A stretch of 64,000 nucleotides of DNA from Candidatus Kryptoniota bacterium (GTDB lineage Bacteria; Bacteroidota; Ignavibacteria; Kryptoniales; JAKASW01). Below, in pieces: positions 1 to 64,000 of the stretch; the first letter of the stretch is position 1, and every line of letters begins with the position of its first letter. Under the pieces are notes generated by a model that saw nothing but the letters and a program-made list of their open reading frames with translations, ran no database searches and had not been told where the DNA came from. The stretch is from contig DATCTN010000026.1 of the NCBI GenBank assembly GCA_036567965.1, forward strand, positions 248,001-312,000, in the 5' to 3' direction. The translations under genes and the position numbers were made by a program.

Positions 1-20
1 TCGGAACTGCACGGGTCGGA

Positions 21-941
21 ATGATGAATACTCTAGTCCCTTATCATCTTTCGGTTCCTCTTCCTGAATTCGTAAAGGGTATTTACGACTCTTTGTTCGT
101 CGACTCGGTAGGACCCACAATACACGCTGCTGTGTACATCGACTCATTCAGAGTCAGGGAAGAACAATCTTTATTTAATGAGACAGGAGTAATGAACGCG
201 AGAATCTATTTTGGAATTCCGGTCTCGCGCGACTCGGTTGTTTACATTGAGACTTCGTCGGAACAAAGAGCACATTCAGGCATAGATGTCACAGACATGC
301 TGGAGCCGCTCATATACAAGTCCACCGTAGATTGCGCGCTTCAATTTGCAGATCACGTTCGGTTAACGGGAAGGGCCTCACTGCTCGCGTCCTGTGACTC
401 GAGCACGTCAGCCATTGTCGAGAATTCAACGCTCCCTCCTTCAAACGCTGTAGAGGTCGGATGGAAGCGACCGCCTTTCCGGTTACACTCAGATGCAGGA
501 TTCTCCTACGGAGCAGGGGGAAAAATCACGAGCGATGTCCGGCTCTTCTGGAACATGATGACGCAGAAGGACAGCAGCAGTATCATGATGGGGTATGGGC
601 TCAATCTCGATATCCTCAATGTCACAAATCAGAGCGCGATGATAAAAGGGTCCATCGTCGGCTTCGGCGGGAACTACGTGTTCCGGGCGTTGCTCAGCGG
701 CAGAAAAGTCTCTCCGTTCATCGGGCTTGAAGGTACGCTAATATTCGGGAATGAGAGCATCGACTACGGAACTTCGACCGAAACTTCATTTTTCTTCGGA
801 CCGTTACTGAGACAGACAATCGGTATTTCTATCAACAGGCAGTTCTTTATCGAGGCAGGAATTTTTGAAATCGTTTTGGCCGGTTCCGAGATGCTGCCGA
901 ATGACGTCGGCTTTAACGCGGGGATGTCGTTCGGGATTTGA
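21..941 (+). CDS. Envelope protein of unknown function, probably cut by the window edge
   Basis: I do not recognise the family. The frame has no stop between the window edge and the ATG at 21, and there is no signal peptide at this ATG, so the true start may lie outside the window. The second half alternates hydrophobic and polar residues with many glycines (from about residue 160: FSYGAGGK, IVGFGGNYVF, GLEGTLIFG), and the protein ends in a short strand, NAGMSFGI. This pattern is usual for a small outer-membrane beta-barrel or a porin-like domain. The first half is rich in Asp and Ser and has no recognisable motif. It converges on the ABC ATPase gene with a gap of only 5 bases. Barrel identity is inference; a soluble beta protein is possible. 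Confidence 0.5.
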   Translation: MMNTLVPYHLSVPLPEFVKGIYDSLFVDSVGPTIHAAVYIDSFRVREEQSLFNETGVMNARIYFGIPVSRDSVVYIETSSEQRAHSGIDVTDMLEPLIYKSTVDCALQFADHVRLTGRASLLASCDSSTSAIVENSTLPPSNAVEVGWKRPPFRLHSDAGFSYGAGGKITSDVRLFWNMMTQKDSSSIMMGYGLNLDILNVTNQSAMIKGSIVGFGGNYVFRALLSGRKVSPFIGLEGTLIFGNESIDYGTSTETSFFFGPLLRQTIGISINRQFFIEAGIFEIVLAGSEMLPNDVGFNAGMSFGI

Positions 942-946
942 TCGAT

Positions 947-1801
947 CTATCCTGGCAGCCGGTCGGTTGGCGGCGCCGGATTGTCCGACCTCCGTGTGGA
1001 GTTGACCGTGTTGACGAAATACCTTCCGTTGGCTCGTTTGACGCTCACAGCCATTCCGTAGAATTCGGAAAGATTCGACCCCGTTATGACGGATTCGGAG
1101 ACTCCTGCAGAATGGACGCGCCCGTCCCTGAGAAGCAGAGAATGCCTGAACACCGGCAGAATCTCCTCGATATGATGCGACACGTAGATCAGTGTGACGT
1201 CGGCCTGGCCAATTGCCATCGATTCAACTGTAGAGAGAAAGTTCTCTCTCGCAATGAAATCCAGCCCGGTGCAGGGCTCATCAAGAATAAGGAGACTGGG
1301 CGAGCTCATCATTGCTCTCGCCAAAAGAACTTTCTGCTTCTCACCCTGAGAAAGGGTGAGGTATTTTCTTTTTTGTAGTTCGACACACCGGAACATTTCA
1401 AGGAGATCGCCGGCCATTGCGAGATCGCTTTTTGCCGGTTGATCGTACAGGCCGATGCTTGCGAACTTTCCGCTGAGGACAATTTCTTCTACGCTGTCGT
1501 TCTCATAGAGATTTTCCTGGAGCGAAGAGCTCACCCAACCGATCGACTTCCGCATCTCGCGCAGGTCTGACGAGCCGAATTTTCTTCCGAGGACTCTCAC
1601 CTCACCGCTCGACGGGTAAATATATCCGTTGATCATGTTCAGGAGAGTCGTCTTCCCCGAACCGTTTAGCCCGATTACTGCCCAGTGTTCTCCTCGATTG
1701 ACTTTCCAGTTAATATCATAAAGGATTGAAGCGCCGTTCACTCTCCATGAGACGCGGCTCAATTCTATTGCAAACTCTTTCGGGATTCTCACTTTGTCCA
1801 A
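947..1801 (-). CDS. ABC transporter ATP-binding protein
   Basis: This is a complete single-domain ABC ATPase of 284 aa that would power transport through a membrane partner not encoded in this window. Walker A is GLNGSGKTT (residues 44-52), the signature is LSQGEKQ (150-156), Walker B is LLILDEP (170-176) followed by the D-loop, and the H-loop His is in YVSHH (206-210). The form of the signature and the HHIEEI ending resemble ModF/YlmA-like stand-alone ATPases, but the substrate cannot be told. The assigned start is TTG with no clear ribosome-binding site; GTG three codons in (V4) is an alternative. The C-terminal 30 residues are polar and probably disordered. The gene stands alone, with 242 bases to the permease gene upstream on the same strand. 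Confidence 0.85.
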   Translation of the reverse strand: MDKVRIPKEFAIELSRVSWRVNGASILYDINWKVNRGEHWAVIGLNGSGKTTLLNMINGYIYPSSGEVRVLGRKFGSSDLREMRKSIGWVSSSLQENLYENDSVEEIVLSGKFASIGLYDQPAKSDLAMAGDLLEMFRCVELQKRKYLTLSQGEKQKVLLARAMMSSPSLLILDEPCTGLDFIARENFLSTVESMAIGQADVTLIYVSHHIEEILPVFRHSLLLRDGRVHSAGVSESVITGSNLSEFYGMAVSVKRANGRYFVNTVNSTRRSDNPAPPTDRLPG

Positions 1802-2043
1802 ATTGTCGATTCGTGAAAAGGGATTATGTTTCGATTTCTTACAAAAGGCCTAAAGTTTTTCGTTTAACATCCGACAAAATATTGAATAAGAAAATGATCC
1901 GCTATCAGACGAGCGAACTTTTCGGAAAAGAATAATGATTGCAGCAATTAGTACTTCGAATATTTGAAATAGCAGAAGTTCTAATATCCCTCCTCCTCCT
2001 CCCTCGTTCACAGGCCGTCCTGGGACGTCTTATTTTGGGGAGT
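1802..2043. other. AT-rich intergenic stretch with a CCT tract
   Basis: No gene is seen. The part nearest the ABC gene is AT-rich and should hold its minus-strand promoter, but I found no convincing -35/-10 pair. At about 1988-2004 there is a short pyrimidine tract of repeated CCT units (purine-rich on the minus strand), just downstream of the permease stop. Confidence 0.4.
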
Positions 2044-3426
2044 TCAAACGCCGTCGGCCCCCATCCTTCTCGCCCTCTTCCAATAGAAATATGCCGGCAG
2101 TCCAAGGAGGACCAAGCCCAGCCCGATCAAAGAATCTCGCGGATCGGTCACGATGGTGTTGTACACGAACCAGGCCGCGACTATTACGAAGATCGCCGGG
2201 ACCACGGGATAACCGAGAGTTTTGTATGGTCTCGGTGCATCCGGCCTCTTCTTCCTCATCACAAAGATTCCGAACGTCCCAAGCGCGTAGAAAAGCCACG
2301 AGGCGAATACCACATACGTAAAAAGCTGGTCGTAGGATCCGGACAGCGTAAGGAGTGAAGCCCAGATGCCCTGCACGATAAGTGAGACGTGCGGCGTTCT
2401 GTATCTTGGGTGAACTGAAGATACTCCGCGAAAGAAAAGTCTGTCTTTCGCCATCGCGAAATAGACTCGTGCCGTAGTCAGCGTCGTTGCGTTTACGGTT
2501 CCGAACGTAGATATCATCACAGCGACCGCAATCAACGCGGCGCCATTCCGTCCCAGGAAAGAAGAAATGGCGTCTGCCGCGACAAGGTGTGAAGCGGCAA
2601 CTTGATCGACAGGTAAGACATACATATATGCCAGGTTCGCGAGAAGATAGATAACGATCACCGCGAGAGTTCCTGAAACCAGAGCGATCGGGATATTTCT
2701 TGTTGCGTTCTTCACCTCACCCGCGAGATAGGTCACACTATTCCACCCGTCGTACGCCCAGAGGACCGCCACTAGCGCGATTCCGAAAGCGCTGAGAAGC
2801 GATGTGCCATGAAACGGACCAAAGAATGGAGTAAACGCCGAAGACGCGCGGGTCCCGAACATGAAACAGGCGATCACTATTCCAAAAATTGCCAGGACTT
2901 TGAGGTAAGTGAACAACTGCTGGACAAAGCCGCCGAACTGGACGCCGTAGTAGTTCACGACGGTCACGAAGAGGATCGCACCGATTGCGACAAGTTTAAT
3001 TCCAAGTTCCGGGATTACGACGGGCCCGATGGCGATGCTCGAAGCGCCCAATGAAGGGAAAAAGAATCCGAGGTATTTGGCGAAGGCAACAGCAATTGCG
3101 GCAATCGACCCGGTCTGGTAAACGATGAACGTAGTCCAGCCGTAGAGGAACGCGGTGAACTCGTTATAAATCTCTCTGAAGTAAACGTACTGTCCGCCGG
3201 CAGCAGGAATCATTCCGGCTATCTCCGCGTTCGTCAATGCGCCGGCAAGAGTCAGAAGCCCGCCGAAGATCCACACTCCGATGATCAAACCCGCGTCGCC
3301 GAGTGTCAACGCAATCTTCTGTGGAACGAGAAAGATTGCCGATCCGATGACTGAACCGATTACCACGGCAATGGCAGTCGGCAGTCCCAATCGTTCGGCC
3401 AACTTTGGTGCTTCAGGTCCAGTCAC
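2044..3426 (-). CDS. APC-superfamily amino-acid permease
   Basis: A 460-residue integral membrane transporter with about twelve hydrophobic segments. The first helix has the glycine-rich stretch VVIGSVIGSAIFLVP (residues about 21-36), the unwound substrate-binding TM1 typical of the APC superfamily, and the next segment is followed by NAEIAGMIPAAGGQYVYF, matching the conserved loop of LAT/SteT-like exchangers. TM6 carries LWAYDGWNSVTYLAGEVKN (around residue 224). The likely role is uptake or exchange of neutral amino acids across the inner membrane; the exact substrate cannot be assigned. Start is GTG. It lies 100 bases downstream of the crotonase gene on the same strand, so it could be a distal gene of that operon. 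Confidence 0.88.
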   Translation of the reverse strand: MTGPEAPKLAERLGLPTAIAVVIGSVIGSAIFLVPQKIALTLGDAGLIIGVWIFGGLLTLAGALTNAEIAGMIPAAGGQYVYFREIYNEFTAFLYGWTTFIVYQTGSIAAIAVAFAKYLGFFFPSLGASSIAIGPVVIPELGIKLVAIGAILFVTVVNYYGVQFGGFVQQLFTYLKVLAIFGIVIACFMFGTRASSAFTPFFGPFHGTSLLSAFGIALVAVLWAYDGWNSVTYLAGEVKNATRNIPIALVSGTLAVIVIYLLANLAYMYVLPVDQVAASHLVAADAISSFLGRNGAALIAVAVMISTFGTVNATTLTTARVYFAMAKDRLFFRGVSSVHPRYRTPHVSLIVQGIWASLLTLSGSYDQLFTYVVFASWLFYALGTFGIFVMRKKRPDAPRPYKTLGYPVVPAIFVIVAAWFVYNTIVTDPRDSLIGLGLVLLGLPAYFYWKRARRMGADGV

Positions 3427-3526
3427 TTCTTGTTCCGCTTTCCAATTGATTCATGAAGAAGAGTGGACACGTCTTCTTTGGAGGAATACCAGACGGGCAT
3501 CATCGGCTATCCATGAAGAAAGATCG

Positions 3527-4447
3527 CTACATCTTCCTGCCGCAGTGGCCGCAGTAATTGTTTCCAGGTGGACAGCTCTTGCCGCATTTCGGACATTTCT
3601 TCGCGCGGGCTTTCGAAAGCTCTCTCAGCATCTTGTAATCGATCGATCTCCGTTCGTTGAACGCCTTTATGCCTTCCTGGATTTCAGGCGCGGAAGTGTG
3701 AACGGTGAGCCAGTCGCGCAAATGGCCGACTGTCATAGACCACGAAAAATTCTTCCAGAAATTCAGCTGCTCGCGAGTATACCTGGTGCAATCGGGGAGT
3801 TTGTTATACAGCTCCTCGCAGACACGGTCGACCTCCTTGTCTAGCTTCTTCCTGGGGACAACGAAATTAACAAGGCCCCATTCTTTTGCTTCGGCGGCTG
3901 TAAGAGACTTCCCGAGGAGGAGCATCTCCCGGGCGCGTCTTTCGCCGACGACAATAGGGAGCCACTGTGTGGCGCCTGCAGCCGGGACACTGCCGCGTGA
4001 CGTGCCTACGTGCCTCAGGACAACGTCGTGCGCCGCGACTGACAGGTCGCACGACAGATTCAATTCGTTCCCGCCACCCACGACCATGCCGTTCAATCGA
4101 GCGACAGTCACCTTGCCGATGTTCCTGAGTCGTTCGTGCATCTCGATGAAAGCCGCCATCCATTTATAGAGGTCGTTCGGATCGTCCAGTATCTCGTCGT
4201 TCCATTCTTTTATGTCGGCGCCGGTGCAGAATGCTTTCTGTCCCGCTCCGGTAACGACAACTACCGCGATATCGTCGTCGAAGGCAGCGTCTTCAAATGC
4301 GGCGGACATCTCCCTGAGGACGGAAAAATTCAATGCGTTCAACACTTTGGGCCGGTTCAACGTGACCGTCGCCCGGTAACCCGACTTCTCATAGATGATA
4401 TCCTTGAACCCGAAACTCTTAGGTGGTTTTCCCTTTAGCGCTTTCAA
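3527..4447 (-). CDS. Crotonase-family enzyme with C-terminal zinc ribbon
   Basis: A 306-residue enoyl-CoA hydratase/isomerase (crotonase) superfamily protein. The oxyanion-hole loops are visible in AFCTGADIKEW (about residues 72-82) and NGMVVGGGNELNLSCDLS (about 118-135), and the Glu of GGGNEL matches Glu144 of rat enoyl-CoA hydratase. The position of the second catalytic Glu (Glu164) is occupied by Gly in HVGTSRGSVPAAGATQW, so simple hydration is doubtful. The block around TQWLPIVVGERRARE and RYTREQLNFWK recalls ring-opening 6-oxocyclohexenecarbonyl-CoA hydrolases, but the protein is shorter than that family, so this is only a suggestion. The last 25 residues hold two CxxC pairs, CPKC and CGHC, forming a zinc ribbon. 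Start is TTG, overlapping the stop of the EthD gene as TTGA, which implies translational coupling. Confidence 0.8.
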   Translation of the reverse strand: MKALKGKPPKSFGFKDIIYEKSGYRATVTLNRPKVLNALNFSVLREMSAAFEDAAFDDDIAVVVVTGAGQKAFCTGADIKEWNDEILDDPNDLYKWMAAFIEMHERLRNIGKVTVARLNGMVVGGGNELNLSCDLSVAAHDVVLRHVGTSRGSVPAAGATQWLPIVVGERRAREMLLLGKSLTAAEAKEWGLVNFVVPRKKLDKEVDRVCEELYNKLPDCTRYTREQLNFWKNFSWSMTVGHLRDWLTVHTSAPEIQEGIKAFNERRSIDYKMLRELSKARAKKCPKCGKSCPPGNNYCGHCGRKM

Positions 4448-4746
4448 TCCCGGACCTCGGCGAAAAACATTTCCATAACTCCTCCTGCGAACGACATCAG
4501 GTCTTTTGCGGCAGCTATTCCTTCCGGCGAAGTAATAGCTCGGTTGAGTGCTGCCGGGTTTTCAAAATACATTTCCGCCATCCTGTAGAAGTGTGGGACC
4601 GACATCGGCGCGCCGGTCACTTTGGAGATTTCAATTCTCTTCATCCCCGGCATCTTCAGCACAAGTGGAAGATGGACGTTCTCATAGTGGTCGTCGAACT
4701 CGCCGGGTTCGTCGGGTTTCTTGAACATCGCAACCAGTTTGACCAT
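4444..4746 (-). CDS. EthD-domain small protein
   Basis: A 100-residue ferredoxin-like-fold protein of the EthD family. Diagnostic features are KLVAMFKKPDEPGEFDDHY at the start, HLPLVLKMPGMKRIEISKV next, and the closing sequence of hydrophobic strands. Such proteins are usually small dimeric companions or accessory enzymes in degradation of aromatic or ether compounds. An upstream ATG in the same frame would add 43 residues of unrelated low-quality sequence; the ATG at 4746 is preferred because GAGGAGG lies a few bases before it. The gene overlaps the crotonase start by four bases (TTGA), so the pair is probably made together. The substrate cannot be read from the sequence. Confidence 0.8.
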   Translation of the reverse strand: MVKLVAMFKKPDEPGEFDDHYENVHLPLVLKMPGMKRIEISKVTGAPMSVPHFYRMAEMYFENPAALNRAITSPEGIAAAKDLMSFAGGVMEMFFAEVRD

Positions 4747-4891
4747 CGACTCCTCCTCGTTTAAGCTCGGGCGTTGTGACATATCTACGTCCAGACGCTG
4801 ACTGTCGTTAAATTCAATTTGTCCGAAAATATAATGTTTAGCTTTCCCAAAATGAAAGAAAAAGAAGCCGGACATGACTAGCCGTCAACCT

Positions 4892-4920
4892 TTGATTTTT
4901 AGCCCCACCTTCGTTAGATT
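4892..4920 (+). promoter_or_regulatory. Candidate promoter for the nuo operon
   Basis: TTGATT (4892-4897), a 17-base spacer, then TAGATT (4915-4920) continuing as TTTTC, giving TAnnTTTT. Initiation would fall about ten bases before the nuoA ATG, a very short leader. The architecture recurs upstream of rpsL, the caspase gene and the tRNA cluster. Confidence 0.5.
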
Positions 4921-4938
4921 TTCTTAAACGAGATCGGA

Positions 4939-5295
4939 ATGCTGATAGATTATATCCCAATTTTTCTTTTAGTTGCAGTTGCATCCCTTTTGGGAATTGT
5001 AATGGCGAATATAAACCGCCTCTTCGGTCCGCATCGGCCCACAGAGGAGAAGCTTTCTACGTATGAAAGCGGAATGGAGCCGATCAAAAGCGCCCGTGAA
5101 AGGTTCACGGTCCGGTTTTATCTCGTGGCGATTTTATTTATCCTGTTCGACGTAGAAATTGTGTTTATGTACCCATGGGCGGTGAACTTTTTATCACTGG
5201 GATGGTTTGGATTTATAGAGATGATGATATTTGTGGTCGTACTTTTGATCGGATATTATTACGTGATCAAGAAGGGAGCCCTTCAATGGCAGTAA
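4939..5295 (+). CDS. nuoA: NADH-quinone oxidoreductase subunit A
   Basis: NuoA is a small membrane subunit of respiratory complex I, next to the quinone-binding site. The 118-residue product has three hydrophobic helices (about 5-25, 62-82 and 90-110). It has the conserved loop [11 protein letters not shown] (about residues 38-48), which closes over the quinone channel, and [22 protein letters not shown] in the second helix with the conserved acidic pair. It is the first gene of the nuo operon and overlaps the true nuoB start by ten bases. The ribosome-binding site is weak (GAG before the ATG). Confidence 0.96.
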
Positions 5296-5795
5296 ATAGA
5301 TCGAACGAGAATGAAGGATTCATCACTTCTCGCGTCGACGCTTTGTTCAATTGGTCTCTGAAGAATTCACTTTGGCCGATGCCGCTCGGCATTTCATGTT
5401 GCGCTATAGAAATGATGGCTTTCGCCGGTCCGCGTTTCGATGTGAGCCGGTTCGGAGCCGAGGTATTCAGGTTTTCACCGCGTCAGAGCGACCTGCTTAT
5501 CGTGGCGGGGACGGTCACTTACAAGATGGCAAAAGTTGTTCGCAAGATATATGATCAGATGCCAGACCCGAAGTGGGTCGTATCGATGGGAGTGTGCGCC
5601 TCGAGCGGCGGGATGTACCGCTCGTACTCGGTGGTGCAGGGCATCGACCAGTTCGTCCCGGTGGATGTGTACGTTGCCGGGTGTCCTCCCAGGCCCGATT
5701 CGCTCTTAAAAGCGCTCATGGAGATTCAAAAGAGGATCCAGAGCGGTGAGATTAGCTCTCGCCGTGAAGAACGCGAAAAAATTCTTGTCGAGTAG
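5286..5795 (+). CDS. nuoB: NADH-quinone oxidoreductase subunit B
   Basis: NuoB carries iron-sulfur cluster N2, the last electron carrier before quinone in complex I. The start at 5286 ([11 protein letters not shown], 169 aa) is chosen over the upstream frame extension because the extension translates the end of nuoA out of frame. The four ligand cysteines are in SCCAIEMM (two adjacent Cys, about residues 38-39), MGVCASSGG (about 103) and AGCPPRPD (about 133). The gene overlaps nuoA by ten bases and is followed by nuoC after six, so the three subunits are translated from one message. Confidence 0.96.
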
Positions 5796-5801
5796 TCCCT
5801 C

Positions 5802-6353
5802 ATGAAAGAAAAAATTGAAGCTAAGCTCCGAGAAGCATTCGGAGACGCGATCGTCAATGTCGAAGAATCGAGAGGCCAGGTCGTCGTCGAGATCAGGCGT
5901 GAGCGAATAGTGGAAGTCTGCAAGTTTCTCAAAGAGGATGCCCAGCTGAGCTTTGATTTGCTGTCGGACATTTGCGGTGCCGATATGCTCGACTTCGAGG
6001 ACGATTCGTCCAGGAAGGCTTATCTTGCGATTGAGCATGCGCATCGTCCGGCATCGGTGCCAGTCGCGGAGAGATTCCTGGTGGTGTACCAGCTTACATC
6101 AATTGCAAACAAGACAAGACTGAGACTTAAAGCGAAAGTCGACGGCGAGAATCCGATCTGTCCGAGCGTGACACCTGTATTCCCTGCAGCTAACTGGTAC
6201 GAACGCGAAGCCTTCGACATGTTCGGAATATCATTTGATGGGCATCCCGATATGAGAAGGATGTACATGCCGGAGGAATATGAATACAATCCTTTGCGGA
6301 AGGATTTTCCGTTGATGGGAATCCCGGGTTCAATTCCGCTCCCGCGTAAATAA
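5802..6353 (+). CDS. nuoC: NADH-quinone oxidoreductase subunit C
   Basis: NuoC (30-kDa subunit family) is a peripheral-arm structural subunit that packs against NuoD. The 183-residue product has the family pattern of an N-terminal alpha/beta domain (LSFDLLSDICGADMLDFE, about residues 47-64) and the signature block ANWYEREAFDMFGISFDGHP (about 130-149), followed by RRMYMPEEYEYNPLRKDFPL. It is separate from nuoD here, not fused as in E. coli. Spacing to both neighbours is short (6 and 12 bases). Confidence 0.95.
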   Translation: MKEKIEAKLREAFGDAIVNVEESRGQVVVEIRRERIVEVCKFLKEDAQLSFDLLSDICGADMLDFEDDSSRKAYLAIEHAHRPASVPVAERFLVVYQLTSIANKTRLRLKAKVDGENPICPSVTPVFPAANWYEREAFDMFGISFDGHPDMRRMYMPEEYEYNPLRKDFPLMGIPGSIPLPRK

Positions 6354-6365
6354 AGGCTCAAAGTA

Positions 6366-7649
6366 ATGAGTGGTTCTACGGAAGAAAAGAAAAGCAGATC
6401 GACCGACGCGTCACGGGTTTCATCCGGGCAAATCCTGAAAGCGCTTGAAGATAAGGATACAAATGTGATACTTGAGGACCCTCTTGAGAATTACATGGTT
6501 CTCAACATGGGTCCCCAGCATCCTGCCACGCACGGCGTTCTGAGACTTCTTATAAAGCTCGACGGAGAGACCGTTGTCGAATGCGTGCCGGAGCTAGGGT
6601 ATCTCCACCGCGGATACGAGAAGATAGCGGAGTCCTGCACGTATCACGAGTTCATTCCACACACGGACCGTCTCGATTATATTTCCCCGCTTGCGAACAA
6701 CGTGGGATACGCACTTGCAGTTGAGAGTATTGCAGGAGTTGAAGCTCCTCCCCGGGCCCAGTACATCAGAGTAGTGGCTGCCGAACTGGCGAGGATCTCG
6801 TCTCACCTCATGGCGATCGGCGCAATGGCGATGGACGTCGGCGCTATGACGGTATTTCTATGGTCCTTCCGCGAAAGAGAAAAATTGTACGACGTATTCG
6901 ATCTGCTGACGGGAGTGCGATTCACGACCAGCTACACGAGGATCGGAGGCGTGGCGCAGGACATGACGGACGAGACCAGGAACGCCATATCGAGATTCAT
7001 TGACGATTTTCCGAAGCATCTTGCCGAGATGGGGAAGATGCTTAACCGCAACAGGATATTTCTCGACAGGACTGTCGGCGTGGGACCCATCGACGCGAAG
7101 GCGGCCATCGAAATCGGATTCAGCGGCGCGAACCTTCGTGCGTCCGGTGTCGAGCATGACCTCCGCACATCCTCGCCTTATCTCGTCTATGACAATCTGT
7201 CTTTCGAAGTGATCACGGAGAAAGGCGGCGACTGTTTCTCGAGGTACATGGTCAGGATGAGAGAAATGACGGAGAGCACTAAACTGGTTCGCCAGGCACT
7301 TGAAAAGATGCCGCATGGGCCGGTCAAGGCGGAATTGCCGAAAAAAGTTCTTCCTGATAAAGAGCCCGTCTATACCAGGATGGAGGAACTGATTCATGAT
7401 TTCGTAATAGTTAACGACGGCGTTCATCCGGACCCGGGGGATTCGTATACCGCGATCGAGGGATCGAAAGGCGAACTTGGATTTTACATAATCAGCGACG
7501 GAAGCGGCCATCCCTGGAGGCTGAAGATCCGCTCGCCTTCGTTCTGCAACCTGCAGGCACTGCCATTGTTGTTGAAGGGCCAGATGATTTCCGACGTGGT
7601 CGCGATCGTGGGAAGTATCGATCCCATCATGGGCGAAGCAGATAAATAA
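6366..7649 (+). CDS. nuoD: NADH-quinone oxidoreductase subunit D
   Basis: NuoD (49-kDa subunit) forms most of the quinone-binding pocket of complex I together with NuoB. The 427-residue protein begins with about 45 polar residues, then the conserved NMGPQHPATHGVLRL (about residues 47-61), LGYLHRGYEKIAE (about 77-89) and the Tyr/His-containing region near HTDRLDYISP. The C-terminal DFVIVNDG and GDSYTAIEGSKGELGFY blocks are also typical, and it ends in the expected DPIMGEADK. It belongs to the separate-gene form of the nuo operon. Nothing unusual except the extra N-terminal tail. Confidence 0.96.
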   Translation: MSGSTEEKKSRSTDASRVSSGQILKALEDKDTNVILEDPLENYMVLNMGPQHPATHGVLRLLIKLDGETVVECVPELGYLHRGYEKIAESCTYHEFIPHTDRLDYISPLANNVGYALAVESIAGVEAPPRAQYIRVVAAELARISSHLMAIGAMAMDVGAMTVFLWSFREREKLYDVFDLLTGVRFTTSYTRIGGVAQDMTDETRNAISRFIDDFPKHLAEMGKMLNRNRIFLDRTVGVGPIDAKAAIEIGFSGANLRASGVEHDLRTSSPYLVYDNLSFEVITEKGGDCFSRYMVRMREMTESTKLVRQALEKMPHGPVKAELPKKVLPDKEPVYTRMEELIHDFVIVNDGVHPDPGDSYTAIEGSKGELGFYIISDGSGHPWRLKIRSPSFCNLQALPLLLKGQMISDVVAIVGSIDPIMGEADK

Positions 7650-7670
7650 ATTTGACAGAGAACTGAACAG

Positions 7671-8150
7671 ATGTTTACCGAAGAGAATCTCAAAAAGGTC
7701 GAAGAAGTAAAGAAGCGTTATCCGACGACGATGGCGGCGCTGCTACCCGTCCTCTGGATCGCGCAGGAACAGTTCGGCTGGATTTCCGAAGAGGTCATGC
7801 ATTACGTGGCGGATCTCCTTGCACTTCCGTTCGAACACGTTCTTGGCGTAGTCACATTTTACACGATGTTCAACAGGAAGCCTGTCGGGAAATATCATTT
7901 ACAGGTTTGTGCCAACGTTTCCTGCATGCTGAGAGGCTCCGACAACCTCGTCGAGTATCTTGAACGAAAACTAGGAGTCCGGACGGGTGAGACCACACCC
8001 GACAAGATGTTCACGCTCAGCGAAGTGGAATGTCTCGGCTCATGCGGGACGGCGCCGATGATGCAGGTGAACAACGACTATTACGAGAATCTAACCGCCG
8101 CGGAAGTGGACCATATACTCGATCGATTCAGAACTCAGGCACACCGATAA
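7671..8150 (+). CDS. nuoE: NADH-quinone oxidoreductase subunit E
   Basis: NuoE (24-kDa family) binds the [2Fe-2S] cluster N1a in the NADH-oxidising module. The 159-residue protein is a thioredoxin-fold ferredoxin with ligand cysteines in VCANVSCMLRG (about residues 82-88) and ECLGSCGTAPMM (about 121-127). The N-terminal helical part contains MAALLPVLWIAQEQFGWIS, the usual three-helix bundle. Its stop codon shares one base with the nuoF start (TAATG), so NuoE and NuoF, which form a heterodimer, are translationally coupled. Confidence 0.96.
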   Translation: MFTEENLKKVEEVKKRYPTTMAALLPVLWIAQEQFGWISEEVMHYVADLLALPFEHVLGVVTFYTMFNRKPVGKYHLQVCANVSCMLRGSDNLVEYLERKLGVRTGETTPDKMFTLSEVECLGSCGTAPMMQVNNDYYENLTAAEVDHILDRFRTQAHR

Positions 8151-9460
8151 TGTCGGAAGAAATCTCAAGCACACTTCTTTACGCGCGTGCAGGCGACCCG
8201 TCGCTTCCGAAAGTCATTCTTCCCGAAATCCCGGAGCTGAACAAGATAGAAGTATACGAGAGGAATGGTGGATACGGTGCTCTTAAGAAAGCGCTTTCGA
8301 TGGAACCGGATGCCGTAACCGATGAAGTCAAGAAATCTGGTCTCCGCGGAAGGGGAGGGGCAGCCTTCCCGACGGGCCTTAAATGGACCTTCATGCCCAA
8401 ACAAACTCCGAAGCCGAAATATCTTGCAGTCAACGCGGACGAGAGTGAGCCGGGCTCGTTCAAAGACCGCCAGATTCTTGAGTTCAATCCTCATCAGTTG
8501 ATCGAAGGAATCCTTATCGCTTCGTACGCGATGGGCGCAAGAGCAGCGTACATTTATGTTCGAGGTGAGTATTACAAATGGCTTAAGCTCCTGGAAAAAG
8601 CTGTGGAAGAATCATACTCGCACGGATACATAGGCCAGAATATTTGTGGATCGAATTATTCTGTCGACGTTTATGCCCATCGCGGGGCCGGTGCTTACAT
8701 AAGTGGAGAAGAAACCGGGTTGATGGAATCGCTCGAAGGAAAGCGCGGCTATCCGCGGGTTAAGCCGCCGTTCCCGGCGCAGAACGGACTCTGGGGAAAC
8801 CCGACTACTGTCAACAACGTTGAAACACTGGCCAACGTACCTGCGATCATCTCGAATGGAAGCGATTGGTTTCTGAGGATCGGAGCGCAAAAGCAACCTG
8901 GTACATTACTGTTCGGTGTGAGCGGTCATGTCAATAAACCGGGAGTGTTCGAGCTGCCAACCGGCACATTGCTCACCGACATCATATATAAATACGCCGG
9001 CGGAGTGCTCGGCGGCAAGAAGATCAAAATGGTGATCCCGGGTGGGACATCGATGCCGCCTTTGAGAGGTGACCAGATCGAGGGCGTGCGAATGGACGCG
9101 GAGTCGCTGAAAAGTGTCGGGAGTGCGATAGGAACCGGCGGCGTCATCGTCATGGATGAAGACACGAACTTGCTCAAGGTGCTCCTTCGGATCACGAAGT
9201 TCTACTGGCACGAGTCCTGCGGCCAATGCACTCCGTGTCGCGAAGGGACGGGCTGGATGCTGAAAATTTTCCAGCGATTAAGCGAAGGCGGCGGCAAGCC
9301 TCAGGATCTCGACCTTCTCGTGCGTGTCGCAAATAATATTGAAGGCAATACCATCTGTGCGCTCGGAGACGCGGCTGCCTGGCCGGTCAAGTTCACTATA
9401 CAGCGATTCAGGAAGGAACTGGAGGAAGAAATCTCGCGGCAAGCGCGCAATGCTGCGTGA
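8150..9460 (+). CDS. nuoF: NADH-quinone oxidoreductase subunit F
   Basis: NuoF holds the FMN, the NADH site and [4Fe-4S] cluster N3. The start at 8150 (MSEEISSTLL, 436 aa) is preferred over an upstream extension that only re-reads nuoE in another frame. The FMN/NADH glycine-rich loop is GLRGRGGAAFPTGLKW (about residues 64-79), the nucleotide-binding helix region contains NADESEPGSFKDR, and cluster N3 is bound by ESCGQCTPCREG plus the later Cys in GNTICALGD. It is the last nuo gene here: nuoG to nuoN do not follow, and the next gene is dut. Confidence 0.96.
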   Translation: MSEEISSTLLYARAGDPSLPKVILPEIPELNKIEVYERNGGYGALKKALSMEPDAVTDEVKKSGLRGRGGAAFPTGLKWTFMPKQTPKPKYLAVNADESEPGSFKDRQILEFNPHQLIEGILIASYAMGARAAYIYVRGEYYKWLKLLEKAVEESYSHGYIGQNICGSNYSVDVYAHRGAGAYISGEETGLMESLEGKRGYPRVKPPFPAQNGLWGNPTTVNNVETLANVPAIISNGSDWFLRIGAQKQPGTLLFGVSGHVNKPGVFELPTGTLLTDIIYKYAGGVLGGKKIKMVIPGGTSMPPLRGDQIEGVRMDAESLKSVGSAIGTGGVIVMDEDTNLLKVLLRITKFYWHESCGQCTPCREGTGWMLKIFQRLSEGGGKPQDLDLLVRVANNIEGNTICALGDAAAWPVKFTIQRFRKELEEEISRQARNAA

Positions 9461-9582
9461 GTCAATAGAATAGTGAGGCGTTCACGGAGTTCTTTTCCTC
9501 GAATGCGGTACCCGCTCGGCCAGGAAGAAGATCGCTCTCGCTGTGTAGCCCCGTGGCGCTGTCTCTTATCAAGGGAGCTGGC
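9461..9582. other. Spacer between nuoF and dut
   Basis: No gene and no clear terminator are seen. Part of the stretch lies in an open frame with dut (GTG at 9553), but the better ribosome-binding site is just before 9583. Confidence 0.4.
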
Positions 9583-10035
9583 GTGGAACAAATCTCTGTA
9601 AGAATTTTCAGGGTCTCTGAAGAGTTCAACGATCTTCCTCTCCCATCCTACATGACGGAGGGGGCGGCGGGAATGGATATATTCGCCGCTGTGAGCGAGC
9701 CGCTCACGATTCCTTCGATGACCACCGCGCTCGTCCCGACCAATCTGAAGATTGAGTTGCCGCCGGGTTTCGAAGCGCAGATCCGACCCAGAAGCGGTCT
9801 GGCTTTTCGCGACAAAGTGGTTATCCCGAATGCTCCCGGCACTATTGACTCGGACTACCGCGGAGAAATCAAGATCATCATGCTTAATCTCGGAAGTGAT
9901 CCTTTTATCGTTAACCGCGGTGATAGAGTTGCTCAATTGGTCATCGCACAGTACACACGCGTGCGCTGGGATGAATCGGTCTCTCTCGCGGAAACTCGCA
10001 GAGGCGAGGGCGGTTTCGGATCGACAGGCAAATAA
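9583..10035 (+). CDS. dut: dUTP diphosphatase
   Basis: Homotrimeric dUTPase that hydrolyses dUTP to dUMP and pyrophosphate, keeping uracil out of DNA and feeding thymidylate synthesis. All five family motifs are present: GAAGMDIFAA (I), RPRSGLAF (II), GTIDSDYRGEI (III, with the catalytic Asp), GDRVAQLVI (IV) and RRGEGGFGSTGK (V, the mobile lid). I place the start at the GTG at 9583 because AAGGGA (9571-9576) precedes it at normal distance; a GTG at 9553 would add ten residues. Length, 150 aa, is normal. The stop overlaps the next ATG by one base (TAATG), so it starts a tightly packed operon. Confidence 0.94.
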   Translation: MEQISVRIFRVSEEFNDLPLPSYMTEGAAGMDIFAAVSEPLTIPSMTTALVPTNLKIELPPGFEAQIRPRSGLAFRDKVVIPNAPGTIDSDYRGEIKIIMLNLGSDPFIVNRGDRVAQLVIAQYTRVRWDESVSLAETRRGEGGFGSTGK

Positions 10036-10775
10036 TGCCCATACTTGCGTATCATAAGGTGGACAATAAGTTCGAGTTCGGACTGACGAACGTCCGACCG
10101 AAATCCTTTGTCGCCCAGGTAAACGCACTTGTCGAACGGGATTTCCGGATTGTCGGTTCACCTGAAAATGCTCAGAAGAATCCCAAGGAGATCTGTCTGA
10201 CATTCGACGACGCTTATGATTGCTTTTACAGAAATGTCAATCCCTACCTGACTCTGAATAAAATGAAGGCTGTTGTTTTTGCCATAAGTGAATACGTCGG
10301 CCACTCCAATGATTGGGACATTCGTCTCTCGCGGAGATCCTTCTCTCATATGACTGCGTCACAGTTGAGAGAGATTTCCGAACTTGGGTTCGAAGTGGGA
10401 AGCCATACGTGCACGCACAGGGATTTGACCGCACTTGATGCTCCCGCATTGAAGAATGAACTTGTGAATTCACGAAAGAGACTGGAGGACATCGTCGGCC
10501 GACCGGTCAGATACTTGTCTTTTCCTTTTGGAAGGCATAACGCCGCGGTGGTAGCAGCCGCTCGAGAGGCGGGATACACCGGACTGTTCGGGCTCGGCTC
10601 CAGGGTCCGTCCGGGAGTTTTTGAAAGAGTGCCCGTATATAGAATCGATACAGTCGCCTCAACAAGTCGCAAGGCATCATTGAACAGGGCGGAAATCTTC
10701 AAAAGTGATTTGATTCATTCATTTGCATACATTTCTGCAATAACTTCTTCATGGCGAACCGGAAAAGACTCGTGA
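10035..10775 (+). CDS. Polysaccharide deacetylase (NodB-fold) family protein
   Basis: Carbohydrate esterase family 4-type protein of 246 aa that would remove N-acetyl groups from a glycan. The catalytic base and first metal ligand are in TFDDAYD (Asp58, Asp59), the two histidine ligands are in SHTCTHRDL (His124 and His128), and the C-terminal catalytic loop is SFPFGRH. There is no signal peptide, so it is either cytoplasmic or acts on a lipid-linked or precursor sugar. It begins right at the dut stop. The downstream neighbour is a polytopic membrane protein of the AI-2E family, which could point to an envelope glycan role, but this is only an inference. Confidence 0.85.
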   Translation: MPILAYHKVDNKFEFGLTNVRPKSFVAQVNALVERDFRIVGSPENAQKNPKEICLTFDDAYDCFYRNVNPYLTLNKMKAVVFAISEYVGHSNDWDIRLSRRSFSHMTASQLREISELGFEVGSHTCTHRDLTALDAPALKNELVNSRKRLEDIVGRPVRYLSFPFGRHNAAVVAAAREAGYTGLFGLGSRVRPGVFERVPVYRIDTVASTSRKASLNRAEIFKSDLIHSFAYISAITSSWRTGKDS

Positions 10776-10794
10776 AAATGAAGGGCTGGCTTTT

Positions 10795-12075
10795 ATGACA
10801 CTGGAACGTTCAGAAGAATCTCGCGTCGAGGGAGAAGAGCTTAAACCAGTTGAAAAACATGACCAGGATTATAGCACGCTCCTGACTTCATTCTTCAAGA
10901 AAGGGGAACTTCCCCTCCTCATCGTCGCTTTGCTCCTTCTGGTTGTCCTCGGATATAGCGTTCGCGAAATCTTCAATCCGATTCTCGTTTACCTAGTATT
11001 CCTGGTAGCCACCTACCCGCTGAGGCACGAATCCAGAGTCAGGCACATAATTCTCCTCGCTACAATTCTTTTCGGTACTTGGTTCTTCATAGAAGTTTCA
11101 AATGCGGTTCTGCCATTTGTCGTGGCATTCATACTCAGCTTCATCTTTACTCCCGTTGTGGATGCGATGGCACGCATCAAAGTTCCCAGGGGAGTGACCA
11201 TAATCCTGATACTTCTCGTGCTCCTGGGAATACTTGTGGCGCTTTCCATTTTCCTTCTGCCCATGGTGTTTCAGCAATTCCAGACCTTCCTGACGTCGAT
11301 TCCGACTCTGACTACGGAGGTCAGCAACTCGCTGAACAATCTGGTAAACAAGGGATTCCTCGGCTTCGCGCCGGAGAGCCAGGGCTTGCAACAAGCGATC
11401 ATCTCCGAGATCTCCACCAGGATCGAAGACGTCACCCGTGCGATTCCCAACGGCATTTTGAATTTCGTCGCGCAGGCGGCGACTGCGTCCACAAAAATGC
11501 TAAACCTAGTTCTGGTCCCGTTCCTGAGCTTCTACATCATGAAGGATTTCGGGCTGATCAGGTATAGAGTCAAAATGCTTTTCCCGAGAAGGTACCGGAA
11601 GACGGCCTCTGATGTCTACGCAATCGTCGACCGCATACTCGGAAGTTATCTTCGCGGGGCCTTGATGGTCGCGTTCATTAACTCGGTCGTGATCTCGTCA
11701 CTGATGACTGTGGCAGGTGTGAAGTATCCGTTGGTCATCGGCCTGATTTCGGGCTTGCTGGATATGATACCCTATTTCGGAGTGATCGTAAGTATGTCTG
11801 TCGCAGCGTTGATAGCGCTGTTCGGCGATAACCCGGGCTTCCAGGTAATTATGGTACTCTTTTCGTTCCTCGGAATGAACCTGATGGAAACGACAATTCT
11901 TTACCCGAAAATAATCGGCTCAAAGATCGGAGTACATCCCGTCCTATTGATTCTCGCCCTTCTTGTCTTTGGGTATTTCATGGGATTCCTCGGGCTCCTC
12001 ATCGCAGTGCCTGCAACCGCGATACTGATCGGTCTCCGGAAATATTACGAACAAAACCTCAGGCCCGCTCCTTGA
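10795..12075 (+). CDS. AI-2E family membrane transporter
   Basis: A 426-residue protein of the AI-2E/PerM-like exporter family. After about 35 polar residues there is a pair of helices (about 36-75), another pair (80-115), a long amphipathic periplasmic or cytoplasmic segment (about 150-235), and the C-terminal helical bundle typical of the family with PLVIGLISGLLDMIPYFGVIV (about 312-332) and PVLLILALLVFGYFMGFLGLLIAVP. The family includes autoinducer-2 exporters and sodium/proton antiporters, so the substrate is unknown. It ends in a TTGA overlap with the next gene. Confidence 0.87.
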   Translation: MTLERSEESRVEGEELKPVEKHDQDYSTLLTSFFKKGELPLLIVALLLLVVLGYSVREIFNPILVYLVFLVATYPLRHESRVRHIILLATILFGTWFFIEVSNAVLPFVVAFILSFIFTPVVDAMARIKVPRGVTIILILLVLLGILVALSIFLLPMVFQQFQTFLTSIPTLTTEVSNSLNNLVNKGFLGFAPESQGLQQAIISEISTRIEDVTRAIPNGILNFVAQAATASTKMLNLVLVPFLSFYIMKDFGLIRYRVKMLFPRRYRKTASDVYAIVDRILGSYLRGALMVAFINSVVISSLMTVAGVKYPLVIGLISGLLDMIPYFGVIVSMSVAALIALFGDNPGFQVIMVLFSFLGMNLMETTILYPKIIGSKIGVHPVLLILALLVFGYFMGFLGLLIAVPATAILIGLRKYYEQNLRPAP

Positions 12076-12755
12076 GTTCGACGCTATACATCGTCTCCAC
12101 TCCCATAGGCAATTTCGACGACATAACGCTGAGGGCGCTCAACGTTCTCAAGCAAGTCGATTTTATTATCTGTGAAGAGTTTAAAGAAGGAAACAGACTT
12201 CTGCGGTATTACGGTTTCGATAAGCCGCTCGAGGCATTGAACGAGCATAATGAAGCAAGGGATGCAGAAGCGACAGTCGATAGAATAAAAGAAGGTGCGG
12301 AGGCGGCACTTATCTCGGATGCGGGCACACCGGTGTTTGCCGATCCTGGCGCTAAGCTGATACACCTCGCTCTGAAGAAAGGCGTCAGAGTCGTTCCAAT
12401 CCCGGGAGCTTCGTCACTCCTCGCGGCACTCGTGGTCTGCGATTTCAATATCGGTTCTTTTTACTATGCCGGATTTCTTCCGAGAAAACGCGATGAAAGG
12501 CAGCAGGCACTGAAGAAGCTGCATTCACTCGGTAGCGTCTCCATTATCATGGAGGCTCCTTACAGGTTTAAAGCGCTCATGGAAGACTGTCTCAAGACCT
12601 TCGGTTCCGACCGGCGCGCCGTCGTAGCAATAGATCTGACGATGCCGACTGAAAAGATAATCCGTGGTTCGCTAAGAGAAATTGAAAAGGAATTTTCAAG
12701 AACGCCTTTTAAGGCAGAATTTGTCCTGGTCATCGATGGCGAAAAGAAGACTTAG
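12072..12755 (+). CDS. rsmI: 16S rRNA 2'-O-methyltransferase RsmI, short form
   Basis: RsmI methylates the ribose of C1402 in 16S rRNA in the decoding centre, using SAM. The tetrapyrrole-methylase fold is seen from IVSTPIGNFDDITLRAL (near residue 7), the SDAGTPVFADPG loop and the IPGASSLLAAL segment. Length is 227 aa, whereas typical RsmI has about 280; the missing part is the C-terminal region, and the frame ends cleanly after VLVIDGEKKT, which looks like a natural end of the methylase core. Start is TTG inside the stop of the AI-2E gene (TTGA, 12072-12075), with coupled translation expected. Confidence 0.85.
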   Translation: MSSTLYIVSTPIGNFDDITLRALNVLKQVDFIICEEFKEGNRLLRYYGFDKPLEALNEHNEARDAEATVDRIKEGAEAALISDAGTPVFADPGAKLIHLALKKGVRVVPIPGASSLLAALVVCDFNIGSFYYAGFLPRKRDERQQALKKLHSLGSVSIIMEAPYRFKALMEDCLKTFGSDRRAVVAIDLTMPTEKIIRGSLREIEKEFSRTPFKAEFVLVIDGEKKT

Positions 12756-13059
12756 TCTGGTTCTTGCCTCGGCATTGCTTATCGTGTCTTGTGCTCCCAG
12801 GTCCCCCATTCCTCACGCGAAATTCGTCGAGCTATATGTGCGGCTCCAGCTAATAGATGCCCGGTATGGAAAGGACCCGCTCATCCAAAAGGCTATGGCA
12901 GATTCTCTTCTTAAAGCCTTCAATGTTGACCAGAAGCTCATAGATTCGACCATTGCATGGTACGGTCGGGATCCCGAAAGGCTGCGCTCGTTTTTCGATG
13001 ATGCTCAAAAAAAGATGGAGGAGCTCCGGAGTTTCAGCCCGAAGCAGCAGAACCGATAA
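12736..13059 (+). CDS. Small lipoprotein, DUF4296-like
   Basis: A 107-residue predicted lipoprotein. The start ATG at 12736 gives a short basic N-terminus (MAKRRLS), a hydrophobic stretch, and the lipobox IVSC, so Cys19 would be lipidated and the protein anchored in the outer or inner membrane. The rest is helical with the pattern FVELYVRLQLIDARYGKDPL, resembling the DUF4296 family of FCB-group lipoproteins; this match is from memory of the pattern. It overlaps the end of rsmI by 20 bases and its 3' end overlaps the 3' end of recQ on the other strand by 26 bases. Confidence 0.7.
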   Translation: MAKRRLSLVLASALLIVSCAPRSPIPHAKFVELYVRLQLIDARYGKDPLIQKAMADSLLKAFNVDQKLIDSTIAWYGRDPERLRSFFDDAQKKMEELRSFSPKQQNR

Positions 13060-15637
13060 GCTTTGAAACAAGGATCACTTCGGACAATTCACAATCACCA
13101 GCGTTCCTTCTTGCTTCCGCGAAGTCCTTCCCTCCGATTAACTCTGATTTGATCCGCGCGAACTTCTTTCTATCTATCAATTTGGCCAGATCAATTTTCA
13201 ATCCCATTTCCCCGAGTCTCTCGAGCGTCTCGATGACCTCTTGAAGCGACACGGAGAGTGCCTCCGCGATTTCGACCGCCGTTGGTCCCTCAAGGAATAA
13301 TTCGTATATCCTTCTCTCGCTTTCTGAGAGGTCGTGGCCTTGCACCGGACTGTGATCGAGACAGACCTGCAGGAGCCGCTCGGCTGTGGCCGCCGAATAT
13401 ATGGTGTTCCCGGGAACGCAGCTGTAAATTGTGCCCAATTCGACAGGCCTTTCGTTCGCAATCCTTGCAAGATTGGCATCGGTGCATATTAGGAATACCG
13501 GAACACGGAACTCTGCGGCAAGCAATTTCCTCTCATCTCGTAAAGCCTTATGGAGTCCTTCTCTGAATATCCGGATCTCCCGGGTCGGCTTGCTGAATCC
13601 ATTGACAAGAAAACTCTCGCCATCTTCAGTTATTGAAACTGTCGGTCTGAAGGTCCCGATCTTTGAGAGATAGTTGCGGGCGAGAAGATAGTCGAATGCT
13701 GAATAGACTACCTGCGCGGGTATAACAGAAAATATTCCACCAAATTCGATTTGCAGGTCCGAGTGCAGCTTCTTTGCATCTGCTTTGTCTAGAAGCATCC
13801 TGCAATAAGTCGTCCGCCCGAACTTTCCATGAGTCTTGCTGACGAGCGCGAGGACTTTCGAATAAATCTCTTGCGGATTGCGGAATGAATCGCCTACCGC
13901 ACTCTCCGTGAAGTAAGCGTGACTGATAGTGCAGTTGTCGCAATTTCCGCAGCCGTTTTCAGTCTCTCTTGCGCCGAAATATCTCAATACGAAATCAGTC
14001 CTGCACGATGTGGCCCTGGCATATTCCACCATCAGGCTGAGACGGCCTTTGGCCTTCTCACGCAGCTTCTCGATTTGTGAAACGTTGATCGGGAGCCTCG
14101 AAATCTCGTACCGCGGCGCGAGCATCCGGAAGCTAACTCCTTCCGTCGGGGGTTTGTATTCGAGAATGCCCGATCGGGTCAAGATGGATAGCGTGCGGGA
14201 TACGCTGGACACTGGTAGTTCAGTCTTGCCGGCCAGGTCGATAAGTGAGATCGGCTGGCGGGCTGAGAACATTGAATTACCATGGACGCGAAGGAGTGCG
14301 TCGAGTACGGCATGGCTGTCGCTGGAAGAGGTCCGATCCATCGCGCGCCTGTAGCCCGGCATGTCGAGCTTCGATTGAACGTACGCGTTGCCCGAGATGC
14401 TCGGCATAATTTTGATGAGGTTCGCCTGTGTCATGATGCGAAGCACCGAGCTGATTATGCGCGCCGGGAGTTTGGTCGTTTCGGCGATTTGATGGATCGA
14501 TGCAGTAAGGTATTCCTCTGCCTTGACCCCCACCGGCATCGAGAGCGAGTCGAAAAGTCCCGCATAGACCTTGAAAATCTCTTCTCCCTCAGGATAAAGC
14601 GTCTTGATAAAATACTCCTGAATTGATACGTCCCGCTTGTGGTAAAGGAGTATGCACTCGGCGGATCTTCCGTCTCGCCCGGCTCGGCCCGCTTCCTGAT
14701 AATACGCCTCCAGCGTTCCGGGAATTTCGTAATGGATCACGAATCTTACATTCGGCTTGTTTATTCCCATTCCGAACGCGTTTGTCGCAACCATCACGCG
14801 ATCGCTTCGAAGGAATGCGTCCTGGGAAGTCGCGCGTTCAGATTCACTCAAACCGGCATGGTACCTGAGCGCGGGAATTTTTCTCGAGACGAGGAATTCA
14901 TGAAGCTCATCCACGCTTTTTCTTGTCGCTGTGTATATGATCCCGGAACCGGTCTGCCTCTCCGCGTGATTCAGAATCGTTAGTGTCTTATTTGTCTCGA
15001 CCGAAACCTGGAATGAAAGATTATCGCGATTAAATCCGCGGACATAGACCCTCGGCTCGCGCATTCTTAGTTGAGCGATTATGTCGTCCTGGACCTCCGG
15101 TGTCGCCGTTGCCGTAAGCGCGAGTATCGTCGGATTGCCGATCTTTTCGGAGAACTCCGGTATTCTCATGTAATGAGGTCTGAAATCATGTCCCCATTGA
15201 CTGACGCAATGGGCTTCGTCTACCGCGAGGAGCGATACCCTCACTTGAGAAAGCGAATCGACGAACTTCTTCGCCTCCAGCCGCTCCGGAGCAACGTAAA
15301 GCAATTTCACTTTTCCCGCCCGTACAAGCTGCATTCTGGTATGCATCTCGTCCAGCTCCAGTGTGCTGTCGAGTTGCGTTGCGATCAACCCGTTTCTGTT
15401 TATCTGCGCCACCTGATCTTTCATGAGACTTATGAGAGGAGTGATTACAATCGTCAAACCGTCCAGGAGCATGGCAGGCAGCTGATAACAAATCGATTTC
15501 CCACCGCCTGTCGGCATCACGACAAGACTGTCGAACCCGTTCATCACCGAGTGTATGATTTCAATTTGCCCGGGCCGGAATTCTTTCAAACCGAAAAATT
15601 TTTCCAGCCCTTTTTCAAGCCGATCCGTTGATACCAT
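13034..15637 (-). CDS. recQ: ATP-dependent DNA helicase RecQ, long form
   Basis: RecQ unwinds DNA 3' to 5' in recombination and replication-fork repair. Motor motifs: Q-motif region with FRPGQ (about 20-24), Walker A TGGGKS (43-48), DEAH box DEAHCVSQWGHDFRP (140-154), and motif VI region HYEIPGTLEAYYQEAGRAGRDGR. A zinc-binding module follows, with Cys in SCRTDF and NGCGNCDNC, then a winged-helix RQC domain, an HRDC domain (LRDERKLLAAEFRVPVF to about residue 740) and a C-terminal helix-turn-helix region (ESERRIYELFLEGPTAVEIA). At 867 aa it is longer than E. coli RecQ (609), and about 90 of the extra residues are the C-terminal HTH part. Start is ATG at 15637. Confidence 0.92.
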   Translation of the reverse strand: MVSTDRLEKGLEKFFGLKEFRPGQIEIIHSVMNGFDSLVVMPTGGGKSICYQLPAMLLDGLTIVITPLISLMKDQVAQINRNGLIATQLDSTLELDEMHTRMQLVRAGKVKLLYVAPERLEAKKFVDSLSQVRVSLLAVDEAHCVSQWGHDFRPHYMRIPEFSEKIGNPTILALTATATPEVQDDIIAQLRMREPRVYVRGFNRDNLSFQVSVETNKTLTILNHAERQTGSGIIYTATRKSVDELHEFLVSRKIPALRYHAGLSESERATSQDAFLRSDRVMVATNAFGMGINKPNVRFVIHYEIPGTLEAYYQEAGRAGRDGRSAECILLYHKRDVSIQEYFIKTLYPEGEEIFKVYAGLFDSLSMPVGVKAEEYLTASIHQIAETTKLPARIISSVLRIMTQANLIKIMPSISGNAYVQSKLDMPGYRRAMDRTSSSDSHAVLDALLRVHGNSMFSARQPISLIDLAGKTELPVSSVSRTLSILTRSGILEYKPPTEGVSFRMLAPRYEISRLPINVSQIEKLREKAKGRLSLMVEYARATSCRTDFVLRYFGARETENGCGNCDNCTISHAYFTESAVGDSFRNPQEIYSKVLALVSKTHGKFGRTTYCRMLLDKADAKKLHSDLQIEFGGIFSVIPAQVVYSAFDYLLARNYLSKIGTFRPTVSITEDGESFLVNGFSKPTREIRIFREGLHKALRDERKLLAAEFRVPVFLICTDANLARIANERPVELGTIYSCVPGNTIYSAATAERLLQVCLDHSPVQGHDLSESERRIYELFLEGPTAVEIAEALSVSLQEVIETLERLGEMGLKIDLAKLIDRKKFARIKSELIGGKDFAEARRNAGDCELSEVILVSKLIGSAASG

Positions 15638-15850
15638 TTAACTAATTTAGTCACCCGCGGATGAAAACAGAAAATCTTCCGCGGCTGGACAAGTCCCATT
15701 TCAACGAGACACGTGCATTGATTCACTCACTCCTCAAAGGCAGGAAGAATTGTACTTCAACCTATTGGCGGCTGAAAGAAATCTCAACGTCCCGTCGACT
15801 CCTTTTTCAAAGGGTTGGAGAGACTTTTTTGTGCGTTCAGTCATTGCAAT

Positions 15851-15867
15851 AGTCACGTCGGGTGACT
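15851..15867. repeat. Short inverted repeat, possible operator
   Basis: AGTCAC and GTGACT separated by five bases. The perfect 6-base arms could be a regulator site upstream of the candidate promoter at 15912; chance occurrence cannot be excluded. Confidence 0.3.
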
Positions 15868-15911
15868 TAATTCAAGTGCTATTTCAGGGCAGTCGTGCTG
15901 ATAGCAGCTTG

Positions 15912-15940
15912 TTGAGCGGCAATTCAAACTAACTTATAAC
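15912..15940 (+). promoter_or_regulatory. Candidate promoter of the T9SS beta-helix gene
   Basis: TTGAGC (15912-15917), a spacer of 17 bases, then TATAAC (15935-15940). This gives a leader of about 100 bases before the ATG at 16050, where AAAGGAG (16037-16043) is the ribosome-binding site. Confidence 0.45.
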
Positions 15941-16049
15941 TGACTTCATTCACCAGGGAGAGATGCAACTGCGTGCATGCCATCCAGGGCGTTTTCCTCT
16001 CTTCAATATCAAATCACGGAGTTTACAGTTCTTGAGAAAGGAGCTTAAA

Positions 16050-19000
16050 ATGCGCTTTTTCTACGCTTTCGTTGTGATTTTCCTGCTTGGGGGAATCGCA
16101 AACGCACAAACCAATTTGTCCGGGACAATCGGCGTCGACTCTACACTGTCGCTAGCCGGTAGCCCTTACATCGTCACCGGTGATCTGACCGTGAACTCAC
16201 CGCACACTCTAACTGTAGATTCCGGCGTGGTGCTGCGATTCCAATCGAACACCGGACTGTATGTCCTCGGGCATCTTGATGCGCGATGGGCAACATTCAC
16301 TTCCAACAAAGATACTGCGGGGGGGAATCCGCAAAGAGGAGACTGGAGCACTATTCAGCTGGGTAACTATTCATACTCCGCGACTGCAACGATCGACACT
16401 TGCCAGGTAAAATATTCAGGAAGCAATACTTCGAGCCTTTGTTTTTATAATTCGACTGCCAGTGTAGTCGGGACCTCGGTCTCTATTTCAAACAATCAAT
16501 GTATCTACTTGCATCAGGGAAGTCTGAACCTTTTCAATTCCACACTTTCCAATGCGAGTCAGCACGGTCTTGTGATGGACGGTGGAACAGTAACTCATTT
16601 TGTGTCCACGACTGTTTCATTTTGCCAGTGGCCGATTGTATTGAACGGTACATCTTCACTTCAATTCGACGGCGTTAATAGTTTCAACTCCAATACGAAC
16701 AGAGGCGTGTTCCTGAATTTCAATGTATGTGGGACGATGACTCTCGATACGCTTTCAATTCCCTATTTCATAAGTCCGTCGTTTAGCGTCGTTAACGGTT
16801 CAACTTTTACGGTGTCTCCGGGCGTCGTAATGATGAACGGCGACTTCAGTGTCAACGACAGCTCCAGGATCGTTCTCGACCCGGGAAGCATTTTGAAATT
16901 CAACTCCAGTGCCCATTTGTATATCAATGGGGCCCTGATAGCGAACGGTACTCCATCGAACAATATTTATTTCACTTCCTATAAAGATGACAATCAGGGC
17001 GGAGACTCGAATGGCGACGGAACGACGTCAGCTCCCGCAATCAACGACTGGGCGGGAGTGGTCTTCAATTCTCAAAGCATCGACGCACTCTGCGTGATGA
17101 AACATTGCTGGGTATCTTTTGCGGGATATACAGGAATCGGCGGAATCACCATGTACAACGCGAACCCTACGATCGACAGCTGTGAGATGGAAGACAACCA
17201 TTTCGGGGCAATGATCCAGGGAACTTCGAGCCCGGTATTCACTAACAACATAATCGGCTCGAGCGAGCTGGTTCCAATTGCAATGTCATTTTCCGCAAAT
17301 CCGATTTTCAGTAACAATACATTCTCATTTTCAGACAATACGTATGACGCGATCGGAATAATCGGAGAAACGCTTTCGGCCAATGCCGTGTTGCCGATCA
17401 GGTCGGTGACGAGCGTACCGAATGTGACGTATCTACTTCTCGGAACCGTGACAGTTCCCCCCGGTGTGACACTTACCATCAATAAGGGAATCGTCATCAA
17501 GGGGTATTTCTACGATCAGCGAATCGCTGTTCAGGGGAAACTGGTTGCAAATGCTACTCCGGACAGCATGATAGTATTCACCTCGGCGAAGGACGACAAT
17601 TTCGGAAATCCTCACGACACGAATAAGGACGGGAATGCAACTGTGCCGGACGTCGGCAATTGGTCGGGTATTGTCTTCGAGCCCGGGAGCGATCCGACAT
17701 CGACTCTGAACTACTGCAGAATAACCTACGCATCCTTGCAGCCGTATTGGTTATATGTGTACAACGGAACCTATTATTACACAGGTGCAGTCACGATCCT
17801 GAACGCGAGTCCGACAATTTCAAACTGCCAGATCGGAAACGCGCAGTATGGTATCTACGCGGCACTTTCTTCAAATCCGACTATCAGTAACAACTCGCTC
17901 TTCAATACGCAATCGACTCCTATCGCGATGTCTATATCCGCGAACCCGACTTTCACCGGGAATACCTTTACAAACCCGGGATTAGTCGGACTGGGACTGA
18001 TCGGCGAAAATGTGGTCTCCAATGGAATAATAAGCCAGAGGACAGTCGCTGGAATAGCAAACATTACTTACGTCCTTCTCGGCAGCATCACAATAAACTC
18101 CGGGACAAACGTTACCGTCAACGCAGGAGTCGTAATCAAATCGGGAGGTCCCGGCATCTTTGTGAATGGCGGGTTTAAAGCCAAGGGAACGATCGCGGGC
18201 GGACCGGTTACATTCACTTCGTTGAAGGACGATAATGTGGGAAATCCCGGCGACACAAATGGAGACGGTTCTGGTACATCGCCGGCTGCCGGCGATTGGA
18301 GTACGATTCGGTACCAGGGAACGAGCAACGATGCGTTTTGTGTCCTCGACAGTTGCGTGATCAAATTTGGTGGAAACTCATCTAGTACGCCGGACAATTC
18401 TTATTCAGCCGACTGGGGACTTGTAACATTTACAGATGCCGGAGGCACGATTTCAAATTGCACGCTATTCGGATCCTACAATTTCGGATTGCGACTGGAA
18501 AACAGCTCAACTCCGCCGGTAAGCAACGTTTCGATCTCGAGCTGCCGTAGGGATCCCATCGGGATGTCGCTCCTTGCAAATCCCACTTTTACGAACATCA
18601 CCTTCAGCGCAAACGGAAGCAAGGGAGTCCGCATTCTTGAAGGGACGCTCTCGTCAAATGCCACTCTCGATAAGAGAAGCATCGCCGGCATCAGCAACAT
18701 CGCTTATATAGTCGACAATTTAATTGTTGGACCTAGCGCAGTCCTTACATTGAAACCGGGCGTCGTTATCAAATTCTCCATCCAGAGTCTGCCACAAAGC
18801 AGCATCGTCGTGAATGGTGCTCTCGTTGCCGATGCTACAGCGGCTGAACCGATTATCTTCACTTCGTTCAAGGACGACTCCAATGGCGGCGACACGAACA
18901 ATGACGGTAACTCAAGCACCCCGGGACCGGGAGACTGGTACACCGTCGACTTCAATGCATCCGGTCTCGACAGTCTGAACTCGCTCATTCACTGTGATTT

Positions 19001-21572
19001 CAGGTACGGCGGATGGCAGGCATGGTGGGATAGTCACAACTGGGCTGAGTCGAGGATTTTCAATTCGCGAGTAATCGTCGACAGCTGTATTTTTGAAATG
19101 TCGCAGACATCAGGACTTGGAATCTATGGAAGTGCACATCCGTCTGTGACCAACACCCAGTTTACAAATATCACTTATACTCCGGTGACGATGAGCATGT
19201 TCTCTAATCCGTCATTCTCCGGTAATAATGCTCTCAATGTCGGATACATGGCCCTCGGGATAATTCCGGAGACATTTTCCCTGACTGCTGCCGTACCGCT
19301 TAGAGATTTCGGCGGCTATTCGAACATCACATATTATCTGTTCGGTACTTGCACCGTGAACACCGGTACAACTATTACGATTCCGGCGGGCGTAGTGTTC
19401 AAAGGCGGTAACTGGCACGTGAACGGGGCATTATCGGTTCTGGGAAATCAACTGCAGCCTGTGGTGTTCACTGATCCCGCGGATGACGCGTTCGGACATC
19501 CAGGAGATACGAACGGCGACGGATCTGCGACACTCCCGTCTATATATGATTACTCCTCGGTAACCGGAATTCCCGAGGACAACAGCCGTGTAATCTTCTA
19601 CGACGTAAGCGTTGACAGTCTCAGCACAATTCAATATGCATTGTTCCGTTACACAGTCAACGGCATTTATCTCCAGCAAGCTTCGCCAGTCATCAACCAC
19701 TGTACTTTTGAAAGGGACGTTTGGGGTCTGACTCTTAACGGCGTGTCGAGTCCCGCCGTTGATTCGTGCTTGTTCAAAGATCTCAAGTTGACCCCGTTCC
19801 AGACTTCCCTCGTATCGTATCCGAGTTCAACATTGGCCGATTCAATATCAGGCACGACTTTCAAGGCAATCGGGATCCTTGGAGAAACACTTGTACAAGA
19901 TGTCACACTGCCGAAGCGCAATCTTGCAGGGTTCACAAACATTCCGTACTTCCTCCTGAACAATTACACTGTCGCGAGTAACGCTGTCCTCACTATTGCG
20001 CCTGGAGTGATTTTGAAATTCTTCTATGGTGCAGGGATCACGATCAACAAAGGGCTCATGGCGGTGGGAGGTTCAGGACCAGACAGCACTATCGTGTTTA
20101 CAGATTTCAGGGACGATTTTTACGGCGGTGATTCGAACTCCGACAGCACGAACACAAAGCCGACTGATTCCGGCTACTACATATACAATTGGTGGGTCGG
20201 AAAAGGTTGGGGAGGAATTTCGTTTGCCGGTGTATCCCTGGATCCCTTGTGCAAACTGACACACTGCGTCGTTCGGAATGCGGGAATCACCTGGGGTTAT
20301 TACTGGGGAGACTGGTCTGACGGACCTGCTATCACCGTAACTAATGCGAGCCCAACATTCACTTACTGCTCGATGACCGACAATGGTAACGGTATTGTGG
20401 CGCTGGGCGCATCGAACCCGGTGGTCAACTACTGCGACATTTTCAACAATCTGGATTATGGAATCCGGAACATAGATCGTTCATTCAATATCGATGCACG
20501 CTGGAATTGGTGGGGAAACAATACAGGCCCCACGCATAGCGGGAATCCCGGCGGTACAGGTCAGGCTGTTACGGATTCGGTGAACTACCTGCCGTTCCTC
20601 GGAACAGGATCGTCAAATCCGCTTGCCGGCGATGTCAGTCTAAACGGCGCTGTCCAGGCATACGACGCGTCATTGATCCTGAAGTACGTCGTGAATCCAG
20701 GCGTGGACACACTGAACGCACTTCAACAGAGCGTCGCGGATGTCAGCGGCGAGATGGGTATTACAGCGTACGACGCATCTCTCGTACTTCAATACGTCGT
20801 AGGTTTGATCTCTTCTTTCCCGGCCGAAATCGGAAAAAGTATGAAGAAGCCGGACGCACCTACACAGCAGTTCATCGCTCTTCAGAAAGTATCGGGCGCA
20901 AATCTTTCAGTGGATGACGCAACAGCAAACAGGGGAGACTCACTCGTGGTTGCGCTGAAACTGGAGAATGTCGGCGGTATAGGCTCTATGCAGATCGCTC
21001 TCAGGTATGATCCGGCAATATTGGCTTTCAAGAAAGCTAGTGCGGCAGAAGTCACGGCGGGCTATTCCATCGCTTCAGGTACCGACGAGAAGAAGGGTGT
21101 CGTCAACCTCGCGCTTGCCGGCTCGACTCTACTGACCGATAACGGCACAGTGGCGTATGTCTCGTTCAGAGTAGCGAAGGACGTTCGCGGGATAATTAAT
21201 TCAACTCTCGATGTGGTCAAGTTCCTCGCGAACGAAACTGACATGACAGATCGCGCGGCATCGGGAAAGATCAAGATCGTTGGAAAGCCGACCACTTATT
21301 CTCTCGACCAGAATTATCCTAATCCGTTCAATCCGTCGACGACAATCGGGTACCAGATCCCCGACGATAATTCTCACGTCAGGATGGTAATCTACTCGAT
21401 TACAGGTCAAGTGGTGAAGGTACTTGTGGACCAGAACCAGGATGCAGGAATTCATAAGATAGTTTGGGATGGCACGAACGAACGCGGGCTTAGAGCAGGC
21501 AGCGGTATCTATTTCTGCCGCATCCAGGCCGGCAGTTTCATCCAAACCAAAAAACTGGTCCTCTTGAGGTAA
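16050..21572 (+). CDS. T9SS-secreted beta-helix protein with dockerin and cohesin modules
   Basis: An 1840-residue exported protein. The signal peptide is residues 1-19 (cleavage at ANA-Q) after ATG 16050, chosen for the AAAGGAG upstream and the signal sequence; the frame is open 29 codons further upstream. Residues about 33-1510 contain seven degenerate repeats of about 200-225 aa with parallel beta-helix (pectate-lyase-like) rungs. Each repeat except the first has an acidic DxNxDG-like loop followed by a W- or Y-containing strand. Residues about 1527-1590 form a dockerin-like pair ([20 protein letters not shown] and a second [15 protein letters not shown]). About 1617-1745 is a cohesin-like domain, and about 1750-1840 is the T9SS sorting domain with [10 protein letters not shown]. 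It is probably on the cell surface; ligand unknown. No catalytic site is recognised. Confidence 0.85.
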
Positions 21573-21578
21573 TCACCC

Positions 21579-21629
21579 CGGCAGAGTTTAAGGATGCGCG
21601 GACGCCGGTCCGCGTGTCCTGATCTGCCG
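21579..21629 (+). promoter_or_regulatory. Large composite hairpin between the two T9SS genes
   Basis: Outer stem CGGCAGA (21579-21585) with TCTGCCG (21623-21629), a GGA/TCC inner segment (21592-21594 with 21617-21619), then CGCGGAC (21597-21603) with GTCCGCG (21608-21614) around a GCCG loop. There is no U-tract, so an intrinsic terminator is unlikely; mRNA processing, stability or attenuation between the genes is plausible. It ends 17 bases before the next ATG. Confidence 0.65.
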
Positions 21630-21646
21630 ACAACTACAGGTGGCTT

Positions 21647-24600
21647 ATGAATAAATTTTACAGGTACCTCTTGATCGTTCTCCTCCTGCCCGCTTATTCG
21701 GACCTCCTTGCGGGCACGATAGGACTTTCGATACACGATACAACTGTCACGCAGGGAAGATTCGTCGATATACCGATATACGTCGACACGACTCTCAGCG
21801 GCCAGAATGTCACTTCATTTCAACTTCAGCTCAATTACTACTCGAGCGGCCTCGCATTCGACAGCGTAATTACCAGCGGGACCCTTGTCCAGTCTCTGGG
21901 GTCGGTGACGTTTAACGGAAGAACTGCGGGGCAGGTCAGCATTGCCTTCGCAGGGACCAATCCGTTAAGCGGAATGGGGAAATTGATCTACGTTCGTTTC
22001 AGGACAATAGCTGTCTCATACTCTACGATAACATTTTCCGATTCGGCACATGATTTCCTGAACGAGGGAGCACCTCAGGTTGAACTTCAAAACGGCAATA
22101 TCAATATAATCGCACCACCTTCTATCAATATTTCTCCGACGTCCGCTCTGCTCACGGCGGGGGACAGCCTTCAATTCTGGGCGTCGAACGGAACACCGCC
22201 GTATCACTGGTCTTTAACTAACTCAGCGATCGCGACCTTTGATTCAAGCGATATGCTGCATGTGCATCAGGCCGGCTTCACACGTGTCATCGGCTCCGAT
22301 GCAGGAGGAATCGTCGACACAATTCCGGGCACGATCGAGATTCGCGCGTTCGAACTTAGCCTACACGATACCTCGGTGATGCAGGGACAGACGTTTGACT
22401 TGCCGGTTTACACGTCAGACATCGGAGGATTGAATGCCACCGCGGGATCTTTCAGAATGACGTTCAATCAGAATCTGCTGACTCCGATCGGTGTTGTACA
22501 GGCCGGCTCGTTATTATCGTCTTATAGTCCGCCCGCCTTCAACAAGAACGTGGCCGGGCAGATGGATATCTCTTTCGCCGGAGCGACCAGTCTAGCTGGC
22601 AGAGGAGTCTTGCTTTTTGTTCGCTTCAAGGTTTCTGCGGTCAATAACGGTGGATCTTCCCTCGGCCTCACTAATATTCTTTTGAATGAAAGCACTTCGG
22701 GAAACGGGCAGGGAGCGAACTTCAATACCATCTTGCTGGCGAATCTAAATATTCTACCGTCATCCGGCGCGTTAATCGACGGTGATACCCTGCGCTTTCA
22801 AGCATCAGGCGGCACTCCTCCATACAGCTGGACGACCAGCGACACCAATGTCGCCCGCATCGACAACTCAGGACTCCTGACTGCCCTCAGAGGAGGATCG
22901 GTCGACGTCAAGGCAATTGACACTTACGGAGGGAGCGGTACGGCCGCAGGGATACAGATCTATGACAGCCGGATATCTGTGCACGATACCGTTGCTGTCG
23001 CGGGAACAGAAGTCGACGTGCCTGTGTATCTTTCTTCTGTCCGGCCAGGTAATTCATTCTCGAGCTTGCAGACAACTATCGTATACGATACATCGTTCAT
23101 GCATGCATTGGGCGTGATCAACGCGGGAACTCTGACAGACGGCTGGTCGTGCGTGCCAAGCATATCCGGTAACCATATAACGTTTGCAGCTGCCGGTACC
23201 TCCAATATTAATTCTGCCGGAATCCTGATTGTGATTCGGTTCGCAATTCCATCGACTGCCGCCCTGGGAACCAACTCCCAAGTCCAGTTCCAGCAGTTTA
23301 TGCTCAACGAGGGAAATCCCCGTCCTCTCACGGTAAACGGAACAGTGACAGCTTCGGTTACTCCTCCTTCCGTTCCCTCTCTCCTCAGCCCAGCGAATCT
23401 CACAGCAGGCGCTGCGGTCAGCCTGACCCTTTCGTGGTACAGCGCCGCCGGAGCCACCTCCTATACGCTCCAGGTTTCCACGGATTCCACATTTGCATCG
23501 ACAGTTGTCAATCAGACCGGATTGACCGGGACATCAGATCCGATCAGCGGGTTGACCAATTCCACGAAGTACTTTTGGAGAGTATCAGGAGTTAACAGTG
23601 GCGGGCCGAGCGCTTGGTCCGTGGTCTGGAACTTCACGACAATCATTGCGGCACCTTCAGCGCCAGGTCTGAGCGCGCCGGTGAATGGTGCCACCGGTGT
23701 TTCCAGAACACCTTCACTATCCTGGAACATCTCATCAGGAGCGGTGACATATAGACTCCAGGTCTCGATGGATCCTTCATTTGCTTCTACCGCCGTAGAC
23801 ACGTCCGGACTCACCTCACTCACGTTCTCAATCGGAAGCGAAATCCTGGCGAATGGTCAAACCTATCATTGGCGTGTCAGTGCGACTAATGGCGGTGGCA
23901 CTGGCGACTGGTCAGCGGTATGGAGTTTTGTCACTATTGTCGCGGCTCCGCCCAAGCCAGCTCCCGTTGCTCCGACGGACTTAACATTCGGCGTTCGAAT
24001 TGATCCTACTTTCTCATGGAGTCCGTGCATGGGAGCAACGGGCTACTCGCTCGTCGTGGCGACCGATACCGGCTTCTCGGTGATTGTGTACGACACGACA
24101 GGGTTGACCTCAACCTCCGATACCGTCCATGCATTATCGTACCATGAAAGATATTACTGGCACGCCAGGGCGGAGAATGCAGGTGGGTCTAGCCCGTGGT
24201 CCGATATGTGGACGTTTGTCACTGTCCTTGCGCCGCCAGTCCTTGGCTCACCACCCGATCTTGCAGAGGATGTTGGAGATACTGTCGAGTTCACCTGGGC
24301 CGCCGTCTCTGGAGGTCAATCCTACAGGCTTGTCGTCGCATTCGATACTGCATTTGTCCATACCGCGTTTGATACGGCTTCTGTCCAGGACACTTCGATC
24401 CGGCATATCGGTTTCTTGCGCGATACTGTCTATTATTGGAAATTAGTCGCGAGCGACTCGTTCAGCACGGGAGTCTGGTCCGAAGTGCGAAGATTCAGGA
24501 CTTCGATCGGATTGGGAATCAATGGCGACACTAAAATCCCGAAGACATTTTCCTTGTTCCAGAACTATCCTAATCCTTTCAATCCTGCAACCCAGATCCA

Positions 24601-24805
24601 GTTTGATGTGCCGAAACGATCGACAGTGACACTTACTCTCCATGATATACTTGGAAGACAGGTCTGCACGATCTGTCAGGGAATGCTCGATGCCGGGAGA
24701 CACACAGTCAATTTTGACGGGTCTCACCTTTCGAGCGGGATTTATTTCCTCCGCATGCAGGCGGGCAATTTCACCGGAGTCAGGAAATTGGTCATCATGA
24801 AATGA
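21647..24805 (+). CDS. T9SS-secreted protein with three cohesin-like and four Fn3 domains
   Basis: A 1052-residue exported protein. Signal peptide residues 1-22 (cleavage after SDLLA). Three cohesin-like beta-sandwich domains follow: about 25-160, 235-360 and 441-570, each beginning with the pattern (L/S)xxHDTxVxxGxxxDxPVY. Two Ig-like segments with the same motif TPPYxW lie between them. Four Fn3-like repeats (about 575-955) each have a YxLQVSTDSxF-type strand followed by W-containing strands. The T9SS sorting domain with [10 protein letters not shown] is at about 965-1052. The protein looks like a surface scaffold, and the dockerin-like module of the preceding gene makes a cohesin-dockerin partnership plausible. 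No enzyme domain is visible. Confidence 0.85.
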   Translation: MNKFYRYLLIVLLLPAYSDLLAGTIGLSIHDTTVTQGRFVDIPIYVDTTLSGQNVTSFQLQLNYYSSGLAFDSVITSGTLVQSLGSVTFNGRTAGQVSIAFAGTNPLSGMGKLIYVRFRTIAVSYSTITFSDSAHDFLNEGAPQVELQNGNINIIAPPSINISPTSALLTAGDSLQFWASNGTPPYHWSLTNSAIATFDSSDMLHVHQAGFTRVIGSDAGGIVDTIPGTIEIRAFELSLHDTSVMQGQTFDLPVYTSDIGGLNATAGSFRMTFNQNLLTPIGVVQAGSLLSSYSPPAFNKNVAGQMDISFAGATSLAGRGVLLFVRFKVSAVNNGGSSLGLTNILLNESTSGNGQGANFNTILLANLNILPSSGALIDGDTLRFQASGGTPPYSWTTSDTNVARIDNSGLLTALRGGSVDVKAIDTYGGSGTAAGIQIYDSRISVHDTVAVAGTEVDVPVYLSSVRPGNSFSSLQTTIVYDTSFMHALGVINAGTLTDGWSCVPSISGNHITFAAAGTSNINSAGILIVIRFAIPSTAALGTNSQVQFQQFMLNEGNPRPLTVNGTVTASVTPPSVPSLLSPANLTAGAAVSLTLSWYSAAGATSYTLQVSTDSTFASTVVNQTGLTGTSDPISGLTNSTKYFWRVSGVNSGGPSAWSVVWNFTTIIAAPSAPGLSAPVNGATGVSRTPSLSWNISSGAVTYRLQVSMDPSFASTAVDTSGLTSLTFSIGSEILANGQTYHWRVSATNGGGTGDWSAVWSFVTIVAAPPKPAPVAPTDLTFGVRIDPTFSWSPCMGATGYSLVVATDTGFSVIVYDTTGLTSTSDTVHALSYHERYYWHARAENAGGSSPWSDMWTFVTVLAPPVLGSPPDLAEDVGDTVEFTWAAVSGGQSYRLVVAFDTAFVHTAFDTASVQDTSIRHIGFLRDTVYYWKLVASDSFSTGVWSEVRRFRTSIGLGINGDTKIPKTFSLFQNYPNPFNPATQIQFDVPKRSTVTLTLHDILGRQVCTICQGMLDAGRHTVNFDGSHLSSGIYFLRMQAGNFTGVRKLVIMK

Positions 24806-24961
24806 TGAAAGGCCGTTGTTGAGGAACTCAGGTGCAGTGCCAGTGAAAGTCGGTCGCAGCATTATTTCCCGTTGCCTTCAAGTTGCGGTCCGAGCTACTC
24901 CGCCGGAGACGAGTCTTTCCGGAGTGTGCCGTTCGGGAAATGCTCGTTGTAAAATTGCACC

Positions 24962-24990
24962 GGGTCGGTGATATCGGTGGCGACCGACCC
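24962..24990 (+). terminator. Perfect 8-bp hairpin, possible terminator
   Basis: GGGTCGGT (24962-24969) and ACCGACCC (24983-24990), loop of 13 bases. It is followed by TTTACCCGATTTT, which is only weakly U-rich. It stands between the cohesin gene and the caspase promoter. Confidence 0.35.
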
Positions 24991-25010
24991 TTTACCCGAT
25001 TTTGGCCAGG

Positions 25011-25039
25011 TTGACTTTTAGGCGGTTCATGGTTAGTTT
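25011..25039 (+). promoter_or_regulatory. Candidate promoter for the caspase gene
   Basis: TTGACT (25011-25016), a 17-base spacer, TAGTTT (25034-25039) continuing into TTC, so TAnnTTT. The leader would be about 118 bases before the ATG at 25164. Confidence 0.55.
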
Positions 25040-25163
25040 TTCTTCGCACTGCGAGTCCTTGATTTCCCTCGATTCCTGAACGGCAAGCCAATTCGACGTT
25101 CAGCGGGGAGATGTCAGGGCGCAATTTTACATAGAGAACGTGGGTACAATGAAGGAGGGAATC

Positions 25164-27908
25164 ATGTCGCGCGTGACGACTTACCTATCACTCACCATTG
25201 CGGTGCTGATCGTCTTCTTTGCCGCCTCGGCTAATTCTCAGGACCTGACACCACAGCTCAATCAGCTCAGGACTACTCTGAAATCCAATCCCGAAGATAT
25301 CGGAACCCGACTTCAACTTATAAATCTTCTTTTCCAAAACGGCAACTACCGCGAAGTTATCGATGTCTCTCAAAAGGCCATTAAGATTCTCCCGACGAGA
25401 TCCTCATTGTATTTTTACACAGGTGAGAGCTACAGGCGACTCGGGAATGCCGATTCGGCTTACCTGATACTTAAGAAAGGGTACGAAATAAAACCGTACA
25501 ACGACTTGAGTGAGTCGTACGCAATGGTCCTTATCAGTTTGAAAAAAAGTGAAGAGGCTGCTCCGATCATAAGGACACTGGCTCAGGAGAAGCCGGGTTT
25601 TGTGGACAAACATCTCTCCGCGGGATCGCTCGCGTACAAGTCCGGTAAATTGGATGTCGCATCTGATGAACTCCTAGTTGTCTATCTTGTCGATAAGACG
25701 AAGCTCAGTAAAGATCTATCATTGTTTGTAGAATTTAATCAGAATTTTGAGTCATACGTTCTGAGCAACAATACGGATGCTGCGGTCCGCGCATTCACGA
25801 CGACACTTAAGGCTAGATTCGGAGAGACCTACGACTTCACAAGCCTTGGTGAATCGTTCAGATGTTTGCTGGATCAAAAGCAGGTTGAAGCAGCGAGGGA
25901 TTTGTTCGAGGAATTCAACAGGATACCGGCGGCAGATTTTTCTCAATTGACAATCGACAAGAAGTTTCTCGCCATATCACACAACCTTATGCTTCAGTGT
26001 CCGAAGCTCAAGGATTTGGGCAAATCGGTCATACGAGGTATCATCAGGTCAAGGTTCGGTTTGCCGGACGCGGATGTAGCTCAACTTGTCGGCTTATATG
26101 ATTTCATGATTGCTCAGGGAGCGACCCAGCTTGCGGCGGAACTTTCGAATAAGATTCTCGATACGACATCCGCTGTCAAGGAACCTTATCTCCGAATTGC
26201 TGAAATATTCATGCAGTCAAACAGAATTCAGGATGCTATGCAATCCCTGGGGAGGTTTTTTATCAGGGAAAAGATCGATGAACTTGGATACACAAGCGAT
26301 TTCGTGAATTCATTTCAGGTACTGCTGAATCAAAAACGAGTAGACGATGCCGAATGGATCCTGCTACATCTGAGCGATGTGAATACTCAGGACCTTGCCG
26401 CGACGTATGTTATCCTCGGTGAGTCATATACGAGAATGGGAAGCGGGGAAAAGGCGATCGTAATCCTGAACAAGGTGTTGGCTATCGATCCGTCAAATCA
26501 TGTTGCGAGCCTGAAGCTGGGTGAAGCATATTACGCCGCAGGGAGATATGACGAGATCATCAGGTCGCTTTCAGAGACTACCGATCTGGAAGGATTACGT
26601 TATCTCGCGCTGGCGTATGAAAAGAAGGTGATGCTTACCGAATCGAACAAAGCCTGGCAGAGTGTACTCGTGTCGGCCCAGGACACCGCGCAATCTAACG
26701 AGGCAAAGGATCACATCAGGCAGAACACGATCATACTCATGAGTCCCCAGTACCAGCAGTTGAGAGCTCAGGCGGCAATGTCTACGGCACCGCTTCAGCT
26801 CGCCGTTACAAAACCGGCAAGTGCCGTCGAGGATAACACGCGCGGCATCGCTCTCGTAACCTCCGATAATACGACTGTAACATTCGAAGGGTTTGCCGGT
26901 TCGGATTCACCAATAGACACAATAATGGTTAATAACATGATGGTACACGGCGTCACGCCGACACCGGAGGAAATATCGGGCTCGCACATCGCGAAACCTT
27001 ACGTCGTTAAATTTTCAACCGACATTTCGCTTCCCCCAGCTCAGAAGAGTGAAGTGGAGGTCATGACGACCGATAGTCTCGGAAACAGGATAACGAAGAA
27101 GTATGTCGTGGACGTCCAGGCCCAGCGAGCATCCACGGGCGCGCTCCCGACGGTACGCGCGTTCGTCGTCGGAATTTCCCAGTATGCCGATAAATCGCTT
27201 AGCTTGAAATACGCGGCGGATGACGCCAACCTGTTTTATCAGAGAATGAGAGACCCGACCACCATCGGAATTCCGGCTTCGAACATTACCCTACTCACCA
27301 ATAGTTCTGCCACGAGGGAAGGGATCCTCGACGGACTCGAATCGGTATTCAAGACCTCATTCGAGAACGATGTTGTGATGATATATCTCGCGATGCACGG
27401 GGTAACCGACGAAGGGCTCCTTTATTTCATTCCGTATGATGCGAAGGTTTCGAAACTGAGAACGAGCGCGATCTCAGGTCTCGATTTCGATTATCTCGTT
27501 AAGACCAAAGGTGCTGGGAGAAAAGTGATCATGTTCGTGGACGCTTGCCACGCCGGTGCTGCTGCGTCGTCGCTTGTCTTCGGAGGATCACGCGGCGTTG
27601 AGGCGCTTCCCGCTCTCCTCGCCGAGATGGCAAAGTCACAGCCCGGCTTGAGTGTGTTCTCCGCTTCCGACGCGGGCCAGGTCTCCAGAGAAGGAGACGA
27701 ATGGGGAGGACACGGCGTCTTCACGTACTACTTACTGAAGGCGATGACAACTCCGTCAGCAAACACAAATGCGGATCAATTCATTCAACTCAGAGAGATC
27801 GTTGATTATGTCAGGGACAAAGTCACTTCGGACACCAAGGGCAAGCAAACACCCGTTTTCAAATGCTTCGGGTGCGATCCGAATATGCCCCTGTTTTATT
27901 CTAAATAG
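25164..27908 (+). CDS. Exported TPR protein with C-terminal caspase-like (C14) protease domain
   Basis: A 914-residue protein with a signal peptide (about residues 1-25, ANS-Q). Start is ATG at 25164, since GAAGGAGGG lies directly before it; a GTG eight codons upstream is the alternative. Residues about 27-560 are TPR-like helical repeats, for example LIFQNGNYREVIDVSQKAI-type and GESYTRMGSGEKAIVILNK. A linker with beta structure follows. The caspase domain (about 662-914) begins TVRAFVVGISQYAD. The catalytic His is in YLAMHG (His745) and the catalytic Cys is in FVDACHAG (Cys795), both intact. It should be a periplasmic or surface cysteine protease of the C14/metacaspase-like clan. Substrate and activation signal are unknown; the TPRs probably bind partners. 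It is the first gene of the envelope cassette. Confidence 0.85.
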   Translation: MSRVTTYLSLTIAVLIVFFAASANSQDLTPQLNQLRTTLKSNPEDIGTRLQLINLLFQNGNYREVIDVSQKAIKILPTRSSLYFYTGESYRRLGNADSAYLILKKGYEIKPYNDLSESYAMVLISLKKSEEAAPIIRTLAQEKPGFVDKHLSAGSLAYKSGKLDVASDELLVVYLVDKTKLSKDLSLFVEFNQNFESYVLSNNTDAAVRAFTTTLKARFGETYDFTSLGESFRCLLDQKQVEAARDLFEEFNRIPAADFSQLTIDKKFLAISHNLMLQCPKLKDLGKSVIRGIIRSRFGLPDADVAQLVGLYDFMIAQGATQLAAELSNKILDTTSAVKEPYLRIAEIFMQSNRIQDAMQSLGRFFIREKIDELGYTSDFVNSFQVLLNQKRVDDAEWILLHLSDVNTQDLAATYVILGESYTRMGSGEKAIVILNKVLAIDPSNHVASLKLGEAYYAAGRYDEIIRSLSETTDLEGLRYLALAYEKKVMLTESNKAWQSVLVSAQDTAQSNEAKDHIRQNTIILMSPQYQQLRAQAAMSTAPLQLAVTKPASAVEDNTRGIALVTSDNTTVTFEGFAGSDSPIDTIMVNNMMVHGVTPTPEEISGSHIAKPYVVKFSTDISLPPAQKSEVEVMTTDSLGNRITKKYVVDVQAQRASTGALPTVRAFVVGISQYADKSLSLKYAADDANLFYQRMRDPTTIGIPASNITLLTNSSATREGILDGLESVFKTSFENDVVMIYLAMHGVTDEGLLYFIPYDAKVSKLRTSAISGLDFDYLVKTKGAGRKVIMFVDACHAGAAASSLVFGGSRGVEALPALLAEMAKSQPGLSVFSASDAGQVSREGDEWGGHGVFTYYLLKAMTTPSANTNADQFIQLREIVDYVRDKVTSDTKGKQTPVFKCFGCDPNMPLFYSK

Positions 27909-28140
27909 TTAAACGCCGCTTCGGTATTCTATTTCGGAAAAATACGTGGCGTGATGGGCCAGGGCCTTGGACGGCTGCCAAGATTGCCTGGTGGAAAGAT
28001 GTTCTGCGAAAAAAGGGTGTGCTGGAAAATAGAAGGAGTATGCTGGATGCTTCGGGTGTCAGGAGCAATGTCTATTGAATTCTATAATTCCAGTGTGCCT
28101 CTGTCGTCTGCCTGATCATCGAACTATCTGGATGGGTCTT
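27909..28140. promoter_or_regulatory. Leader region before the DUF4384 gene with composite hairpin
   Basis: Nested arms ACGCC (27913-27917) with GGCGT (27948-27952) and GTATT (27924-27928) with AATAC (27941-27945). A TATAAT at 28083-28088 has no good -35 partner, so a promoter here is uncertain. No gene seen. Confidence 0.35.
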
Positions 28141-30117
28141 ATGAGTAAATCGATTCTCACGTTGGGCTTAATCTTCCTCCTGTCGTGGACGGATTCGTTT
28201 TCCCAACCGATTTGGGTCAAATCAAAATCCAGTCCCAACTATCCTGATCGCCTCTATATTCTTGGAGTTGGTTTCGCAAATAAAACAAAAGACAGAGCCG
28301 CGGATAAACAGAAGGCCTACGATGCTGCATTTGCAGATATCGCAAAACAGATTAAGTCTACAATAGAGTCCCAGTCTTCGCTCCAGACATACGAAGTATT
28401 GTCCGAAAAGAAGAACGCTCTTGAAGAAACGACATCGGCGGAGATTAAAGTCTCAACGGAAGTAAAGTTGGGCGGACTCCGTGTGGTCGATACTTATTAT
28501 GATGATGACAACGAGCTCGAATGGGCACTGGCAGTGCTGGAGAGGACAACCGCAGGAGATCAGCTGAGGACAACCATCGTCAGTTACCTCGCTGCCTACA
28601 ATAAGAGCATTGAAAATTCAACGGCGTTCGTTTCATCGGGTAATCTTTATCATGCGATTCTCAATCTCACAGACGCGCTGAAGAGTCAAGTACTGTACAA
28701 TAACCTTCTCCCCGTGTACAATTTCATAACAGGACCGCTCTCAACATCAGACAGTTCTTACGTGATGCCGGGGACACTTCTTGTCAGTGACACGAAGGCT
28801 GCGGCGCAATCGTTTCTGTCGTCTATTAAACTGGACAAGACAGAAGGAGACACGCAATCCGTGTCGGTCAAATCGGAACCGCGACCGCTGATAGTAACTG
28901 CATCGTGTTCCATGTCGGGGCACAAGATTCCTGTTTCGGGTTTGAAGATCAAGTTTGAATTCCGTAGAGGGAGAGGAACCCTCACAGATGAATCGATCAC
29001 TGACGCCTCGGGGAAAGCGAGGTGCGACATATTCACCCTTCTGCCCTCCAGAAGCAACGTATATTCAATTTCCGCGACACAAGATTTGTCAGAATTCAAA
29101 ATCGAGGGTGAACAGTATACTTCAGGTGAATTTCAGGACTGGAACAATTTTCTTGATAAGAACCAAACCGGGATCCTGTTCAATCTCATGAGATCGAGCG
29201 CGTCTTTGGAAGACAGGCTGGCTGAAGCTGTGCTTGAGTTAAGCACTAGAATTCGCGATACGAGCGCGAGCGTCGCAATTGCGCGGATATCGTTTCAGGA
29301 CAAACTCCCAGGACCGATAGCTGAGTTTCTGAGACAGAAAATCGAATCGGTGATCCAATCGTCGACGGAACTTTCCGTCATCAGCGAGGAAGCGATCAGG
29401 AATTCTCAGATTCAACTTTCCGATGGGGGCTCGCTCCAGAGCCTGTCGCAACCGGACTTTGCTTCGCAAGCCGCAGGCGCAAGGTACTCAATCGTTGGCA
29501 GTTACTGGAAGGAAGGGGAATCCCTAAATCTCAGTCTGAAGGTGATCGATGTAGAGACGCACCTTTTGACAGGGTCCGCATCCATCGACGTGCCGCTCTC
29601 ATGGCTTCCCCCTGTCCCACTCGCGCCGGAAAACTATAATCCCGTCGCGGACGACAAGATCATCGGTAACGAGAAAAAGGGTGAAGGGCTCAAGATTGAT
29701 GTGTGGGTCGACCGGCTCGACGGTGTATATCATGACGGCGACACTATGAGCATATACATCAGGTCGACCGGTGATTGCTACGCGCAACTCGTCTACAATG
29801 ATGCCGGCGGAAACTCGGTACTCGTGTTCCCGAACAAGGTAAGCTGGAACAGCCGCGTTAAAGGCGGCGTGACTTACAGAATCCCCGGAACATTTGTTGT
29901 CCAGGCGCCATTCGGGAGGGAAATCTTGAAGGTGTACGCTTCGGATGTCAGGGTCCCTGTCGCACAAGGCAAGGAAATAGGAAACTTGATCGTCCTGAAT
30001 TCCGCAAATGATTTCCAAAGCGCTACGAGAACCGCCGGACTTTCAGGAGAGAATTATTCGGAGAATTCTGTCGTCATTACGACAATGCCGAAGAGAGATC
30101 GTTCATTTGGAAATTGA
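28141..30117 (+). CDS. Exported LPP20/CsgG-like/DUF4384 protein
   Basis: A 658-residue exported protein; I start it at ATG 28141, where a signal peptide (MSKSILTLGLIFLLSW, cut after FSQ) follows. Residues about 28-170 have an LPP20-type domain (LYILGVGFANKTKD, then AYDAAFADIAKQI). About 375-500 resembles the CsgG/FlgO fold (IARISFQDKLPGPIAEFLRQ, then GARYSIVGSYWKEGESLNLSLKVI). About 515-620 is a DUF4384-type domain (VDRLDGVYHDGDTMSIYIRST, NDAGGNSVLVFPN). DUF4384 is often found beside or fused to caspases in other bacteria, which supports a link to the preceding gene. Role unknown; a periplasmic or outer-membrane sensor or scaffold is my guess. The next gene follows after 21 bases. Confidence 0.75.
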   Translation: MSKSILTLGLIFLLSWTDSFSQPIWVKSKSSPNYPDRLYILGVGFANKTKDRAADKQKAYDAAFADIAKQIKSTIESQSSLQTYEVLSEKKNALEETTSAEIKVSTEVKLGGLRVVDTYYDDDNELEWALAVLERTTAGDQLRTTIVSYLAAYNKSIENSTAFVSSGNLYHAILNLTDALKSQVLYNNLLPVYNFITGPLSTSDSSYVMPGTLLVSDTKAAAQSFLSSIKLDKTEGDTQSVSVKSEPRPLIVTASCSMSGHKIPVSGLKIKFEFRRGRGTLTDESITDASGKARCDIFTLLPSRSNVYSISATQDLSEFKIEGEQYTSGEFQDWNNFLDKNQTGILFNLMRSSASLEDRLAEAVLELSTRIRDTSASVAIARISFQDKLPGPIAEFLRQKIESVIQSSTELSVISEEAIRNSQIQLSDGGSLQSLSQPDFASQAAGARYSIVGSYWKEGESLNLSLKVIDVETHLLTGSASIDVPLSWLPPVPLAPENYNPVADDKIIGNEKKGEGLKIDVWVDRLDGVYHDGDTMSIYIRSTGDCYAQLVYNDAGGNSVLVFPNKVSWNSRVKGGVTYRIPGTFVVQAPFGREILKVYASDVRVPVAQGKEIGNLIVLNSANDFQSATRTAGLSGENYSENSVVITTMPKRDRSFGN

Positions 30118-30138
30118 GCCATTGACAAATTTCGTTGG

Positions 30139-32316
30139 ATGCGTGACGTGACGAAGCGTGATCTTATTAAGAAATTTTCTGAATCAAAGACAGTCCTCTC
30201 CTTGCTGGTAAGTGCCACTGGCGCGATTTTAATATGCATCGTCATCGCGGCTAATGCTGTCTCTACTATCGACAGACCGGTGCTCGATTTTCTGTTCCGG
30301 CATGCCTCCCACCCGGAGCGCGCCGATACGTCGGTCGTGATTGCGACCATCGATCAGAAGAGTCTCGCTTTCTTCGATTCTCAGCATGTGGGCTGGCCCT
30401 GGCCCAGGGAATTCTATTCGATCGTGCTCGACTATTTCAGGGCTGGTGGAGTCAAAGCGGTTGCATTTGATATGGATTTTTCACAAAGGGACATGGACCG
30501 GCTGAATGTCGATGCGCGTGAATCGGACAGCATTTTCGCAGAGTCTATCGGAAAATGTGGAAACGTAGTTCTGACAACCGTTCTGGTTGAGGGCGATTCG
30601 AATGGCACGGGGAGCGGAACTCCGCTGGATCGTTTCTACATGTCCGGGAAATTCGACAAGATGCGAATTCCTTTATTCAATTCGTGTATAGTGCCGGTCG
30701 AAGATTTCGCACGAAACGCGAGAATGCTGGGTGTATCCAACTATCGACCCGATGTGGACGGGATGACGAGGAGAATTCCCCTTTTGTTCGGATACCGCGG
30801 CGCCCTCCTCCCGCAGCTTGCATTTGCGACCTTTGCTGTCGGACGGGAAATGTCGCGCGACAGCCTCGCATCATTTGCGGCGACGATACCAGTGGACAAC
30901 ACCGGGCACTTTCTTATAAACTGGTACGGGAGGGGCGGTCCCGATGGCGTCTTCAAATATTACTCTATCAGCGCGCTGATAGTATCTGCCGCTCAATTGG
31001 TCGAGGGTCGTCAACCCGAAGTCTCACCGTCTGCATTCAGGGATAAATATGTCATTGTTGGGGGAAGCGCGATAGGCCTGATGGATTTCAAATCGACTCC
31101 ATTCACGATACTGGAACCCTATCCTGGTATGGAAATCCACGCTACCATACTAAGTAATCTGCTTCGAATGGATTACATGCGTGAGGCGCCTCCGTGGGTC
31201 TCGTATTCGATTTCGATCTGCTTTGTTTTCCTTATCTCGATCCTGTTCTTTAGAATTGGCAAAGTTTTCACAATGACGGCGGTGGTCCTGGCTGTCGCCA
31301 CCGCTTACATGATTTTGATCTGGTTCTCATTTTACTCATTGCGGTTATTGTTGCCGGTAGGAGCTCCGGAACTCGCCATCGTTCTCGGGTTCACGTTTTC
31401 CGGTGCAGTTAGTTTTGTGACCGAGGGAAGGCGCCGAAGAGAGCTGAGGCGCGTTCTCAATCGCTACCTCAGCCCGCGCGTGGTCGACGAGATCCTTGTC
31501 GATCCGGACGATTTCGAGCTCGGTGGGAGAGAAATGGATGCCACTGTGTTCTTTTCAGACATCAGGAATTTTACGGGCTTGTCCGAAAAGATGTCGCCTA
31601 AGGAACTCGTGTCCAACTTGAATGAGTATTTCACTATCGCGAGCGAGATAATTCTCGAACATGACGCTATGCTCGATAAATATATCGGCGATGCGATCAT
31701 GGCAATTTTCGGCGCACCCCTCCAGTCCGACAAGCACGCTGTCAATGCCTGCCTTGCCGCTATTCAAGCTCAGGACATTCTCGGAAAGCACTATTCCGTA
31801 AACGATCATGGGAACCGCACAGCATTTGAGACCAGAATCGGACTCAACAGCGGCAAGATGGTAATAGGAAATATCGGATCGCTGAAACGCCTCGACTATA
31901 CCGCGATCGGGGACAGTGTCAACCTTGCTTCAAGACTCGAGGGAGTCAACAAGGAATTCGGAACGCAGATCATCATAAGTGAGTCCACATACGAACTCGC
32001 CAGGGATGAAGTTGAGGCCAGGGAATTGGATTTCTTGAGAGTCAAAGGAAAACAATTGCCCATCAGGATCTACGAATTGCTCGGGCGCAAAGACGAGATA
32101 TCTCCTGAAAAGAGAGATCTTTTGGAGCAATTTGTCGAAGGTCTCAACAGCTACAGGTCGCGGAAATGGAAGAAGGCCCAGAGAATTTTTCTTTCCATCC
32201 TCGAAAAAGACCCGTCCGACACTCCTTCACGAACTTACCTGTCGAGATGCCAACTCCTCGCGAAGGTCGGCGTGCCGGATGACTGGGATGGCATTTACGT
32301 TATGACAACCAAATAG
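30139..32316 (+). CDS. CHASE2-domain adenylate cyclase
   Basis: A 725-residue class III cyclase that would make cAMP. TM1 is about 19-41, followed by a periplasmic CHASE2 sensor (about 45-330; TSVVIATIDQKSLAFFD and GVKAVAFDMDF are typical). Three helices follow at about 353-425, and the catalytic domain starts near 466. The metal-binding aspartates are Asp474 in FFSDIRNFT and Asp518 in DKYIGDAIMAIFG. The adenine-selecting pair is Lys514 and Asp592 (TAIGDSVNLASR), and the transition-state residues are Asn595 and Arg599, so adenylate rather than guanylate specificity is expected. A short TPR-like tail (about 640-720) ends the protein. It lies 21 bases after the DUF4384 gene and 19 before the protease gene: an operon. 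Confidence 0.9.
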   Translation: MRDVTKRDLIKKFSESKTVLSLLVSATGAILICIVIAANAVSTIDRPVLDFLFRHASHPERADTSVVIATIDQKSLAFFDSQHVGWPWPREFYSIVLDYFRAGGVKAVAFDMDFSQRDMDRLNVDARESDSIFAESIGKCGNVVLTTVLVEGDSNGTGSGTPLDRFYMSGKFDKMRIPLFNSCIVPVEDFARNARMLGVSNYRPDVDGMTRRIPLLFGYRGALLPQLAFATFAVGREMSRDSLASFAATIPVDNTGHFLINWYGRGGPDGVFKYYSISALIVSAAQLVEGRQPEVSPSAFRDKYVIVGGSAIGLMDFKSTPFTILEPYPGMEIHATILSNLLRMDYMREAPPWVSYSISICFVFLISILFFRIGKVFTMTAVVLAVATAYMILIWFSFYSLRLLLPVGAPELAIVLGFTFSGAVSFVTEGRRRRELRRVLNRYLSPRVVDEILVDPDDFELGGREMDATVFFSDIRNFTGLSEKMSPKELVSNLNEYFTIASEIILEHDAMLDKYIGDAIMAIFGAPLQSDKHAVNACLAAIQAQDILGKHYSVNDHGNRTAFETRIGLNSGKMVIGNIGSLKRLDYTAIGDSVNLASRLEGVNKEFGTQIIISESTYELARDEVEARELDFLRVKGKQLPIRIYELLGRKDEISPEKRDLLEQFVEGLNSYRSRKWKKAQRIFLSILEKDPSDTPSRTYLSRCQLLAKVGVPDDWDGIYVMTTK

Positions 32317-32335
32317 TATGCTAAGGAGAATTCGG

Positions 32336-33571
32336 ATGCGAAAGATCGTGCTGATTTTACTCGCCTCTTTCTTCGCCCTCGCTCTTCAGGTCGCAACTCA
32401 TGTCTTTGTAAAAAGAGATAACGCCTACGTTCGTGAAGGGCCCGGCTCATTTTATCCTCTGGTAGTCGTCCTTCAACATGGGAACGGCGTTGACAGGATC
32501 GATGCGTCGGGTAACTGGTACAAGGTCAGATTGAAGGATCAGCGCACCGGCTGGCTGGCAGCGAATTGCCTGGCGGACAAAGAGCCGCAGGGCGAGGTTA
32601 TCGAAAATGTCAGTAAGAGTTGGAGCTCCGCGCGGGCGTCTATGACTGGATTAGCGGCGGCAATAAAAGGATTTGCTTCGAAGTACGGAAAAGGCGAACC
32701 GGGTAAGATAGACGACGTGTTCAGGTGCGCCGTGAAGGGCTTTACGTCCGACGACGTGGCAGAGTTTAATGCTCCCATCGCATCCTTCAACTCGAAGAAC
32801 AGGGGAAGGATGCAGATAGACGATCTTGATCTTGAGCAACCCGATTATGATCCTTCGTTTGAAGAACAGGGCGTGGGCGTCGGAATAGCGGCACGATTGA
32901 TATCGAAAGGGGTTGTCGCCGATCCTCAACTTACACGTTATGTCAACTTGATTGCAGCGACAATTGCACAGAATTCGAAAATATACGATTGGGATTTCAC
33001 TGTGTTCGTGCTCGATGATTCGTCCATAAACGGTTTCGCGTGTCCTGGCGGCTATGTGTTCATCACGTATGGAGCGTTGAAGGCTTGTGACGATGAATCG
33101 ATGTTAGCTGCAATAATCGCCCACGAGATGGCGCATGTAATAAGACGCCACGGGCTCCAGGAAATGACTAAGAGACTTGTGGACATCAAAGCCGATGTGG
33201 CATTTGGCGAGCTTGAGGAAGAGACTCAGGAAAATTCTGAGGTCGACCAGGAAATGGAAACCATGTGCGAAAATAGTTACGAGATAGTCGTACACAAACG
33301 GCTTCTCGATTATGAGCTCGAGGCGGATAAAATATCCGCCATTCTGTGCGCGAATGCGGGATACGATCCCAATGGCATCGTACGAATGGATGCAAAAGTC
33401 GCGGAGCAGCTCCGCACCGATCCCGATATTTTCGGTGATGATTTTTCTATGCAAAAGACTCCCAGTGAACGCGTCGATCCAATCACGAGTTTTGTAGGAA
33501 AGAAATTTTCTCAATCGAACCCCGGGGTCCGCATGAAGGAAAGATTCGATTCACAGGTCTCCGGAAAATAA
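32336..33571 (+). CDS. Exported SH3-domain M48-family metalloprotease
   Basis: A 411-residue protein. The start is ATG 32336, with AAGGAG (32323-32328) seven bases upstream; an in-frame ATG at 32318 precedes that site. Signal peptide about residues 1-22. Residues about 25-88 are a bacterial SH3 domain (DNAYVREGPGSFYPLVVVLQ, GNWYKVRL, TGWLAANCL). The M48 zinc site is AHEMAHVIRRHG (His263, Glu264, His267), with the third ligand Glu327 in YELEADK. There are no membrane helices besides the signal, so it is periplasmic, unlike HtpX, and closer to BepA/LoiP-like quality-control peptidases. The SH3 domain could bind peptidoglycan. Coupled to the cyclase by a 19-base gap. Confidence 0.88.
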   Translation: MRKIVLILLASFFALALQVATHVFVKRDNAYVREGPGSFYPLVVVLQHGNGVDRIDASGNWYKVRLKDQRTGWLAANCLADKEPQGEVIENVSKSWSSARASMTGLAAAIKGFASKYGKGEPGKIDDVFRCAVKGFTSDDVAEFNAPIASFNSKNRGRMQIDDLDLEQPDYDPSFEEQGVGVGIAARLISKGVVADPQLTRYVNLIAATIAQNSKIYDWDFTVFVLDDSSINGFACPGGYVFITYGALKACDDESMLAAIIAHEMAHVIRRHGLQEMTKRLVDIKADVAFGELEEETQENSEVDQEMETMCENSYEIVVHKRLLDYELEADKISAILCANAGYDPNGIVRMDAKVAEQLRTDPDIFGDDFSMQKTPSERVDPITSFVGKKFSQSNPGVRMKERFDSQVSGK

Positions 33572-33723
33572 TCAACGAGCGAGTTGACGTCGAAGATTGT
33601 CTGAGCCTCCCCAGTTGAAGCGCTGGTAAATCTTCATTGCAACTCTGCAAGCAAAATGGAAATTGGTTTAGATCATCCACTGAGGTTATTCTTGGTTGGT
33701 GGCTCAGTTTTCCCGGAACCTTC

Positions 33724-35292
33724 CTAGAAGGGAAAATCGCCGGGTGGGGAGGAGACGGGGGAAGGAGCCTGTTTCTTGACTGGCCGCTTTGCTATCTGAT
33801 GCACAGGATTGGATTCGACTTTGATCGCCTTGTTCGGGATGACAGGGCAGGCGTATTCACAAGCACCGCAACCGATGCATAAGCTCTCATCGACTTCCGG
33901 AAGGAGGAGACCCGATTCGTAGGGCACAGTGTGGACGGCCTTCGTCGGACAATGCTCGGAGCACGCCGCGCAGTCCTTCTTCTTCGATACAACCACACAG
34001 TCTTCTTTTTTGAATTTCGATTTCCCGATCTGTACAAGTTTCTTTTCATCGACTGTCTGTCTCTTGATCGCACCCGTTGGGCATACGTCTCCGCATATCT
34101 TACAATCATAATTGCAAAAGTTGACGGAATAATCCATTGTCGGCTGGAACATTCCGGAGATGCTATAATCGAGGAAGGAAGGTTGAAGCACGCTTGTGGG
34201 GCATGAGGACACACAAAGTTGACAAGCCGTACAAGTGTTTGTAAAATGACTGACGCCTACCGAACCTGGAGGCGTAATGGGGTTCCGCCTTTTGATGAAG
34301 TTCTTTCCTGACATTGCAACGCCAGGCGCGACAAGCATTGCCATTGCCGGTATTGTTAAATTCTGTATGAGTCTCCTGCGACCCCCATTGATGCCGGAGG
34401 AAGAAGTCGCCTCGTTCTGGGACCATCTCAATTCGTAGGTGATGCCTCCCTCTTTAGGACAAGATCGCAGACAATTAAAACAGCCGACGCATGCGCTGAA
34501 ATCGATCTTGCCGCTGGCGCTATCGACACACTCTGCCTTGCACACCTTGTCGCAGGCGCCGCATAAGTTACATTTGTCCTTGTCTATTTTGAGTTTGAAA
34601 ACAGAAATGCGGGATACCAGGCTTAGGATTGCTCCCGCAGGGCAAAAAGTGTTGCAGAACATCCGACCTTCAGTCAGACTGAGGAATCCCAGGGCAACAA
34701 AGAATAGAAGCGAAAAGAATATTACACCTTGTTGGGCGGCATGGATCGGGATGTCCGAAACTGCATAGACGCCGAATTTGCCGAGAAGAGAGGCAGTCAA
34801 ATTGTTAAGTGTGAGCGCTGTCGGAACCAGGAAGACGCTCACCAGCCTGCCAAAATTACTGAACGGCTCGACGAGGTCCCCGATCAACATTGCACCGCCC
34901 ACGAGGGCCATGGCAGCGAACAGAGATAGGACTAAGTAGTGAAGCCAGTATTGAGGTCTGAAATAAACGAATCTCTTGCGCTTATTTATTTTTCTTGAAA
35001 GACGGATTAACAGATCCTGAAGAACACCCAGAGGGCAAATCGTTGAACAGTAAATCCTTCCGAAGAGCAGAGTCATCAGAACAACGATTACTAATCCGGC
35101 AACCGAGATTCCGCTGGCTGAAAGGATGATTTGCAGAAGCGAGGGAAGAAGTTGAAGCGAAGTTACGTACCTGTAAAGACCGGCGGGAAGCACATGCCAG
35201 ACATCGAGCAGCAACAAAGTGATAAGAGTCGCAAAACAGAGAGAGACTCCTACACGAAAGGACTTGACAAGTTTCCAACCCGATTTTGTCAA
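33724..35292 (-). CDS. Membrane polyferredoxin, NapH/NosR-like 4Fe-4S protein
   Basis: A 522-residue electron-transfer protein. Five or six membrane helices (about 10-35, 60-85, 112-135, 145-170, 190-215) are interleaved with CSTICPLG and CNTFCPAG, the CxxxCP motifs of NapH/NosR-type proteins. After that come ferredoxin motifs: CNLCGACDKVCKAEC, CVGCFNCLRSCP, CTACQLCVSSCP, CKICGDVCP, CAACSEHCP and CIGCGACEYACP. This suggests several [4Fe-4S] clusters carrying electrons at the inner membrane face. The start is TTG at 35292 inside the stop of the DUF362 gene upstream (TTGA), so the two are coupled. The last 20 residues are Pro/Ser-rich and probably unstructured. Confidence 0.85.
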   Translation of the reverse strand: MTKSGWKLVKSFRVGVSLCFATLITLLLLDVWHVLPAGLYRYVTSLQLLPSLLQIILSASGISVAGLVIVVLMTLLFGRIYCSTICPLGVLQDLLIRLSRKINKRKRFVYFRPQYWLHYLVLSLFAAMALVGGAMLIGDLVEPFSNFGRLVSVFLVPTALTLNNLTASLLGKFGVYAVSDIPIHAAQQGVIFFSLLFFVALGFLSLTEGRMFCNTFCPAGAILSLVSRISVFKLKIDKDKCNLCGACDKVCKAECVDSASGKIDFSACVGCFNCLRSCPKEGGITYELRWSQNEATSSSGINGGRRRLIQNLTIPAMAMLVAPGVAMSGKNFIKRRNPITPPGSVGVSHFTNTCTACQLCVSSCPTSVLQPSFLDYSISGMFQPTMDYSVNFCNYDCKICGDVCPTGAIKRQTVDEKKLVQIGKSKFKKEDCVVVSKKKDCAACSEHCPTKAVHTVPYESGLLLPEVDESLCIGCGACEYACPVIPNKAIKVESNPVHQIAKRPVKKQAPSPVSSPPGDFPF

Positions 35293-36200
35293 ACAGTAAT
35301 CCGCTTAATGTTTAGATTCTCCAGGTCGGTGCGCCCGATTTTCATATCGGAAGCGATCTTGATATGCGTGACATCGTCAGGCTGTATACCAAATAATTTT
35401 GCGCCTGCAGCGTCGAGTGCCACAATATCTGTGCTGATAAGTAGTGACTTCATCAATACCAAGTCAGCTTCCGAAATTCCGCGCGGACCATTTTCTTTCA
35501 TAACGTAGTACGCGTCGAGGACATTGAGAGTCGGCTTACGATATGTTGAGAAGTCAGCGATGCACTGATTAACGTCGACCCGGTGCCAGTATTCGCGGTC
35601 CCATACATTGCCCATCAGGTTCTTCATCCCTGCCGTGAGCTTCGTGCCGCTGTGAGACTTGAGAATCGGTACGTTAATGAACACGTCCGATTCAAGAATT
35701 ACTTCGTGTTCTTGCGAAGAGGTAAGAGACTTGCCGTTCGGGACCTTAACGTCGTGATAATAACTTTCACTCGAACCCGGGACAATTTTTCCCCCGGCGT
35801 CTTTGACTGCCTTCTCGATACCGCTGTCGGAGTAACATCGATGCCATTCGTCGCATGGATGATCGACCACACTCACTTCCTTTGCCCCGGCATCGAGGCA
35901 GTGCTGAATTATCCGGAAGACCAGTTTCGGGTTCGTGTTTGCTGCTCTTTCGGGAGACACGTCCCATCCGATGTTCGGCTTCACCAAAACTCGGCTCCCC
36001 TTCTTCACGAAAGTCCGGATACCACCGAATGACTTGATACCTTCATCGAACATGACATCTGGCTCTCCACCCCTGACCGCCACCAGGTCATATACGGGAC
36101 TCATGCGTGCCAATTCGCCGAACAGGTTTCCGGTTTTCAGGAATGCGCCTAGCGCTATTGACGCCCCCACGCTTTGCTTTACAAAGGATCTACGATCCAT
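35289..36200 (-). CDS. Tat-exported DUF362 protein
   Basis: A 303-residue DUF362-family protein. The N-terminus MDRRSFVKQSVGASIALGAF has the twin-arginine motif RRxFVK, so it is exported folded by Tat, usual for cofactor-containing proteins. Typical DUF362 blocks are VKPNIGWD, VSVVDHP, FINVPILKSH and LTAGMKNLMGN. The protein has only two cysteines in positions that do not form a ferredoxin motif, so it must rely on its partner for iron-sulfur clusters. It is followed without gap by the polyferredoxin (TTGA overlap), which suggests a functional pair, probably a periplasmic redox module. Function of the family remains poorly known. Start is ATG at 36200, preceded by a GGAGG-type site on the minus strand. 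Confidence 0.85.
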   Translation of the reverse strand: MDRRSFVKQSVGASIALGAFLKTGNLFGELARMSPVYDLVAVRGGEPDVMFDEGIKSFGGIRTFVKKGSRVLVKPNIGWDVSPERAANTNPKLVFRIIQHCLDAGAKEVSVVDHPCDEWHRCYSDSGIEKAVKDAGGKIVPGSSESYYHDVKVPNGKSLTSSQEHEVILESDVFINVPILKSHSGTKLTAGMKNLMGNVWDREYWHRVDVNQCIADFSTYRKPTLNVLDAYYVMKENGPRGISEADLVLMKSLLISTDIVALDAAGAKLFGIQPDDVTHIKIASDMKIGRTDLENLNIKRITV

Positions 36201-36411
36201 AACAGCCTCCCATTACTGAAATTCGGAGAAAATTATCTCTCGCCAACGATTCAATCAAGGGAAGAGAGCCGGCCCTATCGATAATCCCGCAGTGCAGCTT
36301 GTTTGGGATCACTGCACGCAGGTATGGTGTGATTTAACCGAGACGTGTATATTTTCGGTTGGAAAGTCTCTTTGAAAGACTGAACGGCAATTCACTAAAG
36401 GAGGAGAAAAC
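36201..36411. other. Divergent intergenic region
   Basis: About 210 bases between the DUF362 gene (minus) and the hydrolase gene (plus). It must contain both promoters. A TATATTTTC at about 36348-36356 is a possible -10 for the hydrolase gene, without a good -35. A short dyad ATCAC...GTGAT lies just upstream. Confidence 0.35.
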
Positions 36412-37398
36412 GTGAAAATTTTAATCCCGTTGATTGCAATCGAGCTGGCGATTTCGTCGGTGGCAGTCTGTCAGTTAAGTGGAACATCCGACGGAAAGAA
36501 CTCGGTATATGAAATCAAGCAAGGTTTCGTGGATGCGAATGGGGTACTCATCTACTACGAAGAAATCGGTAAAGGCAATCCCCTCATGATAGTGCACGGA
36601 GGGCCTGGAGCGTCGCACGATTACTTCCTGCCTTATCTTCTACCTCTTGCCAGAAGCTTCAGGTTAATTTTCATCGACGAGAGAGGATCGGGCCAATCCT
36701 CCAAGCTTCAGGATCCATCAGGGTACACCGTCGAGAATATGGTTGAAGACGTAGAGGCGGTCAGGCAAGCTCTTGGGCTCGGGACGATGAGCCTCCTCGG
36801 CCATTCATACGGCGGAGTACTCGCCCAGGCGTACGCCCTGAAGTACCAGAGGAATTTGTCGCATCTGATTCTGTGCAGTACATTTCCGAGTACTTCGCAG
36901 ATGAATGAAGTTTTCAAAAGAATGATCTCAAATTTGTCGCCTGATCTTCGAAATCGAATCGACAGTCTGGAAAAGAGCGGGCTCTTCGGTCATGGACAGG
37001 TGTATGAGAAAAACAGATATACCAACGACTACATGATCGCAGCGTGGGGCGAAGCTTACTTTCCCTATCTGTACCAGCATAGGCCCGACCCGAATTACGA
37101 TCCTGTCGCGAATGGTATTATGTCGTGGGAGCTCTACAAAGAAATGTGGGGTTCGGACGGTGAATTCGTAATCGACGGCAATTTGAAATCGGTGGAGTAC
37201 GTCGATAAGTTGCCTGCAATAAAAGTGAAAACTCTAATTACCTGCGGCGATCACGACGAGTGCGACCAATCTCTATCTGAAGAGATGCATGAGAAGATCG
37301 ATGGATCAAAACTGGTGGTGTTTCCACAGAGTGGCCATATGACATTTGTAGATCAGCCTGACGTGTTTATCAAAACCATCTACGAATTCCTGCACTGA
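36412..37398 (+). CDS. S33-family alpha/beta hydrolase, proline iminopeptidase-like
   Basis: A 328-residue alpha/beta-hydrolase with a hydrophobic N-terminus (residues about 1-20, LLIPLIAIELAISSVAVCQ-type) that probably acts as a signal peptide or a lipoprotein-like anchor. The oxyanion HGGPGASHDY and the nucleophile elbow GHSYGG (Ser in the middle) match the proline iminopeptidase family, as do GERGSGQS-like FIDERGSGQSS, the acidic residue in GDHDECD and the His in SGHMTFVDQP. It would release N-terminal proline from peptides. The start is GTG at 36412, preceded by a near-perfect site AAAGGAGGAG. The gene is monocistronic, with a 236-base gap to the tRNA cluster. Confidence 0.87.
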   Translation: MKILIPLIAIELAISSVAVCQLSGTSDGKNSVYEIKQGFVDANGVLIYYEEIGKGNPLMIVHGGPGASHDYFLPYLLPLARSFRLIFIDERGSGQSSKLQDPSGYTVENMVEDVEAVRQALGLGTMSLLGHSYGGVLAQAYALKYQRNLSHLILCSTFPSTSQMNEVFKRMISNLSPDLRNRIDSLEKSGLFGHGQVYEKNRYTNDYMIAAWGEAYFPYLYQHRPDPNYDPVANGIMSWELYKEMWGSDGEFVIDGNLKSVEYVDKLPAIKVKTLITCGDHDECDQSLSEEMHEKIDGSKLVVFPQSGHMTFVDQPDVFIKTIYEFLH

Positions 37399-37634
37399 AC
37401 ATTCTCGGCGAACGTAGAAGACATTCTGCTGGGCAGGGAGATGGGTGAGTGAATGCCGTCCGGTCCCTGGAAAGGAGGCGGTCGTTCTACAAATGGCGAG
37501 CCGAATTGAGGCGTCGTAACCCAGGGAGAAGATAATGCGGCATAAGTTACCGCATTGCAGTAAGTTCCGACTTCTCGTTTCTACCTTGACTTTCTCGCGT
37601 TTTTTGTTAAATTTATTAGCTCAAAATGCGAAAC
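37399..37634. other. Spacer with AATGCGG hairpin before the tRNA cluster
   Basis: No gene. The inverted repeat AATGCGG (37534-37540) and CCGCATT (37550-37556) has a 9-base loop and no U-tract. The promoter of the tRNA cluster follows. Confidence 0.4.
37586..37613 (+). promoter_or_regulatory. Candidate promoter of the tRNA-rpmG-secE cluster
   Basis: TTGACT (37586-37591), 16-base spacer, TAAATT (37608-37613), followed by TATTAGC. Initiation would be near 37620, 15 bases before the first tRNA. Confidence 0.55.
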
Positions 37635-37707
37635 GCTGGCGTAGCTCAGTTGGTAGAGCAGCTGACTTGTAATCAGCAGGTCGGGGGTTCAAATCCCTTC
37701 GCCAGCT
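37635..37707 (+). tRNA. tRNA-Thr(TGT)
   Basis: Acceptor GCTGGCG pairs with CGCCAGC; the anticodon loop CTTGTAA gives TGT; T-loop TTCAAAT. The 3' CCA is not encoded. Confidence 0.93.
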
Positions 37708-37722
37708 CGGTTGCAGGTATTT

Positions 37723-37806
37723 GGGCGGACGCCGGAGTTGGAGAGCCGGGGCGGACTGTAAATCCGTTGGCTTACGCCTTAGAGGGTTCGAATCCCCCGC
37801 CGCCCA
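37723..37806 (+). tRNA. tRNA-Tyr(GTA), class II with long variable arm
   Basis: 84 bases. Anticodon loop CTGTAAA (GTA), anticodon stem GCGGA/TCCGT. Long variable arm, as expected for tyrosine. The acceptor (GGGCGG/CCGCCC) is good, but base pair 7-66 is A-G and one T-stem pair is A-C. The 3' CCA is not encoded. Confidence 0.88.
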
Positions 37807-37828
37807 CCGCTAGTTTGTTTGAAACGCC

Positions 37829-37851
37829 CCGAAGGTTTTTGCAAGCTTCGG
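37829..37851 (+). repeat. Hairpin CCGAAG/CTTCGG in the tRNA spacer
   Basis: Six-base arms with an 11-base loop in the Tyr-Gly spacer. A likely processing structure of the precursor RNA. Confidence 0.3.
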
Positions 37852-37886
37852 CAGGGAACCTGTATTTGTTAAATGATTGTGAGTCA

Positions 37887-37904
37887 TCCCGCTCTTCAGC
37901 GGGA
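37887..37904 (+). repeat. Hairpin TCCCGCT/AGCGGGA in the tRNA spacer
   Basis: Perfect 7-base arms around a CTTC loop between tRNA-Tyr and tRNA-Gly. There is no U-tract; processing or stability is likely. Confidence 0.4.
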
Positions 37905-37963
37905 GCTGTCGTCCACCGCTGATCAAGTCTGATACATTAGAGAAGGGAAAGTTTGTGAAGATT

Positions 37964-38036
37964 GCGGGAGTAACTCAGTTGGTAGAGTCACAGCCTTCCA
38001 AGCTGTTGGTCGCGGGTTCGAGTCCCGTCTCCCGCT
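37964..38036 (+). tRNA. tRNA-Gly(TCC)
   Basis: Acceptor GCGGGAG pairs with CTCCCGC; the anticodon loop CTTCCAA gives TCC; T-loop TTCGAGT. 3' CCA not encoded. Confidence 0.93.
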
Positions 38037-38103
38037 CAAGATACAGCAAGCTCTCTTTAGTAGACGCGGATCATCGCGCCGCATGAGTAGGCTGAGAATG
38101 TAC

Positions 38104-38134
38104 GCACGCTCTAACGAAGAAGCGAGGAGCGTGC
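38104..38134 (+). repeat. Hairpin GCACGCTC/GAGCGTGC upstream of tRNA-Thr(GGT)
   Basis: Perfect 8-base arms (38104-38111 and 38127-38134) and a 15-base loop, followed by CGCTTTATTTTA. It may be a weak terminator or a processing site in the Gly-Thr spacer. Confidence 0.4.
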
Positions 38135-38159
38135 CGCTTTATTTTACATCGTTGTAATT

Positions 38160-38232
38160 GCTGACGTAGCTCAGCCGGTAGAGCAACGCCTTGGTAAGGC
38201 GTAGGTCACGGGTTCAAATCCCGTCGTCAGCT
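38160..38232 (+). tRNA. tRNA-Thr(GGT)
   Basis: Acceptor GCTGACG pairs with CGTCAGC; the anticodon loop TTGGTAA gives GGT. 3' CCA not encoded. Confidence 0.93.
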
Positions 38233-38252
38233 CGCTTAATTGAGGAAAGCTT

Positions 38253-38402
38253 ATGAGAGAAATTGTAACGTTGGAATGCACGGTTTGCAAACATCGTAAC
38301 TATACTACGACTAAGAATAAAAGGAAGCAAACGGGGAGAGTGGAATACAAAAAGTATTGCCGCTTTTGCAATAAGCATACCTCCCACAAGGAAACTAAAT
38401 AG
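38253..38402 (+). CDS. rpmG: 50S ribosomal protein L33
   Basis: L33 is a small protein near the E site of the 50S subunit. The 49-residue product begins [10 protein letters not shown] and is lysine-rich. It has the zinc-binding type of sequence, with two CxxC pairs, CTVC (Cys9, Cys12) and CRFC (Cys36, Cys39). TGAGGAAAGC precedes the ATG. It sits between tRNA-Thr(GGT) and tRNA-Trp, a common arrangement upstream of secE. Confidence 0.95.
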
Positions 38403-38483
38403 GAATTCTAAATTCTTAATTCTGAATTTTCAAACGGTGCTTCATGATTCACCATTCAGAATTCAAAATTACTAATATGAAAT
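38403..38483. repeat. AT-rich spacer with inverted repeat before tRNA-Trp
   Basis: AATTCTGAAT (38418-38427) and ATTCAGAATT (38454-38463) form a 10-base stem with a 26-base loop. Several AATTC/TTAATT-like words are repeated here. No gene. Confidence 0.45.
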
Positions 38484-38556
<73 letters not shown>

Positions 38557-38646
38557 CTTGCGCGCGGAAGTGCTTACCTTCGTGGAGCACCAATTGGAAA
38601 GTGAACGCTTTGGCACGCAGACGTGTACAATAAAGGAAATTTCTTA

Positions 38647-38829
38647 ATGAGAGAAAAGATCATCGGTTTCTTCAACGATGTGGTCAAGGAAATGAAGAAG
38701 GTGACGTGGCCCAATAAGGACGAGCTCAAAGACTCAACTGCGGTAGTGCTTGTTGCGACACTCATTATCGCTGTCTTCGTTTATGCGGTTGACACGATTG
38801 TGAATGTGACGCTGAGAGCCATTTTATGA
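38647..38829 (+). CDS. secE: Preprotein translocase subunit SecE
   Basis: SecE clamps SecY in the Sec channel of the inner membrane. The 60-residue protein is the short bacterial form with one C-terminal helix (about residues 33-55, VVLVATLIIAVFVYAV) and the conserved VKEMKKVTWPNKDEL in front of it. Start is ATG 38647 after AAAGGA; an upstream frame extension of eight codons has no support. It overlaps nusG by four bases (ATGA). Confidence 0.95.
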   Translation: MREKIIGFFNDVVKEMKKVTWPNKDELKDSTAVVLVATLIIAVFVYAVDTIVNVTLRAIL

Positions 38830-39380
38830 GCGAAGCGAAAACTACCACCAAAAGGTGGTACGTCGTCAGAACGTATTCCGGCCAGGAAGGAAAGGCCGTC
38901 GCTTATCTTGAGAGCCAACTTAAGGAGTCCGACCTGAAGGAAAAGTTTGGCGAGATCGTCGTCCCGACCGAAAAGGTCCCGACGATCAGCGAAGGCGGGA
39001 AGAAACGTGTAAAGATCCGCAACTTCATGCCGGGCTACGTCATGGTCGAGGCGGAGATGGACGATCGAGTGAAAGCTTTTATCCTTGCCGTTCCTTCGAT
39101 AATAAGTTTCGTCGGCCCGAAAGGTGACCCGAGTCCGCTTCGCCCTGATGAAGTCGTCAGGCTGAAGGGCAGGATCGACGAGCATGAAGAGCGCCAGGTG
39201 ATGGAAGTGCCGTTTAAGATAAATGACAAGGTGAAAGTCATCAGCGGTCCTTTCTCGACCTTCAAAGGTGAGGTCTCGGAAGTGAATCAGGACAGGATGA
39301 AGTTGAAGGTTACCGTCACGATCTTTGGACGCCCTACTCCTGTCGAATTGAGTTTTACAGAAGTTGAATTAGAAAGATAA
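38826..39380 (+). CDS. nusG: Transcription elongation/antitermination factor NusG
   Basis: NusG binds RNA polymerase and links transcription to translation and Rho. The 184-residue protein has the NGN domain (RWYVVRTYSGQEGKAVAYLE, about residues 11-30, then FMPGYVMVEAEM) and the C-terminal KOW domain (VKVISGPFSTFKGEVSEVN, about 138-156). Length and order are normal. It overlaps secE at ATGA and precedes rplK by 12 bases. Confidence 0.96.
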   Translation: MSEAKTTTKRWYVVRTYSGQEGKAVAYLESQLKESDLKEKFGEIVVPTEKVPTISEGGKKRVKIRNFMPGYVMVEAEMDDRVKAFILAVPSIISFVGPKGDPSPLRPDEVVRLKGRIDEHEERQVMEVPFKINDKVKVISGPFSTFKGEVSEVNQDRMKLKVTVTIFGRPTPVELSFTEVELER

Positions 39381-39392
39381 ACTGGGTGAACA

Positions 39393-39818
39393 ATGGCTAA
39401 GAAAGTTGTTGGATTTGTGAAGTTGCAGATACCTGCCGGACAAGCGACTCCCGCGCCGCCGGTTGGACCGGCCCTGGGTCAAAAGGGCGTGAATATCATG
39501 GAGTTCTGCAAGCAGTTTAATGCTCGCACACAGGACAAGCAGGGTCTCATCATACCCGTGATAATCACGGTCTTTTCCGATAAATCGTTCACATTTATAA
39601 CGAAGACGCCGCCGGCGTCAGTGCTTCTTATAAAGGAAGCGAAGATAGAAAAGGGTTCGGGCGAACCGAATCGTAACAAAGTCGCCAAAGTAACCCGCGA
39701 ACAAGTCAAGAAGATCGCTGAGATGAAGATGCCGGACTTGAACACCACTGACATCGAATCTGCAATCAGCATGGTCGCAGGTACTGCCCGGAGCATGGGT
39801 ATCGTGGTCGAAGGTTAA
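39393..39818 (+). CDS. rplK: 50S ribosomal protein L11
   Basis: L11 forms part of the GTPase-associated centre with 23S rRNA and L10-L12. The 141-residue product has the N-terminal [32 protein letters not shown], with the conserved prolines that lie at the thiostrepton site, and the C-terminal rRNA-binding helices ([21 protein letters not shown]). It follows nusG by 12 bases and precedes rplA by 17. Confidence 0.97.
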
Positions 39819-39835
39819 AAGAGAAAGTCCATACG

Positions 39836-40537
39836 ATGAAACAGAGCAAAAGATTCACAGAGGCTTCAAAACTTGTAGATAAGTCCAAAGAGTACACAGT
39901 CGAAGAGGCTGTCGAAAAAATAAAGGCGACTGCGAAGGCAAAGTTCGACGAGTCGATCGACATAGCCGTTCGTCTCGGCGTCGATCCGCGTCACGCCGAT
40001 CAGGCGATCCGTGGTACGGTCTCGTTGCCGCATGGAATCGGAAAAACCGTTCGAGTCCTTGTGCTGACCAAGCAGGTGCAGAAGCAGGACGAGGCGAAAC
40101 AGAGCGGCGCGGACTATGTCGGGTTCGACGACTACATCAAGAAAATTCAGGAAGGCTGGTCGGATATAGATGTTATCGTCGCTACGCCCGATGCGATGGG
40201 TGAAGTTGGCCGCCTCGGAAAAATACTCGGACCTAAAGGGTTGATGCCAAACCCGAAGAGCGGCACGGTGACTATGGATGTCGCCAAAGCTGTGACCGAA
40301 ATTAAAGCCGGTAAAATGGAGTTCAGAGTGGACAAGTCTGGAAATCTCCACTCGGTTGTTGGAAAGGCTTCGTTCGACAAGCAGAAGCTCATTGAAAATG
40401 TCAACTCGTTTCTCGCAGCGGTGAACAGGCTGAAGCCTGCTTCGGCGAAGGGACAGTATATAAGGACAGTCGCGATTTCCTCGACCATGGGACCATCGGT
40501 CAGGATCGACAAGTCGCTTGCTTCGAACGTACACTGA
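39836..40537 (+). CDS. rplA: 50S ribosomal protein L1
   Basis: L1 forms the mobile stalk that moves deacylated tRNA out of the E site, and in many bacteria it represses its own operon. The 233-residue protein contains [20 protein letters not shown], the domain II segment VLVLTKQ, and [22 protein letters not shown] (about residues 122-143), with the conserved RNA-contacting loop. The next gene is 93 bases away across a leader hairpin. Confidence 0.97.
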
Positions 40538-40569
40538 GTTTACGCACTGAATGCTTCTAAGCTTCTCTG

Positions 40570-40600
40570 GAATTCGTCCATCTCTTGTGCGGACGGATTC
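40570..40600 (+). promoter_or_regulatory. rplJ leader hairpin (candidate L10 autoregulatory element)
   Basis: GAATTCGTCC (40570-40579) pairs with GGACGGATTC (40591-40600), ten pairs with one U-G, and an 11-base loop. It is in the 93-base rplA-rplJ spacer, the position of the L10(L12)4-binding leader in other bacteria. A palindrome TTAACGTTAA follows at 40606-40615. Confidence 0.55.
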
Positions 40601-40630
40601 GATAATTAACGTTAAAGACCTGAGGAACAG

Positions 40631-41161
40631 ATGAAAAGGAATGAAAAGGAAGAGGTTGTCGCGGAAGTCGCGGAGCTGATATCCAATTCAAGCAGCCTTT
40701 TCTTCACTGACTTTACTGGTATGACCGTGGCAGAGAGCAACGATCTGCGGCGGGAGTTCCACAAAAGCGGCGTCAAGTACCACGTCGTCAAGAATACACT
40801 TATTAAGAAAGCGATGCAGAAGTTTTCGTCCGACGATTCTTCCTACAAGTATCTCGTCGGGCAGACAGCGATCGCCTTCGGTGTCGACGACCCGGTAGCG
40901 CCGGCAAAAGTATTGAAGAAATTTTTCGACAAGAATCGAAAACCTGCTACGAAAGCCATCGTGATCGACAAGCAGGTATTTGAAGGCAACCGGCTTGCTG
41001 AATTTGCGCTGATGCCGACTAAGCCCGAAATGATCGCCGCGATACTTGGAAGCCTCCAGTCGCCGATCGCGGGAATAGCCGGTTCTGTCTCTGCAGTCAT
41101 GCGGGACCTCGTTTCGGTGCTTGATGCTCTTGGGAAGAAACTCTCGGCTCAAGCGTCGTAA
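40631..41161 (+). CDS. rplJ: 50S ribosomal protein L10
   Basis: L10 holds the L7/L12 dimers on the 50S stalk. The 176-residue product has the N-terminal rRNA-binding domain ([20 protein letters not shown], about residues 25-44, and [14 protein letters not shown]) and the C-terminal helix that carries L12 ([20 protein letters not shown] to the end). It is 35 bases from rplL. Likely autoregulated through the leader hairpin upstream. Confidence 0.96.
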
Positions 41162-41196
41162 AACCAAAAATAGAATTTCAAAAGGAGAAACAAGAA

Positions 41197-41583
41197 ATGT
41201 CAGAAGTAGTTCAAGATCTGGTAGAGAAGATAAGCAAGCTTACTCTTCTTGAAGCGTCCGAATTAAAGAAGGCGCTTGAGGATAAGTTCGGCGTAACAGC
41301 CGCGGCTCCTGTGGTAATGGCAGGCGCGGTAGCCGGAGCAGCCGGCGCTGCTGCACCCGTAGTTGAAGAGAAGACAGAATTCGACGTCAATCTGCTCAGC
41401 TGCGGTGCGCAGAAGATCAATGTTATCAAGGTCGTCCGGGCTGCAACAGGCCTGGGCCTGAAGGAAGCGAAAGATCTCGTCGACGGAGCCCCGAAAGTGG
41501 TTAAAGAGGCGCTCTCCAAAGCCGATGCAGAGAAACTGAAGAAAGAATTGGAAGAGGCCGGCGCAACTGTCGAGCTGAAGTAA
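41197..41583 (+). CDS. rplL: 50S ribosomal protein L7/L12
   Basis: L12 recruits and activates translational GTPases. The 128-residue protein has the N-terminal dimerisation domain, an Ala-rich hinge (about residues 30-52, [19 protein letters not shown]), and the C-terminal factor-binding domain with [28 protein letters not shown]. Length is normal. A clear AAAGGAGA site precedes the ATG. The stalk operon is followed by a perfect hairpin before rpoB. Confidence 0.97.
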
Positions 41584-41636
41584 TAGAACTTTAGCAGGCA
41601 TTTGAACGTTTTGTTATCAGTGGAAAAAGCCAAAAG

Positions 41637-41663
41637 GGTAATCCGCTCAGCGAGCGGATTACC
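41637..41663 (+). promoter_or_regulatory. Perfect 11-bp hairpin in the rplL-rpoB spacer
   Basis: GGTAATCCGCT (41637-41647) and AGCGGATTACC (41653-41663) with loop CAGCG. No U-tract follows, so it more likely sets RNA processing or partial attenuation between stalk and polymerase genes than full termination. Confidence 0.7.
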
Positions 41664-41723
41664 TGTCTCTATACGGACAGTGCCTGCACCCCAATTCTTA
41701 TCCGAAAATCTTTCTAAAGGAGT

Positions 41724-45575
<3,852 letters not shown>

Positions 45576-45586
45576 GAAATTTATGA

Positions 45587-45635
45587 TCCCGTACCGCGGG
45601 ACTTCAATAAAAATTGTCCGAAGGACTCCTTCGGA
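45587..45635 (+). promoter_or_regulatory. Two hairpins in the rpoB-rpoC spacer
   Basis: Hairpin 1: TCCCG-taccg-CGGGA (45587-45601). Hairpin 2: TCCGAAGGA (45617-45625) with TCCTTCGGA (45627-45635). The second arm overlaps the start of the rpoC ribosome-binding site GGAGGAGG (45633-45640), so it could modulate rpoC translation. Confidence 0.6.
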
Positions 45636-45647
45636 GGAGGTTATTTG

Positions 45648-48600
45648 ATGCCTAACGCAGATTTTCGCCGGGAACCCCAGTTAAGCCGCAAGGCGATAAC
45701 GGCAATTCGCATTAGCCTTGCATCTCCCGATTCAATCATCGATCGTTCTCACGGTGAAGTCACGAAACCGGAAACAATCAACTACCGATCCTATCGCCCG
45801 GAAAAAGACGGTCTGTTCTGCGAAAAGATATTCGGTCCGGTTAGAGACTGGGAATGTCACTGCGGCAAGTATAAAAAGATACGGTACAAGGGTATCGTAT
45901 GCGACCGCTGTGGTGTTGAAGTCACCCAGAAAAGCGTTCGTCGTGAGAGGATGGGGCACATCACGCTCGCGACGCCCGTGGTTCACATCTGGTATTTGCG
46001 CTCGCTGCCCAGCAAGATCGGCAACCTTCTCGGGATGTCGACAAAAGAACTCGAGAAGATCGTTTACTACGAATCGTACGTAGTGGTACAGCCGGGCGCC
46101 GCTGCCGACCTCAAGGCGAAACATCTCATGACCGAGGAGGAGTATTACGAGCTGCTGGAGAAGTATCCGCATAATAATGAGCTGGATGACTCGGACGCGA
46201 GAAAGGTTATTGTAAAGATCGGCGGCGAAGCGATTAAGGAAATGCTGAAGCGGGTCGAAGTCGATGAACTAAGCGACTTTCTCAGGACATCGGCTCGGAC
46301 GGAAAAATCGGAACAAAAGCGAATTGATCTCCTGAAGCGCCTTAAAGTCGCCGAGGCATTCCGCACGCGCGAGGGAGACGAGTTCATCAACAGACCCGAC
46401 TGGATGGTGCTCGAAGTGATCCCGGTAATTCCGCCGGAGCTGAGGCCGCTCGTACCCCTCGAAGGTGGACGATTCGCCACGAGCGATCTGAACGATCTAT
46501 ATCGCCGGGTGATCATTAGAAACAACAGGTTGAAGCGCCTCATTGACATCAAAGCTCCCGAAGTAATCCTTCGGAACGAAAAGAGAATGCTTCAGGAAGC
46601 GGTCGATGCGTTGCTCGACAACAGCCGCCGCATCAGCGCGGTAAATTCAGACAGTCAGCGCGCGCTGAAGTCTCTGTCGGATGTCCTGAAAGGTAAACAG
46701 GGGCGGTTCCGTCAGAATCTTCTCGGCAAGCGCGTCGATTACAGTGGAAGATCTGTGATCGTCGTCGGACCTGAACTGAAATTACATCAGTGCGGACTGC
46801 CGAAAGATATGGCGGTAGAACTCTTCAAGCCCATGATCATCCGGAAGCTTCTCGAACGGGGCGAGGCGAAAACCGCGAAGACCGCCAGAAGGCTTGTGGA
46901 TCGAAAAGTATTGGAAGTGTGGGAAGTTCTCCCCTCGATAGTGGAAGGACATCCCGTAATGTTGAACCGCGCGCCGACCCTGCACAGACTCGGCATCCAG
47001 GCATTCCAGCCGGTGTTGGTCGATGCAAAAGCGATCAAACTTCATCCTCTGGTCTGCACTGCATTCAACGCCGATTTCGACGGCGACCAGATGGCGGTTC
47101 ATGTGCCGCTTTCGTTTGAAGCGCAGCTCGAGGCGCGGATACTGATGCTGTCCAGCCACAACCTCCTGTCGCCGGCACACGGGAAGCCGATCGTCCATCC
47201 GACGCAGGATATGGTTCTCGGGTTGTACTACCTGACGAAGATTCAAAAGAGTGCAAATGCAACCCCGAAGGTGTTTGCCTCGGTCAACGAGATCAGACTG
47301 TCGATCGAATTAAAGAAGAATTCATATCATGAACCGATAAGATTCAAGAAGGGTGGAGAATATATAGACACGACTCCCGGCCGCGTTCTATTCAATGAGA
47401 TAGTACCGGTCGAACTTGGATTCATAAATGAAGTCTTGACGAAGAGCAAGCTCATCTCCATCATTGCTGAGTCCTACAAGAAGGCCGGTCCGCTTAAGAC
47501 CGCATTGTTCCTTGACGATCTGAAGGATCTTGGATTTGAAAGCGCGACGGCTGCAGGCCTCTCTATTAACGTCAACGATGTCATCATACCCGACGTCAAG
47601 AGGAAATTTATCGAGATTTCCGATCGTGACGTTAAGGAAATTGAAGCAAGCTACGAGGGTGGCTTCATAACTGCTGGCGAACGTTATAACAAGATCATTG
47701 ATGTGTGGCAGAGAGCGACTAATCTCGTGAGCGACGCGGCGTACAAAACTCTATCCGCCTCGAAGGATGGATTCAACTCGATATGGATGATGTTGGATTC
47801 GGGCGCCAGAGGTTCCAAAGACCAGGTAAAGCAGCTCGCTGCGATGCGCGGTCTGATGGCGAAACCGCAGAAGTCGCTCACCGGCCAGGTCGGCGATCTC
47901 ATCGAGAATCCGATCATCGCGAACTTCCGCGAAGGGTTGTCGATATTGGAATACTTCATCTCTACTCACGGCGCAAGAAAAGGACTAGCCGACACCGCTT
48001 TGAAGACCGCCGACGCAGGTTATCTCACTCGCAGGCTTGTGGACGTTTCTCAGGACGTCGTCATCGCGAGCGATGACTGCGGAACGATCCGCGGCATATC
48101 CGTGAGCGCTATTAAGGACGGCGAGCGAGTTCAGGAAACTCTGGTCGAACGTATTCTTGGACGAGTCGCACTTTACGATGTCGTCGATCCGCTCTCCAAT
48201 ACCGTGATCTTGAAAGGCGGCGAAGAAATCACGGAAGATCTTGCTGAAAGGATCGCAAACACCGCAATCGACAGCGTCGATATCCGATCGGTATTGACCT
48301 GCGAGGCTCCGCGCGGAGTTTGCGCGAGATGCTACGGCCGCAATCTTGCCACCGGAAAGATGGTCGAGATCGGTGACGCGGTCGGGATTATCGCGGCACA
48401 GAGTATCGGAGAACCGGGTACACAGCTGACTCTCCGTACGTTCCACACCGGCGGTACCGCAAGCGTCGAGTCGCAGGAATCGAACGTAGTCGCGCCAGCC
48501 GAAGGCAGATTGAGATTCGAAAACATGCAGCCGCTTGTCGATTATACCAACCGCACAACCGGCAAACCTGAAAAAGTATTGCTCGGACGTCACGGCGTAA

Positions 48601-49925
48601 TCCAGATTCTTGACAAGGACAATCGCGCCATCAAGAAGATGGACGTTCCACAGGGCGCCCACCTGCTACTCGCCGAGGGCGATACCGTGAGTAAGGGCGA
48701 CCTCGTGTACCAGTGGGATCCTTACAATACCCTGATACTCACCGAGTTCGGTGGCAAAGTGCGTTGGGTCGACCTGAAAAAGGACATCACTTATCGCGAA
48801 CAGACCGACGAGCAAACCGGACAGGTCGAGAAAGTCGTCATCGAAAGCGTCGACAAGAATGTGACCCCGTCGATCGAGATTGTCCATGGCAGCAAGATCA
48901 AGCGGACATATAACCTTCCGGTCGGGGCGCACATCGTGGTCGAAGATGCCGAGGAGGTTCAGTCCGGCGAAACACTTGCCAAGAAGCCGAAAGAATTGTC
49001 GCGCGTACGTGACGTTACCACAGGTCTTCCGAGGGTGCAGGAGCTTTTCGAGGCACGTGCGCCGCAGGATCCTGCAACAGTAAGCGAAATTGACGGCTAC
49101 GTCGGGTTCGGCGGACAGTCCAGAGGCACGAAAGAAGTCATTGTCACGAGCGCCGACGGAAAAGACAGAAAAACGTACAAGGTCTCTCTGAGACAGCACA
49201 TCCTGGTACAGGAAAACGATTTCGTGATTGCCGGTGAGCGACTTACTGACGGACCGATCGATCCGCATGACATACTCCGGATCAAAGGTCCGGCTGATGT
49301 GCAGAAATACCTGCTCGACGAAATCCAGGAAGTGTATCGTCAGCAAAATGTGACGATTAACGATAAGCACATCGAAGTTATAGTGCGCCAGATGTTCCAG
49401 CGTGTTCGTGTCGTCGACGCGGGCGACACGCCGTTCCTCGAAGGCGATATCGTTGACGTTCACAGGATAAGAGAAGAAAACTCGACGATCAGCAAGAAGA
49501 TCGTTGTCACTGCGAAAGGAGACTCGAAGTACAGAATCGGTCAGATTGTGGAGCGCGCAGTGGTCATGGCCAAGAATCGCGACATGCGACGGGCGAAGAA
49601 AAAAGTGACCGAGTTCCGTGACGCGGTCCCTGCAACTGCTGAGGACGTGCTTCTCGGAATCACGTCTGCCGCGTTGTCCACTGACAGTTTTATTTCTGCT
49701 GCTTCGTTCCAGGAGACGACAAAGGTCCTCACAGATGCGTCTGTGGAAGGGAAACTGGACAAGCTTATCGGCTTGAAGGAAAACGTCATAATCGGGCAGC
49801 TCATCCCCGCAGGAACCGGCTTGAAGAAGTTCCATGACCTCATCCTTACTGACGAGGAGATGCTTGAAAGAGCGGCCGAAGAGCCGGAGGAAGAAGAAGT
49901 CTCCAGGCAGAAGGTCGCGTCCTAA
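45648..49925 (+). CDS. rpoC: DNA-directed RNA polymerase subunit beta'
   Basis: Largest polymerase subunit, 1425 aa. N-terminal zinc site: [20 protein letters not shown] (about residues 66-85). The catalytic Mg2+-binding motif NADFDGD is present (about 465-471), as are the bridge helix and trigger loop region ([25 protein letters not shown]), and the second zinc site [13 protein letters not shown]. The start is ATG 45648, preceded by GGAGGAGG at seven bases; a TTG just before it is less likely. Terminated by a hairpin at 49944. Confidence 0.96.
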
Positions 49926-49943
49926 TAAAGAAGTAAAACAGAG

Positions 49944-49972
49944 TGGGGAGAACGCTGTTTCTCCCCATTTTT
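49944..49972 (+). terminator. Rho-independent terminator after rpoC
   Basis: TGGGGAGAA (49944-49952) and TTCTCCCCA (49959-49967), loop CGCTGT, followed by TTTTT. It separates the rpoBC message from the str operon. Confidence 0.88.
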
Positions 49973-49985
49973 GTGGCAAGTTTTC

Positions 49986-50014
49986 TTGATTATTTTATAG
50001 GCGTCGTTTATATT
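49986..50014 (+). promoter_or_regulatory. Candidate promoter of the rpsL-fusA-tuf-ribosomal protein operon
   Basis: TTGATT (49986-49991), 17-base spacer, TATATT (50009-50014) continuing as TAA. It lies between the rpoC terminator and rpsL; predicted initiation is near 50021, about 34 bases before the rpsL start. Confidence 0.65.
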
Positions 50015-50054
50015 TAATTCTCTATGATGAAGGCACGTAATTCGGAGGAACAGA

Positions 50055-50435
50055 TTGCCGACAATTAACCAACTGATAAGGCAGGGGAGAGAGAGACTCC
50101 TTCTGAAAGGTAAGTCCCCCGCGCTTCAGGGAAACCCGCAAAAGCGAGGTGTATGCACTCGCGTCTACACCACCACACCAAAGAAGCCGAATTCGGCTCT
50201 TCGCAAAGTTGCGCGCGTCAGGCTGACTAACGGAATTGAAGTCACGGCCTATATCCCTGGGGAGGGACATAACCTGCAGGAACACTCTATTGTTTTGATA
50301 AGAGGCGGCCGTGTGAAAGACCTACCGGGCGTGCGTTACCACATCATAAGAGGCACACTCGATACTGCCGGCGTGGCAGACAGGAAGCAGGGCAGATCGA
50401 AGTACGGCGCCAAGAAGCCTAAAGCTTCGGCATAA
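50055..50435 (+). CDS. rpsL: 30S ribosomal protein S12
   Basis: S12 checks codon-anticodon pairing at the decoding site. The 126-residue product has the decoding loops [18 protein letters not shown] and [14 protein letters not shown], with the lysines whose change gives streptomycin resistance unaltered. Start is TTG at 50055 with GGAGGA (50044-50049) at five bases. First gene of the str operon, following the candidate promoter. Confidence 0.96.
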
Positions 50436-50456
50436 AACTTACAAGTAGAGTTTAAA

Positions 50457-50924
50457 ATGAGAAAGAAACGCTCTGACAGGCGTCAGGCTTTTCCTGACCC
50501 GAAATATAACGACGTGTTTATCGCGAAGTTCGTGAACAACATCATGACTTCGGGTATGAAGCACCGTGCACGCAGAATTATCTACGATGCGTTCGACATC
50601 ATCGAGCAGAGGACAAAGCAAAATCCTCTCGACGTGTTCCGGAAGGCGCTGAACAATGTTCAGCCGATTATCGAAGTGCGTGCGAGAAGGGTCGGAGGCG
50701 CCACGTACCAGGTTCCGAGCGAAGTAAGGCCCGAAAGAAGCCTTGCACTCGGAATGAGATGGCTCATTAGATATTCGCGCGAAAGAAAGGACAAGTCGAT
50801 GTCCCTGAAACTTGCGGCGGAAATAATCGCGGCGTCGAACGGCGAAGGAAACGCGATTAAGAAACGTGAAGACACACATAAGATGGCGGAAGCTAACAAG
50901 GCTTTCGCTCACTATAGATGGTGA
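50457..50924 (+). CDS. rpsG: 30S ribosomal protein S7
   Basis: S7 nucleates the 30S head and touches tRNA at the E site. The 155-residue protein is Arg/Lys-rich from the start (MRKKRSDRRQAFPDPKYND). It has MTSGMKHRARRIIYDAFDIIEQR and the beta-hairpin region RRVGGATYQVPSEVRPERSL, and the helical C-terminus ends HYRW. It lies 21 bases after rpsL. In many bacteria it represses the str operon. Confidence 0.97.
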   Translation: MRKKRSDRRQAFPDPKYNDVFIAKFVNNIMTSGMKHRARRIIYDAFDIIEQRTKQNPLDVFRKALNNVQPIIEVRARRVGGATYQVPSEVRPERSLALGMRWLIRYSRERKDKSMSLKLAAEIIAASNGEGNAIKKREDTHKMAEANKAFAHYRW

Positions 50925-50947
50925 GATCGAAAGGCGATAGATAGGTT

Positions 50948-53041
50948 ATGCCCAGAGAGTATCCGTTAGAACGAACACGCAACATCGGGATTATGGCGCA
51001 CATAGATGCCGGAAAAACTACAACTACCGAGAGAATACTTTTCTATACAGGTAAGACGCACCGGTTAGGCGAGGTCCACGATGGCGCAGCCACCATGGAT
51101 TACATGGAACAGGAAAAAGAGCGCGGAATAACGATTACCTCCGCGGCCACGACCTGCTTCTGGAGAGACCACAGGATAAATATTATCGACACGCCCGGAC
51201 ATGTTGACTTCACCATCGAAGTCGAGCGATCACTCCGTGTCCTTGATGGTGCGATCGCACTGTTCTGCGCGGTCGGTGGTGTCGAACCCCAATCTGAAAC
51301 TGTATGGAGACAGGCCGACAAATACGGAGTCCCGAGAATAGCTTTCGTCAACAAGATGGACCGCGTCGGCGCGGACTTCTTTAATGTTCTACAGATGATG
51401 CGCGATAGACTCGCCGCGAACCCCGTTCCGATACAGCTCCCGATCGGCGAGGGTGACCTGTTCTCCGGCGTCGTCGACCTCGTTAAAATGAAAGCTGTTA
51501 TGTACAACGAGTCGAATCTCGGGACGACCTGGGAAGAGTACGATATACCCCATGACCTCCAGAAGATTTCTGCAGAGTATAGAACCAAACTTCTCGAAGC
51601 CGTCTCCGACATAGATGACACACTTCTCGTCAAGTATCTCGACGGCAAGGAGATTTCAGAATCCGAAATTATAGCTACGATCAGAAGAGCTACAATAGGA
51701 CTAAAGATTGTCCCGGTTGCATGCGGCACTGCATTCAAGAACAAAGGTGTGCAGCGTCTAATGGATTGTGTTGTCGATTTCCTCCCGTCACCTCTCGATG
51801 TCGGCGTGACTCACGGCCATGACCCGAACGGAAAGCAAATCGAACGCAAACCGTCCGACGAAGAACATTTTTCGGCACTCGCCTTCAAAATTATGACCGA
51901 TCCGTACGTCGGAAAACTGACGTTCTTCAGAGTATACAGCGGAACACTATCCGGCGGTTCGTACGTGCATAACTCGAGTACCGGCCGGAAGGAAAGAATA
52001 GGTCGTATTCTTCGTATGCATGCGAATCATCGCGAAGATATCGACACTGCTTACACAGGAGACATTGCGGCTGCCGTCGGTCTCAAATACACGAAGACGG
52101 GCGATACGCTTTGTGAAGAGGACTCGCCGATCGTCCTCGAGAAGATGGAATTCCCCGATCCGGTTATCCATGTCGCGATCGAACCTAAGACGAAGGCTGA
52201 TCAGGAAAAGCTCGGCGATTCACTCATGAAATTGACGGAAGAAGATCCGACTTTCCGGATGGCTACGAATGAAGAAACAGGTCAGACGATCATCAGCGGT
52301 ATGGGCGAACTTCATCTTGAGATCATCGTCGATCGTTTGAAACGCGAGTTCAAGGTCGAGGCAAATGTCGGCCGACCGCAAGTCGCATACAAAGAGACTA
52401 TTAAGAAGAAAGTCACACAGGAAGGAAAGTTCATCAGGCAATCCGGCGGGCACGGTCAGTACGGCCACGTGTGGCTTGAGATCGAACCCAACGAGAAGGG
52501 CAAAGGTTACGAATTCACGAACGCCATTGTGGGCGGCGTGATTCCGAAAGAATATATCCCCGCCGTGTCTGAAGGGATTCACGAAGCTCTTCAGAGCGGA
52601 GTCCTTGCCGGCTTCCCGGTTGTGGACGTCAAAGTAAAACTGTTCGATGGTTCGTACCATGATGTTGACTCCAGCGAGATGGCGTTCAAGATAGCCGGCA
52701 GCATCGGGTTTAAAGACGGTGCGAAAAAGGCAGATCCGGTTCTACTTGAGCCCATCATGGACGTTGAAGTTGTCACCCCCGAGGAATATCTCGGTGATGT
52801 AATGGGTGATCTCAACTCACGCCGTGGAAGGATCGAAGGGATCGGATCCCGCAAAGACGCTCAGGTTGTGAAGGCGATGGTTTCGCTTTCAGAGATGTTC
52901 GGATATGCGACGTCGTTACGTTCCATGACGCAAGGACGGGCGATCTTCACCATGCAGTTTTCTCATTACGATGAAGTGCCGAAGAGCATTTCGGAACAGA
53001 TTATCGAAAAAGTAAGAGGCAAAGAGACGGTGGCTGCATGA
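50948..53041 (+). CDS. fusA: Elongation factor G
   Basis: EF-G translocates tRNA and mRNA through the ribosome using GTP. The 697-residue product has GTPase motifs [19 protein letters not shown] (about 17-35), the switch [19 protein letters not shown], and [10 protein letters not shown]. Later domains end with the typical EF-G domain [21 protein letters not shown] and a domain V with the sequence [16 protein letters not shown]. It is 23 bases from rpsG and 97 from tuf. No duplicate copy is in the window. Confidence 0.97.
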
Positions 53042-53070
53042 CAAAGGACCTCTCTTCCTTTACGCAGCTG

Positions 53071-53103
53071 GTTCCGGTTATGGTTCCGGTGGAACTGTTC
53101 CGG
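53071..53103 (+). promoter_or_regulatory. GTTCCGG repeats in the fusA-tuf spacer
   Basis: Three copies of GTTCCGG at 53071-53077, 53083-53089 and 53097-53103, with GGAAC at 53091-53095. GGAAC can pair with either of the first two GTTCC copies, giving mutually exclusive hairpins. Confidence 0.4.
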
Positions 53104-53138
53104 AGTAACAGTTTGAAAAAATCATAAGGAGAATTTAA

Positions 53139-54353
53139 ATGGCAAAGGAGAAATTTGACCGTAGCAAGCCGCATGTGAACGTCGGCACGATCGGGCACAT
53201 CGACCATGGCAAGACAACTCTTACCGCGGCGATCACAATGGCGCTGGCAAAGAAAGGATTGGCTTCGATAAGAACTTTTGACAGCATCGATAATGCGCCC
53301 GAAGAAAAAGCGCGGGGAATAACCATCGCAACAGCGCACGTCGAGTATTCCACCGCCACCCGTCACTACGCACATGTCGACTGTCCCGGTCACGCCGACT
53401 ATATAAAGAACATGATCACGGGCGCTGCTCAGATGGACGGCGCTATTCTCGTAGTCGCGGCGAACGACGGACCTATGCCACAGACCAGGGAACACATTCT
53501 TCTCGCGTATCAGGTCGGCGTGCCGAAAATTGTCGTTTTCATGAATAAGGTCGATATGGTCGATGACCCCGAGCTTCTCGAGCTTGTTGAAGTAGAAGTC
53601 CGCGACCTCCTGAAGAAGTACAATTTCCCCGGCGATGAGATACCGGTTATTCGCGGCAGTGCACTAAAGGCCATGGAAGCGGGCGCCGACCCAAATGCAA
53701 AGCCAGACGACCCAAGATTCAAATGCGTCTATGATTTGATGGATGCAGTCGACAGCTACATACCGCTTCCGAAGCGTGATGTCGACAAGCCGTTCCTTAT
53801 GCCGGTCGAAGACGTATTCACGATCACCGGCCGCGGCACCGTCGGAACCGGCCGTGTCGAGCGCGGAAAAGTGAAAGTTGGTGAGGAAGTGGAGATCATC
53901 GGTCTCGGAGCGCACAAGAAAGCGGTTTGCACCGGACTCGAGATGTTCCGCAAAGAACTCGATGAAGGTATGGCCGGCGACAACATCGGCGTTCTTCTAC
54001 GCGGAGTTGAAAAAGAAGAACTTGAACGCGGAATGGTTATTGCCAAACCCGGCTCGATTACTCCTCACACAAAGTTCATCGCCCAGGTGTACGTGTTGAG
54101 CAAAGAAGAAGGCGGCCGTCATACTCCTTTCTTCAAAGGGTATCGCCCGCAGTTCTACTTCAGAACGACTGACGTGACCGGTTCTGCGACAGAATTCCCG
54201 GCTGGAACCGAAATGGTTATGCCTGGCGATAACGTCGACAACCTGAGAATCGAACTCATCACTCCCATTGCGATGGAAGAAGGACTTCGTTTTGCTATTC
54301 GCGAAGGCGGACATACCGTCGGCGCCGGAGTCGTAACGAAAATTATAGAGTAA
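53139..54353 (+). CDS. tuf: Elongation factor Tu
   Basis: EF-Tu brings aminoacyl-tRNA to the ribosome with GTP. The 404-residue protein has the GTPase motifs [14 protein letters not shown] (about 20-33), the switch II sequence [13 protein letters not shown], and the guanine-binding NKVDMVDD. Domains II/III are standard ([15 protein letters not shown]; the C-terminal [12 protein letters not shown]). AAGGAGAATTTAA precedes the ATG. It is the only tuf in the window and belongs to the str operon. Confidence 0.97.
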
Positions 54354-54397
54354 CTCTACTTTGAACGCTTACAAAAATATGGAAGCGAGGTAAAGCT

Positions 54398-54706
54398 GTG
54401 GCTGGTCAGACTATCAGGATAAAGTTGAAATCCTATGATCATGCTCTGATTGACAAGTCGGCCGAGAAAATCGTGAGGACAATCAAGTCGACCGGCGCCG
54501 TAGTGTCCGGCCCGATTCCACTCCCGACAAAGAAGACGATCTACACAGTTCTTCGGTCGCCACATGTCGACAAACGAAGCCGCGAACAATTTGAACTGCG
54601 TCAGCACAAGCGCCTGATTTATATCTACAACGCCTCATCCAAATCAGTCGACTCGCTGACGAAACTCGATTTGCCCGCAGGCGTCGATGTGGAAATGAAA
54701 GTCTGA
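54398..54706 (+). CDS. rpsJ: 30S ribosomal protein S10
   Basis: S10 is part of the 30S head and the NusE partner of NusB in antitermination. The 102-residue product has the long beta-hairpin loop region [29 protein letters not shown]. Start is GTG at 54398. It opens the S10-like cluster 44 bases after tuf; no promoter is apparent between them, so read-through is expected. Confidence 0.96.
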
Positions 54707-54759
54707 ACGGTTCAGCTGATGACATTTAATAATCCCCGCGCATACCGGAGTTTAAGATA

Positions 54760-55380
54760 ATGAGTGGCATGCTTGGCAAGAAACTCGGAATGACAAACGT
54801 GTTCGATGAGAAGGGCAACTTCATTTCTGTCACCGTCATCGAAGCAGGTCCCTGTCCGATTACTGCAATCAAGACGAAAGAACGCGACGGATATGAAGCG
54901 CTTCAGCTCGGATTTGGTGCGAAGCGTGAAAGCCTGTTGAGCAAACCGTTGAAAGGTCATCTTGCAAAGTCCGGCGTCAAGTCGGCAAGAATTCTCGGTG
55001 AATTCGACGGCTTCGAGATTTCCGCCTACAAAGCCGGTGATGTGGTGAGCGTAGACAAGGTTTTCGCAGTCGGCGACACTATTTCCGTATCGGGAACCTC
55101 GAAGGGTCATGGTTTCCAGGGAGTCGTGAAGCGCCACCACTTTGGCGGCGGCGCGGTGACTCACGGTCAAAGCGACAGGACCCGTGCGCCGGGATCGGTC
55201 GGAAGCTCGTCCTACCCGTCGAGATCATTTAAGGGTCAGCGCATGGCCGGCAGAATGGGCGGCAAGCGCTCAACTGTGAAGAACCTGAAAGTTGTCCGCT
55301 TGATCCCGGATTCAAATCTGATCCTCGTCGAAGGCTCGGTGCCAGGACCGACCAACGGCTTTCTGGAAATCTGGAAGTGA
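54760..55380 (+). CDS. rplC: 50S ribosomal protein L3
   Basis: L3 reaches the peptidyl-transferase centre with a long internal loop. The 206-residue protein begins SGMLGKKLGMTNVFDEKGNF and has the GKGHGFQGVVKRHHFGGG-like loop HGFQGVVKRHHFGGGAVTHG (about residues 125-145) and the glutamine-bearing region near it, GRMGGKRSTVKNLKVV. Standard length. Its stop lies close to the rplD start codons. Confidence 0.97.
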   Translation: MSGMLGKKLGMTNVFDEKGNFISVTVIEAGPCPITAIKTKERDGYEALQLGFGAKRESLLSKPLKGHLAKSGVKSARILGEFDGFEISAYKAGDVVSVDKVFAVGDTISVSGTSKGHGFQGVVKRHHFGGGAVTHGQSDRTRAPGSVGSSSYPSRSFKGQRMAGRMGGKRSTVKNLKVVRLIPDSNLILVEGSVPGPTNGFLEIWK

Positions 55381-55394
55381 ATGAGGTCGACAAG

Positions 55395-56030
55395 ATGCAA
55401 TTAGATATTCTGAAAATCGACGGCACAAAGACAGGTGAGAAGGTGGAGCTATCCCCGGCCGTATTCGAAATCGTGCCGAATGATCAGGCAATCTACCACG
55501 CAGTGACCGCCTACCTCGCGCACGCACGCCAGGGAACTCATAAGACGAAAACCCGTGCCGAAGTCAGCGGCGGAGGAAAGAAACCCTGGAAGCAAAAACA
55601 CACCGGCAGGGCGAGAAGCGGATCCATCAGGAACCCGCTTTGGGTCGGCGGCGGAACAATTCAGGGTCCGGTGCCGCACGAGTACAACCTCAAGGTCAAT
55701 GACAAGGTGAAGACGCTGGCCAAGAAATCGGCACTCACATACAAAGCTAAAGACAGCTGTATCATGGTGGTCGAGGATTTTACCCTCAACGAATCGAAAA
55801 CAAAAAGAGTGGTCGAGATTCTAAACTCGCTGGGATTAAAAGGTAAAAAAGTCCTGATGCTTCTCCCGAAGAATGACAAAACCATTTACGTCTCCAGCAG
55901 GAACCTTCCGAAGGTTTTTGTGAAAGATGCCGTCGGCGCTTCGCCTTACGAATTGCTGAACAACGATTTCATCCTCTTCCAGAAGAGTGCATTGACAGTT
56001 TTGCAGGACAAACTGGTCGGAGAAGCATAA
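55395..56030 (+). CDS. rplD: 50S ribosomal protein L4
   Basis: L4 lines the exit tunnel and in some bacteria represses its own operon. The 211-residue product has the extended loop GGGKKPWKQKHTGRARSGS (about residues 58-76) that reaches into the tunnel, and the C-terminal globular domain. I prefer ATG 55395 with a GAGG site eight bases upstream; GTG 55377, overlapping the rplC stop, would add six residues. The stop shares one base with the rplW start (TAATG). Confidence 0.96.
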   Translation: MQLDILKIDGTKTGEKVELSPAVFEIVPNDQAIYHAVTAYLAHARQGTHKTKTRAEVSGGGKKPWKQKHTGRARSGSIRNPLWVGGGTIQGPVPHEYNLKVNDKVKTLAKKSALTYKAKDSCIMVVEDFTLNESKTKRVVEILNSLGLKGKKVLMLLPKNDKTIYVSSRNLPKVFVKDAVGASPYELLNNDFILFQKSALTVLQDKLVGEA

Positions 56031-56320
56031 TGAGTACCCTTATTATAAGGCCGTTGCTGACGGAAAAGAATACGAAGCTGCAGGAGCAGCACCAGTACGT
56101 TTTCGAAATCGTAGTCGGATCGAACAAAATAGAAGTGAAGAGAGAAATAGAGAAACGCTTCAACGTAAAAGTGAAGACAGTCCGCACCGCTGTAATGAAA
56201 GGTAAGCTGATCGGCTCGCTCACGAGGCGCGGCAGATTTGAAGGCCGGCGTCCGACAAGGAAAAAGGCTATTGTGACCCTTATGGAAGGTTACACGATCG
56301 ATCTTCTCGGGACCGCGTAG
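56030..56320 (+). CDS. rplW: 50S ribosomal protein L23
   Basis: L23 sits at the tunnel exit and docks trigger factor and SRP. The 96-residue protein starts with the family motif IIRPLLTEKNTKLQEQHQYVFEI and has the tunnel-extending loop GKLIGSLTRRGRFEGRRPTRKKAIVTL, with the Lys/Arg pattern. Start overlaps the rplD stop by one base. Confidence 0.96.
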   Translation: MSTLIIRPLLTEKNTKLQEQHQYVFEIVVGSNKIEVKREIEKRFNVKVKTVRTAVMKGKLIGSLTRRGRFEGRRPTRKKAIVTLMEGYTIDLLGTA

Positions 56321-56359
56321 TATTGTTCCGGAAGAATCCAATAGGAAAAGGATTTTGAA

Positions 56360-57187
56360 ATGGGTTTGAAAAAATTAAAACCGATGACGCCCGCGACGCG
56401 GTTCTACGTGGTCTCGACATTCGAAGAGGTGACGAAGACAAAGCCGGAGAAATCGCTCATCGTTCCGTTGAAAAGCAGCGGCGGGAGAAATAACCAGGGA
56501 CGAATCACATCACGTCACCGCGGCGGAGCCCATAAGAAGTTTTATAGAATTATCGATTTCAAGCGGGACAAGGTTGGAATTGACGCGAAAGTCGCCGCCG
56601 TAGAATATGATCCCAACAGGAATGCGAGAATTGCACTTCTCCATTACCGTGACGGAGACAAGCGTTACATCATTGCCCCCGACGGACTGAAGGTCGGCGA
56701 TATTCTCCAGACCGGAGAGGCCGCTGAGATCAAGGTAGGGAACTCGATCCCGCTTAAGAATATTCCCGTCGGCACGACAATCAATAACGTCGAGATGAAA
56801 GCCGGCAAAGGTGCACAGCTCGCCAGAAGCGCCGGCAATTCCGCGCAGCTCGTCGCAAAAGAAGGCAACTACGCAACACTCAGGCTTCCTTCCGGCGAGA
56901 TGAGGATGATAAGGACTGAATGCAAAGCGACCATCGGCGTGGTCAGTAATGCTGAGTACGAGAATATCAGCTGGGGAAAAGCCGGACGACTCCGCTGGCT
57001 CGGTGTAAGACCTCAGTCGCGTGGAGTGGTTATGAACCCTGTCGATCACCCGCACGGCGGTGGCGAAGGAAAATCTCCCCAGGGAAATCCTCATCCGGTT
57101 TCGCCATGGGGATGGAAGACGAAGGGTAAAAAGACACGAAAGAGAAACAAGCCGTCCAACAAGTATATAGTGAAACGAAAAAGATAA
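56360..57187 (+). CDS. rplB: 50S ribosomal protein L2
   Basis: L2 is required for subunit association and peptidyl transfer. The 275-residue protein has [22 protein letters not shown] (about residues 45-66) and the C-terminal catalytic-loop region [15 protein letters not shown] with the conserved histidine (about residue 229), followed by a basic tail. Start is preceded by AAAAGGA. Standard length. Confidence 0.97.
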
Positions 57188-57200
57188 CGGTTGAACTAAC

Positions 57201-57491
57201 ATGGCGCGTTCGTTAAAAAAAGGTGTGTTCGTCGATCCGAAACTTCTCAAGAAAGTGGAGGATCTGAACAAAAAGAACCAGAAGAAGGTGATCAAAACGT
57301 GGGCCCGTGACACGATGATCGTCCCGGATTTTGTGGGGCATACTTTTGCGGTTCATAACGGAAACAAATTCATACCGGTGTACATCATCGAGGCGATGGT
57401 TGGGCACAGGCTCGGGGAGTTTGCCGCAACACGCACCTTCAGGACGCATCCCGGTCTCAAATCAGAAAAAGCCGCGACGCCCGCAGAGTAA
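57201..57491 (+). CDS. rpsS: 30S ribosomal protein S19
   Basis: S19 pairs with S13 in the 30S head near the A site. The 96-residue product begins [19 protein letters not shown]. It has the family motif [30 protein letters not shown] and the [13 protein letters not shown] segment. It follows rplB after 13 bases. Confidence 0.97.
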
Positions 57492-57504
57492 GGAGCCTTA
57501 ACAA

Positions 57505-57849
57505 ATGGAATCACGTGCTGTCGCAAAGTATATCGGTTCGTCTCCGAGAAAGATGAGATTGGTAGTAGATCTCATCCGCGGAAAGAGCGTCGGACAGGCG
57601 CTTTCAATTCTTCATTTTTCCCCGAAGCATGCATCGAAAGATGCGGAGAAGGCGCTGCGTTCTGCCGTCTCAAATATCATGAACCGGGAAGATGTCGGTA
57701 AGCTCGACGAAGAGAGCCTGTTCGTGAAGGAAATATTTGTTGACGGCGGACCGGCTGCGAAAAGAGTTTTGCCTGCACCCCAGGGACGCGCGTACAGGAT
57801 ACGAAAAAGAAGCAACCATATCACGGTTGTAGTGGCAACGAAAGAATGA
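57505..57849 (+). CDS. rplV: 50S ribosomal protein L22
   Basis: L22 lines the exit tunnel with a long beta-hairpin. The 114-residue protein has SSPRKMRLVVDLIRGKSVGQAL near the N-terminus and the hairpin region APQGRAYRIRKRSNHITVVV (about residues 91-110). The length is standard and the gap from rpsS is 13 bases. Confidence 0.97.
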   Translation: MESRAVAKYIGSSPRKMRLVVDLIRGKSVGQALSILHFSPKHASKDAEKALRSAVSNIMNREDVGKLDEESLFVKEIFVDGGPAAKRVLPAPQGRAYRIRKRSNHITVVVATKE

Positions 57850-57896
57850 AACGATGAGCTATCAGATGAAAGCAATCGTCTACAACGGAGGAACTT

Positions 57897-58538
57897 TTGG
57901 GACAAAAGACTAATCCTATCGGCTTCAGACTTGGCATTACACGCGACTGGGATTCGACCTGGTTCGAGCGAAAAGGATATTCCGCGCTTCTCACGGAAGA
58001 TGAAAGAGTGAGGAACTATCTGCGCAGTCGATTGAACAAGGCGGGAGTCTCCCGACTTGTAATCGAACGGAAAGGAAGCCAGATGACGGTCTCCATTCAC
58101 ACAAGCCGTCCCGGGATTGTCATAGGTAAAAGTGGAAAAGACGTGAATCAGCTTGAGGCCGAATTGAAGAAACTTACCGGACGGGAAGCTGTCAAAATAA
58201 AGACTTTTGAGATAAAACGCCCTGAACTCGATGCGTACCTGGTTGCCGAAAACATCGCAACTCAGCTCGAGGGAAGAATAAATTTCCGTCGTGCGATGAA
58301 GAACGCGATCACATCAGCTTCCAGGATGGGAGCAGAAGGTATCCGCGTCATGTGCGCGGGCCGGCTCGGCGGGTCGGAAATTGCCCGCACTGAACAGTAC
58401 CGCGAAGGAAGGGTCCCTCTTCACACGCTTCGCGCCGACATCGATTACGCCAGCGTGGCGGCCAGAACGATTTACGGCTTGATCGGCGTAAAGGTTTGGA
58501 TTTGCCGCGGCGAAGTTTACGGACCGCTGCCCAGATAA
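57897..58538 (+). CDS. rpsC: 30S ribosomal protein S3
   Basis: S3 lies at the mRNA entry channel and contributes helicase activity. The 213-residue product begins [19 protein letters not shown] after the initiator and has the KH domain sequence [20 protein letters not shown] (about residues 63-82), then the C-terminal domain with [21 protein letters not shown]. Start is TTG at 57897, after GGAGGA at four bases. Confidence 0.96.
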
Positions 58539-58565
58539 TCATCCGACGGACAGGAGAACTTAGAA

Positions 58566-58985
58566 ATGTTAATGCCAAAGAGAGTTAAGTACAGAAAAAC
58601 CCAGAGGGGAAGGATGCGCGGCAAGGCCCTGCGGGGAAGCACCGTAGCATTCGGCGACTTCGGTCTGAAGGCGCTCGAGCCCGGGTGGATAACTGCACGG
58701 CAGATTGAAGCGGCGCGCGTCGCGCTGACAAGACAGATGAAACGCGACGGAAGAATCTGGATCAGGATATTTCCCGATAAGCCCGTGACAAAAAAGCCGG
58801 CCGAGACGAGAATGGGAAAAGGAAAAGGCATGCCCGAGTTCTGGGTCGCTGTCGTGAAACCGGGCAGAGTCATGTTCGAAGTCGGAGGAGTTGCAGGACC
58901 TCTCGCGCAAGCGGCACTCAGGCTTGCTGCTCACAAGCTCCCGATAAAAACGAAATTTGTCGTAAGAATGGATTACGAGGATTGA
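58566..58985 (+). CDS. rplP: 50S ribosomal protein L16
   Basis: L16 stabilises the A-site tRNA elbow. The 139-residue product starts [19 protein letters not shown] and has the arginine-rich region of the family plus the conserved [21 protein letters not shown] (about residues 79-99). An alternative ATG two codons in is possible. The gap to rpmC is four bases. Confidence 0.96.
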
Positions 58986-58989
58986 GACA

Positions 58990-59235
58990 ATGATAAAGCC
59001 CCATGAAGTCCGTGCGCTGTCCGAGAAGGAAATCTCCCAGCGCATAAAGGATAACCTCGAGGCACTGGACAAGATCAAGTTTCAAAAAGCCGTCGGCGGT
59101 GAAGTCAAGAACCCGGTCCAGGTTCGGTTCTTGAAAAAGGAAATTGCCGAGATGAGAACAATTCTGAGGGAACGCGAGATTGAGGCGAAGAAAAATGCCG
59201 GCGCGGTCGAGACAAAGAAGAACGAGGGTAACTGA
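58990..59235 (+). CDS. rpmC: 50S ribosomal protein L29
   Basis: L29 is a small antiparallel helical protein at the tunnel exit. The 81-residue product is about 15 residues longer than usual, with a Lys/Glu-rich tail ([15 protein letters not shown]). The core pattern, [21 protein letters not shown], is normal. The stop shares a base with rpsQ (TGATG). Confidence 0.93.
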
Positions 59236-59504
59236 TGGAAGCCACGGCTGAAAAAAGAAATCTGAGAAAGACCAGGATCGGAAAAGTGGTCAGCAACAAG
59301 ATGCAGAAATCGATCGTTGTGAGTATCGAGAGACTCGTTCCACATCCGATCTATAAGAAGTATTCGAAAAGGACGACAAAGCTGACAGCGCACGACGAGA
59401 AGAATGAAGCAAAGATCGGCGACATCGTAAGGATCATGGAAACCCGACCGCTGTCCAAGAGCAAGCGCTGGCGCCTTGTAGAAGTTGTCGAAAAAGCGAA
59501 ATAA
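59235..59504 (+). CDS. rpsQ: 30S ribosomal protein S17
   Basis: S17 binds the 16S rRNA 5' domain. The 89-residue OB-fold protein has the signature [32 protein letters not shown]-type core (about residues 12-43), [29 protein letters not shown], and short basic ends. Translation is coupled to rpmC by a one-base overlap. Confidence 0.96.
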
Positions 59505-59518
59505 CGGAGGTTTAGAAA

Positions 59519-59887
59519 TTGATTCAGGAAGAGACCAATCTCGTTGTTGCTGACAACTCGGGCGCGAAGAAAGTTCGCTGCATAAGAGTGCTCGGTGGAC
59601 ATGACAGGCGTTATGCAGGACTCGGCGACTTGATCGTGGTCGCTGTGAAGCAGGCGATCCCCGGAGCCGAAGTGAAGAAAGGCGACGTGTCGCGAGCGGT
59701 CGTCGTCAGGACGAAGAAAGAATACAAGCGGTCCGACGGAACATTCATCCGGTTTGATGAAAATGCCGCGGTACTGTTGAACGCGCAGGGAGAGCCCCGC
59801 GGCACCAGAATATTCGGCCCCGTCGCGCGTGAGCTTCGAGATAAACAGTTCATGAAAATTGTTTCACTCGCCCCTGAAGTTCTTTAA
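59519..59887 (+). CDS. rplN: 50S ribosomal protein L14
   Basis: L14 lies at the subunit interface and takes part in intersubunit bridges. The 122-residue product has [19 protein letters not shown] (about residues 9-27), the typical loop [20 protein letters not shown] and the [15 protein letters not shown] motif near the end. Start is TTG at 59519 with GGAGG upstream. Confidence 0.96.
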
Positions 59888-59900
59888 GAAAGGTTTTGTA

Positions 59901-60221
59901 ATGCACGTCCATAAAAATGACATGGTATTGGTAATCAGTGGTAACTCGCGCGGGAAGACCGGCAAGGTACTCAGGGTGATCCCCGACAAACAGAGAGTTC
60001 TCGTCGAAGGCGTCAACGTGAGAAAGAAGCACACCCGCCCGACTGCCAAGATGCCCGCAGGCGGCATCCTGGAGAGAGAACTTCCGATCCACTCGTCGAC
60101 CGTGATGGTGATTTGTCCGAAGTGCAACAACGCAAGCCGCCTCGGGTACGCTACCGTCGCGGGATCGGGAGGACGGACGCAGAGAATGAGAGTCTGCAAA
60201 AACTGTAACGAAATGTTTTAA
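59901..60221 (+). CDS. rplX: 50S ribosomal protein L24
   Basis: L24 helps start 50S assembly. The start at ATG 59901 (107 aa) is preferred: it follows AAGAAAGG, and the upstream extension re-reads the end of rplN. The KOW motif GNSRGKTGKVLRVIPDKQRV is at about residues 13-32, and there is a C-terminal zinc-ribbon-like end with CPKC and CKNC pairs, as in many bacterial L24 proteins. Order rplN-rplX-rplE is canonical. Confidence 0.95.
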   Translation: MHVHKNDMVLVISGNSRGKTGKVLRVIPDKQRVLVEGVNVRKKHTRPTAKMPAGGILERELPIHSSTVMVICPKCNNASRLGYATVAGSGGRTQRMRVCKNCNEMF

Positions 60222-60233
60222 TCGGGTCTGAAC

Positions 60234-60926
60234 ATGGCCAAAGAGCAAAAAGTACAAACCGAACAAAAAGACAAAAAAGAGAAAAAAGAGAAGAAGGGCA
60301 AAGCCGAGGCTCAGGAGAAACATGTCCCCGAACCGCCGGAAGAAAAGGTGCCTCCCCGCCTGTACGAACAGTACAAGAAGGACCTGATCCCTTCGCTGAT
60401 GAAAAGGTTCGGCTATAAAAACACGATGCAGGTTCCGAAGCTGGAGAAGATTTCCATCAACTGCGGCGTCGGGGCGGCGACACAGGATCAGAAAATCCTC
60501 GAAACGGTCGTGCGTGAGCTTACGATCATTTCCGGCCAGAAGCCTTCTATCAGGAAATCCAAGAAGGCGATCTCAAACTTCAAGCTGCGCGAGAATATCC
60601 CGATCGGTTGCAAGGTGACTCTGCGAAAAGAGAAGATGTTCGAGTTCATGGACCGGTTGATCAGTCTCGCGATTCCCCGGGTGCGCGACTTCAGAGGCGT
60701 ACCGGACAAGTCGTTCGACGGTCGCGGTAATTACACGCTCGGGTTGAAGGAACAGATTATTTTCCCCGAGATAGATGTAGATAAGGTGGAAAGAATTTTC
60801 GGCATGGATATCACTTTCGTGACAACTGCCAAGACCGACGAGGAAGCGTACGAGTTGTTGAAAGGATTTGGAATGCCTTTCAGAAAACGTGAAGCGTCCG
60901 AAGGTGCCTTCGGATCGGCTGCCTAA
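60234..60926 (+). CDS. rplE: 50S ribosomal protein L5 with charged N-terminal extension
   Basis: L5 binds 5S rRNA and contacts P-site tRNA. The core (about residues 41-225) is normal: [39 protein letters not shown], the [19 protein letters not shown] loop, then [23 protein letters not shown]. The first about 40 residues are an extra Lys/Glu/Gln-rich stretch ([16 protein letters not shown]), giving 230 aa rather than about 180. No start inside this stretch with a better site is evident. Confidence 0.95.
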
Positions 60927-60944
60927 TTCGAAAGGAGTAACTGA

Positions 60945-61130
60945 GTGGCGCGTACAGCAATGATAGTTAAAGCCCGGCGGGCGCCTAAGTACAAAGTAAG
61001 GAAACATAATCGCTGCCAGATATGCGGACGTCCGAGAGCGTATTATCGCAAGTTCGGCGTTTGCCGCATCTGTTTCAGAAAGTTGGCCCTGGACGGATTG
61101 ATTCCGGGCATCAAGAAAGCAAGTTGGTAA
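60945..61130 (+). CDS. rpsN: 30S ribosomal protein S14, zinc-binding type Z
   Basis: S14 type Z of 61 aa. It has the zinc site CQICGRP (about residues 24-27) and [12 protein letters not shown] (about residues 37-43), which marks the short zinc-containing form rather than the zinc-independent long form. Start is GTG at 60945 with AAAGGAG before it. Confidence 0.96.
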
Positions 61131-61151
61131 TTTAATTAGGAGTGGAAGTCG

Positions 61152-61547
61152 ATGTCTATGACTGACCCAATCGCCGATTTTCTCACACAACTGAGGAATG
61201 CGGCAACTGCGCGCCACAGAAGAGTAGATGTGCCGGCGAGCAATTTGAAAAAAGCGATAACGAGAATTCTATTTGAGCAGCATTACATAGACAAGTATAC
61301 CGAGCTCGATACGACGTCTCAGGGAGTTATTAGAATCTATCTGAGGTATTTCAACGGCAAGCCGGTCCTTTCAGGATTGCGCCGGGTCTCGGTGCCGGGA
61401 CGCCGCGTGTATGCGGCGGCGGATGAGATGCCCCGCGTGTTGAACGGCCTCGGTGTCGCGATAGTCTCCACCAACCGCGGTGTCATGACAGACAAGGACG
61501 CCCGGCGCCTGAATGTCGGCGGCGAAGTAATCTGCTATATCTGGTAA
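61152..61547 (+). CDS. rpsH: 30S ribosomal protein S8
   Basis: S8 binds central 16S rRNA and represses the spc operon in some bacteria. The 131-residue product starts TDPIADFLTQLRNAATARHRRVD after two optional codons (ATG 61152 or 61158). Its C-terminal signature GLGVAIVSTNRGVMTDKDARRLNVGGEVICYIW is standard. It follows rpsN by 21 bases. Confidence 0.96.
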   Translation: MSMTDPIADFLTQLRNAATARHRRVDVPASNLKKAITRILFEQHYIDKYTELDTTSQGVIRIYLRYFNGKPVLSGLRRVSVPGRRVYAAADEMPRVLNGLGVAIVSTNRGVMTDKDARRLNVGGEVICYIW

Positions 61548-61564
61548 TCATAAGGAGTTTCTAA

Positions 61565-62110
61565 GTGTCACGCATAGGAAAAAAACCGGTCGCGATTCTG
61601 AAAGGAGTCACGGTTCAGGTTTCCGACGGTGTTCTCAAAGTGAAAGGCCCAAAGGGAGAACTTTCAGCCGTCCTTCATCACGACATCTCGATGGAGATCG
61701 GCGCGGAACAGGTTCAGGTCAAGGTCCAGGGCGGAGACAATTTCCATAACGCTCTGCACGGACTCTGGAGATCGCTTCTTAACAACATGGTCAACGGAGT
61801 CGTAAAAGGCTACGAGAAGAAACTTGAAATTGTCGGCGTAGGCTATCGTGCAGAGATGAAGGGACAAAATGTGCAGCTGGTCCTCGGCTTCTCTCACCCG
61901 ATCCTTTTCAAACCACCGCAGGGTGTCAAGATCGAGACGCCATCACCGACAAACATCACGATCTCCGGAACCGACAAGCAGCTCGTCGGCCAGATCGCGG
62001 CGAAAATAAGAATGTTCCGTCCGCCCGAACCCTATAAAGGCAAGGGTATCAAGTATGAGAATGAATACATCCGCCGTAAGGCCGGAAAAGCTGCAGCAGC
62101 GGCAAAGTAA
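61565..62110 (+). CDS. rplF: 50S ribosomal protein L6
   Basis: L6 lies near the factor-binding site. The 181-residue product has two related alpha/beta domains, the first with [20 protein letters not shown] and the second with [26 protein letters not shown], and the rRNA-binding signature [27 protein letters not shown]-like tail (about residues 148-175). Start is GTG at 61565. Confidence 0.97.
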   Translation: [181 protein letters not shown]

Positions 62111-62128
62111 AACTTCGAGGTTTTTGTA

Positions 62129-62500
62129 ATGGGACATCTTGAGCAAAAGAAAGAACGGCACGAAAGAGCAAGACGAGGACTCAGGAAAAGACTTGTCGGC
62201 ACTACTGAGCGGCCGCGGCTGATTGTCTACAGAAGTCTGAAACACATATACGGCGCGATCGTCGACGACACCGTCGGCAAGACACTTCTCCAGGTCTCCA
62301 GCCTCAACAAGGAAATTGCGGATCAGCTGAAAGCCGCAAAAGGCAAGACTGCTGTCAGTAAGCTTGTCGGTACCGCGCTGGCAAAGAAAGCGCTCGAGAA
62401 TAAAATACAGCAGGTTGTGTTCGACCGTGGAGGTCACCTGTACCATGGCCGGCTTAAGGCGTTCGCGGATGGCGCACGCGAAGGCGGACTCAAATTTTAA
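62129..62500 (+). CDS. rplR: 50S ribosomal protein L18
   Basis: L18 carries 5S rRNA into the 50S subunit. The 123-residue product has the basic N-terminus RHERARRGLRKRLVGTTERPRL, the VYRSLKHIYGAIVDD segment and the C-terminal VFDRGGHLYHGRLKAFADGAREGGL. The gap to rpsE is 14 bases. Confidence 0.96.
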   Translation: MGHLEQKKERHERARRGLRKRLVGTTERPRLIVYRSLKHIYGAIVDDTVGKTLLQVSSLNKEIADQLKAAKGKTAVSKLVGTALAKKALENKIQQVVFDRGGHLYHGRLKAFADGAREGGLKF

Positions 62501-62514
62501 AAGGTATCTGAGAG

Positions 62515-63087
62515 ATGAAACTAAAAGACCTGAAGAACGCAGAGAGAATCAAACCGGACCAGACGGAACTCAAAGAGAAACTGGTCCACATAAACCGAGT
62601 CGCAAAGGTTGTTAAGGGCGGACGCAGGTTCAGCTTCAACGCCATCGTCGTTGTCGGCGACAGCAAAGGGAACGTCGGGATCGGACTCGGCAAAGCGAAC
62701 GAGGTCAACGACGCGATCAGCAAGGGCGTCGATGACGCGAAGAAGAATGTTGTACATGTCGCTATTTTGCGAGGGACCGTTCCGCATTCCATAGTCGGAA
62801 AATTCGGAGCGGCAAAGGTTCTCCTGAAACCTGCAACACCGGGCACCGGTGTGATTGCGGGCGGTGGAGTTCGCGCGGTACTGGAATCCGCAGGAGTCCA
62901 GGACGTGCTCACAAAATCTATGGGCTCGTCAAATCCTCATAACGTAGTAAAAGCCACGATGCGAGCTCTCCTTGCTCTCAATGATGCGCACATGGTTTCC
63001 CGCAAAAGAGGAATGCAGACTCACGAACTTTTCGACACAGGAAGCGGCGACGCCAATCCCGGCAGCGAGACACAGGTGCCGAAATGA
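62515..63087 (+). CDS. rpsE: 30S ribosomal protein S5
   Basis: S5 lies near the decoding region and mRNA entry. The 190-residue protein has the N-terminal dsRNA-binding-like domain ([26 protein letters not shown], about residues 24-49), [14 protein letters not shown], and the conserved [35 protein letters not shown] region. Its stop overlaps the rpmD start at ATGA. Confidence 0.97.
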
Positions 63088-63272
63088 AATCAGGCAAGAA
63101 GATTAAGATCACTCAGATAGCAAGCACGATCGACAGACCCGAGCCTCAGAAGCTGACGATCAAAGCGCTCGGTCTTGGGAAGATCAGGAGAACGGTTGTT
63201 AAGCTGGATACGCCTCAGATCAGAGGAATGATCGCGAAAGTTCAACATCTGGTCCGCGTCGACGAGGCATAG
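63084..63272 (+). CDS. rpmD: 50S ribosomal protein L30
   Basis: L30 of 62 aa. The family pattern [32 protein letters not shown] and the closing [14 protein letters not shown] are visible. The N-terminal strand follows directly from a start that overlaps rpsE by four bases, so translation is coupled. Confidence 0.95.
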
Positions 63273-63283
63273 GAGATATTGAA

Positions 63284-63748
63284 ATGAATATTCTTGGTAA
63301 TCTGAAATATGCCCCCGGGGCGCGAAAGAAAGTAAAGCGTCTCGGACGCGGTGTCGGATCTGGCCACGGTAAAACGGCCGGCAAAGGCCACAAAGGGCAA
63401 CGTTCGCGTTCGGGCGACCAGCAACGTCCGTGGTTTGAGGGCGGCCAGATGCCGCTCAACCGCCGAATTCCTAAATTTGGCTTCCACAGCCCCTTTCGGG
63501 TCGAGTTTCAGGTAGTGAATGTGTCCACTCTTGGAAAGCTCGCTGAAGCGGGCAAGCTGACAGGCGGAGTCGTCACTCCCGAAATTCTTTACAAGGTCGG
63601 AGCTGTCTCGAAGAAACTGCAGCCGGTAAAGATTCTCGGCGACGGAGCGTTGACGGCAAAACTTGACGTCACGGCAAATGCGTTCAGTGCCTCGGCACTG
63701 GAAAAAATAAAAGCAGCAGGCGGCACAGGAAAAACACTCGAGTCATAA
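63284..63748 (+). CDS. rplO: 50S ribosomal protein L15
   Basis: L15 is a late-assembly protein with a long glycine-rich N-terminal extension into the 50S. The 154-residue product has LKYAPGARKKVKRLGRGVGSGHGKTAGKGHKGQ (positions about 6-38) and the globular domain ending GTGKTLES. It lies three bases before secY. Confidence 0.96.
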   Translation: MNILGNLKYAPGARKKVKRLGRGVGSGHGKTAGKGHKGQRSRSGDQQRPWFEGGQMPLNRRIPKFGFHSPFRVEFQVVNVSTLGKLAEAGKLTGGVVTPEILYKVGAVSKKLQPVKILGDGALTAKLDVTANAFSASALEKIKAAGGTGKTLES

Positions 63749-63751
63749 GAA

Positions 63752-64000
63752 ATGTCGAGATTAACTGAAAGTCTAAGAAATATTTTCAAGGTAGAGGACC
63801 TCCGGAAGCGGATCCTCTACAGCGCGGGCTTACTTATTGTGGTGCGCGTGGGAGCGCACATAACTCTGCCGGGAGTCGATGCTTCATTGCTTGCCCAGGC
63901 GGTAAGAAGTCAGGCGCAAAATACGCTCTTCGGTCTGTACGACCTGTTCGCGGGCGGTGCTTTCCAGAATGCGGCCGTATTCGCACTCGGAATAATGCCG
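63752..64000 (+). CDS. secY: Preprotein translocase subunit SecY (5' part, cut by window end)
   Basis: The first 83 codons of secY; no stop occurs before the window ends. It begins MSRLTESLRNIFKVEDLRKR and continues to the first transmembrane segment and the following loop, ILYSAGLLIVVRVGAHITLPG, as in SecY. SecY forms the channel of the Sec translocon. It follows rplO after three bases in the usual spc-operon position. Confidence 0.93.
   Translation, partial: MSRLTESLRNIFKVEDLRKRILYSAGLLIVVRVGAHITLPGVDASLLAQAVRSQAQNTLFGLYDLFAGGAFQNAAVFALGIMP

Follow-up and report, generated by a model that had tools for sequence, protein, structure and literature searches.

Adjacent T9SS-type dockerin and three-cohesin genes of Candidatus Kryptoniota as a candidate surface-assembly cassette

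The cohesin-dockerin pair, a plug-and-socket system, was discovered in cellulose degraders. Their detection in non-cellulolytic microbes raised the question, open ever since, of what the two modules do outside cellulosomes. Among archaea, non-cellulosomal cohesin-dockerin proteins have been described in Archaeoglobus fulgidus and in ANME, and pairs of them are reported to bind (PMC9012536, PMC5244752). For Candidatus Stygibacter (Cloacimonadota), T9SS-linked dockerin proteins and a scaffoldin with a C-terminal T9SS-type attachment domain have been proposed, the dockerin enzymes belonging to GH18, GH57, S8 and C25 and the single scaffoldin (3,755 aa) carrying CBMs (PMC8542988). The combination of dockerin, cohesin and T9SS has a precedent in that phylum.

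Here, we describe two adjacent genes, P1 and P2, in a window of 64,000 nucleotides (the whole stretch of DNA analysed) from a Candidatus Kryptoniota bacterium. Like the clostridial cellulosomes (for example C. thermocellum CipA and A. cellulolyticus ScaB/ScaC), the pair combines a multi-cohesin scaffold with a protein bearing a double-EF dockerin, and the modules are homologous. Unlike in the cellulosomes, export is of the Gram-negative T9SS type, the cargo is a beta-helix rod with no recognised glycoside hydrolase, the dedicated scaffold gene adjoins the cargo gene, and the cargo has a cohesin and an anchor of its own. Pfam recognised no CBM in either protein, P2 consisting of cohesin, Ig/Fn3-type and T9SS domains only, and no plant cell wall-degrading dockerin enzyme; by analogy, P1/P2 is best described as working like a cohesin-dockerin scaffold, not as a cellulosome. 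It differs from the Stygibacter system in that the cassette has two genes, its rod does not look like an enzyme and its cohesins number exactly three. As in the archaeal proteins, cohesin and dockerin share one polypeptide and multi-cohesin proteins occur outside cellulose degraders; however, the archaeal systems have no T9SS and their architectures are reported to vary between close relatives, whereas the P1/P2 cassette is fixed across phyla. Finally, an Ig-like-fold module adjoins the P1 dockerin and may pack against it, as in the X-module-dockerin tandems (X-DocII of CipA, XDoc of R. flavefaciens), the difference being that the companion in P1 is itself a cohesin and lies C-terminal to the dockerin. 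No report of the fixed rod and three-cohesin cassette was found in the open-access literature searched.

Modules of P1 and P2

The two genes lie on the same (+) strand, P2 beginning 74 bases beyond the end of P1 (Table 1). The ATG from which the original prediction had read P1 is the likely start, since it is preceded by AAAGGAG and opens a signal peptide that is clear on inspection. The same prediction gave the first protein a dockerin-like double repeat, its own cohesin-like domain and a T9SS domain, and the second three cohesin-like domains, four Fn3 domains and a T9SS domain; searches with Pfam and TIGR04183 placed the modules of P1 where they had been drawn, and those of P2 are likewise present, one Fn3 repeat by eye. 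To this are now added the beta-helix of P1, the Ig-like and Big_2 spacers of P2 and two more dockerin-cohesin clusters in the genome.

Table 1. Features of the P1 and P2 genes, in positions of the window
Feature	Position	Strand	Description	Basis
P1	16050..21572	+	1840 aa, T9SS-exported beta-helix, dockerin and cohesin (predicted)	ORF, start context, Pfam
P1 signal peptide	16050..16109	+	20 residues, cleavage site estimated	sequence
P1 right-handed beta-helix region	16110..20582	+		PF13229, loop positions, AlphaFold of middle 681 residues
P1 dockerin	20625..20798	+	type I-like, two EF-hand loops (12 residues each)	PF00404; profile match 4uyq_B
P1 own (companion) cohesin	20901..21278	+	C-terminal to dockerin	PF00963; predicted fold, Z 17.9 to 4uyq_A
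P1 T9SS type A sorting domain	21315..21560	+		TIGR04183, 45.8 bits
P2	21647..24805	+	1052 aa, three-cohesin T9SS scaffold (predicted)	ORF, Pfam
P2 cohesin 1	21725..22102	+	class c1	87 bits, profile built in this analysis; position class
Ig-like spacer, P2 cohesins 1/2	22088..22321	+		weak Pfam match below cut-off; spacing conserved in 67 loci
P2 cohesin 2	22355..22696	+	class c2	PF00963; position class
Big_2 spacer, P2 cohesins 2/3	22754..22942	+		PF02368
P2 cohesin 3	22973..23347	+	class c3	PF00963; position class
P2 Fn3-type repeats	23363..24502	+	four repeats	Pfam passes three; fourth by eye, residues ~863-952
P2 T9SS type A sorting domain	24566..24796	+		TIGR04183, 44.5 bits

Most of P1 is a beta-helix of about 1,500 aa (Pfam PF13229, E 4e-38), within which loops of the DDxxGxxDTNxDG type recur six times. 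The central 681 residues are modelled by AlphaFold as a continuous solenoid (pLDDT 92.5) with generic beta-helix similarity to known structures (best Z 14.8 over 168 of the 681 residues). Foldseek gave no match under E 1e-3 for this solenoid, and Pfam assigned the cargo to no GH or PL family. The length of P1 is almost constant across the loci described below (median 1809 aa, quartiles 1778-1848), which suggests a structural rod, and adhesion, a surface coat, polysaccharide processing or an enzyme are all possible roles.

Profiles built from the P1 tails and P2 cores of relatives were compared with solved modules. The P1 dockerin matched the A. cellulolyticus ScaB dockerin (4uyq_B, E 5.6e-12), the C. 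cellulolyticum cohesin 1g1k was matched with E 8.5e-11, and the non-cellulosomal cohesin 2xdh of A. fulgidus was among the best matches for both P1 (3.6e-10) and P2 (2.6e-9). PF00963 is found by Pfam in three stretches of P2 (E 1.2e-23 for the region), and the own cohesin of P1, with E 3.7e-14 in the genome search, passes the cut-off when the search is confined to the C-terminal part. In the model of the P1 tail the dockerin part forms three helices, and the cohesin finds its best structure match in 4uyq_A (rmsd 1.9 over 129 residues), cohesins or cohesin-like modules filling the top 50 matches listed. Judged by sequence profile, and for the P1 cohesin also by predicted fold, the modules are true cohesins and a true dockerin, and not the unrelated folds for which the original prediction had allowed. 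Its description of the dockerin loops as only partly canonical is correct, the departure being SLNG in loop 1, which in the P1 family almost always reads DVSLNG..QA[YF]DA. SLNG is almost invariant across the family and is a family signature rather than decay.

The T9SS machinery is encoded in the host genome (SprA 937 bits, PorU 918 bits), and P1 and P2 both have a TIGR04183 match over the cut-off and a signal peptide recognised by eye. The genome encodes at least 150 T9SS-tailed proteins and three dockerin genes, and the dockerin proteins are therefore a small subset of the T9SS cargo. Scans for promoters and terminators performed no better than on shuffled sequence. Directly downstream of P2, positions 25140-33571 hold genes for a TPR and caspase-like peptidase protein, an LPP20/DUF4384 lipoprotein, a CHASE2 adenylate cyclase and an SH3-M48 peptidase, a run that resembles a cluster for envelope stress or signalling.

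Gene order in the host genome and across phyla

The host genome (4.1 Mb) contains three dockerin and ten cohesin matches, all of them in three clusters, and in 3/3 a multi-cohesin gene directly follows the dockerin gene. The cargo of the other two dockerin proteins is the same beta-helix as in P1 and an S8 protease, respectively. The second cluster, P1'-P2'-P3' (L014:1-7411 and L016:6873-9444), is near-paralogous to the window pair; part of it lies on contig C25 and part on C1, the ends of the two contigs sharing an overlap of exactly 59 bases. In P3', a single c1-class cohesin is combined with Fn3-like repeats and a T9SS tail, and genes resembling it, with a single c1 cohesin, are present at the Cloacimonadota loci L064 and L066 and also at L090. 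In the third cluster (L015:7527-15219), a subtilase-dockerin gene overlaps a multi-cohesin T9SS gene, the dockerin and cohesins being of another type and the spacers HYDIN-like Ig domains.

Across 61 related genomes, a cohesin frame lies directly downstream on the same strand for 21 of 45 dockerin frames and directly upstream for 0; the half or so with no downstream cohesin gene belong mostly to other families. In addition, contigs of named genomes were scanned with the P1 dockerin-cohesin tail only, and the best 80 of 263 relatives were kept, a sample that favours close relatives. A cohesin gene follows downstream in 76 of these 80 loci. Because the domain E-values of P1 and P2 are far below search noise and this gene order recurs so widely, the observation is not due to chance. 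Where the downstream gene is complete, exactly three cohesins lie in one gene in 62/67 loci, with a nearly constant spacing (cohesin-86-cohesin-94-cohesin); the other five have an extra single-cohesin gene before (three) or after (one) the three-cohesin gene, or the three cohesins split over two genes (one). For a surface protein, P1 shows unusually high conservation (329 columns at >=90% in 60 full-length rows), and P1 distances correlate with those of P2 (r 0.70; 0 of 2000 permutations).

The anchoring of P2 is more varied. A clear T9SS tail was found in 39 of the 67 complete cases, and several others end in a shorter tail of the YPNP type. In a further group, mainly Bacteroidales, a C-terminal dockerin-like double EF module replaces the T9SS tail (L075, L081, L085, L101, L102, L110 and L119), which suggests that some P2 proteins are recruited instead of being anchored, and hints at a second docking tier.

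The pair spans about ten phyla, that is, Bacteroidota, Ignavibacteriota, Chlorobiota, Balneolota, Kryptoniota, Cloacimonadota, Calditrichota, Fidelibacterota (Neomarinimicrobiota), Zixibacteria and Fibrobacterota. Candidatus Kryptoniota Ww171 is among the nearest named relatives, and Carboxylicivirga linearis FB218 (locus L105) is a named strain carrying the cassette. The distribution is patchy, a near full-length P1 relative being present in about 20 of the 294 genomes of the host class, and plasmid records gave one weak match. Phyla are intermingled in the P1 tree; given the uncertainties of MAG binning and the presence of paralogues, this is not firm evidence of transfer. A search for conserved neighbours across the loci revealed no functional context, the only frequent family being a sensor-kinase-like protein (14 loci, at no fixed position or strand). 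Two unusual arrangements were also noted. At L030:4690-9519 (relative G010), a single frame of 1609 aa alternates as Coh-Doc-Coh-Coh-Doc-Coh, possibly a self-assembling chain; at L051:7137-16239 (relative G039), there are five tandem dockerin-T9SS genes, and no cohesin was detected in the stretch of this relative that was analysed.

Partners of the P1 dockerin

The original prediction proposed that the two proteins form a surface scaffold and its ligand, and this is favoured because the modules are real by profile, both proteins have T9SS tails in a genome that encodes SprA and PorU, the gene order is kept across phyla and dockerins covary with cohesins. On balance, we think it probable that P1 and P2 make up one surface-assembly cassette, a T9SS rod with a dockerin and a three-cohesin scaffold accepting P1-type dockerins. 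P1 would be a beta-helical rod of fixed length that T9SS exports and anchors, its base bearing the dockerin and companion cohesin, and P2 a T9SS-exported scaffold, each cohesin of which would accept one P1-type dockerin; up to three rods would then be clustered per scaffold on the outer surface. We infer that the P1 dockerin binds the P2 cohesins, with a stoichiometry of three to one, and that the main part played by the companion cohesin is to pack against the dockerin of its own chain, roughly like an X-module.

The cohesins cluster by position across phyla into near-pure groups (own 77/77, c1 64/65, c2 67/69, c3 52/52). At loci with other cargo, most cohesins encoded downstream score with the scaffold classes, several weak scores being ambiguous. 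Within the P1 family, an attempt to separate cis from trans pairing by residue covariation failed, since the dockerin is nearly invariant; dockerin distances correlate to a similar degree with each of the four cohesins (partial r 0.29-0.41). Between dockerin families, dockerin similarity tracks that of the downstream cohesins (r 0.77, 15 representatives, confounded by shared ancestry). In the type I complex, the cohesin interface lies on strands 8-3-6-5. The covariation peaks at stretches assigned to strand 3, strand 6 and loop 8, and also at columns 44-52, which lie outside the expected interface; strand 6 and loop 8 alone gave r 0.79 (0 of 5000 permutations, 15 representatives). Dockerins of the AY/AF type go with [IV][AS]xAG cohesins, and those whose second helix has W or F go with AWAS/AWAN cohesins. 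In L029, the one W-type protein tabulated with a post-dockerin cohesin, the own cohesin keeps IAMAG and the trans cohesins are of the W type. With shared ancestry as a confounder, the family-level covariation and L029 favour trans pairing.

The best surviving alternative is that the P1 dockerin docks onto its own cohesin within the chain as an intramolecular lock at the base of the rod, the P2 cohesins taking other dockerins or only competing during assembly. AlphaFold (56-row alignment) predicts the dockerin and own cohesin of P1 to pack as one rigid two-domain unit (pLDDT 93.5, pTM 0.89), which is an alternative to the pairing originally proposed; if the packing involved the canonical face, the dockerin might already be engaged within its own chain. 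It is also consistent with such a lock that the own cohesin keeps the IAxAG and NE features expected on that face, and that the cohesin after the dockerin scores best with the own class in the majority of proteins carrying another cargo, several weak scores again being ambiguous. However, of the four cohesins the own one shows the lowest conservation (mean identity 0.27), against a nearly invariant dockerin, and in L029 the trans cohesins follow the dockerin type but the own cohesin does not. Furthermore, the dockerin proteins of L019, L033, L040 and L047 have no detected own cohesin and still a downstream cohesin gene. We regard an in-chain lock as unlikely.

More doubtful still is a linear array of rods, in which the dockerin of one P1 would sit on the own cohesin of the next and P2 would act as a cap, branch point or nucleator. 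In almost all homologues the two modules do occupy neighbouring positions at the same end of P1, as head-to-tail joining needs, but two things speak against free polymerisation, namely that dockerin and own cohesin are predicted to form a rigid unit in cis and that P1 almost always has a T9SS anchor (75/76 loci), and we consider such an array improbable. Least probable of all, and in our view very unlikely, is an adhesin pair with no specific pairing, the modules being general beta-sandwich and calcium-binding units kept by co-transfer: both proteins have adhesin-like parts (beta-helix, Fn3, Big_2) and the distribution is patchy, but the dockerin recognition positions are invariant, exactly three position-specific cohesins are kept across phyla, and dockerins covary with cohesins.

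Implications

It counts against the preferred reading, in which P2 receives P1-type dockerins, that both partners carry their own anchor, so that P1 would stay on the cell even if it did not dock; for the same reason, pairing could also work between neighbouring cells. A wider claim, that the cassette is a widespread non-cellulosomal surface machine of FCB bacteria, with three fixed-length rods on a three-socket scaffold and a cohesin used as companion or latch of the dockerin, is tentative, and we would put it forward only as a possibility. The role of cohesins and dockerins outside cellulosomes becomes directly testable with a compact cassette of two genes that occurs in about ten named phyla and in a named strain, and the cassette adds a new set of cohesins and dockerins in which the number of sockets is defined.
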